From positions 1,864,538 through 1,928,537 of the forward strand of contig WLWN01000001.1 of NCBI GenBank assembly GCA_012103575.1: 64,000 bases of DNA, given 5' to 3'. The notes under the pieces are model-generated. The model did no database searches and had not been told where the DNA came from. It saw only the letters and a program-made list of their open reading frames with translations. The translations under genes were made by a program, and so were the position numbers. Shown here in pieces: positions 1 through 64,000 of the stretch. This DNA comes from Kiritimatiellia bacterium (GTDB lineage: Bacteria; Verrucomicrobiota; Kiritimatiellia; WLWN01). The stretch's first letter is position 1, and the number at the start of each line of letters is the position of its first letter.

Positions 1-62
1 AGATCCGCCGTGGTGGAACACAAGAATTCACGAAAAAGACGAACACATATAAGAAGTTTGTT

Positions 63-731
63 GTGCCTTTTTGCGTTTTTTGTGGCCATTCTTCCGTGAT
101 CTTTTTTTTGGGCCTAACGCCAGTGATCTGGGGAGCGAGGAACTATGTTTCCTTCTCTGGAAGTCACACGCCTCCTTTTACAAGCTGGGCCATTGCCGCT
201 ACCGATATTCAATCAGCTATTGATGTGGCTTCTAATGGGGATACGGTGTTGGTTACTAACGGAACCTACTCAACCGGGGGTGTTTCCGTTTTTGGAACAA
301 ATCGGATCGCCATTAACAAACCGATAACCGTTCGGAGCGTGAATGGACCAACATTTACTGTGATCGAGGGGCAAGGTCTTCTTGGTTCCAATGCCGTACG
401 CTGTGCCTATATGGTGAGCGGGGCAAAAATTGATCGGATTCACCCTGACAAATGGGTTTACCCAAACTTCTACGGATGTAGAAAGTAGAGGTGGAGGCGT
501 TTGGTGTAGCCCGAATGCCGTGGTTTCCAACTGCTTTATTGCTGGCAATAGAGCTGGTACTCTTGGTGGTGGTGTTCATGCAGGAATATTGAAACACTGT
601 AGCCTTGTTGGTAATCAGGCGGATAATGGTGGCGCGACGTTTTCAGCTATTGCTGAGAATTGTGTATTATACAGCAACGTTGCCAATTGGGGGGGAGGTA
701 CGTATCACGGGTATATTCGGAACTCTATGAT
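63..731 (+). pseudogene. Exported right-handed beta-helix surface protein, frameshifted and truncated
   Basis: The N-terminus has a hydrophobic segment followed by the opening typical of Kiritimatiellota adhesin-like proteins: ARNYVSFSGSHTPPFTSW, then repeats such as DTVLVTNGTYSTGG and TVRSVNGPTFTVIEGQG. These build a parallel beta-helix with short coils. The frame is lost near 430, where an extra A in a run of five lies between SGAK and the continuation IGFTLTNGFT, which is read in the next frame to about 731. The coding sequence then ends at the TA where the neighbouring IS630 element begins. Proteins of this type are exported and their substrate is unknown. The true start may lie upstream of position 63, near the window edge. 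Confidence 0.7.
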
Positions 732-1731
732 TAGAGCGCTTCACGATTGAGGTGTCGCGATGTAGCACGAAGAAAACCAGCCGATTACCTCGTCGGGAGA
801 AACCTCTTCGAACGCTTGTGTGATCGCTTCAGATAGTTCCTGCTGACTGCGGGCTGCAAGGCTGCCCAACCGATTCTTTATCTTGCCCCATATTTTTTCA
901 ATGGGGTTGGAATCGGGGCTGTAGGGTGGAAGGAATCTTACATGGGCCCCACATGACTCAATGAGTTCAATGACCTTGGGATTGTGATGGACGCGAAGAT
1001 TGTCCATGATGACGATGTCTTCAGGTAAAAGAGTCGGGAGAAAAACCCGGCGAATATATTCTCTAAAAACAGCCGTATCTGTCGCCCCCTCCCCCTCCAT
1101 GGCCGCTGTTGTTCCGTCCAGGCGGACCGAAGAAATCAAGGTGGTGGTACACCAATGTCCATGAGGCGTTTTGGCAAAAAGCCTGTTCCCGCCCAACGCC
1201 CGGCCCCGCAGACGAGTCATATTCATTTTCGCCCCGGATTCATCAATAAAGACAAGGCGACTTGGATCAAGTTTGGCCACCTCTTGGATCCACTGCTTTC
1301 TCAAGAGATTTACATCCGCCCGGTCTTGCTCGCTGGCGTGAAGCGTTTCTTTTATACCGGCAGCCCAACCGATTCAACGCCCGCTGTACGGCCATGATCG
1401 ACCCCTTCACGCCGCTCATGTTCTTGAGTTCTTCAAGCGTTGCATCGGGATGTTTGCCCCCCAGTTGAGCCAACGCCTTGAGCTGCTTTCCGCTGTAGAG
1501 GGCCTGACGATGCCCACGCGGTCGGGGAGCGGTCTGTCCGGTTTCGTTGAAACGAGAGAGCCCACGCTGAAACGTTCTAAGATCTACACGATAAGAAGAT
1601 GTGATATCGGCCTGGGAACCTTTGCCCATTTTGTAGGCATCTATCGCACGCCGCCGGATTTCTGCTGTTGCTATACTCATGTCATGGAGTATAGATCTTC
1701 TAAAGAGGCATCTCAATCATTAAATGCTCTA
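732..1731 (-). mobile_element. IS630-family insertion sequence, copy 1
   Basis: A second copy lies at 34300-35295, nearly identical throughout. The ends are imperfect inverted repeats (left GAGCGCTTCACGATTGAGG, right complement GAGCATTTAATGATTGAGA), each flanked by TA. TA is the target duplicated by IS630/Tc1-mariner elements. It truncates the beta-helix gene on its left. Confidence 0.85.
741..1716 (-). pseudogene. IS630 transposase, frameshifted
   Basis: The N-terminal half (about 1267-1716) carries the helix-turn-helix with RVDLRTFQRGLSRFNETG. The C-terminal half (741-1304) carries the DDE core: FIDESGAK, IVIMDNLRVHHNP and PIEKIWGKIKNRLG. The two halves are in different frames. Compared with the copy at 34.3 kb there is a 4-base insertion near 1362-1372 (GGCAGCCCAACC against GGGAAACC). 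This copy is therefore inactive unless the frame is rescued. Its C-terminus keeps 12 residues that the other copy has lost. Confidence 0.85.
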
Positions 1732-1934
1732 ACTCGAAAAACAGACGTCTATTCATCTTTCGTTAACATAGACTTAAGTCATCAGCTTTGTTCTTAAGAC
1801 GATAACCAAACGCTAACCCGAATATCTCCCATTCTCGTGTCCTACCGCCGGAACCACCTCATAACCCGTGTCTTAAGCAGGGCGCAGGGATTTTTGACAA
1901 AGAGTGTGAGGTCTGCGTGCTAAACCAAAATTTG

Positions 1935-2195
1935 TTATTGGTATACATCTTTTCTATGACGAACTCGCTGGATTTCTATAACAATCGTATGTTCAAAAAC
2001 TTCGTAGATTACACGGTAATTGCCTATCCTTATCCGATACGTACTCTCGCTTCCGCTTAGTTTTCTAACCCCTTGGGGATAAGGGTTTTTAGATAGAACT
2101 TCAACCGCAGAAATGATTCTCAGGATGTCAATGGAAGAGATCTTGCGCAAATCTTTTTTCGTAGATTTGCGCCATTCAATCTTGTAGCATTCCAT
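1935..2195 (-). CDS. relE: RelE/ParE-type toxin of a type II toxin-antitoxin pair
   Basis: An 86-residue protein of usual RelE length. It has an N-terminal lysine-rich helix (IEWRKSTKKDLRKI) and the late motif YRIRIGNYRVIYEVFE, ending HRKDVY. Family members cleave mRNA in the ribosomal A site or poison gyrase; which applies is not decidable here. The start codon overlaps the end of the upstream antitoxin gene by about 20 bases, the usual co-translated arrangement. It appears intact, unlike most neighbouring accessory genes. Confidence 0.85.
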   Translation of the reverse strand: MECYKIEWRKSTKKDLRKISSIDILRIISAVEVLSKNPYPQGVRKLSGSESTYRIRIGNYRVIYEVFEHTIVIEIQRVRHRKDVYQ

Positions 2196-2370
2196 CTTTT
2201 CTAAGTTCTTCTAGAAATTTTTTATGAGGAATTGTTGGTTCGTCACGGCGCGCTGCTATAGTCGCTAGGTCGCGTAAATCTTCAATGAGCTGTTCGTAGT
2301 CAGCGAGTTTTAGCAAAACACCTGTCTTTTTTCCCGCTTGATCGGTGACATATTGAACACTGGTTTTCAT
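2176..2370 (-). CDS. relB: RelB/Phd-type antitoxin
   Basis: A 64-residue protein beginning MKTSVQYVTDQAGKKTGVLL, followed by LADYEQLIEDLRDLATIAAR. This resembles the short DNA-binding and dimerisation domain of Phd/YefM-like antitoxins, then an acidic, poorly structured tail that would wrap the toxin. It precedes and overlaps relE. Such antitoxins usually repress their own operon; no operator was identified. Confidence 0.8.
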   Translation of the reverse strand: MKTSVQYVTDQAGKKTGVLLKLADYEQLIEDLRDLATIAARRDEPTIPHKKFLEELRKDGMLQD

Positions 2371-2551
2371 AGGCGAATACTATATGGAATTTTTTTGTTA
2401 GTCTAGTTTGAACAAGGCAGGAATTTTCTTTAACACAGGTAATGCTTATCGGCCACAACGGGTGGATCACAACAGGCGCCTTCGGGAAGAATCGGGTCAC
2501 TCCTTCTATCACTTTCCGCCTCTTTTCAGTCCAGTCTCCCAACTCTTTCTT

Positions 2552-2887
2552 TTACCAATCTTTGCAACCTACTCCCCGGGAAAGCCAATGGCTGCGGAGT
2601 TTCCGATAATTTGTCGGACGAATTATTCCTGTCTGCCCATGCCCATGCCCATGCCGTTTATTAAAATACAAGTTATAACCTGTTTGGAGGCTTTGCATAA
2701 ATTGCGACAGATTCGCTTCAGGCGTTTCGCAAACCAGGTGAAAATGATTTTTCATAAGGCAAAATAGATAGAGACGGATCCGGTACAATTCGACACTTTC
2801 TTCTAAATGTTCCAGCCACCTTCTACGATCTCGATCATCATAGTAGAAACTCGGTATGGTTGCATCTAGGTATACTTTTTCTTTCAT
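2552..2887 (-). pseudogene. Chimera of PIN-toxin N-terminus and RAYT-type transposase fragment
   Basis: Residues 1-19 (MKEKVYLDATIPSFYYDDR) are the typical start of a VapC-family PIN ribonuclease, including the first catalytic aspartate. From about residue 22 the protein changes to a Y1/RAYT transposase: YLFCLMKNHFHLVCETPEANLSQFMQSL, with the HFH metal-binding motif, then YNLYFNKRHGHGHG. The remainder, toward 2400, is in broken frames. Both parents are incomplete, so neither activity is expected. The toxin part follows its probable antitoxin at 3060-3221. Bases 2371-2551 hold no recognisable gene. Confidence 0.7.
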
Positions 2888-3032
2888 CTATAACGTAAAT
2901 TTTAATATTGTTTGCTACCTTGGTCAAATTGAATCGTAATAGCGACTCATTCCTTCAATTAGATCAATCAGGGTGCTTGGGTCCATCCTGGTGAACGGGG
3001 CCCCGTTACTAACTTATAACTTAATGTCCGAC

Positions 3033-3077
3033 CCTACCTACCCCCTACCTACCCCCTACCTACCCCCTACCTACCCT
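3033..3077. repeat. Tandem 11-bp repeat, unit CCCCCTACCTA
   Basis: About four near-perfect head-to-tail copies. On the minus strand the repeat is read into the end of the small antitoxin gene and supplies its stop codon. Confidence 0.85.
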
Positions 3078-3221
3078 GAAACGATATTCTCCTGTTGCTT
3101 TCAGTTGCTCTTGATATTTCTTGTAGTGTTTCCCCGGTTTTCGTATATCATGACCATCGGTAGCTGATATTTTGTGACGGATTTTTCGGACGGCCTCTAT
3201 CGCGGGATCATTCAATTGCAT
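3060..3221 (-). CDS. Short VapB-like antitoxin, 3' end altered by a tandem repeat
   Basis: A 53-residue reading frame starting MQLNDPAIEAVRKIRHKISA. This resembles the small proteins that precede PIN toxins starting MKEKVYLD. A strong ribosome-binding site, AGGAGG at 3227-3232, lies 5 bases before the ATG. The last codons (VGRG and stop) come from the 11-bp tandem repeat, so the native C-terminus may be lost. The partner toxin at 2887 is truncated and fused to another gene, so the module is probably dead. Confidence 0.6.
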   Translation of the reverse strand: MQLNDPAIEAVRKIRHKISATDGHDIRKPGKHYKKYQEQLKATGEYRFRVGRG

Positions 3222-3264
3222 GGGTTCCTCCTATCAGGTTCAAAGGCGTTATCAACGTGGAAGT

Positions 3265-4323
3265 CTATTCATCCACCCACTCGGGATTCTGGCCAGAAAC
3301 GTTTCGGGTCCAAACCGGATGGCTTGTGGTGTCACTAGTAGTTGGTGCAGGGTTACTGCTTGAGTCTAGAGTCCAAACACTTCCATTTCGAGATGCAGAT
3401 CCAGACCAACTCCAGCCCGTCCGCTTAAGAGGAACCCATATCGTGTCTGTACCTGAAGGCTTGAACATAAGGTACATCTCAAAGCTCTCATTCACAGTTT
3501 TTTCTAAGTAAATACTCAACAACAGTGTACCAGGCACATCCACAGTCGATATACTAGTATCGTATGGATAGCTACTGTCCAACCCAATGGCAGCCCATCT
3601 TTGCCAGGTCCCATTGTTCAGTTTGCGACGCCTTAACAGATTAACTAATTGAACCCACTGAGTTGAGCCCGAGAAGCCAGCTGGCACCGTGATTGTATGC
3701 GAGAAAGAGATGCCGGGTATAGCCGTATTACCATAATGCAACCGCGAAGAGTCAGCAGCGACACTGCCCGTTACTACTGTCACTGTTGATGCCGGACTCT
3801 TAACCTCAAAGGTCACTTCACTCTTGCAATAAATACCACCAACTATTACCTCGTATTCTACAACACGGCCGTCACCACCATCCACCCAGTAGTATTTAAT
3901 GGTAGACGCCTGGAGATCAGGTGGCTGTACGGATATTAGTGTCGCTGATGATAAAGATGCGACCCAATCCTTTACGCGTACTCCCGGGATCCTACACTGT
4001 TTACTCTCAAAAGCTAGCCCTGTAGGCTTAACTTCACTTTCAAGATCAATAGCTTCACCCACAATGACATCTGTAGTCGTATCTGAAATCACATTCCCGT
4101 TCATCTTGATGTCGACTTTAATGACGTATACCGTAAAAGTTTTTTCAGAATTAAGCGTCTTGGCTTTAACAAGATACTGACCAGGCCCATTGAAAACGAT
4201 CGTTACAATATTCGTTCCATCTTTGGGTTGGGATACAGGAAGGCCACCAGGCGACATATTTTGTACGGTCCAATGAGGAAAATTTCCGGGGAATGTAGTT
4301 CCTGAGTTAGGAACAGCCTTTAA
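3265..4323 (-). pseudogene. Exported Ig-like-domain protein, C-terminal part cut by IS1380 copy A
   Basis: The fragment reads TELTLKAVPNSGTTFPGNFP when joined to the piece at 5983-6334, then runs through Ig-like strands (GTNIVTIVFNGPGQYLVKA). It ends with a conserved domain containing HTITVPAGFSGSTQWVQLVN, the serine/tryptophan-rich KRTGWSWSGSASRNGS and HPVWTRNVSG. Similar domains occur in secreted proteins of Kiritimatiellota and related bacteria; their function is unknown. The IS removes the start. The first residues of the longer open frame (MNLTCTLKKFIRV...) are IS sequence read out of frame and are not part of the gene. Confidence 0.75.
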
Positions 4324-5982
4324 CCTGAATCCGTCAGCTATCGCTTCGGAAGGCGTTTTGGGGCTCAAAAGTTGAAAAATTTTTTCCTTGAGATGCTCGC
4401 TTTTGGGCGGATTGGGACCGGCAAGTATCACCCTGATGAATTTTTTGAGCGTACAGGTCAGATTCACTCTGATTTGACCATTTTGGGGCGTAAGCCTCCT
4501 TGGGCAGTCGCCTTAGAGTATTGTTAAAGGTGCACGGAGGGCTATGCGAAGGAATGGGCAATATCTTGTATCACTTCAAACCAGCGACAACGCTTGCCAA
4601 AGTGAAGTTCAATTCGTCCGGCGTGGCGGACCAATCGAACCGCGCAATAAACGATATTTTTGAGAACCGTTTTGATTCGCCAGCGCGGGATGTTGATTTT
4701 CTGCGGGGCAAGCCCAGCCCGTTTGATGACCTCTTGGCCAAGACCGCGCAATAGGTTGAAGGCCACCATGGCGCATAACAGAATAATCTTATTGGCACAG
4801 AGTCTCCCCGAAGGCAATCGCTCAACATCAAGATCGCTTTTGAGTTCACTGTGGTACTGCTCGCTGGGGCCATGTCCATGATAGAGATCTAGCACGGTCT
4901 TGGCACGACAAGAGAGGTTCGTCCACCAGGTGTTCACCTCAAGTTTAGGAACCAGAAGTTTCTGACCATCGATATCGATAGTGCGTTCAATCACTTCGAA
5001 GGCCACCGGGACACAAGGGCGGTTTTGGTCACCACCGGGATGGAAATGATCGAAAAAGCCTGTGTAAACGTTCTTGCCTTCACGACTGTCTTGTTTGTCT
5101 CCAACTCGGCGTGCAAGGGCCAGCATTTGTTCAGGACATTCGCGGTGAGGATTTCGCTTTACGATAAAATAATGATCCCCAAAAGCGTCGAAGTTATCGG
5201 CCGCAGCGTTGCCACTATCAAGCCGAAGCAAACATTTTCCACCCAGGCCCAGGGTTTGGAGCGTTTCAACGCTGCGGGCAATAAACGCGGTCGTTCCCGA
5301 CTGACAATGTTGTTTACCGGGTCGAAGTTCGCACTCAAGTATGTGACCTTGAGTGCCCACATAGGCAAATATCGGGGCGTAACCATCATGGCCCTTCTAG
5401 GTGTAGGAAACGCCTTCTTTCGAAGAGCCTGAGTGATCCAAAGGGCTCACATCGATATCGACGGGAACAAGATCAAGCCCTTCGACATCTACCTAGCCAA
5501 AGGGGCCCGAGGAAAGAAGTTCGGTGTTGAGTTTGCGTAGCCCCACATGGGTTCTGGCTGGGGGCAGGTCGTCGGAACGACATCGGAACACCGGCTCAGA
5601 GGCTACCTTTTTAACTCCCCTTTTTAAGTCCAAAGGCATTCATAAAAATCTCATCACCCCGGTACAGGTCGATATCATTGAAATCGGTTCGACCGTTGCA
5701 AAGTAAGCCGATCTGGGTAAGGAGGATCTCCCGATCAGAGATCGCATCGGAGCGGCGTGGTTGAAAATTGGAGGGAAGAATCCGTTAAGCATGATCCTCA
5801 AGCAGCAGGCCGCAAAGATGATTTCCGCTTGTGCTGTTGAGTTCGCTCTTGCCAGTCTTTATTTTATATTGTTTCATATACACACCTGTTGGGGTGGGGT
5901 TGTTTGTTTGAATACGGGTATCCTCCCCGCTTTAGCCCAACAGGTAATGAAAAATCGTCAGATTTTATCTGACGGATTCAGG
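4324..5982 (-). mobile_element. IS1380-type insertion sequence, copy A
   Basis: The element is bounded by inverted CCTGAATCCGTCAG ends. The end upstream of the transposase continues into a small palindrome (CAGATAAAATCTG); the other end continues CTATCGCTTCGGAAGG. The outer flanks do not match directly. The left flank TTTAA (4319-4323) pairs instead with the left flank of copy B, which shows that the DNA between A and B has been inverted. Confidence 0.9.
4542..5877 (-). pseudogene. IS1380-type DDE transposase, copy A, with stops
   Basis: The largest open part is 272 residues. It contains LRLDSGNAAADNFDAFGDHY (first catalytic Asp region), then KTVLDLYHGHGPSEQYHSELKSDLDVERLPSG with the late catalytic Glu, typical of the IS1380/DDE group 1 family. 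The N-terminal third is separated by a frame change after FGLKKGS, shared by all copies. Two TAG codons stand where copy C has tyrosine (GYVDVEG and YTYKGHD). It is not expected to give an active enzyme. Confidence 0.85.
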
Positions 5983-6334
5983 ATGAAGATTATAATCCTG
6001 ATGAATTTTCTCAAATAAACGAATATCTTCTTAATTCTGGAGCCAATCTCATCATACAAGAAGCAGAATTCAAAAAGGCCAAAAATAGTATAGATCTCGA
6101 AATACGGGTTCTCTCAGGAAGCAAGACAGGTAATGTCAATGTCGTCTGGGAATATTACGAAACAGATATCAATAATGTTGTAACCAAAACCAACGTTCTC
6201 CATCGAGAACATATGACCGTTGTATCTGAAGTTGACACCACTCCGATAGATAGAATTGAAGTTTATCAAGAACCAGGGAATATCGGACCTGTCTACCTTT
6301 GTGCAGGCACCCCGAGTACAGAGCTTACCTTAAA
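5983..6334 (+). pseudogene. Inverted middle fragment of the Ig-like exported protein gene
   Basis: This 352-bp stretch is open in one frame on the plus strand (DEDYNPDEFSQINEYLLN ... IGPVYLCAGTPSTELTL). It has no start or stop of its own. Re-inverted and joined at the 5-bp repeat TTAAA to position 4323, it reads PSTELTL|KAVPNSGTTFPG without a break. It is therefore the upstream part of the gene at 3265-4323, turned over by recombination between IS copies A and B. Confidence 0.85.
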
Positions 6335-7890
6335 CCTGAATCCGTCAGATAAAATCTGACGATTTTTCATTACCTGTTGGGCTAAAGCGGGGAGGATACC
6401 CGTATTCAAACAAACAACCCCACCCCAACAGGTGTGTATATGAAACAATATAAAATAAAGACTGGCAAGAGCGAACTCAACAGCACAAGCGGAAATCATC
6501 TTTGCGGCCTGCTGCTTGAGGATCATGCTCAACGGATTCTTCCCTCCAATTTTCAACCACGCCGCTCCGATGCGATCTCTGATCGGGAGATCCTCCTTAC
6601 CCAGATCGGCTTACTTTGCAACGGTCGAACCGATTTCAATGATATCGACCTGTACCGGGGTGATGAGATTTTTATGAATGCCTTTGGACTTAAAAAGGGG
6701 AGTTAAAAAGGTAGCCTCTGAGCCGGTGTTCCGACGTCGTTTCGACGACCTGCCCCCAGCCAGAACCCATGTGGGGCTACGCAAACTCAACACCGAACTT
6801 CTTTCCTCGGGCCCCTTTGGCTAGGTAGATGTCGAAGGGCTTGATCTTGTTCCCGTCGATATCGATGTGAGCCCTTTGGATCACTCAGGCTCTTCGAAAG
6901 AAGGCGTTTCCTACACCTAGAAGGGCCATGATGGTTACGCCCCGATATTTGCCTATGTGGGCACTCAAGGCCACATGCTTGAGTGCGAACTTCGACCCGG
7001 TAAACAACATTGTCAGTCGGGAACGACCGCGTTTATTGCCCGCAGCGTTGAAACGCTCCAAACCCTGGGCCTGGGTGGAAAATGTTTGCTTCGGCTTGAT
7101 AGTGGCAACGCTGCGGCCGATAACTTCGACGCTTTTGGGGATCATTATTTTATCGTAAAGCGAAATCCTCGCCGCGAATGTCCTGAACAAATGCTGGCCC
7201 TTGCACGCCGAGTTGGAGACAAACAAGACAGTCGTGAAGGCAAGAACGTTTACACAGGCTTTTTCGATCATTTCCATCCCGGTGGTGACCAAAACCGCCC
7301 TTGTGTCCCGGTGGCCTTCGAAGTGATTGAACGCACCATCGATATCGATGGTCAGAAACTTCTGGTTCCTAAACTTGAGGTGAACACCTGGTGGACGAAC
7401 CTCTCTTGTCGTGCCAAGACCGTGCTAGATCTCTATCATGGACATGGCCCCAGCGAGCAGTACCACAGTGAACTCAAAAGCGATCTTGATGTTGAGCGAT
7501 TGCCTTCGGGGAGACTCTGTGCCAATAAGATTATTCTGTTATGCGCCATGGTGGCCTTCAACCTATTGCGCGGTTCGATTGGTCCGCCACGCCGGACGAA
7601 TTGAACTTCACTTTGGCAAGCGTTGTCGCTGGTTTGAAGTGATACAAGATATTGCCCCATTCCTTCGCATAGCCCTCCGTGCACCTTTAACAATACTCTA
7701 AGGCGACTGCCCAAGGAGGCCTACGCCCCAAAATGGTCAAATCAGAGTGAATCTGACCTGTACGCTCAAAAAATTCATCAGGGTGATACTTGCCGGTCCC
7801 AATCCGCCCAAAAGCGAGCATCTCAAGGAAAAAATTTTTCAACTTTTGAGCCCCAAAGCGCCTTCCGAAGCGATAGCTGACGGATTCAGG
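6335..7890 (+). mobile_element. IS1380-type insertion sequence, copy B, internally deleted
   Basis: It has the same ends and sequence as copy A but the opposite orientation. About 104 bp are missing near 7569, exactly between two copies of the 10-mer ATTGCGCGGT that the full copies still have, so replication slippage or recombination between short direct repeats is likely. The left flank TTAAA (6330-6334) matches the left flank of copy A after inversion. The right flank (AATGA) finds no partner in this window. Confidence 0.9.
6440..7604 (+). pseudogene. IS1380-type transposase, copy B, deleted and with stops
   Basis: It has the shared N-terminal frame change and both TAG codons in place of tyrosine seen in copy A. 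The 104-bp deletion shifts the frame just after AFNLLRG and removes the helix around LGQEVIKRAGLAPQK. It is inactive. Confidence 0.85.
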
Positions 7891-7988
7891 AATGATATAT
7901 GTAGTTATTAATAAGATTATTTATCGATGGTTTTTTTAGTGATTTTGAGAGATGCGTTAAGCATAGCAGGGGGAAGGGCAAAACAAGA

Positions 7989-8540
7989 TTAGTCTTCAGG
8001 GGTTACGTCAATAGGTTCAGGAGTGGATTTTATCGGTCGAATCTCCATGTTCATGCGTTCAGCACTCACAACCATTGTGGATTGGGGTCTCTCGTGATGG
8101 TTATCTCCATAAAGTTTTGCGCCTAGATCCGAACTGATTTTAGCGGACTGTGCGGCCTCCTTGAGGTAGCCCGTTTTACTGTCTGCAAGCTCGCTTTGAA
8201 CGTGCCGTAATGCCTTGTCAGCAAGTTGCTGGGCTAACCCAATTTGGGTCTCGACGAATTTTGGGTGGTTCTCTCTCAAAAGCCGTTCTATTTCTAGTTC
8301 GGTTTGCTTATGAATCCTCGCTCGAATTTTATCAGCTTTCTTCTTCCAAGTGTCTCCATAATGCCATCGATTGACAGTCCCAAACGGTACATCAAGTTCC
8401 TCGGAAATCTTCTTGAGCGTCTTTCCTTCAAGACGAAGTCTAAAAGCAATTTCACGGTTAAATAAGGCTGGTATTTCTGTTTTCATATTAGCTTTAATAT
8501 ACCCTTTTAAGAGGGATTTTTCCACTTGCTTTTTCATCAT
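7989..8540 (-). CDS. Helix-turn-helix protein resembling a phage terminase small subunit
   Basis: A 183-residue intact frame; an internal start at 8486 (MKTEIPALFN) is also possible. Residues 25-65 form a helix-turn-helix: IAFRLRLEGKTLKKISEELD, then VPFGTVNRWHYGDTWKKK. A charged helical segment follows (TELEIERLLRENHPKFVETQ, then LAQQLADKALRHVQ). This layout is seen in phage terminase small subunits and DUF1804-type proteins. No large terminase or other phage gene is nearby, so it may be a lone remnant or a regulator. The assignment is tentative. Confidence 0.4.
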   Translation of the reverse strand: MMKKQVEKSLLKGYIKANMKTEIPALFNREIAFRLRLEGKTLKKISEELDVPFGTVNRWHYGDTWKKKADKIRARIHKQTELEIERLLRENHPKFVETQIGLAQQLADKALRHVQSELADSKTGYLKEAAQSAKISSDLGAKLYGDNHHERPQSTMVVSAERMNMEIRPIKSTPEPIDVTPED

Positions 8541-8612
8541 TTTTCACCATTCCCAAACTTTATCATTGCATCAAAATGATGATACGGGTAAACAAGACGA
8601 ACAATTAAATAC

Positions 8613-8775
8613 CCTGGATCCGTCAGTTAAACGCGGTTTTCTGCACGAACCATTTGTGCCAAAAGGAATTACAAAAAATCCTCGACGCACCCAGCGGGTG
8701 CGCCTGCGTTTTTTTGCAACCTTTTGCCTCCAAAGCATTCGCACAGAAATCCCACGTTTAACTGACGGATCCAGG
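8613..8775. mobile_element. MITE copy M1, 163 bp, with perfect 5-bp target duplication
   Basis: The ends are CCTGGATCCGTCAG in inverted orientation. The flanks 8608-8612 and 8776-8780 are both AATAC. The whole element is an imperfect palindrome: both arms start GTTAAACG, include TTCTG...CGAA and a CAAAAGG block, and meet at a central hairpin GCACCCAGCGGGTGC. It has no coding capacity. Confidence 0.9.
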
Positions 8776-8805
8776 AATACGTTTACTTGCTTCGTAAACG
8801 CAATT

Positions 8806-8953
8806 ATTTACCATCAAAAATTAGCACATAGAAATCTCTAGGGATTTCTAATTTTAACGAGTGAAGCAAAGGCGGGATCGAGCGCTCCTTTTAGGGAGTG
8901 CTGCCGAAACCCCTGCTTCGCTTGTTACCCCGTGCTAATGGGTTGATGGTGAA
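8806..8953. other. Intergenic element with nested stems, candidate structured RNA
   Basis: The outer stem pairs ACCATCAA (8810-8817) with TTGATGGT (8943-8950), and ATTAGCAC (8820-8827) with GTGCTAAT (8932-8939). Inside are a hairpin TAGAAATC/GATTTCTA (8829-8836 with 8843-8850), a 13-bp stem AACGAGTGAAGCA/TGCTTCGCTTGTT (8856-8868 with 8914-8926) and, within that, AGCGCTCC/GGAGTGCT (8881-8888 with 8895-8902). The two inner stems use G-T pairs that would be G-U in RNA. A separate hairpin CGTTTAC/GTAAACG lies just upstream (8780-8800). The rest of 8541-9135 contains no gene that I can see, apart from MITE M1. Confidence 0.5.
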
Positions 8954-9135
8954 TTAGGTATGTGGAGGTTTGTGCTCCCGTCTTTAGTTTAGACATTTGT
9001 GACACCCTCCTTAAACCATCGTCGTAAAAGCATGAAAATATCACGCTACTTCTTGAGCTATTGGTGTATAAGTGACGGTTCAATCAGTTAGAGACAACAG
9101 GAATATCGAAAAAAAAATTGAGGTCAAAAGTATAA

Positions 9136-10915
9136 ATGGGTATACTTTCAGGAAAATTTAGTTTGTGGGTAAAGAGTGTTTTCGCTGCACGAGTTACCCG
9201 TAAAGCTCACACATCAACTCTTTTACTCTCTCTTACCTTAATAGCGTGTGTTTTCATGTTACTGCGGAGGATTTTCATATTGATGCGGACATGGACGCCT
9301 CTGGTTTTAGGCTCGAATTCAACGCAACCAACTCCTTCTATGTTCAGGTATGGGGCGCAAACTCTCTTCTAGAGCCTTGGCTACCACTCGGTATTGAATG
9401 GAGCTATGACGAAACGCAAACGTGGACCGACCCCGTATTTCCCAGTAGTAACCTTCCTCGGTTTTATAGGCTACGTAAGATGAATCTCGTGGACGACATC
9501 GATGGCGATGGGATGGATGACCTTTTTGAGCTCTCTCATGGACTCGATGCAATCAATGCCGATGATGCCTCTTTTGATTTAGATGGCGATGGTGTCAGTA
9601 ATTTGCAGGAGGCCCAACTAGGGACGAGCGTAGCTGTGTCAGACTCAGATTTCGACGGCATTGCCGATGGTGATGAGCTCCAATTTCCTTGTCTCGACGC
9701 CCAAACACAAGAGGATGCAAATAGTGACCCAGATGGAGATTCAGTAGATAGTCGCTTGGAATTATTATTTGGCCGCAATCCTTGTGTTGCGGATACAGGA
9801 ATAGGAGCTACCTCAACTTATTATGTGTCTGTAGACGGAAACAATGCAAGCGATGGAAGTATTGGCGGACCCTTTGCTACGATTCAGTATGGGGTTGATG
9901 TGGCATCGAGTAATGGTGGGGGAACTGTTATTGTGGGTCCGGGCACCTATGTAGATATAGATCCCAATATAGTAGGTTATGGCACAGATCAAGTTCTCTT
10001 CATTAAAGATGGAGTTTATGTTCAAGGATATAGCTCGCAATTTACTCTTATAAACAGCGTGGTTTTTTTCCTTCAAGCTGATGGAAGTGCTTTAGAGAAT
10101 GTGACGGTCAATTCTCCTGCTCAAGCGGGTCTCAATATATGGAGCAGTGAAAATGTGCTTCTTAAATCCGTAAAAGTAGATGGAAGTGATCAACAAAATG
10201 TTTATGTGAGCAATAGCACTAACATTGTCCTCGATCATGTTGAACTTTTGTCCAGCGTCTCTCATGTGGGATTGCATATGATTGCATCCAGTGAAGTAAG
10301 TCTCTTGGAGAGTACGGTATCGGGAAACTATTTGGGCGGAATTTTTGTCGTAGATAGCAGCATTCTGACCATGTTCAATAGCCGGGTTACGTCCAATAGA
10401 AGTGGCGGGTATGGCGGTATTTATGGTTCGATCGATTCAAAGATCCGATTATTTTCATCGATCATAGAGAATAATACCGGTCCGGGTATTGAGATCCAGT
10501 TCCCAAATAATCTTCTCTATGTTGAGAACAGTGTAGTGACAGGAAACGACGAGGGCATACGTCTTACGGGTCAAGGAGGAGAGTTACACATATTACACAG
10601 TATCATTGCTTATAACAACAATATAGGTGTGAACAACATGACGGGGACGGAAGAAGATCTTTTGTTGATGAACAGTATCCTTTGGTCTAACACCGATGAT
10701 TTGTTAGGGGTTGCTTCTAACCAGGTCTATTCATGTGATATCTCTGATGGAACATATGCAGGGCTACACGGGAATATTAACCAAGATCCTTTATGGATAT
10801 GTGGCAAGCAATGACTATCATCTTTCGCCGAACTCTCCCTGTATCGGTGCAGGCACCTTTGTTGTGGGCAGAGATTTGGATGGTGAAAATAGGCCTGATG
10901 GAGGGTCTTCGGATA
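9136..10915 (+). pseudogene. Surface beta-helix protein with calcium-binding repeats, two frameshifts
   Basis: It starts with a signal peptide (THTSTLLLSLTLIACVF-like segment, residues 24-40). The frame breaks near 9250 and resumes as HVTAEDFHIDADMDASGFRL. Thrombospondin-type-3-like loops follow (DIDGDGMDDLFE, DLDGDGVSNLQE, DSDFDGIADGDE). A parallel beta-helix region begins at STYYVSVDGNNASDGSIGGP with many N-x-G turns. The frame breaks again near 10795, and the ending SNDYHLSPNSPCIGAGTF continues in another frame. The natural tail seen in relatives (DIGADEY-like) is missing because the gene runs directly into an ATPase fragment at about 10910. Confidence 0.75.
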
Positions 10916-11740
10916 CCTGAACTCCTTAACGAAGTACATCGACTTATTGAACACAAGAGATACTCCTTCTTTTTAACAGGTTCTAGTGCACGAAACGAAA
11001 ACTTCGCAAAGAATCAAGTAACCTACTGGCCGGCCACGCAATAACTTGCCGTTTTTACCCATTCACCGCTCTAGAGCTGGGAAATAGTTTTGATCTAAAA
11101 AAAGCGTTACAGTATGGAATGCCGTTTTCTATTTGGGATAAAGACAAGCAAACTGAACTGGACAAATATCTAGATAGTTATACCGATACATACCTGCGAG
11201 AAGAAATTTTGCAAGAGGGCCTTACCAGAAATCTAAGCCATTTCACCCATTTTTTAGAAACAGCAAGTTTTTCCCAAGGGCAACCCTTAAACATATCCTC
11301 GGTAGCAAGAGAATGTGCTATCAATCGAAAAGCAGCGGAAAGCTACTTTGGAATTCTCAAAGATCTCATCATCGCTTACTTCACTCCGGTATTTACCAAA
11401 ATCCTAGATCCGTCAGTTAAACGCGATTTTCTGCACGAACCATTTGGGTCAAAAGGAATTACAAAAAAGCCTCGACGCACCCAGCGGGTGCGCCTGCGTT
11501 TTTTTTGCAACCTTTTGCCTCCAAAGCATTCGCACAGAAATCCCACGTTTAACTGACGGATCTAGGAAAATGAGTAAACGGAGAATGGTTACACATTTTA
11601 AGTTTAATTTTTTCGATACAGGCGTTTTTTGTTCCATTCGTCCTCGGGGTCTTCTGGCTACACCGGAGCTGATTGATGGACCTGCCTTAGACGGATGTTA
11701 CTCCTTGAAAAGCGAGAAAGACATCGATAGTAACCAATAG
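10916..11740 (+). pseudogene. AAA_14/DUF4143 ATPase remnant interrupted by MITE M2
   Basis: The Walker A half is missing. What remains begins IPELLNEVHRLIEHKRYSFF and LTGSSAR, the post-Walker B region of AAA_14 ATPases. It continues after a frameshift near 11010 as FYPFTALELGNSFDLKKALQ, YTDTYLREEILQEGLTRNLS and the DUF4143 part. MITE M2 splits the frame at 11402. Removing it with one AAAAT repeat gives PVFTK|MSKRRMVTHFKFNFFDTGV, as expected for this family. The 3' end diverges after DGPALDG. Relatives are common, often unattached ATPases of unclear role. Confidence 0.75.
11403..11566. mobile_element. MITE copy M2, 164 bp, with perfect 5-bp target duplication
   Basis: The ends are CCTAGATCCGTCAG and its complement. 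The flanks 11398-11402 and 11567-11571 are both AAAAT. The sequence is otherwise almost identical to M1 and in the same orientation. It lies inside the ATPase remnant, and its removal restores the reading frame. Confidence 0.9.
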
Positions 11741-11800
11741 AATTAGGGCTTTTACCGCTATCTTAAGACTTCAAGTGCAGGGGTCTTGTCTGTTAGCTTT

Positions 11801-11941
11801 TTATGTCCCCCCTCCGACTTTGCTCACACGACCATACGCCTTGGCCTCTGTTGCCACTAGAATACGACGCTGTCTCTCATCCAGCAATGGAAGCAACTCA
11901 GCCAGTTTGAGCCGAAGCTATTTTGCTTTGTCGTCTAACAT
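11801..11941 (-). pseudogene. Remnant of an ISAzo13-like transposase N-terminus
   Basis: The minus strand reads MLDDKAK, then a stop, then LRLKLAELLPLLDERQRRIL and VATEAKAYGRVSKVGGGT. The block LLDERQRRILVATEAKAYG resembles the start of ISAzo13-family transposases. Only about 46 codons remain, with one internal TAG. Nothing else is recognisable between 11741 and 12083. Confidence 0.5.
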
Positions 11942-12083
11942 GTACTATGAGTAGTATATTTTTATCTCAAATGTATAAGTTATTTTTGGACAGGTCCTGA
12001 TTAGCGATTGAAAAGAAAAATAAAAAAGAGGGGAAGATTTTCATCGGTCATCCGTCTGTAGCCATAGACAGCAAGATCGATCG

Positions 12084-12305
12084 ATGAAAAGAAACAATAA
12101 TAGAATTTTACCTCTTTTAAAACGTGCATGCCTCACGTTCCGTTCCCCTTTTCCATTTTATTTAGTCATCAGACATTATGACTTTCCGCCCCGTCGGATC
12201 AGTCTGTGGCTGAATGGTTTCGGATTGCTATTTCTCCTCTCTTTCTTTTTTCTCTCCCTCGCTTCCCCCGCCCAAGATACCGTCAACCCTTGCATGGTCA
12301 GTACC
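12084..12305 (+). pseudogene. Signal-peptide fragment of an exported protein, cut by the IS4-type element
   Basis: It begins MKRNNNRILPLLKRACLTF and has a long hydrophobic core (LNGFGLLFLLSFFFLSLASP), then AQDTVNPCMVST. The frame runs directly into the end of the insertion sequence at 12306. The gene fragment on the other side of the element is on the opposite strand, so it is not the simple continuation of this one. A surface protein is likely but the family is not identifiable. Confidence 0.5.
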
Positions 12306-13866
12306 GAATGGCACTAACTTAAGCATGATTTCCTTTCGTTTAACCAATGGCGATTTCTGTGAGCAGGCACAATCATTTCGTGCCTTGGTTTAGTCAGCAA
12401 ATGATAGTTTTTTCGTCGTCTCTTTACAGCTCGAGGTTCACTTCTGCCAGGGCGTTGCCGCAAGGGTCTTTGGGTCATGCTTTCATAGAGCATAGAAATC
12501 AAACCGAAACGTTCCTTCCGACTCATTCTCGCTTGATTTAGATTCGGCTCCCAACTGCGCAAGGCTTGAAGCGAAGTTTTGAAGCTAATTTGCCGAACGG
12601 GCAAACCAGCCTCTTCAGCCGCCTCATACATGATCCGGCGCATGCAGTTGTAGGCAATAAAATACATCACCATCTCTTTTCGGATCATTTCCGGGCTCTT
12701 GCATCGTAAGATATCCATACCCAGCGTTGTTTTTATATCACGGAAAAAGAGTTCAACATCCCAACGCCGAAAATACACATCGGCTAAATCTTTGGCAGGG
12801 TACTTTTCTGCATCTAATAATGTGGTGACCAGATAGATCACTTTAGATCGAAAGCCGGGCTGATTGATCGTTATTTTAACTTGGCGTAGCAGCAAGCTAG
12901 GGGGAAGGGCTTGAAGATTTTCAGCACTCAGACCGCTTACTTTTAACGGTCGAACCCATCGAATAAGAAGATCACCCTTTCCTAAATTCTTTACCGCATT
13001 AACGGCTTTAACAGGAGGTCTTCGACAGAGACTTATGATGCTATCAATGCCTCGTTCTGAACGTTCGCATATATCGCGATAACCACAGAAGGCCTTATCT
13101 CCCAACAGGATATCGCCCTTTCGAAAGGCATCGATTTGTTGTCGAAGACGGATGATCTCGCTGACATGTTTGTTGCTGGTTCGGTAACTAAGCAGGGCTC
13201 CGGTATGCAGAGAAAAACAGGCCGTTATTCGTGCTGAAGGCAACCCGCATCCTGGCTTCTGATGATGTTGTTGAGGCCATTGATCTTGATTGGGCTTTGT
13301 ATCTGGCATCGATACACCGGTGCTGTCAACCACCACGATCCGATGACCACGCCAGTTATCGCTAGCACCCATGCTCTCTATCGAATCAACCCCATGAGAA
13401 TGAATCGTCTTGGAGATCCTCTATCGTTAAATTATTTCTGGCTTTGCAGTAGGCAGAGGTGGCTGAAGAAGGCAGCTGTAGGCCACGTAGTGCTGCATAA
13501 GCCTTAAGTTTTTGAACAATTTTTTGACAGCTTCCATCGTCGCTAAGCACTTGAGCAAGGAAGGCCCAAGACGTATTGCTTTTGCTGAAGATCCGGCGAC
13601 GACTGTGGGTACCGGACACTGCCGGGGCGAGAAGGGACTCGGGAATAAAAGTCCCAAAAGCTTCCCCAAGTTGGGTGAACCTTTTTTGCTTGAGAATCCT
13701 TACCTCATCGGCAAGTTTCTGTTGCTTTGAACGGGGTTTCCGACGTAGTGTATGTACGTGAAACCCTAGGAATATCGGTGTTGTTTTTTGCATGTGCCAT
13801 TATGGCATTTTCATCCCGTATTTTCAGGGTTTTTATCATGCAAAAGGGGCTTAAGTTAGTGCCATT
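12306..13866 (-). mobile_element. IS4-family insertion sequence
   Basis: The terminal inverted repeats are GAATGGCACTAACTTAAGC at the left and its complement at 13848-13866. The outer flanks show no obvious target duplication and belong to two different genes on opposite strands, so at least one end has been rearranged since insertion. The element is about 1.56 kb, a normal size for the family. Confidence 0.8.
12314..13793 (-). pseudogene. IS4-family transposase, frameshifted
   Basis: The N-terminal part (13386-13793) reads RRRIFSKSNTSWAFLAQVLS and AYCKARNNLTIEDLQ. The catalytic part (12314-13372) has IVVVDSTGVSMPDT (first Asp), ILLGDKAFCGY (second Asp) and YFRRWDVELFFRDIKTTLGM (the Y-(2)-R-(3)-E-(6)-K signature). 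The two lie in different frames. The expected joining segment HSHGVDSIESMGASDNWRG is present but one base out of step near 13390-13400. It is probably inactive. Confidence 0.85.
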
Positions 13867-15146
13867 CTCTCCTGACCCTTCAAGGATATTGGGAATACCA
13901 TCATTATCAATATCTTCATCGATTGAATCAGGGACCCCATCATTGTCGGTATCTATTGGAACGGTAAAGACAACAAGTTCAGGACTGGAAAGCTCAGATG
14001 TATCATTTAGATTCGTTTGCGTTGCGGTTATTGCGATGGCTACGCCATCGACTACAGGTGGCAACGATATTGTAAATGAAGGGATGTTACCATCTCCTGG
14101 TGGTGAATTCATATTCGTTGATCCTAAAAACATTTGCCCTTCTTCACGCCCCAGAGTATTTCCATAATATTGAAACAAATAGGGACTATCTGCTTCACCT
14201 CGAAGCCTACAGTCAACAAATGTATTAGTCCCATCACACGTGGCTGTTATATTGAAAGGATAGTTTTGAAGGTTATTAGGACCTGGATCTTCATCTGGAT
14301 TATCATTTGCTGTAACCCCATCATTCGCAAGATCAGCCCCTAATGCCCCATTATTCCAAATAGCGTTCCCCAAAACTGCGTTTCCAACTGAATTACTCTC
14401 GTTTAAACTTTTTCCAATGGTTATGGCATTGCTGGCATTAGCTGATATGATGTTCCAACTCTCCTCCGTATCTCCACCAATCGTATTGTTCGCTGAATTG
14501 GTAATAAGAATACCAAATCGATTTGCTACGATCGTACTCGCAGAGGCACTTAACCCAATAATGTTCCCTTCGCAACGATTCGCGAATATAATGGTATTTG
14601 ACCCTATACCCACAATCTCTATCCCCGCTAAACCGTTCCCGGATATAAAGTTTCGAGCGCCAACCACGGTTCCACCGATTGTGTTGCTACTGCTGATTAC
14701 AAGGATCCAGCTGAGACCATTGCTCACAGCCCTAGTCCCACTAGAATCCAGACCAATATAATTTCCTTGGACAAAATTGGAGTCATCTCTAATTTCTATA
14801 CCATTTCTTGTATTTCCAGAAATAACATTTCTGGCCCCTGACGCAGATCCACCGATCATACTATTTATCCCGCCTCTTATTTCAATCCCATCGGACCCAT
14901 TTGGAATCGGATCTGAACCCAATGAATCGAGCCCAATAATGTTACCCTGAATCAATTGCCCATCAGCCAAAATTTGGATACCATCAAAATCGTTTCCAGA
15001 GATGAGATTTCCGGCTCCAGCTGAGGTTCCACCTACAATGCTATTGGATCCGGAAGAAGCGGCAAAGGAAATGCCGTTAAGGTTGGGGATCGCGCTCATC
15101 CCATTCGATGAAAGACCAATATAATTGTTTTCGATGATATTATTTA
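13867..15146 (-). pseudogene. Beta-helix surface protein fragment, truncated at both ends
   Basis: The frame is open from MITE M3 to the IS4-type element. It consists of about ten parallel beta-helix coils with a repeated pattern such as GARNVISGNTRNGIEIRDDS, GNYIGLDSSGT and NTIGGTVVGARNFISGN. After these comes a domain with NGALGADLANDGVTANDNPD and DPGPNNLQNYPF, then DTDNDGVPDSIDEDIDNDGI calcium-binding loops. Proteins with this coil pattern are large exported bacterial proteins. No signal peptide or anchor remains. Confidence 0.75.
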
Positions 15147-15309
15147 CCTGGATCCGTCAGTTAAACGTGGGATTTCTGTGCGAATGCTTTGGAGGCAAAA
15201 GGTTGCAAAAAAACGCAGGCGCACCCGCTGGGTGCGTCGAGGCTTTTTTGTAATTCCTTTTGGCCCAAATGGTTCGTGCAGAAAACCGCGTTTAACTGAC
15301 GGATCCAGG
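15147..15309. mobile_element. MITE copy M3, 163 bp, without matching flanks
   Basis: It is the same sequence as M1 and M2 in reverse orientation, with perfect CCTGGATCCGTCAG ends. The flanks ATTTA and AGTGA do not match, so a deletion or rearrangement probably happened at one side. It truncates the beta-helix gene. Between 15310 and 15506 nothing recognisable is seen. Confidence 0.9.
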
Positions 15310-15506
15310 AGTGAAACGAGTATGAAATAAACTTACGGAGAGTCAAATCAAGGGATTTTCAATAAGTATACCATCATATATGTATAGTAACCGGTGGCAA
15401 GGACCCTCTTATTATTGGAAATGTGCAGAAGACTCGCATCATCCGCCCATTTGAATGCTGGAAATTTGAAAACGAATAGGCTCGAATAGTAAAATTTAGC
15501 TCATTA

Positions 15507-17164
15507 CCTGAATCCGTCAGATAAAATCTGACGATTTTTCATTACCTGTTGGGCTAAAGCGGGGAGCATACCCGTATTCAAACAAACAACCCCACCCCAA
15601 CAGGTGTGTATATGAAACAATATAAAATAAAGACTGGCAAGGGCGAACTCAACAGCACAAGCGGAAATCATCTTTGCGGCCTGCTGCTTGAGGATCATGC
15701 TCAACGGATTCTTCCCTCCAATTTTCAACCATGCCGCTCCGATGCGATCTCTGATCGGGAGATCCTCCTTACCCAGATCGGCTTACTTTGCAACGGTCGA
15801 ACCGATTTCAATGATATCGACCTGTACCGGAGTGATGAGATTTTTATGAATGCCTTTGGACTTAAAAAGGGGAGTTAAAAAGGTAGCCTCTGAGCCGGTG
15901 TTCCGACGTCGTTTCGACGACCTGCCCCCAGCCAGAACCCATGTGGGGCTACGCAAACTCAACACCGAACTTCTTTCCTCGGGCCCCTTTGGCTACGTAG
16001 ATGTCGAAGGGCTTGATCTTGTTCCCGTCGATATCGATGTGAGCCCTTTGGATTACTCAGGCTCTTCGAAAGAAGGCGTTTCCTACACCTATAAGGGCCA
16101 TGATGGTTACGCCCTGATATTTGCCTATGTGGGCACTCAAGGCCACATGCTTGAGTGCGAACTTCGACCCGGTAAACAACATTGTCAGTCGGGAACGACC
16201 GCGTTTATTGCCCGCAGCGTTGAAACGCTCCAAACCCTGGGCCTGGGTGGAAAATGTTTGCTTCGGCTTGATAGTGGCAACGCTGCGGCCGATAACTTCG
16301 ACGCTTTTGGGGATCATTATTTTATCGTAAAGCGAAATCCTCGCCGCGAATGTCCTAAACAAATGCTGGCCCTTGCACGCCGAGTTGGAGACAAATAAGA
16401 CAGTCGTGAAGGCAAGAACGTTTACACAGGCTTTTTCGATCATTTCCATCCCGGTGGTGACCAAAACCGCCCTTGTGTCCCGGTGGCCTTCGAAGTGATT
16501 GAACGCACCATCGATATCGATGGTCAGAAACTTCTGGTTCCTAAACTTGAGGTGAACACCTGGTGGACGAACCTCTCTTGTCGTGCCAAGACGGTGCTAG
16601 ATCTCTATCATGGACATGGCCCCAGCGAGCAGTACCATAGTGAACTCAAAAGCGATCTTGATGTTGAGCGATTGCCTTCGGGGAGACTCTGTGCCAATAA
16701 GATTATTCTGTTATGCGCCATGGTGGTCTTCAACCTATTGCGCGGTCTTGGCCAAGAGGTCATCAAACGGGCTGGGCTTGCCCCGCAGAAAATCAACATC
16801 CCGCGCTGGCGAATCAAAACGGTTCTCAAAAATATCGTTTATTGCGCGGTTCGATTGGTCCGCCACGCCGGACGAATTGAACTTCACTTTGGCAAGCGTT
16901 GTCGCTGGTTTGAAGTGATACAAGATATTGCCCATTCCTTCGCATAGCCCTCCGTGCACCTTTAACAATACTCTAAGGCGACTGCCCAAGGAGGCCTACG
17001 CCCCAAAATGGCCAAATCAGAGTGAATCTGACCTGTACGCTCAAAAAATTCATCAGGGTGATACTTGCCGGTCCCAATCCGCCCAAAAGCGAGCATCTCA
17101 AGGAAAAAGTTTTCAACTTTTGAGCCCCAAAACGCCTTCCGAAGCGATAGCTGACGGATTCAGG
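15507..17164 (+). mobile_element. IS1380-type insertion sequence, copy C
   Basis: Full-length, about 1658 bp, with perfect CCTGAATCCGTCAG ends. The flanks (CATTA and GTATA) do not match. It is the copy with the fewest shared lesions and is closest to the presumed ancestor. Confidence 0.9.
15612..16947 (+). pseudogene. IS1380-type transposase, copy C, least damaged
   Basis: It lacks both TAG codons that replace tyrosine in the other copies (it reads GYVDVEG and YTYKGHD). It still has the frame change after FGLKKGS near 15875. A private TAA replaces a glutamine near 16396, just after LARRVGDK. The second half is open to 16947 and holds NTWWTNLSCRAKTVLDLYHG and the Glu-containing SEQYHSELKSDLDVER. 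An active enzyme would need frame change plus stop readthrough. Confidence 0.85.
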
Positions 17165-17202
17165 GTATACACAGTTTATACACAAAACTAAAGAATTCGA
17201 CT

Positions 17203-17883
17203 TTATTGGTTATTTGTGACACCCGGATCTTTCATTCCCAATTTCCTGAAACCCTTAATACGTAAAATACAACTGTCACATCTACAGCAAGGAGATCCGT
17301 TAGGTTCAGGATCATAACAACTATGTGTAAGGCGATAATCTATCCCTAATTCCAAACCTTTTTTGATGATTTGAGATTTTGATAGATCCATTAGGGGCGC
17401 GTGAACATAAGGCACATTTCCCTGGACTCCTGCCTTCGTTCCCACTCTGGCCATGTGTTGAAAAGCGCTTATAAATTCAGGACGACAATCTGGATAACCG
17501 GAAAAGTCAACGGCGTTAGCCCCAATAAATATATCCTGCGCTCCTAGCGTTTCAGCCCAAGCGAGTGCAAGGGACAAAAAAATTATATTTCGACCTGGAA
17601 CATACGTATTCGGTATCTCATCAGGGAAATGATCACGGTCTTTTGGAACCTGTATATTGTCGGTAAGGGAAGAACCCCCTAATCTTCGCAAGTCAACGTC
17701 CAAAATCAAATGGTCTTGAACCTCAAAAGACTCAGCTACACGCTGCGCCGCTTCTAATTCGACAACATGACGTTGACCATATCTAAAACTCAACCCATAA
17801 CAGATATACCCTTGAGCATGTGCAATACCCAAAACCGTGGTTGAATCAAGCCCCCCGGATAAAAGAACAACCGCTTTTTTCAT
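17203..17883 (-). CDS. queC: 7-cyano-7-deazaguanine synthase QueC
   Basis: QueC converts 7-carboxy-7-deazaguanine and ammonia to preQ0 using ATP, in the queuosine tRNA-modification pathway. The 226-residue protein has the N-terminal PP-loop [15 protein letters not shown] (residues 5-19), the internal [20 protein letters not shown] and the C-terminal zinc-binding cysteines in [20 protein letters not shown]. Length and motifs are normal and the frame is intact. No other queuosine gene is visible in the window. IS1380 copy C ends only 38 bases downstream of its stop codon. Confidence 0.95.
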
Positions 17884-17925
17884 TTCAAACGTACCCGGAT
17901 TGTGCTAAGAACGTATCTCTATTTT

Positions 17926-18888
17926 TTATCGTTCTATTTGTTTGCTTACCGCATTTTGACGTTCTTCAATAGCGGGTTCAACGCCTATAAATCCATGAAT
18001 TCTTGCTTGTTGTAAAATATCCTTTAATTCTTCGGCGGTAAGTTCTTTTCTAAACAATGGCGCCTCAATCTCAGTATCCTTTTGAAGAAGAATCCGCTTG
18101 GTTATATCGCGATAACCCGCCTTACCAATCGTCAACACATGATCGCCTTGATAAACTTCAAAGTTTTCTAGCGGGGTTGTTCCGACCAATATTCCGTCAA
18201 TTGAAACCAAAGCAGGCCCCTCATCTCCAGAAACGTTAACCGTCAACTTTATTTTTGGGCGTTCTTTTTCTGTGGCTATTCGGTTTCGCAATGCCTCACG
18301 CACTTCCTGTACCGCAGGCTGCAATGCTTTCTCTACAAGTTGCAGAACATCTTCTTCGCTCAATTGCGTCCGTACCTCAACTGTTTGACGATGTTTTTGT
18401 GAGGCCACACCATCAGCCATACTGATCACGGTCCCGTCTACGGCATCCAACGCTTCAAGAACTACACGAGCTGATAACGTCATGAAATCGGTTTGATAGC
18501 CTCCTTGATTAATCTCTTTCTTTCGAGTCGACAAACTCGCCAACGTACCGCGCAAGACAACATTTGCATTCAGGGCTTGGGCGGCATGAATAAAAGAAGG
18601 CTGAGTCGGGGTCTCTATATCGTTATCCTTCAGTTGAAGGCGTTTCATTTGGCTTATAAAATCGCGTCGATCAATCAGCACGTATCCATCACCCCTATCT
18701 AACAAATGTTTCCCCATAAGATAGATTCCTTTTTCAGCAAGGCTATCTGTGTTCATATCGACAAGATTACGATCAGGACTTGATGCGGTTTGATCCTCAA
18801 AATCATACAAGGCGACCCGAATAGGTTCTTGAGCCGTACCCGTGGATAAAGATACACATAAAAAAGCGAAAGAGATTATTTTTTTCAT
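17926..18888 (-). CDS. Exported CsgG-like protein with PEGA domain
   Basis: A signal peptide (residues 1-19, ending STGTA) precedes a CsgG/LpoB-like domain: IRVALYDFEDQTASSPDRNL, LLDRGDGYVLIDRRDF and AQALNANVVLRGTLASL. A PEGA domain follows at about residues 215-270 (GPALVSIDGILVGTTPLENF, then GDHVLTIGKAGYRD). CsgG-like folds occur in outer-membrane lipoproteins and envelope assembly factors; PEGA domains are surface-layer modules. It is divergent from the LpoB-like gene at 19085, which has a related fold, so the two may share a promoter region (18889-19084) and a process at the cell envelope. Confidence 0.75.
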   Translation of the reverse strand: MKKIISFAFLCVSLSTGTAQEPIRVALYDFEDQTASSPDRNLVDMNTDSLAEKGIYLMGKHLLDRGDGYVLIDRRDFISQMKRLQLKDNDIETPTQPSFIHAAQALNANVVLRGTLASLSTRKKEINQGGYQTDFMTLSARVVLEALDAVDGTVISMADGVASQKHRQTVEVRTQLSEEDVLQLVEKALQPAVQEVREALRNRIATEKERPKIKLTVNVSGDEGPALVSIDGILVGTTPLENFEVYQGDHVLTIGKAGYRDITKRILLQKDTEIEAPLFRKELTAEELKDILQQARIHGFIGVEPAIEERQNAVSKQIER

Positions 18889-19084
18889 ACGGCCTCCTCA
18901 CATTTAGGTCGTCATACTAAGCTTGTTTTGATTAGACGGCATTCATGAGGAGAATATTCATTTCTAATTAAAATGCCACGTTTTTTAAGAAAAACTTCTG
19001 AATAAATATTGTTCTATCCACGTCTAACCCGCTATGTTGTCCAATGTATATGACCCAAAATGAATTTAATACAAGGAGATGATT

Positions 19085-19711
19085 ATGAATAAAGTGCTAC
19101 GCCCTATAACCGTTCTTACATTCGCATCGACCCTCATGTATCTTGCGGGATGCCAAGCCTTTCGCGTTAACACAGAGAATGTTAATGTTAATGTTAATGA
19201 AGAAAGACATTTCGATGCTGAATTTGATTATAGCGATCTTCGAAAAATTACCCAAGGCATCGCTAATGAATTAGCCGCGAGTGTATTTTTAGCCAAAGCA
19301 GACGAGGCTCCCATTATGATGATTGCCGGTGTTCAAAACCGTACCAGCGAATATGTTGATACGAAATCTCTTAGTGATCGTATCCGGACCCTTTTATTTA
19401 AGACCAAAACCGTTCGATTCGTGAACGCAGCTCGCCGAACTGACCTCCTGAAAGAGCAAGGATATCAAGCCGCCCATGCCACTCCTGAAAGCCAAGCAGA
19501 AGTCGGTAGACAGCTAGGCGCTAACTATATGCTAAGCGGTGCTTTAGCCGAGATGAAAAATAGATCGGGGCGACAAGTTCGCATGTCCAGAAAAGAGTTA
19601 AACTATTATAAACTCACCATGGAAGTCACCGATCTAACAAGTGGTGAGCTCGTTTGGACGACTGAAGAAGAATTTGCACGACAAGCCAGCAAACCGCTTA
19701 TTGGATGGTAA
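19085..19711 (+). CDS. LpoB-like outer-membrane lipoprotein
   Basis: The start at 19085 is chosen over the ATG at 19079 because AAGGAG (19074-19079) is correctly spaced from it. A lipobox LAGC ends the signal peptide, followed by QAFRVNTENVNVNVNEE. The domain has LRKITQGIANELAAS, IMMIAGVQNRTSEYVDTKSL, VRFVNAARRTDLLKEQGYQA and GRQLGANYMLSGALAEM, matching the penicillin-binding-protein activator LpoB/CsgG family. In model bacteria LpoB stimulates PBP1B; here the role is inferred only. A large lipoprotein gene follows after the four-helix-bundle cassette, and the three probably once formed one unit. Confidence 0.8.
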   Translation: MNKVLRPITVLTFASTLMYLAGCQAFRVNTENVNVNVNEERHFDAEFDYSDLRKITQGIANELAASVFLAKADEAPIMMIAGVQNRTSEYVDTKSLSDRIRTLLFKTKTVRFVNAARRTDLLKEQGYQAAHATPESQAEVGRQLGANYMLSGALAEMKNRSGRQVRMSRKELNYYKLTMEVTDLTSGELVWTTEEEFARQASKPLIGW

Positions 19712-19754
19712 CGTTAAAGTCATAGACCCGTTTTCTACTTCTTGGGAAAAGAAA

Positions 19755-19791
19755 AACCGTAGATTAACAGAACAAGGAACTGCAGAATGTC
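19755..19791 (+). repeat. Left arm of inverted repeat around the four-helix-bundle gene
   Basis: Its core AGATTAACAGAACAAGGAA is also present, inverted, in the right arm at 20160-20197. About 34 of 38 positions agree when one arm is complemented. The arm includes the start codon of the enclosed gene. Confidence 0.85.
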
Positions 19792-20155
19792 CAATGCAAA
19801 GAAGCTTGACCTAGAAAATCGTCTTATCGATTTTTCGGTACGCATTATTCAGGTAACAGAAGCCTTGCCAGACAAAAAGACGGGAAAACATATTTCAACT
19901 CAACTTCTCCGATCAGGAACTTCGCCAGCAGCAAATTATGCAGAGGCACAAAGTGCAGAATCCAAAGCCGATTTTGTTCATAAAATCAAAGTAGTCCTTA
20001 AAGAACTTAGAGAAACCAAAGTCTGGCTAAAAATGATCGTTCCCTCACAACTCCTAAGCGGAAACACACGCTTAAATCCATTATTTCAAGAGAATGATGA
20101 ACTCATTTCTATTTTTGTCAAAAGCGAAAAAACAGCAAAAAACAATAGTCAGTAA
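19787..20155 (+). CDS. Four-helix-bundle protein (S23/IVP family)
   Basis: A 122-residue protein with LDLENRLIDFSVRIIQVTEA, the family signature QLLRSGTSPAANYAEAQSAE and KADFVHKIKVVLKELRETKV. This is the TIGR02436 family, first seen in intervening sequences of Leptospira 23S rRNA and structurally related to the Avd accessory protein of diversity-generating retroelements. Its molecular function is not established. The gene is enclosed almost exactly by 38-bp inverted repeats: the start codon lies inside the left arm and the right arm begins 4 bases after the stop. It separates two envelope lipoprotein genes. Confidence 0.9.
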   Translation: MSNAKKLDLENRLIDFSVRIIQVTEALPDKKTGKHISTQLLRSGTSPAANYAEAQSAESKADFVHKIKVVLKELRETKVWLKMIVPSQLLSGNTRLNPLFQENDELISIFVKSEKTAKNNSQ

Positions 20156-20159
20156 TTTT

Positions 20160-20197
20160 GATATTCTGCGATTCCTTGTTCTGTTAATCTGCGGTTC
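20160..20197 (-). repeat. Right arm of inverted repeat around the four-helix-bundle gene
   Basis: It is the complement of the left arm at 19755-19791. The complement reads ACCGCAGATTAACAGAACAA then GGAATCGCAGAATATC. The sequence resembles a widespread family of intergenic repeats containing CAGATTAACA. Confidence 0.85.
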
Positions 20198-20201
20198 AAA
20201 A

Positions 20202-21371
20202 TCCAAACTACAAAGCTCCTGGAAACCTCCGGGAGTCATCCTTGTCATCATAGCAATCGCATTATGCGGTTGCACAACAACCGGACTAAACTCCGCGCGA
20301 CGTTGTTTTTATCAAGGCGATACTCTTCAAGCAAAAGAAGAACTACGTGATAACCAGTACGCCGAAAAAGATCGCGTTCTCTATCTCATGGAACGAGGCG
20401 CCATCTATCAGGCTTCGCAAGATTATAAAAAGAGTTCTCAAGACTTTATAGAAGCTTCAAATCTTCTCAGTGATCTCGAAACATACAGTGTATCCAAAGG
20501 ATCAGCGAGCATGGTCATTAATGACTCTGTACAACCTTTTAAAGGGGCTCCTTTTGAGCGAACACTGCTACACACCCTAACAGCATTAAACCACCTAGCC
20601 GTAGCCCGATGGAATGATGCAGGGGTTGAAGCCAGACGTATTATTCAAACGTTGGACCCCGAAATAAAAAAAGATTACCCGGACGATGCCTTTTCACGAT
20701 ATGTTGCTGGTTTTTCATTAGAACTCATTGATGACCCCTCTAACGCAGCGCTCCAATACCGAAAAGCAGCTGAACTGTCGAGCGTCCAGATCGATGAACA
20801 TACAGGGTTCATCTCTGTTCCAGATCAGAAACCAGCTCGAACATCGAAGCGTTCCTTTAAAAACGAATTAATCTCCTTCATTCTAATAGGACGTTCACCA
20901 CGCGGTCATACAAATTTAGAAAACTCATATAGATCGACAAGCCCGGTCAACTATGTTGACGTTTACCATCAAGGCATCTATTTGGGGCGGAGTTACAACT
21001 TAGCCAATACCTATGAACTTTCCATGGCTACCGACGTACAAACCGCCATTCATAAGACCCTAAAAACAGTCAGTCGCGTTGCGGTTAAAGAAACCATTGC
21101 CGATGTCGTCGAAAAACAATCTGGCAACAGCGCGTTAGGAGATGTGGTACGACTCGTTTTAGTCGGTATGCTCGAAAGACCAGACATTCGCCGATGGGAG
21201 ACGTTGCCTCACTTACTGCAAGTGGTACGCGTACCCTGCCCCGACAATTTATCGGATTACAAAATGGTATACAGAGATGGAAACCACAACACCCTCGATA
21301 CAGTTACCGTAAGCAGTCCACTCACCAAACACCGACATAAATACGTTTCTTTTTGTCGCATCACACAATAG
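20202..21371 (+). CDS. Large lipoprotein (COG3014-like), start codon uncertain
   Basis: A hydrophobic stretch GVILVIIAIALCGCTTTG with a lipobox cysteine marks an outer-membrane lipoprotein. The mature part is helical with TPR-like character (QAKEELRDNQYAEKDRVLYL, GAIYQASQDYKKSSQDFIEA), then SMVINDSVQPFKGAPFERTL and HTLTALNHLAVARWNDAGVE, which resembles COG3014 proteins found next to LpoB-like genes. No ATG, GTG or TTG lies in frame between the right inverted-repeat arm and the lipobox; the frame is open upstream through the four-helix-bundle gene. The cassette insertion may have removed its native start. Confidence 0.7.
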   Translation, partial: SKLQSSWKPPGVILVIIAIALCGCTTTGLNSARRCFYQGDTLQAKEELRDNQYAEKDRVLYLMERGAIYQASQDYKKSSQDFIEASNLLSDLETYSVSKGSASMVINDSVQPFKGAPFERTLLHTLTALNHLAVARWNDAGVEARRIIQTLDPEIKKDYPDDAFSRYVAGFSLELIDDPSNAALQYRKAAELSSVQIDEHTGFISVPDQKPARTSKRSFKNELISFILIGRSPRGHTNLENSYRSTSPVNYVDVYHQGIYLGRSYNLANTYELSMATDVQTAIHKTLKTVSRVAVKETIADVVEKQSGNSALGDVVRLVLVGMLERPDIRRWETLPHLLQVVRVPCPDNLSDYKMVYRDGNHNTLDTVTVSSPLTKHRHKYVSFCRITQ

Positions 21372-21402
21372 CTAGATACTGGATCCTCGATACTAGATGC
21401 TG
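21372..21402. repeat. Degenerate intergenic repeat, GATACTGGAT/GATACTAGAT type
   Basis: Two near-direct copies, AGATACTGGATCCTC and CGATACTAGATGCTGG. Similar text-like repeats fill intergenic regions in many PVC genomes. It has no coding role. Confidence 0.5.
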
Positions 21403-21492
21403 GACATTCCTTTATCTTCGACTTTCCAACACCCTATGAGCAGCTGAACAATCGATTGACAACGATCAAAAAAACACATATGAATAACCCTT

Positions 21493-21813
21493 ATGAATAT
21501 ATCTATATCCGAACGAGCTAAACAAGAACTGGTAAAATTGGAAGTAGGTGGCATGAACTTCTTAAGAGTCTCCGTTATTCAAGGGGGATGCTCAGGAATG
21601 ACCTACGATGCTTCAATCGATTCTACCTTATCCGAAAATGACATAACCATATACGAAGAAGAGGGGTTAAGAGCTGTTGCCGATGAGGGGAGCACCATGT
21701 TTCTTGACGGGCTTGAAATCGGCTATTCTGACGATCTTGTGACTTCTGGATTCAGATTTAAAAACCCGAAAGCGACTAAAGCGTGCGGATGCGGATCCAG
21801 CTTTAAAATGTAG
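21493..21813 (+). CDS. iscA: IscA/HesB-family iron-sulfur cluster assembly protein
   Basis: A 106-residue A-type carrier that holds and passes on Fe-S clusters. The three conserved cysteines are present: one in QGGCSGMTYD (about residue 36) and two in the C-terminal CGCGSSF. The region FLDGLEIGYSDDLVTSGFRF is typical. No other isc or suf gene is nearby, so it is probably a stand-alone A-type protein serving the Fe-S enzymes of the cell. ErpA or SufA are alternative names. The frame is intact. Confidence 0.9.
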   Translation: MNISISERAKQELVKLEVGGMNFLRVSVIQGGCSGMTYDASIDSTLSENDITIYEEEGLRAVADEGSTMFLDGLEIGYSDDLVTSGFRFKNPKATKACGCGSSFKM

Positions 21814-21856
21814 CCTCTAAGAAGTGCTATTGGTTAGCTGAAAAACCCCGCCCAAA

Positions 21857-21892
21857 GACTGTGAACCGAGAACCTTAAAACCTAAGAACTAT
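21857..21892. repeat. Degenerate intergenic repeat, GAACCGAGAACC type
   Basis: The stretch GTGAACCGAGAACC, AAAACCTAAGAAC is built of a repeated GAAC(C) motif. It ends at the start codon of the next small gene. Confidence 0.4.
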
Positions 21893-22115
21893 GACCCGCA
21901 AACCCATTGAATTATTAGGCGGCGAATCCATATACTGCATTAACGAAGGCCAGCTAAAGTCTGCCCATAAACTCGCTTATGAAAATGCGGATACCTCGGG
22001 AAAAATCCAATCCAAACTCAAAGAATTGGAAGATAGCCTCAGCCGCAATGAACGGGCGGCCCTCGCCTTTGTAGTCATTGATCGGCTGTTAAACTCTTCA
22101 GAGGAATCAAGTTAG
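21891..22115 (+). CDS. Small hypothetical protein
   Basis: A 74-residue soluble protein, MTRKPIELLGGESIYCINEG followed by a long charged helix with KIQSKLKELEDSLSRNERAA, then LAFVVIDRLLN. No family is recognised. Its last 9 bases overlap the end of hldD on the other strand. The composition and clean frame suggest a real gene. Confidence 0.5.
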   Translation: MTRKPIELLGGESIYCINEGQLKSAHKLAYENADTSGKIQSKLKELEDSLSRNERAALAFVVIDRLLNSSEESS

Positions 22116-23066
22116 AGAACTCTGCACGTAATCTCGGATGCCTTCTTCAAGACGTGTAAATTCCTTTTGGTATCCCGCCTGACGAAGTTTAGAGATTTCT
22201 GCCTCTGTATGGTACTGATACTTTCCCTTTAGGGATCTGGGCATATCCATAAAACGAATGTTTGGGGTTCGATCCATGGCTGAAAAAACACCGCGAACAA
22301 GATCCACCCAGGTCCTTGCTTGGCCCGTACCACAATTAAAGAGCCCTGACTCATCCGGGTGTTCATAGAAATAAAGGGTTACATCCACGGCATCTTTCAC
22401 ATAGATAAAATCGCGTACCTGTTCCCCATCTTTGTATTCAGGTTTGTAGGATTTAAAAAGATGGACTTCACCTGAATCCAAGATTTGCCCATATGCTTTG
22501 TGGACAACAGATCTCATATCTTCTTTATGATCTTCGCACGGGCCAAATACATTAAAATATTTGAGCCCCACAATCTGGTTATGCAACCTTTGTTTAATAG
22601 CCCACACATCAAACAGATGCTTTGAATACCCATACATGTTCAAAGGCTCTAAGTGAGGGGTTCGCTCATCGGCATCAGAATAACCCAGCGAACCATCTCC
22701 ATATGTTGCAGCGCTGGAGGCATATATAAACCGTATATTTTTTTCTAAACACCATGTACATAGTTCGCGCGTATATCGATAATTATTATCCATTAAATAG
22801 GACGCATTGGGTTCTGTTGTTGAACTACATGCACCCATGTGAAAAACGGCATTTGTCAGTTCAAGCCCCCCCTTTTCGATCAACGTCCTGAACGAGTCTT
22901 TGTCTATGTAATCTGCGAATGATAGTCCAACAAGATTTTTCCATTTCTCGGTTTGAGCTAAATCATCTACGATAAGGATATTATCTTCTCCTCTTCGATT
23001 GAGTTCAGCTACCAGATTACTTCCAATAAAACCTGCGCCGCCTGTGACTATAATGCTGTTTGCCAT
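22107..23066 (-). CDS. hldD: ADP-L-glycero-D-manno-heptose-6-epimerase HldD
   Basis: This enzyme makes ADP-L-glycero-beta-D-manno-heptose for the inner core of lipopolysaccharide. The 319-residue protein has the Rossmann motif VTGGAGFIGSNLVAELNRRG (residues 7-26), the family mark FHMGACSSTTE, the SSAATYG serine, the YGYSKHLFD tyrosine-lysine pair, LKYFNVFGP and GEQVRDFIYVKDAVDV. The length is normal and the frame intact. It implies a heptose-containing LPS. Confidence 0.95.
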   Translation of the reverse strand: MANSIIVTGGAGFIGSNLVAELNRRGEDNILIVDDLAQTEKWKNLVGLSFADYIDKDSFRTLIEKGGLELTNAVFHMGACSSTTEPNASYLMDNNYRYTRELCTWCLEKNIRFIYASSAATYGDGSLGYSDADERTPHLEPLNMYGYSKHLFDVWAIKQRLHNQIVGLKYFNVFGPCEDHKEDMRSVVHKAYGQILDSGEVHLFKSYKPEYKDGEQVRDFIYVKDAVDVTLYFYEHPDESGLFNCGTGQARTWVDLVRGVFSAMDRTPNIRFMDMPRSLKGKYQYHTEAEISKLRQAGYQKEFTRLEEGIRDYVQSSLT

Positions 23067-23192
23067 GTTTTTCTGCGTTTAAATGAACTTGTTATAGATT
23101 TGATTGAATAAACTTTGGATAGCTATTATCACCGGTTTTTTATTTCCTTTTGACGCTGTAAATATTGCTAACACTCCGGCAACACTGAAGGA

Positions 23193-23276
23193 ACACAATC
23201 CCCTCTCCCTCTGGGAGAGGGTTTCCGCCCCTGCGGATCCGCCTTTCGAACTAAATTATGTAATGTGGCGGAAGGG
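23193..23276. repeat. CCCTCTCCCTCTGGGAGAGGG palindromic intergenic repeat
   Basis: A perfect hairpin CCCTCTCCC/GGGAGAGGG is followed, after about 60 bases, by GGCGGAAGGGTGAGGG. This is a repeat type seen between genes of many bacteria. A partial copy lies at 60296-60322. The gap 23067-23376 holds no gene. Confidence 0.7.
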
Positions 23277-23376
23277 TGAGGGAAAAAATCTGTCCAAAAT
23301 TACTTTCCCACAGGAAACTTGCGCCTCAAAGAGACATATAAAATACAGCACATACGGTTTGACTACTCCCCTCCTC

Positions 23377-24231
23377 TTACTCCAGCATAATTGTATAGAA
23401 GTAAGGCCCGGCCCCAATAACCGTCTCGTCTGTATAGGAGTTTGCCGGTGGTGTTGTATCAATTCCGGTAACAATAGGAACGAAACCGCTCATCAAATTA
23501 GAGGATCTCAATACGGCATAGGTTCGGTCCGGCATGCTTGACCAACGAATCATACGGCCTTGTGCGCCTGCCACACCCTGTACTAATACTAATTCCACCT
23601 CAATGAATTGAAACAACGATTCAGGATCATTAGGATCAGTACCCGCTTTAAACTCGTCGATATTGGTAACGCCATCCCCATCGTCATCAGCGTTCGGAAG
23701 CCCGGCATGACTCCCGAAATGAATGACTTCCCAGGCATCGGGTAAACCATCGCCGTCGCTATCCGGCAGACTCACCGCCACCTCCAAATCCACCCGGACC
23801 ATTTTGCCTCGGTCCAACTCGGAAAAATTGAATGTCGTTGTAGCCGGTGACTTAATCGTTGCTAACGCACCATCAATCCGGACTTGTTCTCGGTTATAGA
23901 TTGTAGGTTGAGCGGTCAATTTCAGGGCATTGGGGTCCGGCAGAAAACCCTGCAAGGGGGTCTCGAACGGAATCTGAATCAGGTAGGAGAATTGATCGTT
24001 GATATTTTTCAGATCCGCCTGCACAGTAACGGGTACGCCGGAAGACGATGTCACCGTCCAAGTCAAGGTTCCGGACGTCATTCTCACATGCGCCCCACCG
24101 AGATTGTTTCTGATCACCCCATACATCTCCAAACCAGGCTCAGGGACGCCCGCGTTGCTCGCTGTAGCTCCAAACCATACAACCGTCACAACAACCAAAC
24201 CCATCAAAATTTTGATCATACTCGCTTTCAT
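23377..24231 (-). CDS. Exported protein with calcium-binding DxDxDG repeats
   Basis: The start at 24231 (MKASMIKILMGLVVVTVVWF) gives a normal signal peptide ending SNAG and follows a GGAG ribosome-binding site. The middle has a beta-rich region (TSGTLTWTVTSSSGVPVTVQ). Thrombospondin-type-3-like loops follow (DSDGDGLPDAWEVIHFGS, DDDGDGVTNIDEFKAGTD), then the C-terminal strand-rich QGRMIRWSSMPDRTYAVLRS, common in Kiritimatiellota surface proteins. Unlike the other surface genes in the window it is intact. Its ligand or substrate is unknown. Confidence 0.8.
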   Translation of the reverse strand: MKASMIKILMGLVVVTVVWFGATASNAGVPEPGLEMYGVIRNNLGGAHVRMTSGTLTWTVTSSSGVPVTVQADLKNINDQFSYLIQIPFETPLQGFLPDPNALKLTAQPTIYNREQVRIDGALATIKSPATTTFNFSELDRGKMVRVDLEVAVSLPDSDGDGLPDAWEVIHFGSHAGLPNADDDGDGVTNIDEFKAGTDPNDPESLFQFIEVELVLVQGVAGAQGRMIRWSSMPDRTYAVLRSSNLMSGFVPIVTGIDTTPPANSYTDETVIGAGPYFYTIMLE

Positions 24232-24286
24232 GATATACACTCCTTTTCTTCTGATACGCTTTTCTGAACTTAAAAACAAAATATCT

Positions 24287-24877
24287 TTACGGCTTTTGCG
24301 ATCTTTTGTTCAAATTTTTTAACCCCTTAACAAAAACTCTAAAGCTATGCGATTGGTTCCGTTCTGGATGAAGTTGTGGGCTTATCGCACGCGATCCTGC
24401 TGTTTTCGAATAACTTTTTTTTGTATAATGTTTCACCACCCGGGCCAGCTCTTCATCAGGCTCGTTTAAGGCATCGGGCGCCCTGAATTTTTTATTATAC
24501 TGAAGCCCAACTAATCCCGAAACCTTTAAACCTTTTTCCACCGCAGCCAGGTCGCCAAGATACCATGATTCAAGCTCACGACAAGGTATCCGAATAAGGG
24601 TGTCTGAACGTCCGCTTTCCGTACATAGCTGCTGAAGCTTTGCTTTTAACTTTTTGCAGTCTTCTTGGTCTTGATCATGCAAAATTACAAATCTAATACC
24701 GGGCTCCTTCCAGGTTTTCAATTTGCGGGGAATGGATTTGAGTAAGTCATTCTTACCTTCATGCCGAATACATAGCCATTGAGGTCCTTCTTTCCATTCA
24801 GGGAAAAGCCGAGGCAAAAAACCGCGAAGCATTTCTTTCATAGAAAACTCTTCGACGAGAAAAACGATCCTGGCCAT
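24287..24877 (-). CDS. DUF4276-type Toprim-like nuclease, partner of the ATPase
   Basis: The 196-residue protein starts MARIVFLVEEFSMKEMLRGF, placing a conserved glutamate after the first strand, and has FVILHDQDQEDCKKLK (residues 62-77). The Glu plus DxD pattern is the Toprim metal site of OLD-type nucleases. The C-terminal half with RIPCRELESWYLGDL and SRAISPQLHP is typical of DUF4276 proteins. The ATG overlaps the stop of the ATPase gene by one base (TAATG), so the two are translationally coupled. ATPase plus Toprim pairs of this kind (OLD, PARIS, Gabija) defend against phage; this pair's role is inferred. Confidence 0.7.
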   Translation of the reverse strand: MARIVFLVEEFSMKEMLRGFLPRLFPEWKEGPQWLCIRHEGKNDLLKSIPRKLKTWKEPGIRFVILHDQDQEDCKKLKAKLQQLCTESGRSDTLIRIPCRELESWYLGDLAAVEKGLKVSGLVGLQYNKKFRAPDALNEPDEELARVVKHYTKKSYSKTAGSRAISPQLHPERNQSHSFRVFVKGLKNLNKRSQKP

Positions 24878-26061
24878 TACAAAGTCACTGCCTCGAAAAA
24901 CTCTTGGTTCAACAAAGCACCCGGCAAGTCGCCTTCTTTAACCAGATCACATAAAAGCTCCTTATCTTGAGCACGATGTATTGTCGTGAAACCATCTTCC
25001 TTCCTAAGCCAAAAAATTTTTCCCAGTTTCACCCCATTAAGGAAATCAGGCGAATGGGTAGATACAAATACTTGCCCTCCATGATCCGTATAATTACCAA
25101 ATTCCTCAGCAAGCTCCAACATCAGTTGGGGATAAAGCTGATTCTCCGGCTCCTCAACACATAATAGAGGATGAGGTTGAGGATCGTAAAGAAGGACAAG
25201 GTAGGCAAACATTTTGATGGTCCCATCTGATACGTAACGATCTATAAACGGATCTTTGAAAGCTCCGTCTTGATAGCGAAGAACAAGCCGGCCATCTTCT
25301 GTGGATTTCGCCTGGATATCAGAAATACCCGGAACCCGGCGTTTCATGGTCTCCAGGATGCGGTCAAACACCTCTCGATGTTGTTCAAAGAGGAAGTGAG
25401 CAACCAAAGGAAGATTATCTCCGGTGACCGAAAGATGTTCCGCATATCCTGCGCTCTTATCACCCCGCGCAGCATGAATATGGAAATCGGATACGTGCCA
25501 ATTTTCGATAAGTTGACGAAAAGCATTGGCCGCTTTGAATCGTTCGAACTGACCCAATCCTTTGATCGCAAGAATATCTCCTGCATCCAATTTTTGATCT
25601 TCACGCGTTAAGTCTTCATCAGGTTTATTGAAATCCTCTTCATTGGAGATGGCATAACCTTTGCCATGTGCAAAATCCAGAAAATGAAATGGGGATCCAT
25701 AGCGCCCCCGTTTGTAGGACAATACTTCTCTTTTTACCATCGGTTGACCTTTGAGCAGACCAATACACAGTTTATAGGTTACTAAACGTTCTACATTGGC
25801 AATAGGCATCCGGAATTTCAGTTCAATGAGTATATCTTCATCTAAACAGCCGCGACTCACGACCTCCTTAAAAGAACCTCTCGCCTGTAGGGCCTGGCGC
25901 ACATTTCCTATAAGGCAATCACGGAGAAAGCCAAAAACATCAAACAAGGTACTTTTTCCTGTCCCGTTTGCGCCCACAAATACAGCGTATTCCGGCACAA
26001 CCTCCAGGGACACTTCTTTAAGCGCCTTAAAGTTCTCTATCTTTAACGATTCAATTTTCAT
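24877..26061 (-). CDS. SMC/RecF-like AAA_21 ATPase
   Basis: The 394-residue protein begins MKIESLKIENFKALKEVSLE. It has a Walker A at VFVGANGTGKSTLFDVFGFL (about residues 28-47), the signature-like YVSDGTIKMFAYLVLL, the Walker B LLCVEEPENQLYPQL and the H-loop VFVSTHSPDFLNGV. It lacks a nuclease domain; that seems supplied by the downstream Toprim protein. Such ATPases sense a signal and control a partner effector. The frame is intact, and toxin-antitoxin genes lie upstream, as in defence islands. Confidence 0.85.
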   Translation of the reverse strand: MKIESLKIENFKALKEVSLEVVPEYAVFVGANGTGKSTLFDVFGFLRDCLIGNVRQALQARGSFKEVVSRGCLDEDILIELKFRMPIANVERLVTYKLCIGLLKGQPMVKREVLSYKRGRYGSPFHFLDFAHGKGYAISNEEDFNKPDEDLTREDQKLDAGDILAIKGLGQFERFKAANAFRQLIENWHVSDFHIHAARGDKSAGYAEHLSVTGDNLPLVAHFLFEQHREVFDRILETMKRRVPGISDIQAKSTEDGRLVLRYQDGAFKDPFIDRYVSDGTIKMFAYLVLLYDPQPHPLLCVEEPENQLYPQLMLELAEEFGNYTDHGGQVFVSTHSPDFLNGVKLGKIFWLRKEDGFTTIHRAQDKELLCDLVKEGDLPGALLNQEFFEAVTL

Positions 26062-26174
26062 TTTTTAGCACCTGGAAAACAATGTCTCTGAAATAAAAAG
26101 GAAATATAGTCTGTTCCTTTTTTTTCGGTATGAATTTTCACATAAATACATTCTCTATCTCTTGAACTACAAAT

Positions 26175-26262
26175 TCTTTTCTCTTCTGTACCTCCGTATA
26201 CTCCATGGTTAAACAAAATCAAGATGAAGATGGGCTCCACGGAGGGCACGGAGACACGGAAA
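26175..26262. repeat. CACGGAG-type palindromic repeat, copy 1
   Basis: The arms ACCTCCGTATACTCCATGG and CCACGGAGGGCACGGAG flank the spacer AAAATCAAGATGAAGATGGG. The second copy at 27585-27682 is in the opposite orientation with the complementary spacer. It belongs to a widespread bacterial intergenic repeat type. Confidence 0.75.
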
Positions 26263-26402
26263 AGATTTGGCAGATTCTTAGCCTTCAGCATCTTCATAAA
26301 ACATACCGTCAAGGGGTACCCGTAGTAAATCTTCTCTCTCTAGTTTCAAAATAGTCAAACATTTTTCCAGCAACAACTCCCAATGTAGCTCATTGGCTTC
26401 CT

Positions 26403-26840
26403 TCAAATCTTCCCCTTCTTTTGGAACGAATCCTTATTTTGTTCGACCCAGTTTTCGTATTCAAGGTCGGGAACTCTAGGGAACTCTTTTGCGTTGTTTG
26501 TAACTAAAGTTAAGCCTTCAAACAGGCAATGAGACGCGATCAATAAATCATAGTGTCCAATGGGTGTCCCTGACTTCTGTAAGTGATATCTGATTCGCCC
26601 ATATAATATGCTCGCAGAGGAAGGGAAATCTAAAATCTCAATCGGACCGAGAAATTCATTCAAAGCAGACTGATTTTGCTCTGGCTTGCAACTGTTTGAA
26701 ACACCGGACTGCAATTCACAAAGAGTTATTGCTGAAATCCCAATGTCACCTACATGAAGTTTAGAAAATCGTTTGAAAACTGATACGGGGGATTTCTTAA
26801 TAAGGTAGATGCACGCATTGGTGTCTAATAGATAACGCAT
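26403..26840 (-). CDS. vapC: VapC-type PIN-domain ribonuclease toxin
   Basis: A 145-residue PIN protein, MRYLLDTNACIYLIKKSPVS, with the first acidic residue in LLDTN, ISAITLCELQSG with the Glu, IGHYDLLIASHCLFEG and LTLVTNNAKEFPRVPDLEYE with the late Asp/Asn. Family members cut tRNA or rRNA. The ATG at 26840 overlaps the stop of the antitoxin gene by one base (TGATG). The module looks complete. Confidence 0.9.
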   Translation of the reverse strand: MRYLLDTNACIYLIKKSPVSVFKRFSKLHVGDIGISAITLCELQSGVSNSCKPEQNQSALNEFLGPIEILDFPSSASILYGRIRYHLQKSGTPIGHYDLLIASHCLFEGLTLVTNNAKEFPRVPDLEYENWVEQNKDSFQKKGKI

Positions 26841-27070
26841 CAATCAAAACCCTCTCGCTCAGCTTGTTTGCCTTGATCGCGATCGGCCATAAAGTCGTTA
26901 GAAAATTCTTTTGTTGCATCAAACATAGATTTCCATGAATCATTCTGGGGAACTAAAACAACGTAGTTTCCAATGCGGTTAATAAAGACCGAATTTCCCT
27001 CAAAGCGAAACTCCTTGGGAAGTCTAACTGCCTGGCTTTGGCCATTTTTAAATAGTTTTGCTGTTTTCAT
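26840..27070 (-). CDS. vapB: VapB-type AbrB/SpoVT-fold antitoxin
   Basis: A 76-residue protein whose start MKTAKLFKNGQSQAVRLPKE is the classic VapB swapped-hairpin DNA-binding motif. It is followed by FRFEGNSVFINRIGNYVVLV and an acidic tail. It is coupled to vapC. Such antitoxins neutralise the toxin and repress the operon. A ribosome-binding site and an AT-rich region lie upstream. Confidence 0.9.
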   Translation of the reverse strand: MKTAKLFKNGQSQAVRLPKEFRFEGNSVFINRIGNYVVLVPQNDSWKSMFDATKEFSNDFMADRDQGKQAEREGFD

Positions 27071-27100
27071 GCTAGAAATATATACTATAAAATATATATG

Positions 27101-27433
27101 TTAAGATCGAATCTCTGCCCTGAGTAAACTCGAACGATTTGTGAACGCCTTGGCGTAAATATGGTGGCTACCTTTGATTCGCCGAAGCGTCCACCCTTTT
27201 TTTTTAAGACGACTGATTTCTTTGCCCGTGTAGCTTTTCCTCACACAGCCTACCTCAAGGATCTCCACATCCGACTCCAGTTTACGGCCTTCTTCCCGAA
27301 GCACTTCAAGATAACCCTCTATGGCTTCGTTGATATTTTCTTTTAACTTCTCAATGATTTCACCCTGAGACATAATACATCCAGGCAAAACTGGAACCTC
27401 AGCCCAGTAGCCGCCTTCGGGGTCCATATGCAC
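27101..27433 (-). pseudogene. HicB-HicA run together in one frame, both ends degraded
   Basis: The first part, HMDPEGGYWAEVPVLPGC to EAIEGYLEVLREEGRKLE, is HicB antitoxin; its normal start is lost, because an in-frame TGA precedes KIVHMDPEGG. It runs without a stop into KSYTGKEISRLKKKGWTLRR then IKGSHHIYAK, which is the HicA toxin with its catalytic histidine. After IYAK the expected HicA ending is read in another frame. The usual order in this subtype is hicB then hicA with separate starts. The fusion therefore comes from a lost stop and probably decay, not a designed fusion. Confidence 0.65.
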
Positions 27434-27584
27434 TATTTTTCAGGTCATACTCATAATAAAGCGAAGATACATCTTTGAGGCCATTACCTCAAGCCTCTCT
27501 CTTTATCTTTTTCACGTCGGATACAGGTCAAGGGGGCTCCGCCCGGATGCTTACAAATGAAAAATAATTCCTCCTCTCCTCTTT

Positions 27585-27682
27585 TTCATTTCATTCTTCT
27601 CCGTGCCTCCGTGTACTCCGTGGTTCCCATCTTCATCTTGATTTTATTTAACCACGGAGGGCACGGAGAAGACCTAGAAGAC
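27585..27682. repeat. CACGGAG-type palindromic repeat, copy 2, inverted
   Basis: The arms TCCGTGTACTCCGTGG and AACCACGGAGGGCACGGAG surround the spacer CCCATCTTCATCTTGATTTT, which is the complement of the spacer in copy 1. The region 27434-27797 holds no gene that I can support. Confidence 0.75.
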
Positions 27683-27797
27683 TCTGAGCCCTCGCCATCT
27701 TCTTCAACCTATTCAAAGCATCAACAACAAGCGGTTTCGGCTTCAAATAGCCTGAATCTCAGAGGAAAAAACAAAACTTTATGCTTTATCGTCAAGA

Positions 27798-28187
27798 TCA
27801 CCAACTCAGTAGGTCAAGATTATCAATGAGCTCAAAGTGTTCATCTTGACTGACAAGCAGCAAGAGATACTGCACGGCCAACCCAGCGATCCATATATCA
27901 TTCTGAGGGATCATGGTTCCAGCTTTTGAGAGATGAGCCCACAGGTCTCCATAAAGTTTCGCGGTATCCTGATCGCTTGCCAGCACAGTAACCGATGGTA
28001 AGAAAGCCGCAATGAGTTTTCTATGATGTTCTGGACGGTCGCTTTTGGCAGCTCCCGCATAAAGTTTTGCAAGGGCTACTTGGGGAAGATACAGCTCATT
28101 TTCGGTGAAAAGTTGATCAAACACACCTTTATCTCGGAAGTGGCTGACTACGATATTGGTATCAAGCAAAACAGCTTTACCAGTCAT
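27798..28187 (-). CDS. PIN-domain toxin of a second VapBC-like pair
   Basis: The start at 28187 (MTGKAVLLDTNIVVSHFRDK) is chosen because it overlaps the antitoxin stop and puts the first catalytic Asp early, as in relatives. It also has YLPQVALAKLYAGAAKS and the late acidic site MIPQNDIWIAGLAVQYLLLL, then SQDEHFELI. The PIN glutamate usually in xxxELxxG appears replaced by KLYAG, which might lower activity. Confidence 0.8.
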   Translation of the reverse strand: MTGKAVLLDTNIVVSHFRDKGVFDQLFTENELYLPQVALAKLYAGAAKSDRPEHHRKLIAAFLPSVTVLASDQDTAKLYGDLWAHLSKAGTMIPQNDIWIAGLAVQYLLLLVSQDEHFELIDNLDLLSW

Positions 28188-28410
28188 CGGCATCGATCTG
28201 GTTGGCGACCTCATCTACGGCTACTTTGAAGTCTTTCCCATCTGGTCCAGCGAGACAACCAGCAGTTGAACGAATGGCTTTCAATTTGGCATCGCACTTG
28301 TTCTTGATCCCCAACGCATACCGAGCGAACCAGTTGGTCAACTCTTTGAATTCGTACGAGTCTAACTTTGCAATAGCTGATTCTATTTCCAGAACTAAGT
28401 TCATCATCAT
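28177..28410 (-). CDS. Small antitoxin of the second VapBC-like pair
   Basis: A 77-residue protein with LEIESAIAKLDSYEFKELTN, then WFARYALGIKNKCDAKL, and the acidic end VDEVANQIDADDW. It overlaps the toxin start by 11 bases (ATGACTGGTAA). Similar short proteins precede PIN toxins in many genomes. The start may be any of three adjacent methionines. Confidence 0.7.
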   Translation of the reverse strand: MMMNLVLEIESAIAKLDSYEFKELTNWFARYALGIKNKCDAKLKAIRSTAGCLAGPDGKDFKVAVDEVANQIDADDW

Positions 28411-28473
28411 ATAAATATATCCTGTAACCTCTATTTATTCAAGCTCCGGAATCGAGGGTCAGGGGGCAGAGGT

Positions 28474-29670
28474 TTAAACGGTTAATTTTTCAAAACTCCG
28501 CCTCAATCGTTTGACTTCCGGTTCATTCCCTTTTTTAAACCTTTTAACCGCGTAAAAAATATTAGTCCGGGTTCCCATCCCTGTTTGCTTACTTATCCAT
28601 TCGTTTCGCATCGATGTTTTTGTTTTACCTGGATCCGTCAGTTAAACGTGGGCTCTCTGTGCGAATGCTTTGGAGGCAAAAGGTTGCAAAAAAAACGCAG
28701 GCGCACCCACTGGGTGCGTCGAGGCTTTTTTGTAATTCCTTTTGGTCCAAATGGTTCGTGCAGAAAACCGCGTTTAACTGACGGATCCAGGGTTTAATCA
28801 ACCATGTAATTCCTTGTTTTCTAATTTCATTTTTCTTTAGTTGACAAAGTTCGTCATAGCTTAGTTCTAAATATTCACACCCTTTTTTGATCAGGTTTTT
28901 GGCCTATTTCTCATTGTGGGCTTGGACGACTCGCCCCCCCCCAAACTTGTCACCCTCTTCCCTTTCAAGGTCTTTTCTAAATAGTCCAGTAGTTCATTTT
29001 TGAAATCTTCGGAACCTAAATACCAACCTCTCCGGATCGATTTCCAGTTATCTTTTCCCTCTTCGTTTTCGTCAGCCAGGGTTTTTAGAATTTGAAAAGC
29101 TTGCCCTTCCAGATATTGGTTATACTTTCGGCGATTTTTTGCATCATCTCGTTGTAATCCTAAACCTTCAGCAACCCTGGAAAATTCTAACCATTTCGGA
29201 CAAGTTCTTCGGTGTCCGATAAAATAGGGATAACTGCTCCACTTGTAATCTGCTAATACAGGACTACTTTCATTCAACAACCCTCCACGTGCAGGGTTTA
29301 AGTGAATATATTCACTAACCTGCTTAAAATACCGGGGAGCATCGCTTTCTATAATCAAAGCCTTGTATCGGCCTTGAAAAACGTGACCCACCAACCCATG
29401 ACGTTTACTCAAACGTTGAGCATAGGTCCCTTGGAACCATCTCATCCCATCACATAAATTTGCCTCGGGGGCCTCTAACAGCCAATGGTAATGGTTGCTC
29501 ATCAATACAAAACTGTGAATGATCTATCCTGTCTGATCACAGGCTTCACTCAATGTATCCAGAAAAGTTCCTCTATCGAAATCATCACGAACAATGTCCT
29601 CTCGACGGTTTCCTCGGCACATTACATGATAACAAGCACCTCCATATTCTATTCACGGTCTTCGTGGCAT
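28474..29670 (-). pseudogene. REP-associated tyrosine transposase (RAYT), interrupted by MITE M4
   Basis: The rebuilt protein starts MPRRP, stop (TGA where relatives have arginine), IEYGGACYHVMCRGNR. A TAG replaces tryptophan before IIHSFVLMSNHYHWLLEAPE, which carries the HYH metal site. The body includes YAQRLSKRHGLVGHVFQGRY and VSEYIHLNPARGGLL. A slipped G-run near 28931-28945 changes frame, and the next block YLELSYDELCQLKKNEIRKQ is cut by the MITE. Without the MITE, GITWLIK|TKTSMRNEWISKQTG continues to ...FEKLTV and stop. RAYTs spread REP palindromes; this one is dead. Confidence 0.8.
28628..28791. mobile_element. MITE copy M4, 164 bp, inside the RAYT gene
   Basis: It has the same ends and palindromic body as M1-M3. 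The flanks are TTTTA on the left and GTTTA on the right, a 5-bp duplication with one changed base. Collapsing the flanks restores the RAYT reading frame. Confidence 0.85.
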
Positions 29671-30008
29671 TCAGACATCTTATCAATTTTTTCCTGCGCT
29701 GCAAGATTTTTTAACGATTTAACACACTGACCCTTACCCCAACAGCTATAAACAAACTCGGGAAATCTTCCAGATAGGCATTTTATAGCCTGAAAATGCA
29801 CCGATCCCCATCCATCCATAATAAGTTTATGGTGTACTACGTCATCTATTCTTGATTCCAACAGATTATTTAGAAAAGAGTGGATATCTCTAGCAATTAT
29901 ATCTCGATTATTGGATTCATTAAGAGAGACAGAGATAACTTCTGTCAGTTTTTGTTTCATTTCTTCTAAAGGTATATTAAGCACAGACAAAGAAAACAAA
30001 TATTTCAT
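29649..30008 (-). CDS. Hypothetical protein
   Basis: A 119-residue frame, MKYLFSLSVLNIPLEEMKQK then LTEVISVSLNESNNRDIIAR, DIHSFLNNLLESRIDDVVHH and FVYSCWGKGQCVKSLKNLAA. No family is recognised. The gene ends within the start of the RAYT pseudogene (22-base overlap). It may be a fragment of the decayed exoprotein locus upstream or an independent small gene. Confidence 0.35.
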   Translation of the reverse strand: MKYLFSLSVLNIPLEEMKQKLTEVISVSLNESNNRDIIARDIHSFLNNLLESRIDDVVHHKLIMDGWGSVHFQAIKCLSGRFPEFVYSCWGKGQCVKSLKNLAAQEKIDKMSECHEDRE

Positions 30009-30058
30009 AAAAACCTAAATTATAGAGAGCAAGTTAGCCATTGGCCATTTAATCTTTC

Positions 30059-30191
30059 TTATTGAGAGGACTCTTCTTGTGTCTCTGACTTTCCACTTTG
30101 CATTTCAGGCACCGAACCTTCGATTCCCCAATCAATATCTGTTGTGGTAAAAAGAACGCCTTCATCATCAGTAAATGAAACATCATACATA
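30059..30191 (-). pseudogene. C-terminal remnant of a protein cut by IS1380 copy D
   Basis: The open frame YDVSFTDDEGVLFTTTDIDW followed by GIEGSVPEMQSGKSETQEES and stop has no start and begins at the element's edge. It may be the end of the secreted protein whose start lies beyond the element at 31850-31913, but the flanking bases do not form a 5-bp duplication and the frames do not rejoin simply, so it may also derive from another gene. Confidence 0.4.
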
Positions 30192-31849
30192 CCTGAATCC
30201 GTCAGATAAAATCTGATGATTTTTCATTACCTGTTGGGCTAAAGCGGGGAGCATACCCGTATTCAAACAAACAACCCCACCCCAACAGGTGTGTATATGA
30301 AACAATATAAAATAAAGACTGGCAAGGGCGAACTCAACAGCACAAGCGGAAATCATCTTTGCGGCCTGCTGCTTGAGGATCATGCTCAACGGATTCTTCC
30401 CTCCAATTTTTAACCACGCCGCTCCGATGCGACCTCTGATCGGGAGATCCTCCTTACCCAGATCGGCTTACTTTGCAACGGTCGAACCAATTTCAATGAT
30501 ATCGACCTGTACCGGGGTGATGAGATTTTTATGAATGCCTTTGGACTTAAAAAGGGGAATTAAAAAGGTAGCCTCTGAGCCGGTGTTCCGACGTCGTTTC
30601 GACGACCTGCCCCCAGCCAGAACCCATGTGGGGCTACGCAAACTCAACACCGAACTTCTTTCCTCGGGCCCCTTTGGCTAGGTAGATGTCGAAGGGCTTG
30701 ATCTTGTTCCCATCGATATCGATGTGAGCCCTTTGGATCACTCAGGCTCTTCGAAAGAAGGCGTTTCCTACACCTAGAAGGGCCATGATGGTTACGCCCC
30801 GATATTTGCCTATGTGGGCACTCAAGGCCACATGCTTGAGTGCGAACTTCGACCCGGTAAACAACATTGTCAGTCGGGAACGACCGCGTTTATTGCCCGC
30901 AGCGTTGAAACGCTCCAAACCCTGGGCCTGGGTGGAAAATGTTTGCTTCGGCTTGATAGTGGCAACGATGCGGCCGATAACTTCGACGCTTTTGGGGATC
31001 ATTATTTCATCGTAAAGCGAAATCCTCGCCGCGAATGTCCTGAACAAATGCTGGCCCTTGCACGCCGAGTTGGAGACAAACAAGGCAGTCGTGAAGGCAA
31101 GAACGTTTACACAGGCTTTTTCGATCATTTCCATCCCGGTGGTGACCAAAACCGCCCTTGTGTCCCGGTGGCCTTCGAAGTGATTGAACGCACCATCGAT
31201 ATCGATGGTCAGAAACTTCTGGTTCCTAAACTTGAGGTGAACACCTGGTAGACGAACCTCTCTTGTCGTGCCAAGACGGTGCTAGATCTCTATCATGGAC
31301 ATGGCACCAGCAAGCAGTACTACAGTGAACTCAAAAGCGATCTTGATGTTGAGCGATTGCCTTCGGGGAGACTCTGTGCCAATAAGATTATTCTGTTATG
31401 CGCCATGGTGGCCTTCAACCTATTGCGCGGTCTTGGCCAAGAGGTCATCAAACGGGCTGGGCTTGCCCCGCAGAAAATCAACATCCCGCGCTGGCGAATC
31501 AAAACGGTTCTCAAAAATATCGTTTATTGCGCGGTTCGATTGGTCCGCCACGCCGGACGAATTGAACTTCACTTTGGCAAGCGTTGTCGCTGGTTTGAAG
31601 TGATACAAGATATTGCCCATTCCTTCGCATAGCCCTCCGTGCACCTTTAACAATACTCTAAGGCGACTGCCCAAGGAGGCCTACGCCCCAAAATGGTCAA
31701 ACCAGAGTGAATCTGACCTGTACGCTCAAAAAATTCATCAGGGTGATACTTGCCGGTCCCAATCCGCCCAAAAGCGAGCATCTCAAGGAAAAAATTTTCA
31801 GCTTTTGAGCCCCAAAACGCCTTCCGAAGCGATAGCTGACGGATTCAGG
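30192..31849 (+). mobile_element. IS1380-type insertion sequence, copy D
   Basis: Full length with perfect ends. The flanks ACATA and ATAGA share only ATA, so a clean target duplication is absent. It separates the beginning of a secreted-protein gene from an unrelated or rearranged C-terminal fragment. Confidence 0.9.
30297..31632 (+). pseudogene. IS1380-type transposase, copy D, multiple stops
   Basis: It carries the shared frame change after FGLKKG, both TAG codons in place of tyrosine, and a private TAG in place of tryptophan in NTWWTN near 31249. The C-terminal part is otherwise intact (LGQEVIKRAGLAPQKINIPR). Confidence 0.85.
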
Positions 31850-31913
31850 ATAGAGCCATCCCCGCCACAAGGCTCATTCGTCGCCACATTATTTTTGTAT
31901 GTACAATTTTCAT
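31850..31913 (-). pseudogene. Start of a secreted protein gene, cut by IS1380 copy D
   Basis: The reading frame MKIVHTKIMWRRMSLVAGMA begins 15 bases after the stop of the TpsB-type gene and looks like a signal peptide with a basic N-terminus. It stops at the element after 21 codons. Its position directly behind a TpsB transporter suggests the secreted TpsA partner. The identity cannot be shown from so short a piece. Confidence 0.5.
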
Positions 31914-34299
31914 GTTGTCAACCGCCGTTCAAAGCTGTAATTCAAAACTAAAATCAATTCGACTGCTGTTGGAGTCCTGTAACCCGGTTTCCTCCAAAGG
32001 ATACCCCCAATCCAGTTTCACTTGACTGTATTTGGTGAAGCGCGTCCTCACACCAACACCTAAACTCAACAAAGAAAAATCATCTTCCTCCTCTGGTAAC
32101 GGGTCTTTGAGAAACATCCGTGCTCCATCTGCAAATGCTATAAATTGTAACCGGTCTTCATCAAGAGCTTCCTCTTCTGAAATATTACGGATTATGCGCC
32201 ACAAAGAACCTTTCAAAATGGGAGATCGCAGCTCAATCGTTCCCAATACACCCGCATCTCCAAGTACGACCCTGTTTTCATATCCGCGGACTGTATTCAA
32301 CCCTCCCACCCCCTTCTGCTCTCCTGGAATGAGGGGCCCACTTGCTAACCTGGCCATCTAATTTCGTGAAGATCAGCCACTGATCTGAATCAACACCCTG
32401 TGAATCTAAAGATAACGGCTGAATGCGAGCCAACTGAAGTCGCTCAACCCAATAATCCGCTTCGGCTGTTCCACGCTGGAGTTGAATCTCGTCATCTCCG
32501 GAGGCCCCCAGGGCATCTCCAAAGTTGACGGATGTATGGCTGGTTAGGAAATTACGTCCTCCCAACTGATCAAGACGTGCGGAAGCATAGCTAAGACCCA
32601 AGGAAATAGGGGCTAAGGTCGCATCGCGGGGTATATCCGAACTCTCTCCGACAACAATTGTATTCTCCGTATATGAATAAGAGTAGCCTAAAGATAAGGT
32701 GAAGTTCATGATCGTCGTTATCTATCAACTTGTAGGCCCCTTGTAATCCAACAAATCCCCCCTCTCCATGCAAATCTATGCCCGGAACAAAATCTTCCGT
32801 ATCCAACTTTGTGTAGCCTCCATACAGACTAAAAGCTCCTCCATTCCCGTAATCGTAGGGCAAATAGTAACTCCCAACCACGGAACGTACGGTTTCCAGA
32901 TCAACGGATACGGGAATGGTTAAAGTCAAAACATCATCATGTTTTGTCAGGTTAAAATGTTGCAGAGTAAGCCCCCCGCGCAATTCGTCGGTGGCCTTAG
33001 TCCCGGTATTTTTGAGGGTCAATACGGCATGCAAAGGCACACGCTCCTCCACAGTAAAATCCATATCTACAACCCGATGCTCCCGCCCATCCACGATTTC
33101 TTTACGGACCCGCAGCTCGGTATCCATTTCGGCATCCGGATGGGTTACGACCTTATACAAATCTTCATAGAATCGGTTATAATCAAACACGTCTCCCTCT
33201 CTCACGCGTTTGAGACGACGACGAAGTTGCTTTTCGCTGTAATATCTTCCCTTGTAGGGGATCAGCTCATCTCCTTCTTTTTGGTAAAAAGTAGTTTTCC
33301 CTGCGCGTCACTTATCTACTTCAAGGCGTAGCACCCCGTCCCCATATTCCGAATTCAAGATGCGGACATCCGCCAAGGAATAGCCTATGTCAACAAGCTC
33401 TTTTTTGCAAGATTCCACCAAAGAAATTATTTCGTTTGTAGTTAACATACGGTACTCGAACTCATTTTCTATAGCTTGCAGAATCCCTGTTTCTTCAAAC
33501 AAATCGACATCACCCTCGACCTTCACTTCTCTGATAAGAAAAGCCCCTTCTTCTTTGTGATTAGGAATATCCTCCACTGGGATTGTTTCGTAAAGGATTC
33601 TTTCATCCATATTGTATTCATACTTTTTGTCTGGCGATAAAGCGAATTTCTCTTGTAAGGTTTCTTTGACACGATCCAACGCCACTTCCTTTTCCGTAAG
33701 CAAACGTCTTAATATGGCCATCTCGCGAATCGATATTTGTTGGGTGTCCACAAGTTCTAGAAATGCCTTCTGATCTTGCAGATTCGTCAAGACTCGATGG
33801 AGAACTTTCCCTGAAGACGACTCTTCCGTCTGAGATAACATATCGTCTTTGAGTTCATGCGGCTGTTCTTTTTCAGCGTCCGAAAGCAAGCGATGTATCG
33901 TCATGGTGGTGGTATAGCTTTCTCCATTTCGGACACCAAAAGGCCTTCTCAATTCCTGGGTTGCTCGGTTCAGTTCATCATTTCGCTGAATCCAAAGCTT
34001 GTTGATAAACTCCATTTCTTCTTCATGGAGACCCCGGTCGTTCGTAAGGCGAATCAGCTCCTGCAACTGCTGATCGCTATCAATGCGAAGATGTGGTTGT
34101 TTCCCCGGTTTTTGTAACCTGTCGGGAACCTCATTGGTGGGCGCGTTTGCTGCAGAATTAGAAGACACCACCATAAAAACCGGCATTTGCTTTTGATGAT
34201 CCAAGCTATTTTCGTTTGCCAAATTCACTCCGTCCTGCTTCGTTAAGATCGGTGAGTCTGCCCAAATGTGGGCTTGCAGAAAGGAGATGGCCATCAAAC

Positions 34300-35295
34300 T
34301 AGAACGCTTCACGATTGAGGTGTTGCGATGTAGCACGAAGAAAACTAGCCGATTACCTCGTCGAGAGAAACCTCTTCGAACGCTTGTGTGAGCGCTTCAG
34401 ATAGTTCCTGCTGACTGCGGGCTGCAAGGCTGCCCAACCGATTCTTTATCTTGCCCCATATTTTTTCAATGGGGTTGGAATCGGGGCTGTAGGGTGGAAG
34501 GAATCTTACATGGGCCCCACATGACTCAATGAGTTTAATGACCTTGGGATTGTGATGGACGCGAAGATTGTCCATGATGACGATGTCTTCAGGTGAAAGA
34601 GTCGGGAGAAGAACCCGGCGAATATATTCTCCAAAAACAGCCGTCTCTGTCGCCCCCTCCCCCTCCATGGCCGCTGTTGTTCCGTCCAGGCGGACCGAAG
34701 AAATCAAGGTGGTGGTACACCAATGTCCATGAGGCGTTTTGGCAAAAAGCCTGTTCCCGCCCAACGCCCGGCCCCGCAGACAAGTCATATTAGTTTTCGC
34801 CCCGGATTCATCAATAAAGACAAGGCGACTTGGATCAAGTTTGGCCACCTCTTGGATCCACTGCTTTCTCAAGAGATTTACATCCGCCCGGTCTTGCTCG
34901 CTGGCGTGAAGCGTTTCTTTTATACCGGGAAACCGATTCAACGCCCGCTGTACGGCCATGATCGACCCCTTCACGCCGCTCATGTTCTTGAGTTCTTCAA
35001 GCGTTGCATCGGGATGTTTGCCCACCAGTTGAGCCAACGCCTTGAGCTGCTTTCCGCTGTAGAGGGCCTGACGATGCCCACGCGGTCGGGGAGCGGTCTG
35101 TCCGGTTTCGTTGAAACGAGAGAGCCCACGCTGAAACGTTCTAAGATCTACACGATAAGAAGATGCGATATCGGCCTGGGAACCTTTGCCCATTTTGTAG
35201 GCATCTATCGCACGCCGCCGGATTTCTGCTGTTGCTATACTCATGTCATGGAGTATAGATCTTCTAGAGAGGCATTTTAATCGTTAAATGCTCTA
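34300..35295 (-). mobile_element. IS630-family insertion sequence, copy 2
   Basis: It is bounded by TA on both sides (34300-34301, 35294-35295), the usual duplicated target. Removing the element and one TA joins GGILI to SLMAIS in the signal peptide of the TpsB gene without a frame change, which proves the insertion point. Confidence 0.9.
34345..35244 (-). CDS. IS630 transposase, nearly intact
   Basis: The 299-residue protein holds the helix-turn-helix (IASSYRVDLRTFQRGLSRFN) and the DDE residues in VFIDESGAKTN, IVIMDNLRVHHNP and NPIEKIWGKIKNRLG. It ends at a TAG where copy 1 has tryptophan, so 12 residues are missing at the C-terminus. This may still be active. It is the best candidate for an active transposase in the window. 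Confidence 0.85.
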   Translation of the reverse strand: MSIATAEIRRRAIDAYKMGKGSQADIASSYRVDLRTFQRGLSRFNETGQTAPRPRGHRQALYSGKQLKALAQLVGKHPDATLEELKNMSGVKGSIMAVQRALNRFPGIKETLHASEQDRADVNLLRKQWIQEVAKLDPSRLVFIDESGAKTNMTCLRGRALGGNRLFAKTPHGHWCTTTLISSVRLDGTTAAMEGEGATETAVFGEYIRRVLLPTLSPEDIVIMDNLRVHHNPKVIKLIESCGAHVRFLPPYSPDSNPIEKIWGKIKNRLGSLAARSQQELSEALTQAFEEVSLDEVIG

Positions 35296-35375
35296 ATAAG
35301 AATTCCCCCAATAAATCCAAATCTATTAGAATTGAGTCGCACCATATCTCATCTTTTTTACCTCTTTTAGGCTAT

Positions 35376-35405
35376 ATCTACAAAATAAATGTTTGATATT
35401 GTCAA
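35376..35405 (-). promoter_or_regulatory. Probable sigma-70 promoter of the TpsB gene
   Basis: On the minus strand TTGACA (35400-35405) is followed after 17-19 bases by TGTAGATATAG, which contains weak -10 matches. The start codon lies about 31-36 bases further. It is inferred from sequence only. Confidence 0.4.
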
Positions 35406-35508
35406 GTCTGATAGGTCATCTTTTTAGTCAAAAAATATGGGGTCACACCAATGTGGTTATAGCCCTACGCAGAAGACAGCTAAAAAGCTAGAGAATAAGT
35501 TTGCCCCC

Positions 35509-36741
35509 TCAAAATTCGTCAAAAGCAATCATCTCTTTTTCGACACCCAGATCGTAGAGCATCTTTTGTACAGCAGCAATCATGGGAGGGGGACCGCAAA
35601 GGTAATATTCAATCTCAGATGGGTCATCATGGTCTTTTAGGTAATTTTCTAATAATACGCTGTGGATGAAGCCAGTATATCCCGTCCAGTTGTCTTCGGG
35701 TAAGGGCTCACTCAGCGCTATGTTAAAAGTAAAGTTTGGAAATTGTTCTTCAATTTTTCTAAAATCGTCTTCATAAAACATCTCTCGAGAAGAACGGGCT
35801 CCATACCAATAACTGACTTTTCGAGCGGATTTAAGCGTGTGGAACAGATGGAAACAATGACTTCGTAGAGGCGCCATCCCTGCCCCTCCACCAATGTATA
35901 CCATTTCGCGATCGGTGTCTTTGATGAAAAACTCTCCGAACGGGCCGCTAAGCATTACTTTATCATCGGGTTTCAAATCAAAAATATAGGTTGAGGAGAT
36001 ACCGGGAGGCGCTTGGGTATTTGGAGGAGGTGTAGCCACACGTACGTTTAACATGACGATGTTTCCTTCAGCAGGATGGTTCGCCATGGAATAAGCCCGA
36101 AAACACGGTTCATCGTTTTTTAATTTAAAGTCCCATAACTTTAGGGCATCCCAATCTTGTCGGTATTCTTCTTCAATGTCAAAGTTTGTATAGGGAATAT
36201 TATATTCGGGAATATCGATTTGGATATATCCACCCGCCTTAAAATTTAAGTCAACGCCTGGAGGCAGTTCAAGCACGAGTTCTTTGATAAACGTTGCCAC
36301 ATTATGATTAGATCGAACGACGGCTTCGAATTTTTTAATTTCAAGTACTTCGTCGGGAACTTGAATTTTTAAATCATTTTTTACTTTAACCTGACATCCA
36401 AGCCTTAACCCTGTTTTGGCTTCTTGTTTGGAAATATATCCAGCTTCGGTAGGCAGCAAGCTTCCGCCCCCTTCCAGAATATTGCATTTGCACATGGCAC
36501 AGGTTCCGCCCCCTCCACATGCCGAAGGCAAAAATATGGAGGAGTCTGCTAGTGAAGATAAAAGAGAAGACCCCGGTTCGACTTCGATTGTTTTGTTTCT
36601 ATCATTAATATCAATGGTAACCAGACCTTCTGGGGAAAATTTCTTTGAGGCCATCATTAAGCCTGTGACCAGAAAAAGAATAACGCCTGTAAAGACAATG
36701 ACACTTGTTAATACGTATAGATAATCCATATCGCTATCCAT
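35509..36741 (-). CDS. nqrF: Na+-NQR subunit F, NADH dehydrogenase entry
   Basis: NqrF takes electrons from NADH through FAD and a 2Fe-2S centre into the Na+-pumping complex. The 410-residue protein has an N-terminal membrane helix ([20 protein letters not shown]), the ferredoxin cluster loop [19 protein letters not shown], the FAD motif [15 protein letters not shown], and the NADH site [13 protein letters not shown] with YYLCGPPPM near the end. The order nqrABCDEF is the standard one and all six frames are open, in contrast to the decayed surroundings. Confidence 0.95.
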
Positions 36742-36765
36742 TCAACTTTCGTATTGGGTTCTGCT

Positions 36766-37380
36766 TCACAAGCGAATACCTGAGAAACATAGGAAACCAA
36801 TGGCCATAAGCCCTGTCACAATAAAGGTGATGCCAAGCCCTTTAAGGCCATCCGGTATATTGGAATAGCGCAGCTTTTTTCGAATCGCGGCCAGAGCGGT
36901 AATGGCTAAGAAGAATCCAATCCCAGAACCAAATCCATAAACGGTTGACCGAGCTAGGTTATATTTCCGTTCGACTAAAAAGAGCGATGCGCCCAAAATA
37001 GAACAGTTGACAGTAATAAGCGGCAAGAAAATCCCAAGCGAATTATATAAAGGTGGGAAAAAACGGCCTAACGTCATTTCAACGAACTGAACTACAGACG
37101 CAATAACGGCAATAAAACAAATAAAGTTAAGAAAGGACAAATCCATCTTAGCCATTTCTGGATGGCCGGTCCACACCAAGGCTCCTGCACGTAAAAGATA
37201 GTGATGAATCGCCCAATTTAAAGGCGCTGTAATCGTTAAGACAAAGACAACGGCTAATCCTAATCCGCTAGCGGTTTCTACTTTTTTGGAGAGCGCCAAA
37301 AAAGAACACATACCCAGGAAAAAGGCCAATACAATGTTTTCAATAAAAATCGATTTTACAGCTAAATTAATGAGTTCCAT
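36766..37380 (-). CDS. nqrE: Na+-NQR subunit E
   Basis: A 204-residue membrane protein with six predicted helices. It starts [20 protein letters not shown] and has [18 protein letters not shown] with one of the cysteines shared with NqrD that holds the intramembrane Fe-S centre, and [20 protein letters not shown] with the other. It lies 24 bases upstream of nqrF. Confidence 0.95.
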
Positions 37381-37387
37381 AGGGCGT

Positions 37388-37432
37388 AAGAAGGGTTATT
37401 CGTTATAAGTTATGGGTTGTTGGTTTATTATA
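37388..37432. repeat. TTATTCGTTAT-type intergenic filler
   Basis: A low-complexity run, GGGTTATTCGTTATAAG then TTATGGGTTGTTGG, lies between nqrD and nqrE. A similar run occurs at 59779-59818. Confidence 0.4.
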
Positions 37433-37447
37433 AGATTTCTGCTCCTA

Positions 37448-38053
37448 TTAATCTTCCTCAAATTTCTTAATCATGGTTCGCTGCACCCATATAATCAGAC
37501 CAATGATAATAAACGCTCCTGGTGCAAGAAGCGCTAGACCATTGCCAATATATGCCTTAGGCATAATGTGTATGCCAAACCACGCTCCCGATCCGAGTAT
37601 TTCTCTGGCGGAAGCCACTAAAAGGAGAATCATGCTATATCCTAAGGCATTACCCAACCCATCTAATAAGGAGGCGCTTGGAGGATTTTGCATGGCAAAG
37701 GCCTCCGCTCGTCCCATTACAATACAGTTAGTAATAATAAGTCCCACAAAAACACTGAGTTGCTTACTGATATCAAAAAAATAGGCCTGTAAAATTTGAT
37801 CGCACAATATAACTAACGTTGCGATGACCGTCATCTCTACAATCATACGAATTTTACTCGGAGTGATATTCCGCAATATGGAAACGATAACATTTGAGCA
37901 GCACAGAACGGCTAGAACCGAAAGACACATAACCGCCGACGTTTCCATTTTTACGGTAACGGCTAAGGCAGAACATATTCCCAAAACCTGAATCGTAATC
38001 GGATTATTGTCCGATAACGGATCTGTTATAACTTGTCTATATTTATTAGTCAT
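37448..38053 (-). CDS. nqrD: Na+-NQR subunit D
   Basis: A 201-residue membrane protein, partner of NqrE. It begins [20 protein letters not shown] and has [40 protein letters not shown] and the C-terminal [20 protein letters not shown]. The two cysteines in GICSAL and TNCIVMG match the Fe-S ligands of the family. Six helices and length are normal. Confidence 0.95.
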
Positions 38054-38119
38054 AGTTTAGCTCAGAATAGTGATTGGTTATTAGGAGAGAAAACCCTACC
38101 AACAATGGATAACAAATAA

Positions 38120-38860
38120 CTAAGAACTCGTTCCGGCGCCCCTTCTTACGTTATCGAAATATCTCCCGTAACTTTCAAGGGCTTGATTAATAAATTGTTC
38201 AATGCCTACACCTGTCATGGTTGCGCCACTGATGGCATCAACCGCATGATCATTGCCTTGAGGGTGTTTGGAAAGAACCCCTCCCTTAACGACTTCAAAA
38301 GAAAGAGGTTTACCATTTTCCCACACTTTTTTATCCTTAAATTGATCTTGAAACCAATCGGTTGAACATTCGCCACCTAGCCCCGGGGTTTCTTTATGGC
38401 CAAAAAAGGTAACACCCACAATGGAACTTACATCTTCGTTTAGAGCAATATAACTATACACCGTAGACCATAATCCCATCCCCGAAGCGGGAAAGGCATA
38501 CTTCGTGATGTTGTTATTTTCTTCCCACATATAGAGTGGTAGTCTTATTTTTTGTTTTATATCTTCCTCGGTTAGCGCTTCAATCGTCAATCCTTGGATC
38601 TCTTTCCCCGTTGCTGGATCAATGACGATTTCATGAATATATTCTTTAAAAAGAGCTGTAATTTTTTCGCCTGATATTTTTTTGTCATGTTGATCAACCG
38701 TCGGAGTCCCAAATGCTTTCAGGACATTTAGCTTACGGTCATTCTCACGATTAAAGTTTTGTTTCGCCTTGAGTGATGCCGCCGTTGCTGACAACAACAA
38801 GCTACAGATAATACACACAATACCAGCAAATAATATAGTCCGCAGGTCCTCTTTACGCAT
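38120..38860 (-). CDS. nqrC: Na+-NQR subunit C
   Basis: NqrC carries covalently bound FMN. The 246-residue protein has one N-terminal membrane helix (TILFAGIVCIICSLLLSATA), GMGLWSTVYSYIALN, FFGHKETPGLGGEC and the flavinylation motif AISGATMTGVGIEQ, with the threonine that binds FMN. Its start overlaps the end of nqrB by 8 bases. Confidence 0.95.
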   Translation of the reverse strand: MRKEDLRTILFAGIVCIICSLLLSATAASLKAKQNFNRENDRKLNVLKAFGTPTVDQHDKKISGEKITALFKEYIHEIVIDPATGKEIQGLTIEALTEEDIKQKIRLPLYMWEENNNITKYAFPASGMGLWSTVYSYIALNEDVSSIVGVTFFGHKETPGLGGECSTDWFQDQFKDKKVWENGKPLSFEVVKGGVLSKHPQGNDHAVDAISGATMTGVGIEQFINQALESYGRYFDNVRRGAGTSS

Positions 38861-40055
38861 GAGAAAATTTCCTTAAGTAAGCGGCTCTTTGTTTAATATG
38901 AAATTGCAACACATAATGGTCAATTAAAGGTGCCATCACATTCATAAATAGAATAGCGACCATGACCCCCTCCGGATAGGCAGGATTGGTTACGCGAATC
39001 AAAATAACAAGAAACCCGATTAAAAAACCATAGATCCATTTTCCGAATCGAGTCGCTGCGGCAGAGACAGGATCGGTGGCCATGTATACCGCTCCAAAAG
39101 CAAACCCGCCCATAACAACATGATAATGGAAAGGGAGTTGTGTATATCCCGAAAATTGATCGGCGGGTAACCAATTTAAAACGGAGCTTCCTGCAAATAG
39201 ACCAATGACACAGGAAAGCATAATCTGCCACGATCCAATACCCGCAAGAATAAGAATCAAAGCGCCTAGTGCACACGCAATGAAAGAACTTTCGCCAATG
39301 CTTCCCCCCAAGGTTCCTAACGCTAAGGTTTTCCATGAAAAACCCGCTTCGGTTAACGTTTGTACGACATGCCCCCCTGTAGGAGATAACGCAGCAATGG
39401 CTAAGGGTGTTGCGCCGGTAAAACCTTCCATCACATTGGCTTTGTCATGCACCACGGTCCAAACGTTATCACCTGACATCTGTACAGGATATGCAAAGAA
39501 CAAAAAGGCACGGGCGGTTAACGCGGGATTTAATACGTTAAATCCCGTGCCTCCAAAAATCTCTTTACCAATCACTACCCCAAAAGAGATCCCTATGGCC
39601 ACCTGCCATAGAGGCACCGTAGGCGGCAATGTTAAAGGGAACAACATTCCTGTTACAAGAAATCCTTCATTAATTTCATGTTTTCGGATAACGGAAAACA
39701 ACACCTCCCATATTCCACCGACTGCGTAAGAGACTAAAATAATCGGTAAAACAATCGTAGCTCCCTGCATCATATCCGTCCACCAGGTCGGATTCGCAAC
39801 TAAATTTACAAGGTTGTATTGATGACCCGCTTTCCATATCCCAAAAAGTATACAGGGAATCAGGGCCAAGATGACCGTAATCATCGTGCGTTTCATGTCT
39901 ACAGAATCGCGGATATGCGAGGGTCCATCTGTAACATCCGAAGGCGTAAACAAAAAGGTATCGTTAGCTTCATATAAAGGATAAAGCTTGTCTAGCTTTC
40001 CATCGGGCTCAAAAAGGTGTTTTGATTTTTCTAATTGTTTTAAAAGAAACTTCAT
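38853..40055 (-). CDS. nqrB: Na+-NQR subunit B
   Basis: The main membrane subunit with covalent FMN and riboflavin. In 400 residues it has the N-terminal HIRDSVDMKRTMITVILALI, the motif EGFTGATPLAIAALSP with the FMN threonine, GGSIGESSFIACALGALILI and YMATDPVSAAATRFGKWIYG. Ten or so membrane helices are evident. It is spaced 6 bases from nqrA. Confidence 0.95.
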   Translation of the reverse strand: MKFLLKQLEKSKHLFEPDGKLDKLYPLYEANDTFLFTPSDVTDGPSHIRDSVDMKRTMITVILALIPCILFGIWKAGHQYNLVNLVANPTWWTDMMQGATIVLPIILVSYAVGGIWEVLFSVIRKHEINEGFLVTGMLFPLTLPPTVPLWQVAIGISFGVVIGKEIFGGTGFNVLNPALTARAFLFFAYPVQMSGDNVWTVVHDKANVMEGFTGATPLAIAALSPTGGHVVQTLTEAGFSWKTLALGTLGGSIGESSFIACALGALILILAGIGSWQIMLSCVIGLFAGSSVLNWLPADQFSGYTQLPFHYHVVMGGFAFGAVYMATDPVSAAATRFGKWIYGFLIGFLVILIRVTNPAYPEGVMVAILFMNVMAPLIDHYVLQFHIKQRAAYLRKFSHA

Positions 40056-40061
40056 AATGTG

Positions 40062-41423
40062 CTAAAGACCTTCTCGTTCTATTTCTTCTAATCCATTTTT
40101 GATAATTGTATAGAAATCCATTTTTGAAGGGCAAACAAATGAGCATAGAGCAAAATCTTCGGGATCGGTCTCTAATATGCCCAGTTTTATAGCTTCATCC
40201 GTATCATGCGCAAGAACAGCTCGAACTAAAAAATCGACTTTAATATTCATAGGCATGAACTTGTCATACCAACCCGTCATAACCATCGCGCGTATACTTC
40301 CATTTTGGTTGGTGTTCAAAGACCAGGTTGCTTTTTTTCTAAACCACCGTGAAAGAAAAAGGCTGGAATGACTAAACCGGTTAAGACCGGGCATTAACCA
40401 TCCCATAAAAAATCGCTCTTCGCTCTCAGGAATCACGTTGATACATGCATCCAGAAATGGAACGGGACGATCTAAAGGAACGGCGCGCCCCGATAACACA
40501 TCTCCGGAAAGAATTCGTTGAAACCCGCCGGCCAATTGATGCTCGAGTATCGGCCGAAGGGAACCACCTTGTCGAACACGATAGTGCGCTCGAGCCGACT
40601 CATGAATGCCGCCGCCCCCCACGGAAATAATTTTGCTTGAAGGGATCGCGCCTTCCAAGAACAGTTGACCAAGCAATATCGTATCAACTGCTTTTATCAC
40701 CCATACCGTATCCCCAGGACTGATCGGATCAACAAAATGAATATGCACGCTAGCATTGCCTGAAGGATGAGGTCCAGAAAAGGTATGCCGTTTAACGTTC
40801 TGAGTCTGTTTCAATTTTAGAGAAGCAGTTTCACCAACACAAAGATGTACATCGCCCTTTGTTAGTTTAGAGAGAAGATCTAATCCCGCTTGAAAAAACC
40901 GTTCCTGTTCGCCTAACACAACATTCACGTCAGGCTGAAAGGGGGCGGTGTTCATGCCATTAACAAAAATAGATTTAGGCGCCCTCTCCCTGTTAGGAAG
41001 CTTTGAAAAAGGGCGTTCTTTAATAAGAGCCATATAACCGGTGTCAAACAAATGAGAAAGAACTTCGTCACGAGAAAGGGAAGGGATTTCTTGAACCCCA
41101 TACTTCTTTAAAGGCTCAATTTCTTCATCCCGAGCTAGATCAATGATAATCTGTTCAATCGAACGTCTAGGCCCTAAAACAATCGATTGGATGATTCCTG
41201 CCGCAGGGGATCGAAACTGGAACGCTTCATTTTTTTTATCAAAAAAGAGAACGGAACCCCTTTTTACCCTATCGCCTTCTTGAATTTTTAGGCGCGGCTG
41301 AATGCCTTTAAATTCTTGGGGACAAATGGTAATGGTATCCGTTTGAAGGGCTTCTCGGATGTCAGGGGCTGGGAGGCCCTCTAACTTGATATCGAGTCCT
41401 TTTTTGATTTTAATAACGGCCAT
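40062..41423 (-). CDS. nqrA: Na+-NQR subunit A
   Basis: The start at 41423 (MAVIKIKKGLDIKLEGLPAP) matches the conserved beginning of NqrA; the frame is open further upstream but not conserved there. Other marks are QFRSPAAGIIQSIVLGPRRS, KLPNRERAPKSIFVNGMNTA and the C-terminal ALCSFVCPSKMDFYTIIKNG. The 453 residues are a normal length. A GAGG lies 14 bases before the ATG, an unusually long spacing. IS1380 copy E starts 98 bases upstream, next to a TTGACA. Confidence 0.95.
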   Translation of the reverse strand: MAVIKIKKGLDIKLEGLPAPDIREALQTDTITICPQEFKGIQPRLKIQEGDRVKRGSVLFFDKKNEAFQFRSPAAGIIQSIVLGPRRSIEQIIIDLARDEEIEPLKKYGVQEIPSLSRDEVLSHLFDTGYMALIKERPFSKLPNRERAPKSIFVNGMNTAPFQPDVNVVLGEQERFFQAGLDLLSKLTKGDVHLCVGETASLKLKQTQNVKRHTFSGPHPSGNASVHIHFVDPISPGDTVWVIKAVDTILLGQLFLEGAIPSSKIISVGGGGIHESARAHYRVRQGGSLRPILEHQLAGGFQRILSGDVLSGRAVPLDRPVPFLDACINVIPESEERFFMGWLMPGLNRFSHSSLFLSRWFRKKATWSLNTNQNGSIRAMVMTGWYDKFMPMNIKVDFLVRAVLAHDTDEAIKLGILETDPEDFALCSFVCPSKMDFYTIIKNGLEEIEREGL

Positions 41424-41484
41424 CGAATTTTTTTTTACCTCGTCAAAACTTGCGTCTCGTCTAACATTTAATACAAAGACCCTG

Positions 41485-41513
41485 TACTCTACCGATGAAA
41501 AATCTATTGTCAA
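41485..41513 (-). promoter_or_regulatory. Possible nqrA promoter beside the IS1380 copy E boundary
   Basis: TTGACA (41508-41513, minus strand) is a perfect -35. The -10 hexamer is poor (around AGAGTACAG after 17 bases). The IS end lies only 8 bases upstream of the -35, so any upstream control sites have been displaced. Confidence 0.3.
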
Positions 41514-41951
41514 ACAGTATTCCTGAATCCGTCAGATAAAATCTGACGATTTTTCATTACCTGTTGGGCTAAAGCGGGGAGCATACCCGTATTCAAACAA
41601 ACAACCCCACCCCAACAGGTGTGTATATGAAACAATATGAAAATAAAGACTGGCAAGGGCGAACTCAACAGCACAAGCGGAAATCATCTTTGCGGCCTGC
41701 TGCTTGAGGATCATGCTCAACGGATTCTTCCCTCCAATTTTCAACCACGCCGCTCCGATGCGATCTCTGATCGGGAGATCCTCCTTACCCAGATCGGCTT
41801 ACTTTGCAACGGTCGAACCGATTTCAATGATATCGACCTGTGAGAATTATAATATTAAATGCCCAAAAGAAGATATTGTAAAACAGGAGTGTTCCATGCC
41901 GAAATCTTCTAGATTTAGAAACTCGACAGAAGACAAAAAAAGGAGAAAGAC

Positions 41952-42530
41952 ATGGAACAAATCAAGAGTAGTATTCATCCCCGAAAAGGCAAGCATTTGA
42001 CACAGAAAGAACGGATCATGATTGAAACAATGCTCAAAAACCCAGGACGTCCTTTGGAGATAGCTACTAGCTATCTGGGAAGGCATCGTCGAACCATAGA
42101 GCGCGAAATTAAACGTGGGGAGGTAGAGCATTTCGATACAGAACTGCGAAAGAAGAAAGCATACAGCAGTGATCGAGCCCAGGAACTTCATGATCTAAAT
42201 GCGACGGCCAAGGGGCCTGAGCTTAAGCTTGGAAAGCATCATGAAACGGCTGTGTTTATCAGCGAGCACATTCTTGTTCACAAACGCTCACCCGATGTGG
42301 TTGCTCCTTTGCTTAAACAAGAGCAGAGACCTGCAGCGGTGAGTACAAAAACGCTGTATACCTATATTGACCAAGGTCTCATCCCGGGGGTGAGCAACGA
42401 GTCCCTATGGGAAAAACGAAAACGGATAAAACGAAAAAGACGTGCTATTAAGCGGGTTAAAAAGCAACATGCCCGAAGGACCAGTATCGAAAAACGGTGG
42501 ATTGTAAAATTAAATGCCGCAAAAAATGGA
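41952..42530 (+). pseudogene. IS30 transposase, N-terminal half
   Basis: It begins MEQIKSSIHPRKGKHLTQKE with a strong AAGGAG upstream. The DNA-binding part has LEIATSYLGRHRRTIEREIK. It continues KRSPDVVAPLLKQEQRPAAV and TKTLYTYIDQGLIPGVSNES, then ends around TSIEKR, where normal IS30 proteins enter the DDE domain. Confidence 0.8.
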
Positions 42531-42545
42531 CCTGAGAGCTTCTGT

Positions 42546-43061
42546 TCATGCGGCGATCTCCAAATCGAAACACTCCTGTGCGGGTTTGTATTCTAGGATC
42601 TTGCGAGGATAGTTGTTAATCCGCTTTTTCAATCTCACCAATACGGTCGATGGTATATTTTCCGATGTTGTCTCCTTTGGCGACGAAACGACGAACCATA
42701 CGGTTGGCATTTTCGTTGGAGCCTCGTTCCCAGGAAGAATACGGGTGAGCATAATAGAGTTTAACACGTCTCTTTTTGCTAAATCCGGAACGTTCCATCT
42801 GCTCCACGTCGAGAAACTCGCTCCCGTTATCGGCTGTAATCGACTTGAACATCGATCTGAATGGGCCAACTCCCATCGATCTTTCGATCGCTTTGAGGGC
42901 CTGCAGAACCGATGCCTGTGTTTTATCCGAAAGTTTTCTCACCCTTAGCATTCGGGTCTTTCTTTCTACTAACGTCATTAAAACCGGTTTTGAAGTTCCT
43001 TTTCCGCCGACGATCAAATCCAATTCCCAGTGCCCAAATTCCTCGCGTTTTTCTACGGTCG
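42546..43061 (-). pseudogene. IS30 transposase, C-terminal half, inverted
   Basis: The minus strand reads VEKREEFGHWELDLIVGGKG, the first catalytic Asp of the IS30 rve-type domain. It continues FKSITADNGSEF (second Asp) and LYYAHPYSSWERGSNENANR (Glu). After IDRIGEIEKAD the natural ending RINNYPRKILEYKPAQECFD lies in another frame. It cannot join the N-terminal half, which faces it. Confidence 0.8.
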
Positions 43062-44412
43062 ATGAGATTTTTATGAATGCCTTTAGACTTAAAAAGGGGA
43101 GTTAAAAAGGTAGCCTCTGAGCCGGTGTTCTGACGTCGTCTCGACGACCTGCCCCCAGCCAGAACCCATGTGGGGCTACGCAAACTCAACACCGAACTTC
43201 TTTCCTCGGGCCCCTTTGGCTAGGTAGATGTCGAAGGGCTTGATCTTGTTCCCGTCGATATCGATGTGAGCCCTTTAGGTCACTCAGGCTCTTCGAAAGA
43301 AGGCGTTTCCTACACCTAGAAGGGCCATGATGGTTACGCCCCGATATTTGCCTATGTGGGCACTCAAGGCCACATGCTTGAGTGCGAACTTCGACCCGGT
43401 AAACAACATTGTCAGTCGGGAACGACCGCGTTTATTGCCCGCAGCGTTGAAACGCTCCAAACCCTGGGCCTGGGTGGAAAATGTTTGCTTCGGCTTGATA
43501 GTGGCAACGCTGCGGCCGATAACTTCGACGCTTTTGGGGATCATTATTTCATCGTAAAGCGAAATCCTCGCCGCGAATGTCCTGAACAAATGCTGGCCCT
43601 TGCACGCCGAGTTGGAGACAAACAAGACAGTCGTGAAGGCAAGAACGTTTACACAGGCTTTTTCGATCATTTCCATCCCGGTGGCGACCAAAACCGCCCT
43701 TGTGTCCCGGTGGCCTTCGAAGTGATTGAACGCACCATCGATATCGATGGTCAGAAACTTCTGGTTCCTAAACTTGAGGTAAACACCTGGTGGACGAACC
43801 TCTCTTGTCGTGCCAAGACGGTGCTAGATCTCTATCATGGACATGGCCCCAGCGAGCAGTACCACAGTGAACTCAAAAGCGATCTTGATGTTGAGCGATT
43901 GCCTTCGGGGAGACTCTGTGCCAATAAGATTATTCTGTTATGCGCCATGGTGGCCTTCAACCTATTGCGCGGTCTTGGCCAAGAGGTCATCAAACGGGCT
44001 GGGCTTGCCCCGCAGAAAATCAACATCCCGCGCTGGCGAATCAAAACGGTTCTCAAAAATATCGTTTATTGCGCGGTTCGATTGGTCCGCCACTCCGGAC
44101 GAATTGAACTTCACTTTGGCAAGCGTTGTCGCTGGTTTGAAGTGATACAAGATATTGCCCATTCCTTCGCATAGCCCTCCGTGCACCTTTAACAATACTC
44201 TAAGGCGACTGCCCAAGGAGGCCTACGCCCCAAAATGGTCAAATCAGAGTGAATCTGACCTGTACGCTCAAAAAATTCATCAGGGTGATACTTGCCGGTC
44301 CCAATCCGCCCAAAAGCGAGCATCTCAAGGAAAAAGTTTTCAACTTTTGAGCCCCAAAACGCCTTCCGAAGCGATAGCTGACGGATTCAGGAGTATGTGT
44401 GAAGAAACGAAA

Positions 44413-45312
44413 TTAGGTTTTGTGTTCAAGAGCAGCCACATTTTTTTGTAAAACCGGACCCATATCTTTTGCCATATACTCTTTCCACCCTTCCTGAATT
44501 TTAGGCCATGATTCTAATGATTTTTTGGCCGTACTACACAGTTTATGAATCTCTTTAACAGAATCTATATCCAAAGGAAAAGAACACATCGCCGTCATTT
44601 TTGCATGAACCTCATCTGTGCCTAACGTTTTGTCGGATAATCCAGGATCTCCCTTTGCATCGAGAATGTCATCGGCTAATTGATAGGCTGTCCCCACTAA
44701 ATACCCGGATTCTGTCAGCACGTTAACAAGACTTTCATCCGTTCCACCGCAAATACCTCCGGAAAAGGCAAATAAGGCCCCTGTTTTTTTACGGGCTATA
44801 CGAACACATGTACTCCAATCAGCGGATTGCCCTCTAAACAGCAATTCTTGTTCCGATTCCCCCTGGCAAACTTCTCCGGTATATTTTACAAACGAATGAA
44901 CGAATCGGACGTCTTCGACCCTGCACATAATCTCAATGGCTTTAAAAAGAAGAAAATCTCCTACGAGAATCGCGCCGGGGATTCCTCGCTTGACCCAAAA
45001 CGTGGGCTCCTGTCTACGCAAAAGACCCCCATCAATCACATCATCATGCAAAAGGCTCGCTGCATGAATCATGTCCACCGCCGCCCCTGCATGCACCAAA
45101 AGGTCACGAGCAACGCCGGACCTTTTTCCGACTCTAAAAATCAAACGTGAGCGCAGCATTTTCCCTTGGCCAATAATGTTTTTAGAGTCATTCAACAAAA
45201 AGCGGAGGGAAGTTTCCTCTAGAGATGACACCATTAATGTGCGCACTTCTTCTAAATAATCGTTTATAGGGTCAGGGTAGTTTTCTCTGTGAATGGAATT
45301 CATGGGGAGCAT
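44413..45312 (-). CDS. Trans-polyprenyl diphosphate synthase
   Basis: These enzymes lengthen allylic diphosphates with isopentenyl diphosphate, for quinone side chains or undecaprenyl-type carriers. The 299-residue protein has the first aspartate-rich motif AASLLHDDVIDGG (DDxxD) and the second QLADDILDAKGD. GQGKMLRSRLIFRVGK supplies the upstream Arg, corresponding to the usual GGKRLRP. A quinone role fits the nearby Na+-NQR but is inference. It is divergent from gpmI. Confidence 0.85.
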   Translation of the reverse strand: MLPMNSIHRENYPDPINDYLEEVRTLMVSSLEETSLRFLLNDSKNIIGQGKMLRSRLIFRVGKRSGVARDLLVHAGAAVDMIHAASLLHDDVIDGGLLRRQEPTFWVKRGIPGAILVGDFLLFKAIEIMCRVEDVRFVHSFVKYTGEVCQGESEQELLFRGQSADWSTCVRIARKKTGALFAFSGGICGGTDESLVNVLTESGYLVGTAYQLADDILDAKGDPGLSDKTLGTDEVHAKMTAMCSFPLDIDSVKEIHKLCSTAKKSLESWPKIQEGWKEYMAKDMGPVLQKNVAALEHKT

Positions 45313-45425
45313 ACTGCATCAATGAAATAAAGTCGTCTAGTGCAAAAAATCGGGTTCTTGCATAATGTCACAGCAAAGCGTAGTGTTATCTTCATCTGGA
45401 ACCAACATCGTTGAGAAATATATAA

Positions 45426-47084
45426 ATGAAAGCATTAACTCCTTTAAAATCATTTCAGGGGCCTCAAGGCCCTGTTGTTCTTGCCATCATGGATGGCGTA
45501 GCCATCGGACCCTCTGAACAAGGCAATATGGTTCGTCAAGCGAACACGCCCCACTTAGACTGGTTACAATCAAACGTTGAAACCTCTCAATTAAAGGCTC
45601 ACGGGTCAGCTGTAGGGATGCCTACGGACGATGATATGGGTAATAGCGAAGTTGGACATAATGCCATTGGATGTGGCCGTGTTTTTCAACAAGGCGCGAG
45701 CTTAGTGAATCAATCCATCGAAAATCGGAACCTATTCAACGGTGATGTCTGGAAGGAACTTGTTGGCAACTGCATGGCTCATGATTCTACCCTCCATTTT
45801 TTAGGACTTCTCTCTGACGGTAATGTCCACAGCCATATCAACCACCTAGAAGCCATGCTCAAAGAAGCCAAAACAGCTGGTCTAAAAACAGTACGCATCC
45901 ATATTCTATTAGATGGACGCGACGTCCCACCAACTTCAGCTTTAGAATATGTAGATCGACTTGAGAAAACATTAGACCGATTAAACGAACCCCAAAAGTT
46001 TGATTACACGATTGCATCCGGAGGTGGACGCATGAAGTTCACCATGGACCGTTATGAAGCCGATTGGGATATGGTTAAACGGGGATGGGATATTCATGTT
46101 AAAGGAATAGGGCGTTTATTCGAATCAGCACGCCAGGCCATTGAAACCTTTCGCCAAGAAATTCCGGGTGTTATTGACCAAGATCTACCGGGATTTGTGA
46201 TTGCCGAGCATGGAACCCCTCTTGGACCGGTCAAAGAACATGACAGTTTAATTCTAACCCATTTCCGGGGCGATCGGGCCATTGAAATTTCAAGAGCGTT
46301 TGATGAAGAAAACTTTACGGCATTTGATCGCGGTCCACGTCCCAACGCTAAATATGCAGCCATGATGCAATACGACGGTGACTTAGACATACCCAATAAA
46401 TATCTGGTTACCCCGCCTGCCATTAATGACACCATGGGCGAATATGTAGCCGCCACACATCTTCGACAGCTGGCTATTAGCGAGACCCAGAAATATGGTC
46501 ATGTAACCTATTTTTTTAATGGGAATCGTTCGGGGAAATTTAACGAAGAACTAGAAACGTATATTGAAGTCCCCTCTGACAACGTGCCCTTTGAGCAAAG
46601 ACCGTGGATGAAAGCCGCTGAAATTACAGACGTGGTGATCGACGCTATTTTAAAAAACGAATACGCCTTTATACGATTAAACTATCCAAATGGCGATATG
46701 GTGGGTCATACAGGAAATTGTTTAGCCACCGAAATATCCGTGGAAGCCGTAGATCTGGGAATTGGACGACTTATACAAGCCGTTAAAAAGGTGGGAGGCA
46801 TCCTGATCGCTTCAGCTGATCACGGGAACGCAGATGAGATGTATCAGATTGATAAAAAGACAGGAACCGTTGGTATCGATCCAGAAACAGGCAAACCAAA
46901 GTCTAAGACAAGTCACACCTTGAATCCCGTGCCCGTACACATTTATGATCCTGCTGGAACGGCTAAAATAAGATTGTCTCCGCATAACGATCTGGGGATT
47001 AGTAGTCTAGCCGCAACATGCATCACCTTAATGGGGTATCAGCCGCCTTCCGATTATGATCCGAGCATTATTATTGTGAACTGA
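45426..47084 (+). CDS. gpmI: 2,3-bisphosphoglycerate-independent phosphoglycerate mutase
   Basis: It interconverts 3- and 2-phosphoglycerate in glycolysis using two Mn2+ ions and a phosphoserine. The 552-residue protein has VVLAIMDGVAIGPSEQGN with the first metal Asp, DMGNSEVGHNAIGCGRVFQQ with the catalytic Ser, LLSDGNVHSHINHL, HILLDGRDVPPTS, MKFTMDRYEADWDMVKRGWD and LIASADHGNADEM. Length and motifs match the alkaline-phosphatase-superfamily enzyme. The frame is intact. Confidence 0.95.
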   Translation: MKALTPLKSFQGPQGPVVLAIMDGVAIGPSEQGNMVRQANTPHLDWLQSNVETSQLKAHGSAVGMPTDDDMGNSEVGHNAIGCGRVFQQGASLVNQSIENRNLFNGDVWKELVGNCMAHDSTLHFLGLLSDGNVHSHINHLEAMLKEAKTAGLKTVRIHILLDGRDVPPTSALEYVDRLEKTLDRLNEPQKFDYTIASGGGRMKFTMDRYEADWDMVKRGWDIHVKGIGRLFESARQAIETFRQEIPGVIDQDLPGFVIAEHGTPLGPVKEHDSLILTHFRGDRAIEISRAFDEENFTAFDRGPRPNAKYAAMMQYDGDLDIPNKYLVTPPAINDTMGEYVAATHLRQLAISETQKYGHVTYFFNGNRSGKFNEELETYIEVPSDNVPFEQRPWMKAAEITDVVIDAILKNEYAFIRLNYPNGDMVGHTGNCLATEISVEAVDLGIGRLIQAVKKVGGILIASADHGNADEMYQIDKKTGTVGIDPETGKPKSKTSHTLNPVPVHIYDPAGTAKIRLSPHNDLGISSLAATCITLMGYQPPSDYDPSIIIVN

Positions 47085-47166
47085 TCTCGCCTGAGTTAAA
47101 ACGTGCTCAGTTCAAAAGTTCGGTCCACCAATGGATATAAGTTGGTTTCAACCGCATCGGCTATGA

Positions 47167-47565
47167 TCAGCCCATGAACCAGAAGAAATCCTCCGACACA
47201 TAATCATTGGTGGGATCTATATACCATGAAAGGTACCCATTATCAGCCTGATGAATCCACCGGAGCTGACCGTTGACAATTTTCCCAACATCAAGAACAT
47301 GAAACAAGTTCGTTTTTGTCCACATGGGAAAGTTATACTGATTGGGGTGAATTTGGAAATAAGCGTCAAAGGTATCCCCAGCTTGGTTTTGTTCAACAAA
47401 CCCGAGAAGAGCGCTAAATAAGGTATTGTCTGACCTGGCAATATTATTGCTTCGCGTGGGTGGAGAAATCACTCGCTTTTTTAAACCTACATGCCTCCAG
47501 TTGAGATCATTGACCAAATTTAAAGAATAGGTATTATCGTTTTTAAATGCTGGAAAGGTATCTTC
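47167..47565 (-). pseudogene. Fragment of an unrecognised protein next to IS1380 copy F
   Basis: The open frame reads EDTFPAFKNDNTYSLNLVND, LNWRHVGLKKRVISPPTRSN, FVEQNQAGDTFDAYFQIHPN and WIHQADNGYLSWYIDPTNDY, and ends FFWFMG. There is no good start codon, and a stop precedes it near the IS boundary. It looks like the C-terminus of a larger secreted protein that lost its beginning. No family is recognised. Confidence 0.4.
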
Positions 47566-47595
47566 CTATAGGGAAAGGCAACAAAAAAACAGAAA

Positions 47596-49253
47596 CCTGA
47601 ATCCGTCAGCTATCGCTTCGGAAGGCGTTTTGGGGCTCAAAAGTTGAAAACTTTTTCCTTGAGATGCTCGCTTTTAGGCGGATTGGGACCGGCAAGTATC
47701 ACCCTGATGAATTTTTTGAGCGTACAGGTCAGATTCACTCTGATTTGACCATTTTGGGGCGTAGGCCTCCTTGGGCAGTCGCCTTAGAGTATTGTTAAAG
47801 GTGCACGGAGGGCTATGCGAAGGAATGGGCAATATCTTGTATCACTTCAAACCAGCGACAACGCTTGCCAAAGTGAAGTTCAATTCGTCCGGCGTGGCGG
47901 ACCAATCGAACCGCGCAATAAACGATATTTTTGAGAACCGTTTTGATTCGCCAGCGCGGGATGTTGATTTTCTGCGGGGCAAGCCCAGCCCGTTTGATGA
48001 CCTCTTGGCCAAGACCGCGCAATAGGTTGAAGGCCACCATGGCGCATAACAGAATAATCTTATTGGCACAGAGTCTCCCCGAAGGCAATCGCTCAACATC
48101 AAGATCGCTTTTGAGTTCACTGTGGTACTGCTCGCTGGGGCCATGTCCATGATAGAGATCTAGCACCGTCTTGGCACGACAAGAGAGGTTCGTCCACCAG
48201 GTGTTCACCTCAAGTTCAGGAACCAGAAGTTTCTGACCATCGATATCGATGGTGCGTTCAATCACTTCGAAGGCCACCGGGACACAAGGGCGGTTTTGGT
48301 CATCACCGGGATGGAAATGATCGAAAAAGCCTGTGTAAACGTTCTTGCCTTCACGACTGTCTTGTTTGTCTCCAACTCGGCGTGCAAGGGCCAGCATTTG
48401 TTTAGGACATTCGCGGCGAGGATTTCGCTTTACGATAAAATAATGATCCCCAAAAGCGTCGAAGTTATCGGCCGCAGCGTTGCCACTATCAAGCCGAAGC
48501 AAACATTTTCCACCCAGGCCCAGGGTTTGGAGCGTTTCAACGCTGCGGGCAATAAACGCGGTCGTTCCCGACTGACAATGTTGTTTACCGGGTCGAAGTT
48601 CGCACTCAAGCATGTGGCCTTGAGTGCCCACATAGGCAAATATCAGGGCGTAACCATCATGGCCCTTATAGGTGTAGGAAACGCCTTCTTTCGAAGAGCC
48701 TGAGTGATCCAAAGGGCTCACATCGATATCGACGGGAACAAGATCAAGCCCTTCGACATCTACCTAGCCAAAGGGGCCCGAGGAAAGAAGTTCGGTGTTG
48801 AGTTTGCGTAGCCCCACATGGGTTCTGGCTGGGGGCAGGTCGTCGAAACGACGTCGGAACACCGGCTCAGAGGCTACCTTTTTAACTCCCCTTTTTAAGT
48901 CCAAAGGCATTCATAAAAATCTCATCACCCCGGTACAGGTCGATATCATTGAAATCGGTTCGACCGTTGCAAAGTAAGCCGATCTGGGTAAGGAGGATCT
49001 CCCGATCAGAGATCGCATCGGAGCGGCGTGGTTGAAAATTGGAGGGAAGAATCCGTTGAGCATGATCCTCAAGCAGCAGGCCGCAAAGATGATTTCCGCT
49101 TGTGCTGTTGAGTTCGCCCTTGCCAGTCTTTATTTTATATTGTTTCATATACACACTTGTTGGGGTGGGGTTGTTTGTTTGAATACGGGTATCCTCCCCG
49201 CTTTAGCCCAACAGGTAATGAAAAATTATCAGATTTTGTCTGACAGATTCAGG
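47596..49253 (-). mobile_element. IS1380-type insertion sequence, copy F
   Basis: Full length; the end upstream of the transposase is mutated (CCTGAATCTGTCAG). The flanks (in element orientation TCTTA and TTTCT) do not match. It lies between a gene fragment and the nfeD pair. Confidence 0.9.
47813..49148 (-). pseudogene. IS1380-type transposase, copy F, one shared stop
   Basis: It has the shared frame change and the TAG in GYVDVEG, but keeps tyrosine in YTYKGHD, so it is intermediate between copy C and copies A, B, D and E. The main open part is 302 residues, from VSPLDHSGSSKEGVSYTYKG to VIQDIAHSFA. Confidence 0.85.
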
Positions 49254-49295
49254 TAAGACTAAACAAAAGGGTCTGTAAATAAAATTTTTAATTTT

Positions 49296-49793
49296 TTATT
49301 CTGTCTGAGAGGGGGTGTTTTCTCGAACGGTGACAATAGGACCTTCAACAGCGATCACTCGAATGGGCGTTTTTTTCTCAATCCAACTTCCGTCCGCTAC
49401 AACATCGACTCGTTTTCCCTCAATCGTAGCGATGCCTGACGGTCTTAATGTCGTAATCGCTATTCCTTCTTTCCCTCGGAGTATATGAAGATCGTCTGTG
49501 GCTTTAAATCGCCGTGCATTTTTAGATAAAGTTAGTCTTTTCCCTATGGGTGTTTGGGGGAAAAATTTGATCCATATACAAAGGCCAATGGCGGCCATAA
49601 AAATGATAGCTACAGCAACAAGAGTTCCTATTTCACCGCCGAAAGTTGTATATCCGAGAATAATGGCTGCAAATAAAGCCCCTGCCCCAAAGATGCCGAG
49701 AATGCCTCCCGGGATGAAGATTTCAGCGCCTAACAAGAAAATGCCAGCCACAATAAAAATGATAAACCATTGTATAGATGGGTCCATGATCAA
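49296..49793 (-). CDS. NfeD-family membrane protein, short form
   Basis: A 165-residue protein with N-terminal membrane segments (WFIIFIVAGIFLLGAEIFIP, GGEIGTLVAVAIIFMAAIGL). A C-terminal OB-fold domain follows, with LRGKEGIAITTLRPSGIATI, EGKRVDVVADGSWIEKKTPI and RVIAVEGPIVTVRE, typical of NfeD. Such proteins work with stomatin-like partners at membranes. It lies 2 bases after its larger relative, in one operon. Confidence 0.85.
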   Translation of the reverse strand: MIMDPSIQWFIIFIVAGIFLLGAEIFIPGGILGIFGAGALFAAIILGYTTFGGEIGTLVAVAIIFMAAIGLCIWIKFFPQTPIGKRLTLSKNARRFKATDDLHILRGKEGIAITTLRPSGIATIEGKRVDVVADGSWIEKKTPIRVIAVEGPIVTVRENTPSQTE

Positions 49794-49795
49794 TG

Positions 49796-51211
49796 CTACC
49801 CTTTCTGTTCAGACGAAGGAATGGCTTTGACAATAATCCGATTCCCATACGTTTCAATAATATGTATATCTGTATTTACTTCAAGAAATTCACCTTGAGT
49901 AACGACATCTAGTTTTCGATCCCCCACCATCGCGGAACCCGCGGGATGAAGGGGGGAATGTGTTTTTCCCGTTAAGCCAATAAGCTTAGACGTATCTTCG
50001 TCTAGGGGCTGATATCCGTCTTCGCGTTTTGCCGCGGATGATAAAATGAGACGGTTAAAAAGAGGGTTAGAAGGCAGAATCTTGCCTATTAAACCCATGG
50101 CAATACCACTCAGGATGACCGACAGTGATAGTTTGAGAAAAGGGACTTCGACTTTAGGCCACGTCGGCAGGGTTGGTTCTAAGGGTAGCTGTTCAAACAT
50201 CGAGATGAATAGCCCAAAGAGCATGATGGTAATGCCAAGGACGCCTGCTATACCAAATCCAGGGAGGGCAAAAATCTCAAAACCAAGGAGGCCCACACCC
50301 AGAATAAAGATAAGAATCTCTTCCATACCTGCTAGTCCTGCAAGATGATGTCCAAAAAAGAAAAGGACAAAACAAAGCGCGGCCACCATGCCTGGCAGTC
50401 CAAGGCCGGGCGTTTTTAGTTCCATATAAATAGCGGCCATACCGATCATCATAAGAATAGGGGCCAGTGAGGCAATGATACGCGCGAGTTCTTCCAGAGA
50501 AGAAACTTTTAGTTCCTTGACGGTTGCATCGGGTAAAGAGATAGCTGCAAGAAGGGCGTCAAGGTCCTTGACCGTTCCACTCGACAATAAAGGCTTTCTA
50601 TCGTCTGCTGCTCCAACCATCTTTTCCGCTTCAAGGTTGGTGAGCGTTAATATTTCGCCTTCGGGTGAAATGATTTCATCTCCGATTTTAAACTCAAAAT
50701 TGCGGCGAACCATGGCCAAAGCCAAATCCTTGTTATGACCCGCGTGTTCTGCATTCGATCGCATAAGGCTAGCGACATACGACTCCGCTTTTTCCCGTTC
50801 GGCCTCTTCTAGCGATTTACCCATAACAATCGGCATGGCATCCCCAATTTTACTGCCGGGAGCCATGTAGATCTGCTTGGTGGTTAATGCAATGATTGCA
50901 CCTGCGGAAATCGCGTTTTTTTCCACAAACGTGTAGGTGGGTATTTCGATGTTCTTGAGGATATAACAAATGTCCTCTGTGGAGTCGACTCGACCTCCGG
51001 GTGTATCCATAATAAAGATCAGACCCTTTGCCTTTTCCTTAGTAGCTTCTTGGACGCCGCGCCGAATCACATAGGTTAATGCGGATTCAATTTGCCCCCG
51101 AATGGGAATCACGTAAACTGTTTCTTGGGCTCCCTCAGCGTGTGTATGGGTTGACAAGACTAGGGTCAAGCATATATGTAACAATAGATATAGACATGTA
51201 TGTTTTTTCAT
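49796..51211 (-). CDS. NfeD-family membrane serine protease, long form (ClpP-class)
   Basis: The 471-residue protein has a signal peptide (ending HTHAEG), then a ClpP-like protease domain: VYVIPIRGQIESALTYVIRR, KGLIFIMDTPGGRVDSTEDI and FVEKNAISAGAIIALTTKQI with the catalytic serine. Four or more membrane helices follow (LAPILMMIGMAAIYMELKTP, ILIFILGVGLLGFEIFALPG). The C-terminal OB domain is LIGLTGKTHSPLHPAGSAMV. Family members cleave stomatin. It is coupled to the short NfeD gene. Confidence 0.9.
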   Translation of the reverse strand: MKKHTCLYLLLHICLTLVLSTHTHAEGAQETVYVIPIRGQIESALTYVIRRGVQEATKEKAKGLIFIMDTPGGRVDSTEDICYILKNIEIPTYTFVEKNAISAGAIIALTTKQIYMAPGSKIGDAMPIVMGKSLEEAEREKAESYVASLMRSNAEHAGHNKDLALAMVRRNFEFKIGDEIISPEGEILTLTNLEAEKMVGAADDRKPLLSSGTVKDLDALLAAISLPDATVKELKVSSLEELARIIASLAPILMMIGMAAIYMELKTPGLGLPGMVAALCFVLFFFGHHLAGLAGMEEILIFILGVGLLGFEIFALPGFGIAGVLGITIMLFGLFISMFEQLPLEPTLPTWPKVEVPFLKLSLSVILSGIAMGLIGKILPSNPLFNRLILSSAAKREDGYQPLDEDTSKLIGLTGKTHSPLHPAGSAMVGDRKLDVVTQGEFLEVNTDIHIIETYGNRIIVKAIPSSEQKG

Positions 51212-51238
51212 AAAGGTCCTTTATAGCTGATTCAAACA

Positions 51239-51415
51239 AAATACGAAGCACGAAATTCGAAATTCGAAACAAACCCGAATGATCAAAATTAAAATGTTAG
51301 AAACAAAGAGGAAACAGAAACGTTTTCATTTTTTGAACATTCATACTTTGAATGTGTTTTCCACCACGGCAGATCTTCGACGGATTTCGACATCCAATAT
51401 TCGAATTTTTGGACT
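51239..51415. repeat. CGAAATTCGAAAC-type long palindromic filler repeat
   Basis: It begins ACGAAGCACGAAATTCGAAA, passes through GATCAAAATTAAAATGTT and AAACAAAGAGGAAACAG, and returns through TTTTTTGAACATTC and GATTTCGACATCCAATATTC. The two halves are approximately complementary. Sequences of this wording recur between genes in many PVC and other genomes. It overlaps the first 45 codons of the lipoprotein frame. Confidence 0.6.
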
Positions 51416-52412
51416 CGCTCTATTCCTTTTGGGGTGCCAAGATCGTGATGTCCATGTCTATAGAGTACCAAAAGAACAGCCTTTCTTGCCTCTAACCTCT
51501 ACTCACGATGTTCTGAAAGAGTCTAATATTCGGTGGGTACCTCCTGAACATTGGATCGAACAACCCTTAGTAGGCTTGCGTCAGGGAAGTTTTCGCGTTC
51601 AAGGTACGAGCGGGTATGAGGGCGATGTTTCCATTATTGGTCTAAAAGGGGATGCCGGAGGCGTTTTAGCCAATGTTAATCTTTGGAGACAACAACTCCA
51701 TCTCTCACCGATTGCAAAGAGTAACCTTCCGGCTATTATTTCAGGAATCAATGTGGGGGGAGAAGAATCCGTTATGGTCGATTTAACAAGTGAAAAGAAT
51801 ATCATTAAGGAGACCCACCAAGGCCGGATCATGGCTTCTATTATCCCTCAAAGTGATATGACATGGTTCATTAAAATAGCGGGAGAAACGAAACTCGTCG
51901 AAAAAGAAAAATCAACCTATCTGAGTTTCCTTAAAACCATTAGCTTTTCTGAAAAGACAGAGCCACGCATCCCTCAAAAGGAACCAACACATATAGACGG
52001 CATACAATGGACGCTTCCTGAAATGTGGGAAGCACAACCTGTTTCAGGCATGCGTATGGCTAGTTTTACAGTTCAAGATATCAAGAAAGAAGTGCTAGAT
52101 ATTTCTGTTGTTTCTTTGCCGGGCTCGGCTGGAAGTACCTTGGCTAATGTCAATCGTTGGCGAGGCCAGATTGGTTTAGGACCTTTCGACCGAGACACAC
52201 TAGAAAAAGAAAGCAAAATATTAGATCTACCAGGAAAGCAGATCATGATGGTTGATATCCTCAATGAGGATAGACAGATTCTGGCTGCGATTCTTCACCA
52301 TCAAGGAAAGACTTGGTTTTTTAAGATGACTGGCCATCAAACGTTTGTATCGCCCCAAAACTCGACCTTTATTGATTTTCTCAAATCACTGCGTTTTTCT
52401 GATGTACCTTAA
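51279..52412 (+). CDS. Lipoprotein with two tandem copies of one domain, upstream of resB
   Basis: The N-terminal 40 residues are encoded by a filler repeat and may not be translated; a GTG near 51352 is a possible start. A lipobox GLALFLLGC ends the signal region. Two similar domains follow. Domain 1 has SNIRWVPPEHWIEQPLVGLR and GGVLANVNLWRQQLHLSPI. Domain 2 has DGIQWTLPEMWEAQPVSGMR and GSTLANVNRWRGQIGLGPF. Each ends in a STYLSFLKTISFS or STFIDFLKSLRFS strand. The family is unrecognised. The end overlaps resB by 11 bases, so it is probably co-translated with the cytochrome c biogenesis genes. Confidence 0.75.
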   Translation: MIKIKMLETKRKQKRFHFLNIHTLNVFSTTADLRRISTSNIRIFGLALFLLGCQDRDVHVYRVPKEQPFLPLTSTHDVLKESNIRWVPPEHWIEQPLVGLRQGSFRVQGTSGYEGDVSIIGLKGDAGGVLANVNLWRQQLHLSPIAKSNLPAIISGINVGGEESVMVDLTSEKNIIKETHQGRIMASIIPQSDMTWFIKIAGETKLVEKEKSTYLSFLKTISFSEKTEPRIPQKEPTHIDGIQWTLPEMWEAQPVSGMRMASFTVQDIKKEVLDISVVSLPGSAGSTLANVNRWRGQIGLGPFDRDTLEKESKILDLPGKQIMMVDILNEDRQILAAILHHQGKTWFFKMTGHQTFVSPQNSTFIDFLKSLRFSDVP

Positions 52413-53547
52413 AAAAATACTTCTACGGCTCTCTTCACTTAAAATTGCTATTACCTGCTTGGCCCTGAGCATGGTTCTCATTTTTTGGGGGACACTGGCC
52501 CAAGTCAACTTAGGAATCTATGCGGTTCAGCTACAGTATTTTGAAAGTTTTTTTGTGTATTGGAGACCCTTCGGTGCGAATTGGATGATTCCGATCTTCC
52601 CAGGCGGTTATTTAATCGGGAGCGTATTGCTCATCAATTTAGTGACTTCTTTGATTTGGATCGTGCAATGGCGTTGGAAAAAAACGGGGATTATCCTCAT
52701 TCATATAGGGTTCATCATTCTTCTGGCTGGCGAGTTTCTCACAGATTTTTTTGCAGTAGAGTCTTACATGCGACTGGATGAAGGCGAAACAAAGAACCAT
52801 TCAGAAAGTTCACGGAAAACAGAACTTGTGATCATTGACATTACGGATCCAGCCTATGACGAAGTCATTAGCATTCCTGAATCTGTTCTGTATCGAAAAC
52901 AGATCATTGAACATGCCAAACTCCCTTTTTTACTGAAGATTAAAAAATTTTACCCTAATTCACGATTAAAGATGCGGTTGCCTGCAGAGAAAGAGTTGCC
53001 GCCCGCATCAACACAGGGCATAGGAAAAGACCTTGTTGTCGCACAGGTTCCTATGACAGCAAAAACGGATGAACGAAATCTTCCTGCTGTACGTATCGAA
53101 ATAAGCGGGAATAACCAAACACAAGGCACGTGGCTTGTCTCAAATCAATTGGATGCGCCTCAACGCGTTACCTATCAAAACAGGTCGTATCAGATCGCTC
53201 TCCGACAAGTACGCTATTACAAGCCTTATAGGATGCAATTACTCGATTTCACACACGATCGATATGCTGGCACAGATATTCCCAAGAACTTTTCAAGTCG
53301 AATTCACTTATCCCATCCCGCCCGAAACGAGGATCGTGACGTCCTTATTTATATGAATCACCCTTTACGGTACGAAGGAGAAACCTATTATCAGGCAAGT
53401 TTTGATAATGATGATACGACCTCAATTCTACAAGTAGTACGTAACCCAAGTTGGTTGCTACCCTACATTTCGTCTGGAATAATTGGTATCGGCATGTTGT
53501 TTCAGTTTATGATTCACTTGATGGTCTTTTTAAAAAGGAGGATATGA
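52402..53547 (+). CDS. resB: ResB-like cytochrome c biogenesis protein
   Basis: ResB (CcsB) with CcsA forms the system II heme-delivery complex for c-type cytochromes. The start at 52402 (MYLKKILLRLSSLKIAITCL) overlaps the preceding gene. It has three N-terminal helices (CLALSMVLIFWGTLAQVNLG, YLIGSVLLINLVTSLIWIVQ, GIILIHIGFIILLAGEFLTD), a large periplasmic domain including HPLRYEGETYYQASFDND, and a last helix (SSGIIGIGMLFQFMIHLMVF). At 381 residues it is complete. Confidence 0.85.
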   Translation: MYLKKILLRLSSLKIAITCLALSMVLIFWGTLAQVNLGIYAVQLQYFESFFVYWRPFGANWMIPIFPGGYLIGSVLLINLVTSLIWIVQWRWKKTGIILIHIGFIILLAGEFLTDFFAVESYMRLDEGETKNHSESSRKTELVIIDITDPAYDEVISIPESVLYRKQIIEHAKLPFLLKIKKFYPNSRLKMRLPAEKELPPASTQGIGKDLVVAQVPMTAKTDERNLPAVRIEISGNNQTQGTWLVSNQLDAPQRVTYQNRSYQIALRQVRYYKPYRMQLLDFTHDRYAGTDIPKNFSSRIHLSHPARNEDRDVLIYMNHPLRYEGETYYQASFDNDDTTSILQVVRNPSWLLPYISSGIIGIGMLFQFMIHLMVFLKRRI

Positions 53548-55373
53548 AACGTTTTGTCCCATGGGTCTTATTGGGGTGTTGTCTGGGCTATCTGTTGTTC
53601 ACATTAAAACCGCGGGTTCAGTCTGAGGGGTTTAATGAATCTGATTTTGGCGCTCTTCCCGTTTTGGCGGGAGGCCGTATCCAACCCATTGATTCTGTGG
53701 CTCGGAACGCTTTACTGATCATGCGTGGCAAACAAACGTTAAGAACCCAAGACGGGGCTAAACGTTCTGCTGTAACATGGCTGATGGACGTACTTATGAA
53801 CCCGGAAGTGGCTGATGACGCCCTCGTCTTTTATATACCTTATTCAGACGTGTTGGGATTGTTTGGGTGGCACCAATCCAAAGAAAAATATTTCTCCTTC
53901 AATCAACTAAAACCCTATCTTCAAGAAATAGAACGACAAGCACAGCTCGCCTCGCAAACAGAGGCTCAGATCCGTTCACCGTTTCAGTCCAATATATTAA
54001 AACTTCATAATGGGTTAACCTTTTATGGCCGATTAAAACATAGCCTTTATATGGACGGAGCCAATGATTTTTTACCTTCATTTCGACAGTATCAAGCGCA
54101 TCTGGAATCGGGCCTACAAGCCGTTCGCCAACAGATGGCTGGTAAAACCTTTGATGAACATGCCTATGAAATTTTTTCTGAGTTCGCATCGATCCATCAA
54201 TTTTTAGAGGAACGCGCTTATTTGAATCCCATTCCTCCAGAACATCAGACCCCTGCATTGGATTGGATCCCTATAGGGGAAAGTTTATTTCATTCCATTC
54301 ATACCGGAGACATTCATCCCTTGATTCAAAATTATGCCGTAATGGCACAGGCCTATCGATCAGGCGATTCATTCACGTTTAACGAACATCTTCATCAAGT
54401 TCAAAAATGGTTGAGTACAAACGATTCATCCGCGGTGAATAATACCAGATTTGAATATGGGTTTAATCGCTATCAGCCCTTCTATAAATGCATGATTTTT
54501 TATGTGCTGATTTTTATTCTAGCCTGTATGTCTTGGGGATGGGGCAGACAGGTTTTAAATCGTTCCGCTTTTCTTTTGCTCCTCCTTGCATGCGTTGTTC
54601 ATAGCTTGGGGTTAGTAGCCCGTATGGTTATTCAAGGGCGACCGCCTGTTACCAATTTATATTCGTCGGCTATATTTATTGGGTGGGGTTCGGTGGTCCT
54701 TGGCTTGGTTTTAGAGAAAATTTTTCGAGATGGGATCGGCAGCGCTTGTGCGGCTTGTATTGGGTTTATCACTTTGTTGATTGCGCATCATTTATCGGGG
54801 AATGGTGATACCTTAGAAATGCTGCGTGCGGTACTGGATACCAATATTTGGTTGGCAACCCATGTTGTGGTAATTACCTTAGGCTATTCGTCAACATTCG
54901 TGGCAGGATTTCTGGCCATCCTCTACATCTTGCGCGGTATTTTTACGCGCAGTTTTTCGGAAACCACGGCGTGCGCATTAGATCAAATGGTCTTTGGAAT
55001 CATCTGTTTTGCGATGTTATTCAGCTTTGTTGGCACGATGTTAGGGGGCATATGGGCCGATCAGTCATGGGGGCGTTTTTGGGGGTGGGACGCCAAAGAG
55101 AATGGAGCGCTGCTTATTGTCCTGTGGAATGCTATTATTTTACATGCGCGATTAGGTGGTTTTATAAGACAACAAGGACTCATGATCATGGCTATTTTTG
55201 GAAATGTGGTTACCAGTTGGTCATGGTTTGGTGTGAATATGTTGGGTGTTGGGCTTCATTCCTACGGCTTTATTGATAAGGCTTTTGTTGGGTTAGCGAC
55301 ATTTGTTGTCACCCAGTCTATTATAATGGGTATTGGGTGCATACCCCGAAAATTATGGCGTAGCTCAGCTTAG
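53544..55373 (+). CDS. ccsA: CcsA-type cytochrome c biogenesis protein
   Basis: The start at 53544 (MKRFVPWVLLGCCLGYLLFT) overlaps the resB stop (ATGA) and has AAGGAGG 3 bases upstream; a longer frame from 53451 is less likely. An extra periplasmic N-terminal domain (ALPVLAGGRIQPIDSVARNA) precedes the multi-helix part. The heme-handling WWD motif is in DQSWGRFWGWDAKENGALLI. Histidines flank it (IAHHLSGN, GLHSYGF). The N-terminal domain up to about residue 340 resembles the fused CcsA forms of Bacteroidetes and PVC bacteria. Confidence 0.9.
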   Translation: MKRFVPWVLLGCCLGYLLFTLKPRVQSEGFNESDFGALPVLAGGRIQPIDSVARNALLIMRGKQTLRTQDGAKRSAVTWLMDVLMNPEVADDALVFYIPYSDVLGLFGWHQSKEKYFSFNQLKPYLQEIERQAQLASQTEAQIRSPFQSNILKLHNGLTFYGRLKHSLYMDGANDFLPSFRQYQAHLESGLQAVRQQMAGKTFDEHAYEIFSEFASIHQFLEERAYLNPIPPEHQTPALDWIPIGESLFHSIHTGDIHPLIQNYAVMAQAYRSGDSFTFNEHLHQVQKWLSTNDSSAVNNTRFEYGFNRYQPFYKCMIFYVLIFILACMSWGWGRQVLNRSAFLLLLLACVVHSLGLVARMVIQGRPPVTNLYSSAIFIGWGSVVLGLVLEKIFRDGIGSACAACIGFITLLIAHHLSGNGDTLEMLRAVLDTNIWLATHVVVITLGYSSTFVAGFLAILYILRGIFTRSFSETTACALDQMVFGIICFAMLFSFVGTMLGGIWADQSWGRFWGWDAKENGALLIVLWNAIILHARLGGFIRQQGLMIMAIFGNVVTSWSWFGVNMLGVGLHSYGFIDKAFVGLATFVVTQSIIMGIGCIPRKLWRSSA

Positions 55374-55397
55374 GTAGAAGGAATTTGAGTTTCTACC
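55373..55397. terminator. Weak bidirectional hairpin between ccsA and obgE
   Basis: GGTAGAA (55373-55379) pairs with TTCTACC (55391-55397) between convergent genes. There is no T-run, so terminator activity is only a suggestion. Confidence 0.3.
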
Positions 55398-55424
55398 TCT
55401 TGAATAGCAAAAGATGGGCTAGAA

Positions 55425-56450
55425 TTACAGGTAATCTTGACATGTCATGTCCTTTGGGAAAAAATGGTGGTATAAGGCTCCTTGAACTTTTTCAATGCCT
55501 AACCCTTGATCAGCGGATATGGCTAGCGGGGTTTCCTCCGTACGCTTTTGAAAGTCAGCGAGATGTGTCTGAGCTTCTGGGAGATCTGTTTTGTTGGCGA
55601 CGACCAAAAAAGGACGTTGCTCCAAACTTTCTTTATAGTGTTTAAGCTCATCGCGTAGATGAAAATAGTCGTCGACGGGATCTCTTCCATCTACACCCGC
55701 CATATCAATAACAAAAAAAAGAAGTTTGGTTCGTTCTATATGGCGAAGAAAATCATGCCCTAACCCAACGCCTTGATGGGCGCCGTCAATGAGCCCAGGA
55801 ATATCCGCCACGCGGAGTCGTTGATAGTCATCAAAAATTACCGTGCCGATCACCGGGTTCAGTGTTGTAAAGGGATAAGGTGCTGTTTTGGGGTGTGCAT
55901 CACTCAGTTGGTTTAACAAGGTTGATTTTCCGGCATTAGGAAACCCCACGAGTCCTACATCCGCGATTATTTTAAGTTCTAGGCATAACGTCTTGCTTTC
56001 ACCTTGTTCTCCGGGAGTCCAATCTGTGGGCGCTCGATTGTCGGATGTTACAAAGTGACAGTTTCCTTTTCCGCCACAACCACCTTTTGCGACGAGACAT
56101 GTCTCTCCGTCTTCAAGAATTTCAGCAAAACCTTCATCCGTTTCTGCATGGAAAATGACCAGACCACAGGGTACCTTTATATATAAATCTTTCCCATTGC
56201 GCCCATGACAATCCTTTGATTGTCCTTTCCCTCCATGTGCTGCATTTTGGTGAGGCTTAAAGTAGAGATCTAATAACGAATCTATATTTTTATCTGCTTG
56301 AAAATAAACATGCCCACCTTTTCCTCCATCACCACCCGATGGTCCACCGCATGGTACATATTTTTCCCGCCGAAAAGAGGCACACCCATCCCCTCCGTTT
56401 CCTGCGTTTACATATACTTTAACGCGATCTTTAAAAACAACTGATTTCAC
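55425..56450 (-). CDS. obgE: GTPase ObgE/CgtA
   Basis: Obg GTPases act in large ribosomal subunit assembly and stress control. The Gly-rich Obg domain is clear (VYVNAGNGGDGCASFRREKY, GGPSGGDGGKGGHVYFQ). The G domain has GLVGFPNAGKSTLLNQ (G1), LRVADIPGLIDGAHQGVGLG (G3), LVVANKTDLPEAQ (G4) and LAISADQGLG (G5). The GTG at 56450 (VKSVVFKDRVKV) is the most likely start; an ATG at 56504 would add 18 unusual residues. It has no C-terminal OCT extension. Confidence 0.9.
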   Translation of the reverse strand: MKSVVFKDRVKVYVNAGNGGDGCASFRREKYVPCGGPSGGDGGKGGHVYFQADKNIDSLLDLYFKPHQNAAHGGKGQSKDCHGRNGKDLYIKVPCGLVIFHAETDEGFAEILEDGETCLVAKGGCGGKGNCHFVTSDNRAPTDWTPGEQGESKTLCLELKIIADVGLVGFPNAGKSTLLNQLSDAHPKTAPYPFTTLNPVIGTVIFDDYQRLRVADIPGLIDGAHQGVGLGHDFLRHIERTKLLFFVIDMAGVDGRDPVDDYFHLRDELKHYKESLEQRPFLVVANKTDLPEAQTHLADFQKRTEETPLAISADQGLGIEKVQGALYHHFFPKDMTCQDYL

Positions 56451-56535
56451 GGGGAGACACTCTAGCCTAAAGGGGAAAAAAGTCAAAAGCCGAAAATCTT
56501 GCAAGTCGTAATTGTATCACCCACGTTTCACGTTA

Positions 56536-58239
56536 TCATTCGGTTGCAGGTCGAAAATCTTGAAGATTTAATTGCAATCTATCTCGGCCTTGAAATAAGT
56601 TAATTTGAGGATAAAAAGCAATGTCTATAGGTCCATCTGGAATTTCTCTTTCCCCTAAACCAAACCCAATAGTATCTATTTCTGTACCCCCTGAAACAAC
56701 CGTCATCTTGAGGTGATTCTTTCCTACAACTCGAGGTTGCCCCATCATATTGACACGGCGTGTGGCCCATATGGGTCTGGAATTCCCTTGGCCAAATGGA
56801 CGGAAGGTATTCAATGCCGTTAATAAAGAATCATTTACTTCGCTTAAATCAATCCATGCATCAATTCGCTGAACAGGTCGAAGATCTTTAGATCTTAGTG
56901 TATCCGCGGCTACTTGATTGATTTGCTGTTTAAATGATGCTACATGTTCTGTAGTTATTTCTAGTCCTGCAGCCATACTATGACCGCCAAATGTTTTTAA
57001 GTGCTCAGCACATGCTCCCAATCCTGCTGCCATATTAAAGGCCGAAATGCTGCGACACGATCCTTTTCCAATCCCTGTGGAATCCATTGCAATTACGATA
57101 GAGGGCCGGTTAAAACGCTGGCAAATTCTCGAAGCAACAATTCCAATGACACCCGGATGCCAATTTTCACCGACGGAAACAAGACAATACTGTGTATCAG
57201 GATCAAAACACATTTCTACGTCATTCATGGCTTCCTCAAATGTTTTAAGCTCCGTTTCTTTACGTTCCCGATTCGTTGCATCCAGCTGTTTTGCTAATGA
57301 GAGAGCCTTATCTGCATCATCTGTGAGAAGCAATGCTAGGCTGACTTCGGCGGTCCCCAATCTCCCCGCGGCGTTGAGCCTAGGTCCAAGCATGAACCCC
57401 ACATGATACGTATCTATTTCACCGGAAATACCTGCGACCTCTATTAGCTCTTTGAATCCTACTGATGTGGTTTGGGTTAATCGCTCTAACCCATGTTTAA
57501 CAAGAATCCTGTTTTCCCCTACTAAGGGAACGATATCCGTTATGGTTCCTGTTGCTACGAGATCTAAATGGTTGCGCAAGTCAATCTCATGAGCTTGTGG
57601 ACGATCTTGTATCCGAGCCTGTTTAAGCAGAGCATGGCAAAGTTTAAAAGCAACCCCAACACCCGCCAACATCTTTGTTTCTTCACAGGTCCCTAATTTT
57701 GGATTAACGAGGGCCAAGGCTTTAGCCACCTCTTGATCCGGTTCATGATGATCCGTTATTATAACATCAATGTTTAATGTTTTTGCATGTTCTACGGCTT
57801 CTATAGAGTTTGTTCCGCAATCTACAGTTATAATAAGCTGCGGATTTAATTGTTCTACGCAGCGTTTAAGGGTGTCGATTCTTAATCCATACCCATCATC
57901 AACTCTGTGTGGCAAGAAATAGTTAACAGAAGCGCCTAATTGCTGAAGAACGTTTATGAGCAAGGCCGTACTGGTGATCCCATCCACATCATAGTCTCCA
58001 TAAACAATAATAGTCTGATGAGTATCGATGGCATGCCAGATACATTCAACCGCTGTTAACATATCCGGAAGAAGAAAGGGGTCAGACAATTCACTTAAAC
58101 GAGGTTGTAAAAAGGAGCGAATGTCTTCTGTATATCCTCGACTCACATATGCAGCAGCAATCGGATGAGGGATCTTTAAACGATCAGCAAGATCAGATAC
58201 GGCATGTTCATCAATCTCAATGGTCTTCCATCTTTTCAC
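56536..58239 (-). CDS. recJ: Single-strand-specific exonuclease RecJ
   Basis: RecJ degrades single-stranded DNA 5' to 3' in recombination and mismatch repair. The 567-residue protein has the DHH phosphoesterase motifs IIVYGDYDVDGITSTALLIN, LIITVDCGTNSIEAVEHA and VIITDHHEPDQEVAKALALV, then GVGVAFKLCHALL. DHHA1 is present with GIGKGSCRSISAFNMAAGL and TFGGHSMAAGLEI. A C-terminal OB fold has NTFRPFGQGNSRPIWATRRV. The length is typical and the frame intact. Confidence 0.95.
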   Translation of the reverse strand: MKRWKTIEIDEHAVSDLADRLKIPHPIAAAYVSRGYTEDIRSFLQPRLSELSDPFLLPDMLTAVECIWHAIDTHQTIIVYGDYDVDGITSTALLINVLQQLGASVNYFLPHRVDDGYGLRIDTLKRCVEQLNPQLIITVDCGTNSIEAVEHAKTLNIDVIITDHHEPDQEVAKALALVNPKLGTCEETKMLAGVGVAFKLCHALLKQARIQDRPQAHEIDLRNHLDLVATGTITDIVPLVGENRILVKHGLERLTQTTSVGFKELIEVAGISGEIDTYHVGFMLGPRLNAAGRLGTAEVSLALLLTDDADKALSLAKQLDATNRERKETELKTFEEAMNDVEMCFDPDTQYCLVSVGENWHPGVIGIVASRICQRFNRPSIVIAMDSTGIGKGSCRSISAFNMAAGLGACAEHLKTFGGHSMAAGLEITTEHVASFKQQINQVAADTLRSKDLRPVQRIDAWIDLSEVNDSLLTALNTFRPFGQGNSRPIWATRRVNMMGQPRVVGKNHLKMTVVSGGTEIDTIGFGLGEREIPDGPIDIAFYPQINLFQGRDRLQLNLQDFRPATE

Positions 58240-58259
58240 GGCCTGTTCCCTTGTTGGGG

Positions 58260-59779
58260 TTAAATAACGATCACCTCAACGTCATCATCCTCTTCGAATT
58301 CTTCGGCTTCATTTTCTACAGCCGTATGTTGATAGGTAGGCAAATGATGATAATAGACCATTAATGTTAACGCGGCGAATGTGGTGCTATACACGAGCCC
58401 TTTGGAAACTTCAAAGTTGTCCGCCTTTCCAGTGGGCGAAGTCCAACTGCCATCTTTGTTTTGATGGCTTAAATACGCCTTCGCAAATTGGGCATTCCAC
58501 CCCTTCCAGGTTTGGCCTCCAGCATGAAACTTTGCCTGTGTAATGTAGTACCATCCATACATCGGCCATGGAGGCGGATCCTTCCAATCACACGTGGTTC
58601 CTTTAAGCGAAGCTAATCCTGCTTTTACAGCTTGATCTCTGCCATACCCTAAAAGTTGGAGACATAAAACAGCGACACCGGTAAGCCGTTCGCTTTTGAG
58701 AGGCTTTACTTCTGTGCCCCTTAAAAGTCTATAACTAAAAACACCTGACTCAGGGTCCTGCACTTTTTTCACAAACCCAATTCCTTTTTCCATGGCTTCT
58801 TTCAGACCTTCATTTCTAGCTCCTGCAATATAAGCCGCTTTCATAGCTTGTAATTGCCAACCCGTGGCAGAAACATCGGCCCGATAAGATTTCCGATAGT
58901 AATAATCGTATCCGCCTCCGTCTTGTTGGTGATCTAACACGACCTGTATCCCTTTTTCCATGGCGGTTCTCAGTCGCGGGACCCGTGTCATTCCATAGGC
59001 TTCAGCTAAAGCATACGTCACTACGGCTTGAATGTAAGGCCCGCCATAATAATCCCTACCCCCACCACCATATCCACGGTTGCTTACAGCAGGCGGAGGT
59101 GCCTTACCTGGATAGAATCGCCCGTCTTCTTTTTGATGATCCAACAAATAGCTGATCGCTTTTTCGACGGTTTCCCCAAATTCTTCCGACGCAGGTGTTT
59201 CGCCATGAGCAAGAAACGTCAACAAAGCTAACCCTGTCATAGGAACATGTTTTTTTCCCACGAACCATCAGGCAACTGATGGTCTCTTAACCATTCAAGT
59301 GCTTTGATCACAGCCGCCTCAATGGCTTGACCATAACGACCCCCATACTGTCTAAGTCCCTGAGCTCGCCCACTGGCTGATCGTCCGGAAAATAATCCTT
59401 TCATCACTAAAGGGCTTTTCATATCGCTGACAATATCTACAGCATCAAAATCTGCGGCATCGGTCTCAATTGAATCTAAGGTCGCGTCCACCTCTAGATT
59501 TTCTGGTGTTGGCGTATCGGTGTAGCTTTCCACATCGGGCATTTCAATGTCTACATCTGTAAGCTCGACTTCTTCTATCTCCTTTTCGATCTCTTCGGGT
59601 TCTTCTAATTCAACCTGTTCAGGCTCTGCGATTTCTACTTCTACTTCTGGAGCCTGTTCTTTGGTTGCAAATTGGACAAAAACAAGAAGTAAAAAAATAA
59701 CGATTACATGCAAAAGAACCGAGCCTACGGGCCCCCAGAAATGTTTTTTTAGGTATTCGATTATTTGGTTTTTGTTCAT
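58260..59779 (-). CDS. TonB-like membrane anchor fused to a terpene-cyclase-fold toroid, one frame change
   Basis: The first frame starts MNKNQIIEYLKKHFWGPVGS with one membrane helix (VLLHVIVIFLLLVFVQFA) and a long Glu/Pro-rich stretch (EVEIAEPEQVELEEPEEIEK). This is the layout of TonB with acidic instead of basic repeats. Prenyltransferase/squalene-cyclase-like repeats then start (ALEWLRDHQLPDGSW). The frame changes at TGGGAAAAAAACATG (59247-59261) and goes on KKHVPMTGLALLTFLAHG, YLLDHQKEDGRFYPGK, VVLDHQQDGGGYDYYYRKSY and YLSHQNKDGSWTSPTGK. The heptamer A AAA AAC there is a classical -1 slippery site; a one-base deletion is the alternative. It follows two exbD genes. Confidence 0.75.
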
Positions 59780-59818
59780 TCGGTGAAGCGGGTTATGGGT
59801 ATTCGTTATTCGTATGTC
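59779..59818. repeat. TTATTCGTTATTCG-type intergenic filler
   Basis: The run GGGTTATGGGTATTCGTTAT then TCGTATGTCG lies between the second exbD gene and the TonB-like gene and resembles the run between nqrD and nqrE. Confidence 0.4.
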
Positions 59819-59822
59819 GTGG

Positions 59823-60184
59823 CTAGTGAGCGCTAAAAACGGATAAGTTGCGTAATTCCGCTTGTGTACATAAATCAAGCGCTTTGACTAAGCTTTCATG
59901 TGGGGATTGAGCCGATACGTTAATCATCACGCTCTGCTCTTTATCTAATAGAGCTAATTTGATTAACATTCGTTCTAATCCATTTACATCTAAACGTCTA
60001 TCATTAATGGTAAAGTAGTGTTGAAAGACACCAACGCGGAGCATATTCGGCGGCTTTTCAGGCTTTTGTGCTTGGGCCTCTTCAGATGGGGTGAATACAT
60101 CCAAATGCGCCATCACATCAACGGGTTCAAAGGTGACTAGGAAATAGATCAAAAGCTGAAAGACCCATCGATCATTGGCGTCAT
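59823..60184 (-). CDS. Second ExbD-like protein, frame broken near the start
   Basis: The ExbD opening VPMTPMID is at 60184 in one frame. After one missing base near 60162 the rest reads VFQLLIYFLVTFEPVDVMAH in the next. The periplasmic part has LRVGVFQHYFTINDRRLDVN and MINVSAQSPHESLVKALDLC. Upstream codons (KRQKKSKGAPISEE) fit a cytoplasmic ExbD tail, but no normal start codon precedes them. With exbB it would form a proton-driven energising complex. It is functional only if the missing base is an assembly error. Confidence 0.65.
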
Positions 60185-60293
60185 GGGCACCTCTTCCGAA
60201 ATAGGTGCACCTTTGCTCTTCTTTTGTCGTTTATAGGGGATGTTGTTGATTGGTTATTTGTTTTAGTTAACTTTCCACTGCGCTTTTTCCATC

Positions 60294-60322
60294 ATGATTC
60301 CCTCTCCCAGAGGGAGAGGAAA
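60294..60322. repeat. CCCTCTCCCAGAGGGAGAGG palindromic repeat, short copy
   Basis: The hairpin CCTCTCCC/GGGAGAGG matches the core of the repeat at 23193. It lies between the two exbD genes. Confidence 0.6.
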
Positions 60323-60360
60323 CGAATTTTAAAATTTCTATTTTCTCCGCCTTCCCGAAC

Positions 60361-60783
60361 CTACACCTTATCTTTAATCGCCGCAAATTTGACTCGCCAC
60401 AATCCGGCGCCTTTACATGCATCCATCACTTTACGAATATCATCATGTTTTGTTTTGCCATCTCCCCGAATCACGACAGGGACATCTTGGCCATAATCTG
60501 AAACGGTTTTTCGCATAATCTGAAGAAATAATTCTGGGGACAGACGTGTTGAACCGAAATAAATTTTTCCGTTTTGATCGACATCAACCGTAACTGTTCT
60601 AGGATCTTTTTTTTCTACAGCAGGACCATGAGGCGATAAAGCCAATCGAATACTTTCGTTTAAAGACAACTTTTCCAGCTCAACGGTACAGACAAAAGAA
60701 ATGATCATTTGAAAAACTACATCGATCATCGGTGTTAGATTCACATCGTCACTAACGTTGTTTCTTTTTCTACGCCTACTCAT
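60361..60783 (-). CDS. exbD: ExbD-like biopolymer transport protein
   Basis: The 140-residue protein starts MSRRRKRNNVSDDVNLTPMI, with the Asp of LTPMIDVVFQMIISF in the single membrane helix, the proton-carrying residue of ExbD/TolR. The periplasmic part includes VTVDVDQNGKIYFGSTRLSP and VVIRGDGKTKHDDIRKVMDA. The frame is complete. Together with ExbB it would energise the TonB-like protein downstream. Confidence 0.9.
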   Translation of the reverse strand: MSRRRKRNNVSDDVNLTPMIDVVFQMIISFVCTVELEKLSLNESIRLALSPHGPAVEKKDPRTVTVDVDQNGKIYFGSTRLSPELFLQIMRKTVSDYGQDVPVVIRGDGKTKHDDIRKVMDACKGAGLWRVKFAAIKDKV

Positions 60784-60852
60784 GCTGGCAGTCCCCTTAC
60801 AAATAAACTTTTTTGACTGAACGAGACATCACTGCGATTCAATATACTGGAT

Positions 60853-61634
60853 TTATCCATTTTCTTCTTCGTATACCTCAACACTACGGAGCCCTTTAAT
60901 CAATTCAATGGTCATGGCTTCCATGCCCAATATAATGTTGGTAGCCCGATTTCTGAAGAAGTAAAAAAAAGCAACCGCAGGAACCGCTACAATCAGTCCA
61001 ACGGCTGTTGTCCATAGCGCCATAGAAATGTTTAAAGCTAACAAGGCTTGTTGATTAGCCCCTTGCGCCTGGGTTCCTAATGTAGCAAACGCAGCGATTA
61101 TTCCTTGCACCGTACCGAGCAAACCTAACATAGGCGCCAAATTCCCTACCACATTCAGATAGTTAACTCGCTGTAACAATTTTTCACTTTCCATATCTGC
61201 AGCGACGGCAATGGAATCCTGAATCGCTTCAAACCCTTCTCTACGTTGGAGAAGCCTGCGGATAAGATATTCGCCAAAGAGCCTGGCTCTGACTCACAAT
61301 GTCCTATGGCCTTCATCACGTCACCTTGTTCCATGGATTCACGGACATTATTGACTAGGGTTTCGGAAACAATTTTTTTTTCACTAATATTAATAAACGA
61401 ATCAACGATTAAAGAAACACCCGCAATAGAACTACCGAACAAAGCTAACCACAAAAGAATCCCCACAAAACCACCCCCCGTAACAATGGCTACAAACCCT
61501 GATTGGGGGACCTCTTTCGTCCCTTCTTTTACTTCGCCTTGTAATTCCATTTCTTGGCCTATAGCCACTTGCGGAGGAGATACAAGATACAAAGCACCTA
61601 ATAGAACGAGTATAAAACTTAATTTCTTAATCAT
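60853..61634 (-). CDS. exbB: ExbB/TolQ-like proton channel, one frame change
   Basis: A signal-like N-terminus MIKKLSFILVLLGALYLVSP is followed by a membrane helix (FVGILLWLALFGSSIAGVSL). NILSAGFSNVE ends the first frame. After one missing base near 61235-61241 the second frame reads GFEAIQDSIAVAADMESEKL, then LNVVGNLAPMLGLLGTVQGI, the MotA/TolQ/ExbB core, and MALWTTAVGLIVAVPAVAFF. The two frames together give a full-length ExbB with the periplasmic extension usual in PVC bacteria. The start at 61634 is preceded by AAGG. Confidence 0.8.
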
Positions 61635-61676
61635 TTTTTTCTGCCTTTTCATATTTTTTTAGTGGGTCTTGACGCT

Positions 61677-62435
61677 TTAAATCTTGGACTGAGCTTTCGA
61701 GGCCCAGGAACTACTCGGATACTCTTTGACAAGACGTTGAAACAAATTTTTCGCCCGTTTATCCCGTAGTTTTTCTAAACTCGTACCTGCTTTGTAAAGA
61801 GCTTCGGGTCGATGTTTCTTTCCCTTCCCAAACAATATCGCACGCATATAATCGAGGAAAGAACCCTCTGAATTTCCTTCCGAAGCTCTGACATCACCCC
61901 GAATGACAAGCGCTTGAGGGGTTTCGTCGGATGTTCCGTCACGGATCACTTTACCTAGTTTGCGCTCGAGTTTGGCGGATTCTTTACCCTTTAGCAAGGC
62001 TTGGAAATAACCCCATTTTGCCTCACCCTGTTCGGCTTGGGGCGTCTGTCTAAAAAGTTTTTCATAGGTTGATATCGCTGATTTGGAGTCCTCTTTGCCT
62101 AAATAGGCTTCTCCCAATAGTTTTAAGGCCTGTTGATCCCACCCCAAATTCCGATAGTCTTTCGCTATTTTATCAAGAAGGGGAATAGCTTTATCATATT
62201 GTTTTTGAGCGAATAGCTTTTTAGCTTGTTCATAGGTCTTAGGTTTGTCAGCTACGGCCTTTGCATACTGTCCTTTTACAAAGGTCTGTACGCCCACGGA
62301 TGTGGTTAAAAGGATATCTCCATTGGATTTGGCTCGAATATCGGTCCCTGAAATTTTTTTGCCGTTTTTGAGTATAATATAAGGAGAGGCCGCAACCACG
62401 TTTACCATGAATGAACATACACAGAGAACGATCAT
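61677..62435 (-). CDS. Exported TPR protein upstream of exbB
   Basis: The start at 62435 (MIVLCVCSFMVNVVAA-SPY) gives a signal peptide; the longer frame from 62582 begins with unlikely residues. A small beta domain SPYIILKNGKKISGTDIRAK and GDILLTTSVGVQTFVKGQYA precedes tetratricopeptide repeats (YEQAKKLFAQKQYDKAIPLL, ALKLLGEAYLGKEDSKSAIS). The protein probably sits in the periplasm and is co-transcribed with the Exb genes. Confidence 0.75.
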   Translation of the reverse strand: MIVLCVCSFMVNVVAASPYIILKNGKKISGTDIRAKSNGDILLTTSVGVQTFVKGQYAKAVADKPKTYEQAKKLFAQKQYDKAIPLLDKIAKDYRNLGWDQQALKLLGEAYLGKEDSKSAISTYEKLFRQTPQAEQGEAKWGYFQALLKGKESAKLERKLGKVIRDGTSDETPQALVIRGDVRASEGNSEGSFLDYMRAILFGKGKKHRPEALYKAGTSLEKLRDKRAKNLFQRLVKEYPSSSWASKAQSKI

Positions 62436-62697
62436 GCCCCGGTATAGGTCTCTGGGCAAACGTCGGACGCGGAACGTCCAATGCGTGCCTCGCCACTGCA
62501 ATGGGTAACGTTCGATCCAAGCCGCTCTTCGACCGTTACTGTTGCAGGGTACACTTGCAACCTTCAGACCTTTGACATCCATGTGTTCATTGCTGACCTC
62601 TTTTCATTTTTAATTTGAATGCTCTTGAGTTATTTCGGGAGGAGGATTATTTGCTTGGGCTCGTGCATTGGATCTTCGTTTCTTAAGCGTGCCTACT

Positions 62698-64000
62698 TTA
62701 ATCGCGATTTTCTGAAAAATCTTTTATATATTGGTCACAAAGATCTACGGCATCTTGATATTTCCCTAATTCTTCAGCGAGCTGAATCGCAGACCAAACA
62801 CACTGCTCTACAAGATCCCGGAGGTTCGGATCGGCAGGGTCCGCGAGTAAAGCCACCCGCATAAAAGAGGCTAACGCACCCGACAGATCCCCTTGCAACT
62901 GTTGAATCGTCCCCAGATCATAGCTGGCTTGGTTGATAAGAACCTTGTCTGAACTATATCTGAAAATATCGCTAAGCGCTGTAATCGCCTTGTTGTGCTG
63001 TTCGGTTTCACGATAAACCGTAGCCAATATAAATTTTGTATCGTAAAATTTAGCGGCGTTAGGGAATTTTTCAAGAAGCTCTTCAAGCGGCAAAATCGCC
63101 TGTTCATACTCTTTGAGCTCATACCGAGATTTGCCCAACGAGAAAAGAGCGATTTGAAGTACATCCGGGTTCTCTATATGGTCGACGACTTTACTAAACG
63201 CTTGCTCAGCCTCTGTATAAAACGCTGCGTTTAGCATGAGCTGACCTATTTTAGCAAACTGTAGGGGTGTATATGACGTTGCGTTTTGCAACATGCTCGT
63301 GAATGACGTTCGGGCCAAATCAAATTGCTTCACTTCGATGGCGCTACTCACTAAAAAGTAAAAAGAGTTTTTTCCTTCTTTAGAATCGGGATGGGTTTGA
63401 GCCAAGGTATTAAACGTCGCGGCCGCTGTCTCAAAATCGCCTTTGGCCAATTGAATGGCTCCTTTTCGTCGGATCGCTTTAGGCGCCAGAGCGGATTGAG
63501 AAAAGTGGTCCACAAAAAAATCATAGGCTTTTATGTCTTGTTCGCAATAGACAGGCACTTTCTCTTCAGGAGGCGTAATCTGGCTATAACATACGCCAAG
63601 AAAAAACATGGCCTTTTCCAAGAGACTCAAAACCTCTTTTTCACTTTTTCCTGTACGATAAGGACTATTTTCTTTTTTACGTATCCAAGACAAAAGCTTC
63701 TTAAATTCCACTAAGGATTCACGGTGCTGCTTTAGTTTGTAATAAGAATCAGCCAAACTATATTGGGCTTTAGCCCTAATTAGACTAGGTTGCTCCATTT
63801 CAATATAAGGCACAAAAGATTTGAGCGCTTTGCTATAGTTTCTTTCCTTGTAATAAGTCCATGCGGTTTTGCTAATCGTTTTTACATAGTATTTGTCGCC
63901 GGGATATCTTTCGATAATTCGATCAAGGTAGTTCAGTTCTTTTTCTTTATTCCCCTGTTTGGCGCTTAAACTTGCTAGAGCATTTAACGATTGAAAATGC
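62698..64000 (-). CDS. Tetratricopeptide repeat protein, 5' end outside the window
   Basis: The frame is open to the window edge; the codons from 63814 to 64000 (LNALASLSAKQGNKEKELNY, TAWTYYKERNYSKALKSF) continue the repeats. At least eight TPR-like units follow (KAQYSLADSYYKLKQHRESL, AIRRKGAIQLAKGDFETAAA, QTHPDSKEGKNSFYF, ALFSLGKSRYELKEYEQAIL). It resembles YbgF/BamD-like or gliding-type TPR scaffold proteins found with Tol/Exb systems. It ends QYIKDFSENRD. Confidence 0.8.
   Translation of the reverse strand, partial: HFQSLNALASLSAKQGNKEKELNYLDRIIERYPGDKYYVKTISKTAWTYYKERNYSKALKSFVPYIEMEQPSLIRAKAQYSLADSYYKLKQHRESLVEFKKLLSWIRKKENSPYRTGKSEKEVLSLLEKAMFFLGVCYSQITPPEEKVPVYCEQDIKAYDFFVDHFSQSALAPKAIRRKGAIQLAKGDFETAAATFNTLAQTHPDSKEGKNSFYFLVSSAIEVKQFDLARTSFTSMLQNATSYTPLQFAKIGQLMLNAAFYTEAEQAFSKVVDHIENPDVLQIALFSLGKSRYELKEYEQAILPLEELLEKFPNAAKFYDTKFILATVYRETEQHNKAITALSDIFRYSSDKVLINQASYDLGTIQQLQGDLSGALASFMRVALLADPADPNLRDLVEQCVWSAIQLAEELGKYQDAVDLCDQYIKDFSENRD

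Follow-up and report, generated by a model that had tools for sequence, protein, structure and literature searches.

An S23 gene between inverted arms in a Kiritimatiellia operon, a candidate copy of a widespread minimal element

We analyzed a window of 64,000 nucleotides from a Kiritimatiellia bacterium (positions 1,864,538 to 1,928,537 of contig WLWN01000001.1, assembly GCA_012103575.1), where a small gene of the S23/IVP family lies between two inverted arms inside a lipoprotein operon. Packaging in inverted arms belongs to the S23 family, as we found it at nearly all of the S23 genes that we sampled. The explanation that we consider somewhat better than even, including its candidate mechanism, is that the cassette is a copy of a widespread minimal element made of an S23 gene and inverted arms of short tandem units, usually of 7 nt.

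The cassette and the operon around it

The features at the locus are the following (positions are those of the window):

19079..19711, forward strand: upstream host gene, LpoB-like lipoprotein (PF13036, E 4e-27)
19755..19794, forward strand: left inverted arm; AAGGA, resembling a ribosome-binding site, and the start codon of S23 lie within it (score 30, shuffle maximum 13)
19787..20155, forward strand: S23/IVP four-helix-bundle gene, 122 aa (PF05635, TIGR02436, 2RLD)
20157..20196, forward strand: right inverted arm, which shares the reading frame of the lipoprotein downstream
20094..21371, forward strand: downstream host gene, COG3014-like lipoprotein, whose open frame now extends upstream across the right arm and reaches the S23 gene

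The S23 protein passes the curated cut-offs of two family models, PF05635 (E 3e-15, 56.7 bits, cut-off 33.8) and TIGR02436 (E 3e-24, 85.3 bits, cut-off 24), which bears out the identity proposed in a preliminary description of the sequence. Its nearest solved structure by sequence is 2RLD (E 4e-17). The inverted arms of that description are also real, and a repeat search refined them to 40 nt each, 88% complementary and spaced by 362 nt. They are the sole inverted repeat within the surrounding 1 kb, and their local-alignment score of 30 compares with a maximum of 13 among 50 dinucleotide shuffles. The S23 start codon at 19787 falls within the left arm, as first described, while the stop codon ends at 20155, which leaves a gap of one base before the right arm instead of the four originally counted. 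Between the arms we found the S23 gene only, and no transposase gene. The cassette lies outside rRNA genes, with the LpoB gene on one side and the lipoprotein gene on the other, and Rfam models had no match in positions 19500-20600. We followed the earlier proposal to search the genome for the arm: its core has no further copy at 0-2 mismatches, and we rejected the possibility of a dispersed genomic repeat. The other main S23 genes of this genome (L002, L003/L032) have inverted arms too, of unrelated sequence. RVT_1 matches lie about 1 Mb from S23 and none adjoins the cassette. As side observations, a broken DDE transposase gene (PF13701) occupies positions 15850-16947, about 3 kb upstream of the cassette, and another S23 gene of the genome is split by an element of 165 bp whose inverted ends measure 25 nt (TCCTGGATCCGTCAGTTAAACG; L002:1814-1978).

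The downstream lipoprotein has no match among Pfam or NCBIfam models, and the label "COG3014-like" is taken from the preliminary description, made from sequence alone. Of the 240 class genomes, 145 encode a homologue, its own included (144 others). At the 29 other loci that we fetched, the LpoB gene is always directly upstream and S23 is never in between; in the 28 relatives that could be scored, the two genes are separated by 0-108 nt (median 10 nt). The window is thus the sole occupied LpoB/lipoprotein junction among the loci compared. Because all 28 scorable relatives keep the operon without S23, the comparison supports the window cassette being an insertion into an existing operon, in line with the initial reading. 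That reading had counted relatives with the same gene order and no arms against itself. Such relatives occur, yet they also lack S23; they are therefore empty sites, which favour insertion.

The cassette removed the usual start codon of the lipoprotein, a loss already noticed in the preliminary description. No ATG, GTG or TTG is found after 20115 and up to the lipobox; the last in-frame starts, at 20094 and 20097 (ATG) and 20115 (TTG), are all inside the S23 gene, and apart from these the frame offers only rare start codons in the right arm. In one relative (L085, genome G079), the junction harbors heptad arrays and no S23. Two of these arrays (AGAAGTC and TATTGCC types, L085:1430-1530) appear to encode the N-terminus or signal-peptide region of the lipoprotein.

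Inverted arms and repeat units across the family

To assess the arms across the family, we aligned the 300 bp upstream of each S23 gene with the reverse complement of the 300 bp downstream. Among 99 loci, two of them counted twice owing to overlapping frames, 86 (87%) had inverted arms with a score of at least 15, and around 13% had no detectable arms. This score was reached by 6% of mismatched pairs, 1% of shuffles (1-2%), and 8% of random pseudo-cassettes. The loci were ranked by E-value, which biases the sample toward well-conserved S23 copies; S23 starts were set by rule, and most genomes are draft assemblies. A search set from the phylum, mostly but not solely of other classes, gave arms at 20 of 24 S23 genes. 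On plasmids, from cyanobacteria and others, together with one phage contig, arms with a score of at least 17 were found at 20 of 21. None of 25 Usp genes from these genomes, taken as a control family of comparable size, had arms. The sequence of the arms differs from element to element, and related S23 genes at different sites can bear similar arms. E. coli genomes searched with one S23 cassette (L038) gave no match. We also considered that arms might be three-frame stop cassettes and rejected it, as stop codons are no richer in the right than in the left arm.

S23 arms are made of short tandem units. Of 173 arms, 147 had their best lag at 7 nt, and the period recurs in sharp harmonics at 14 and 21. 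The unit varies by element, with a weak common grammar, T-R-A-N-N-T-C (2.3 bits, compared with at most 1.9 after permuting columns). A cyanobacterial example is (TAATTCG)n, and the S23 flanks of Planktothrix contain (CCAATCC)n, which we take to match the cyanobacterial STRR1 consensus. Solitary heptad arrays without S23 are also present. A gene-less heptad hairpin at G000:C1 1681480-1681616 (in L198) reaches as far as the start codon of the following gene. The arms of the window have a weak period, with a best lag of 8 in the right arm (0.50) and values of 0.24-0.33 at lag 7. Given this weak 8-nt period, the window copy is, within our preferred explanation, an older or atypical member of the S23 elements.

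Pairing of the arms, insertion sites and a second cargo

We regard as unlikely, while giving it real weight, the possibility that the cassette is an RNA intervening sequence, in which the operon transcript would form a stem from the two arms and RNase III would cleave it, freeing the S23 piece as in 23S rRNA. RNase III does cut the stems of rRNA intervening sequences (IVS; PMC4990558). The one-hairpin transcript suggested in the preliminary description is indeed the predicted fold of the window transcript (z = -6.6), and it speaks for RNA processing. So does orientation: between co-directional neighbours, S23 is in the sense orientation in 43 of 49 cases and opposed in 6 (36:6 with stricter gene calls, 10:1 in the phylum set). 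A selected RNA stem should favour G-U over A-C mismatches. In the arms of 75 elements, read as sense RNA, the two were equally frequent (159 G-U and 163 A-C), and a further count gave 27 and 49, whereas tRNA acceptor stems of the same genomes gave 6 and 0. As the G-U excess is absent, the arms are better accounted for in other ways than by RNA processing. Moreover, an RNA stem needs no repeat period. The equal mismatch counts suggest that the pairing of the arms is kept or made in DNA and does not result from selection on an RNA stem.

In five genomes that share one site, the units alternate among TAAGC, TAGGC, and TCAGC, and the two arms always switch together. Changes on both sides were found at 9 of 26 pairs, and the covariation score was above all 500 shuffles and all slid registers; the arms had been trimmed by hand (26 nt, in register), a choice that itself favours pairing, but the slid controls indicate that the effect exceeds that of trimming. 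Changes on both sides at a fixed site would also fit RNA processing. The concerted change is easiest to explain by re-copying of the arms.

S23 and its arms might instead act as a domesticated regulator within operons, passed on by vertical descent and retained for the benefit of the host, which we find improbable. In its favour, orthologous S23 pairs have a dN/dS of 0.04-0.25 where it is computable, i.e., the compared genes are under purifying selection, and several related genomes retain S23 at one and the same site. Against it stand the patchy occupancy of each site, the very different neighbours, the number of copies per genome, which goes from 0 to 18, and the relatives in other phyla. 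S23 was found above the cut-off in 51 of 57 genomes of the class and 143 of 195 of the phylum, and the window protein groups with Marinimicrobia, Lentisphaeria, Bacteroidota (Niabella), and its own class (support 0.98).

Two further loci show the empty site at base level. Between purB and purM (names given from reading the translations, with no family search), the element is present in three genomes of one genus; in a fourth, an 18-bp spacer separates the genes. With the element, the start codon of the downstream gene comes from the right arm; at the empty site the flanks have diverged and no target-site duplication is recognisable. At the junction of family f56, S23 is present in 8 genomes and missing from 20 others. 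Several of these 20 hold other hairpin cassettes, some of which resembled GxxExxY (PDDEXK_3) genes, and one (G420) keeps a remnant with only the C-terminal end of S23 and the right arm. Several copies of another gene, PDDEXK_3, at this junction look internally deleted. In four loci (L280, L281, L283, L288), gene-less hairpins (CCACGGATGAACACGGAT type; CCGCTAATCCGCGCTAAT type) occupy the junction at which relatives carry S23, so that this junction is an insertion hot spot. On plasmids, S23 genes were observed inside defence operons (L169, L268, L177, L171, L170, L172, L178), between cas2 and cas1, csx2 and cas1, drmD and a MmeI-like gene, or helicase and methylase genes.

The inverted ends, the empty sites, and the multiple copies are also what one expects from a non-autonomous DNA transposon, whose terminal inverted repeats would be served in trans by a transposase or a reverse transcriptase. 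We give this a low probability, since the ends are different in every element, no target duplication was seen, RVT_1 is absent from genomes with 13-18 S23 copies, and the Y1 transposase is absent from several S23 genomes. Dependence on either enzyme was rejected, as several S23-rich genomes lack one or the other. We saw no near-identical S23 copies at different sites and thus no recent transposition. The interpretation first suggested for the window is partly supported, with the empty sites in its favour. Neither a transposase, nor a target duplication, nor recent transposition was found, so that we infer a putative mobility of S23 from its patchy distribution.

Genes of the GxxExxY family (PDDEXK_3), unrelated to S23, are found in the same genomes, with inverted arms at 26 of 29 loci in the class. 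Their arms have a period of 9 in 23 of 42 cases and of 7 in none (Fisher test against S23, 6e-29). As S23 and PDDEXK_3 occur in the same genomes with units of 7 and 9 nt, the length of the repeat follows the cargo family and is set by the element rather than by the host. The preliminary description had anticipated neither the family-wide packaging nor the family-specific period. The shared genomes speak against an origin by the host polymerase and in favour of an encoded protein that would recognise its own repeat units. Arms of around 9-nt units were seen at loci L302-L331, L279, L286, L289, L295, and L298. It is very improbable that heptanucleotide arrays arise from polymerase slippage with S23 genes merely alongside: solitary arrays exist and slippage has been proposed, as summarised in PMC4679880, but the period of 9, never 7, of a different cargo in the same genomes contradicts it, and the arrays on both sides of S23, in mirror order beyond unit shuffles in 42% of cases (p<=0.05), speak against it.

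A candidate mechanism and known systems

In the minimal element that we favour, an S23 oligomer would recognise the DNA of its own arms, which would probably be folded or single-stranded during replication, and may aid host replication or strand-annealing functions in re-copying them. Occasionally the whole cassette would be re-copied into gaps between co-directional genes, which may tolerate an insertion in sense orientation. The intervening sequences of 23S rRNA would then be copies of this element that settled in rRNA helices, and its remnants would survive as solitary heptanucleotide arrays.

Known systems offer partial parallels. RAYT/REPIN systems, like S23 cassettes, have a gene between inverted element-specific repeats, with gene-less copies elsewhere. 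The S23 cassette differs in having no Y1 transposase, and S23 is not known to be an enzyme that cuts DNA. The Avd protein of diversity-generating retroelements has a related four-helix-bundle fold; unlike it, S23 has no adjoining reverse transcriptase, and many S23-rich genomes are devoid of RVT_1.

The 23S rRNA IVS resemble S23 cassettes in the S23 gene, the complementary stem-forming ends, the heptameric repeats, the size of around 430-440 nt, and the sporadic presence (PMC4990558). In Coxiella burnetii, the IVS has an S23 ORF, a 28-bp stem, and GACAGAT heptamers at the 5' end, and is excised by RNase III (PMC4990558). The window copy differs in that it lies between protein genes and its arms are not clearly heptameric. 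Heptanucleotide repeats are known in Xanthomonas, Nostoc, and Beggiatoaceae, with no link to S23 (PMC4692102, PMC4679880), e.g., the cyanobacterial STRR, GGGAATC/GGGGA(T/C)T (PMC4692102), and TAACTGA of Beggiatoaceae (PMC4679880). Like S23 arms, they are 7-nt tandem units adjoining genes, and MacGregor proposed an unidentified protein that binds them. S23 elements are a likely source of bacterial 7-base repeats. Our literature search found no paper joining these repeats and the S23 family; subscription papers were mostly beyond reach, and priority is not established.

More broadly, and with slightly less than even confidence, these cassettes may be a new class of minimal mobile elements, in which a single small gene that is no transposase (S23 or, independently, PDDEXK_3) is enclosed by inverted arms, with the encoded protein setting the length of their tandem units (7 and 9 nt). 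They would spread through bacterial operons, with rRNA IVS and heptanucleotide repeats as special cases or remnants. S23 proteins have been annotated for decades without a function, and neither the origin of IVS nor the source of heptanucleotide repeats is established. Should S23 genes and these repeats prove to be a single element, the three puzzles would merge into one that can be tested, as both the protein and its DNA target have names. The second family, PDDEXK_3, whose repeats have a length of their own, points to a broader class of tiny elements, of which repeat finding and gene annotation each detect only half.
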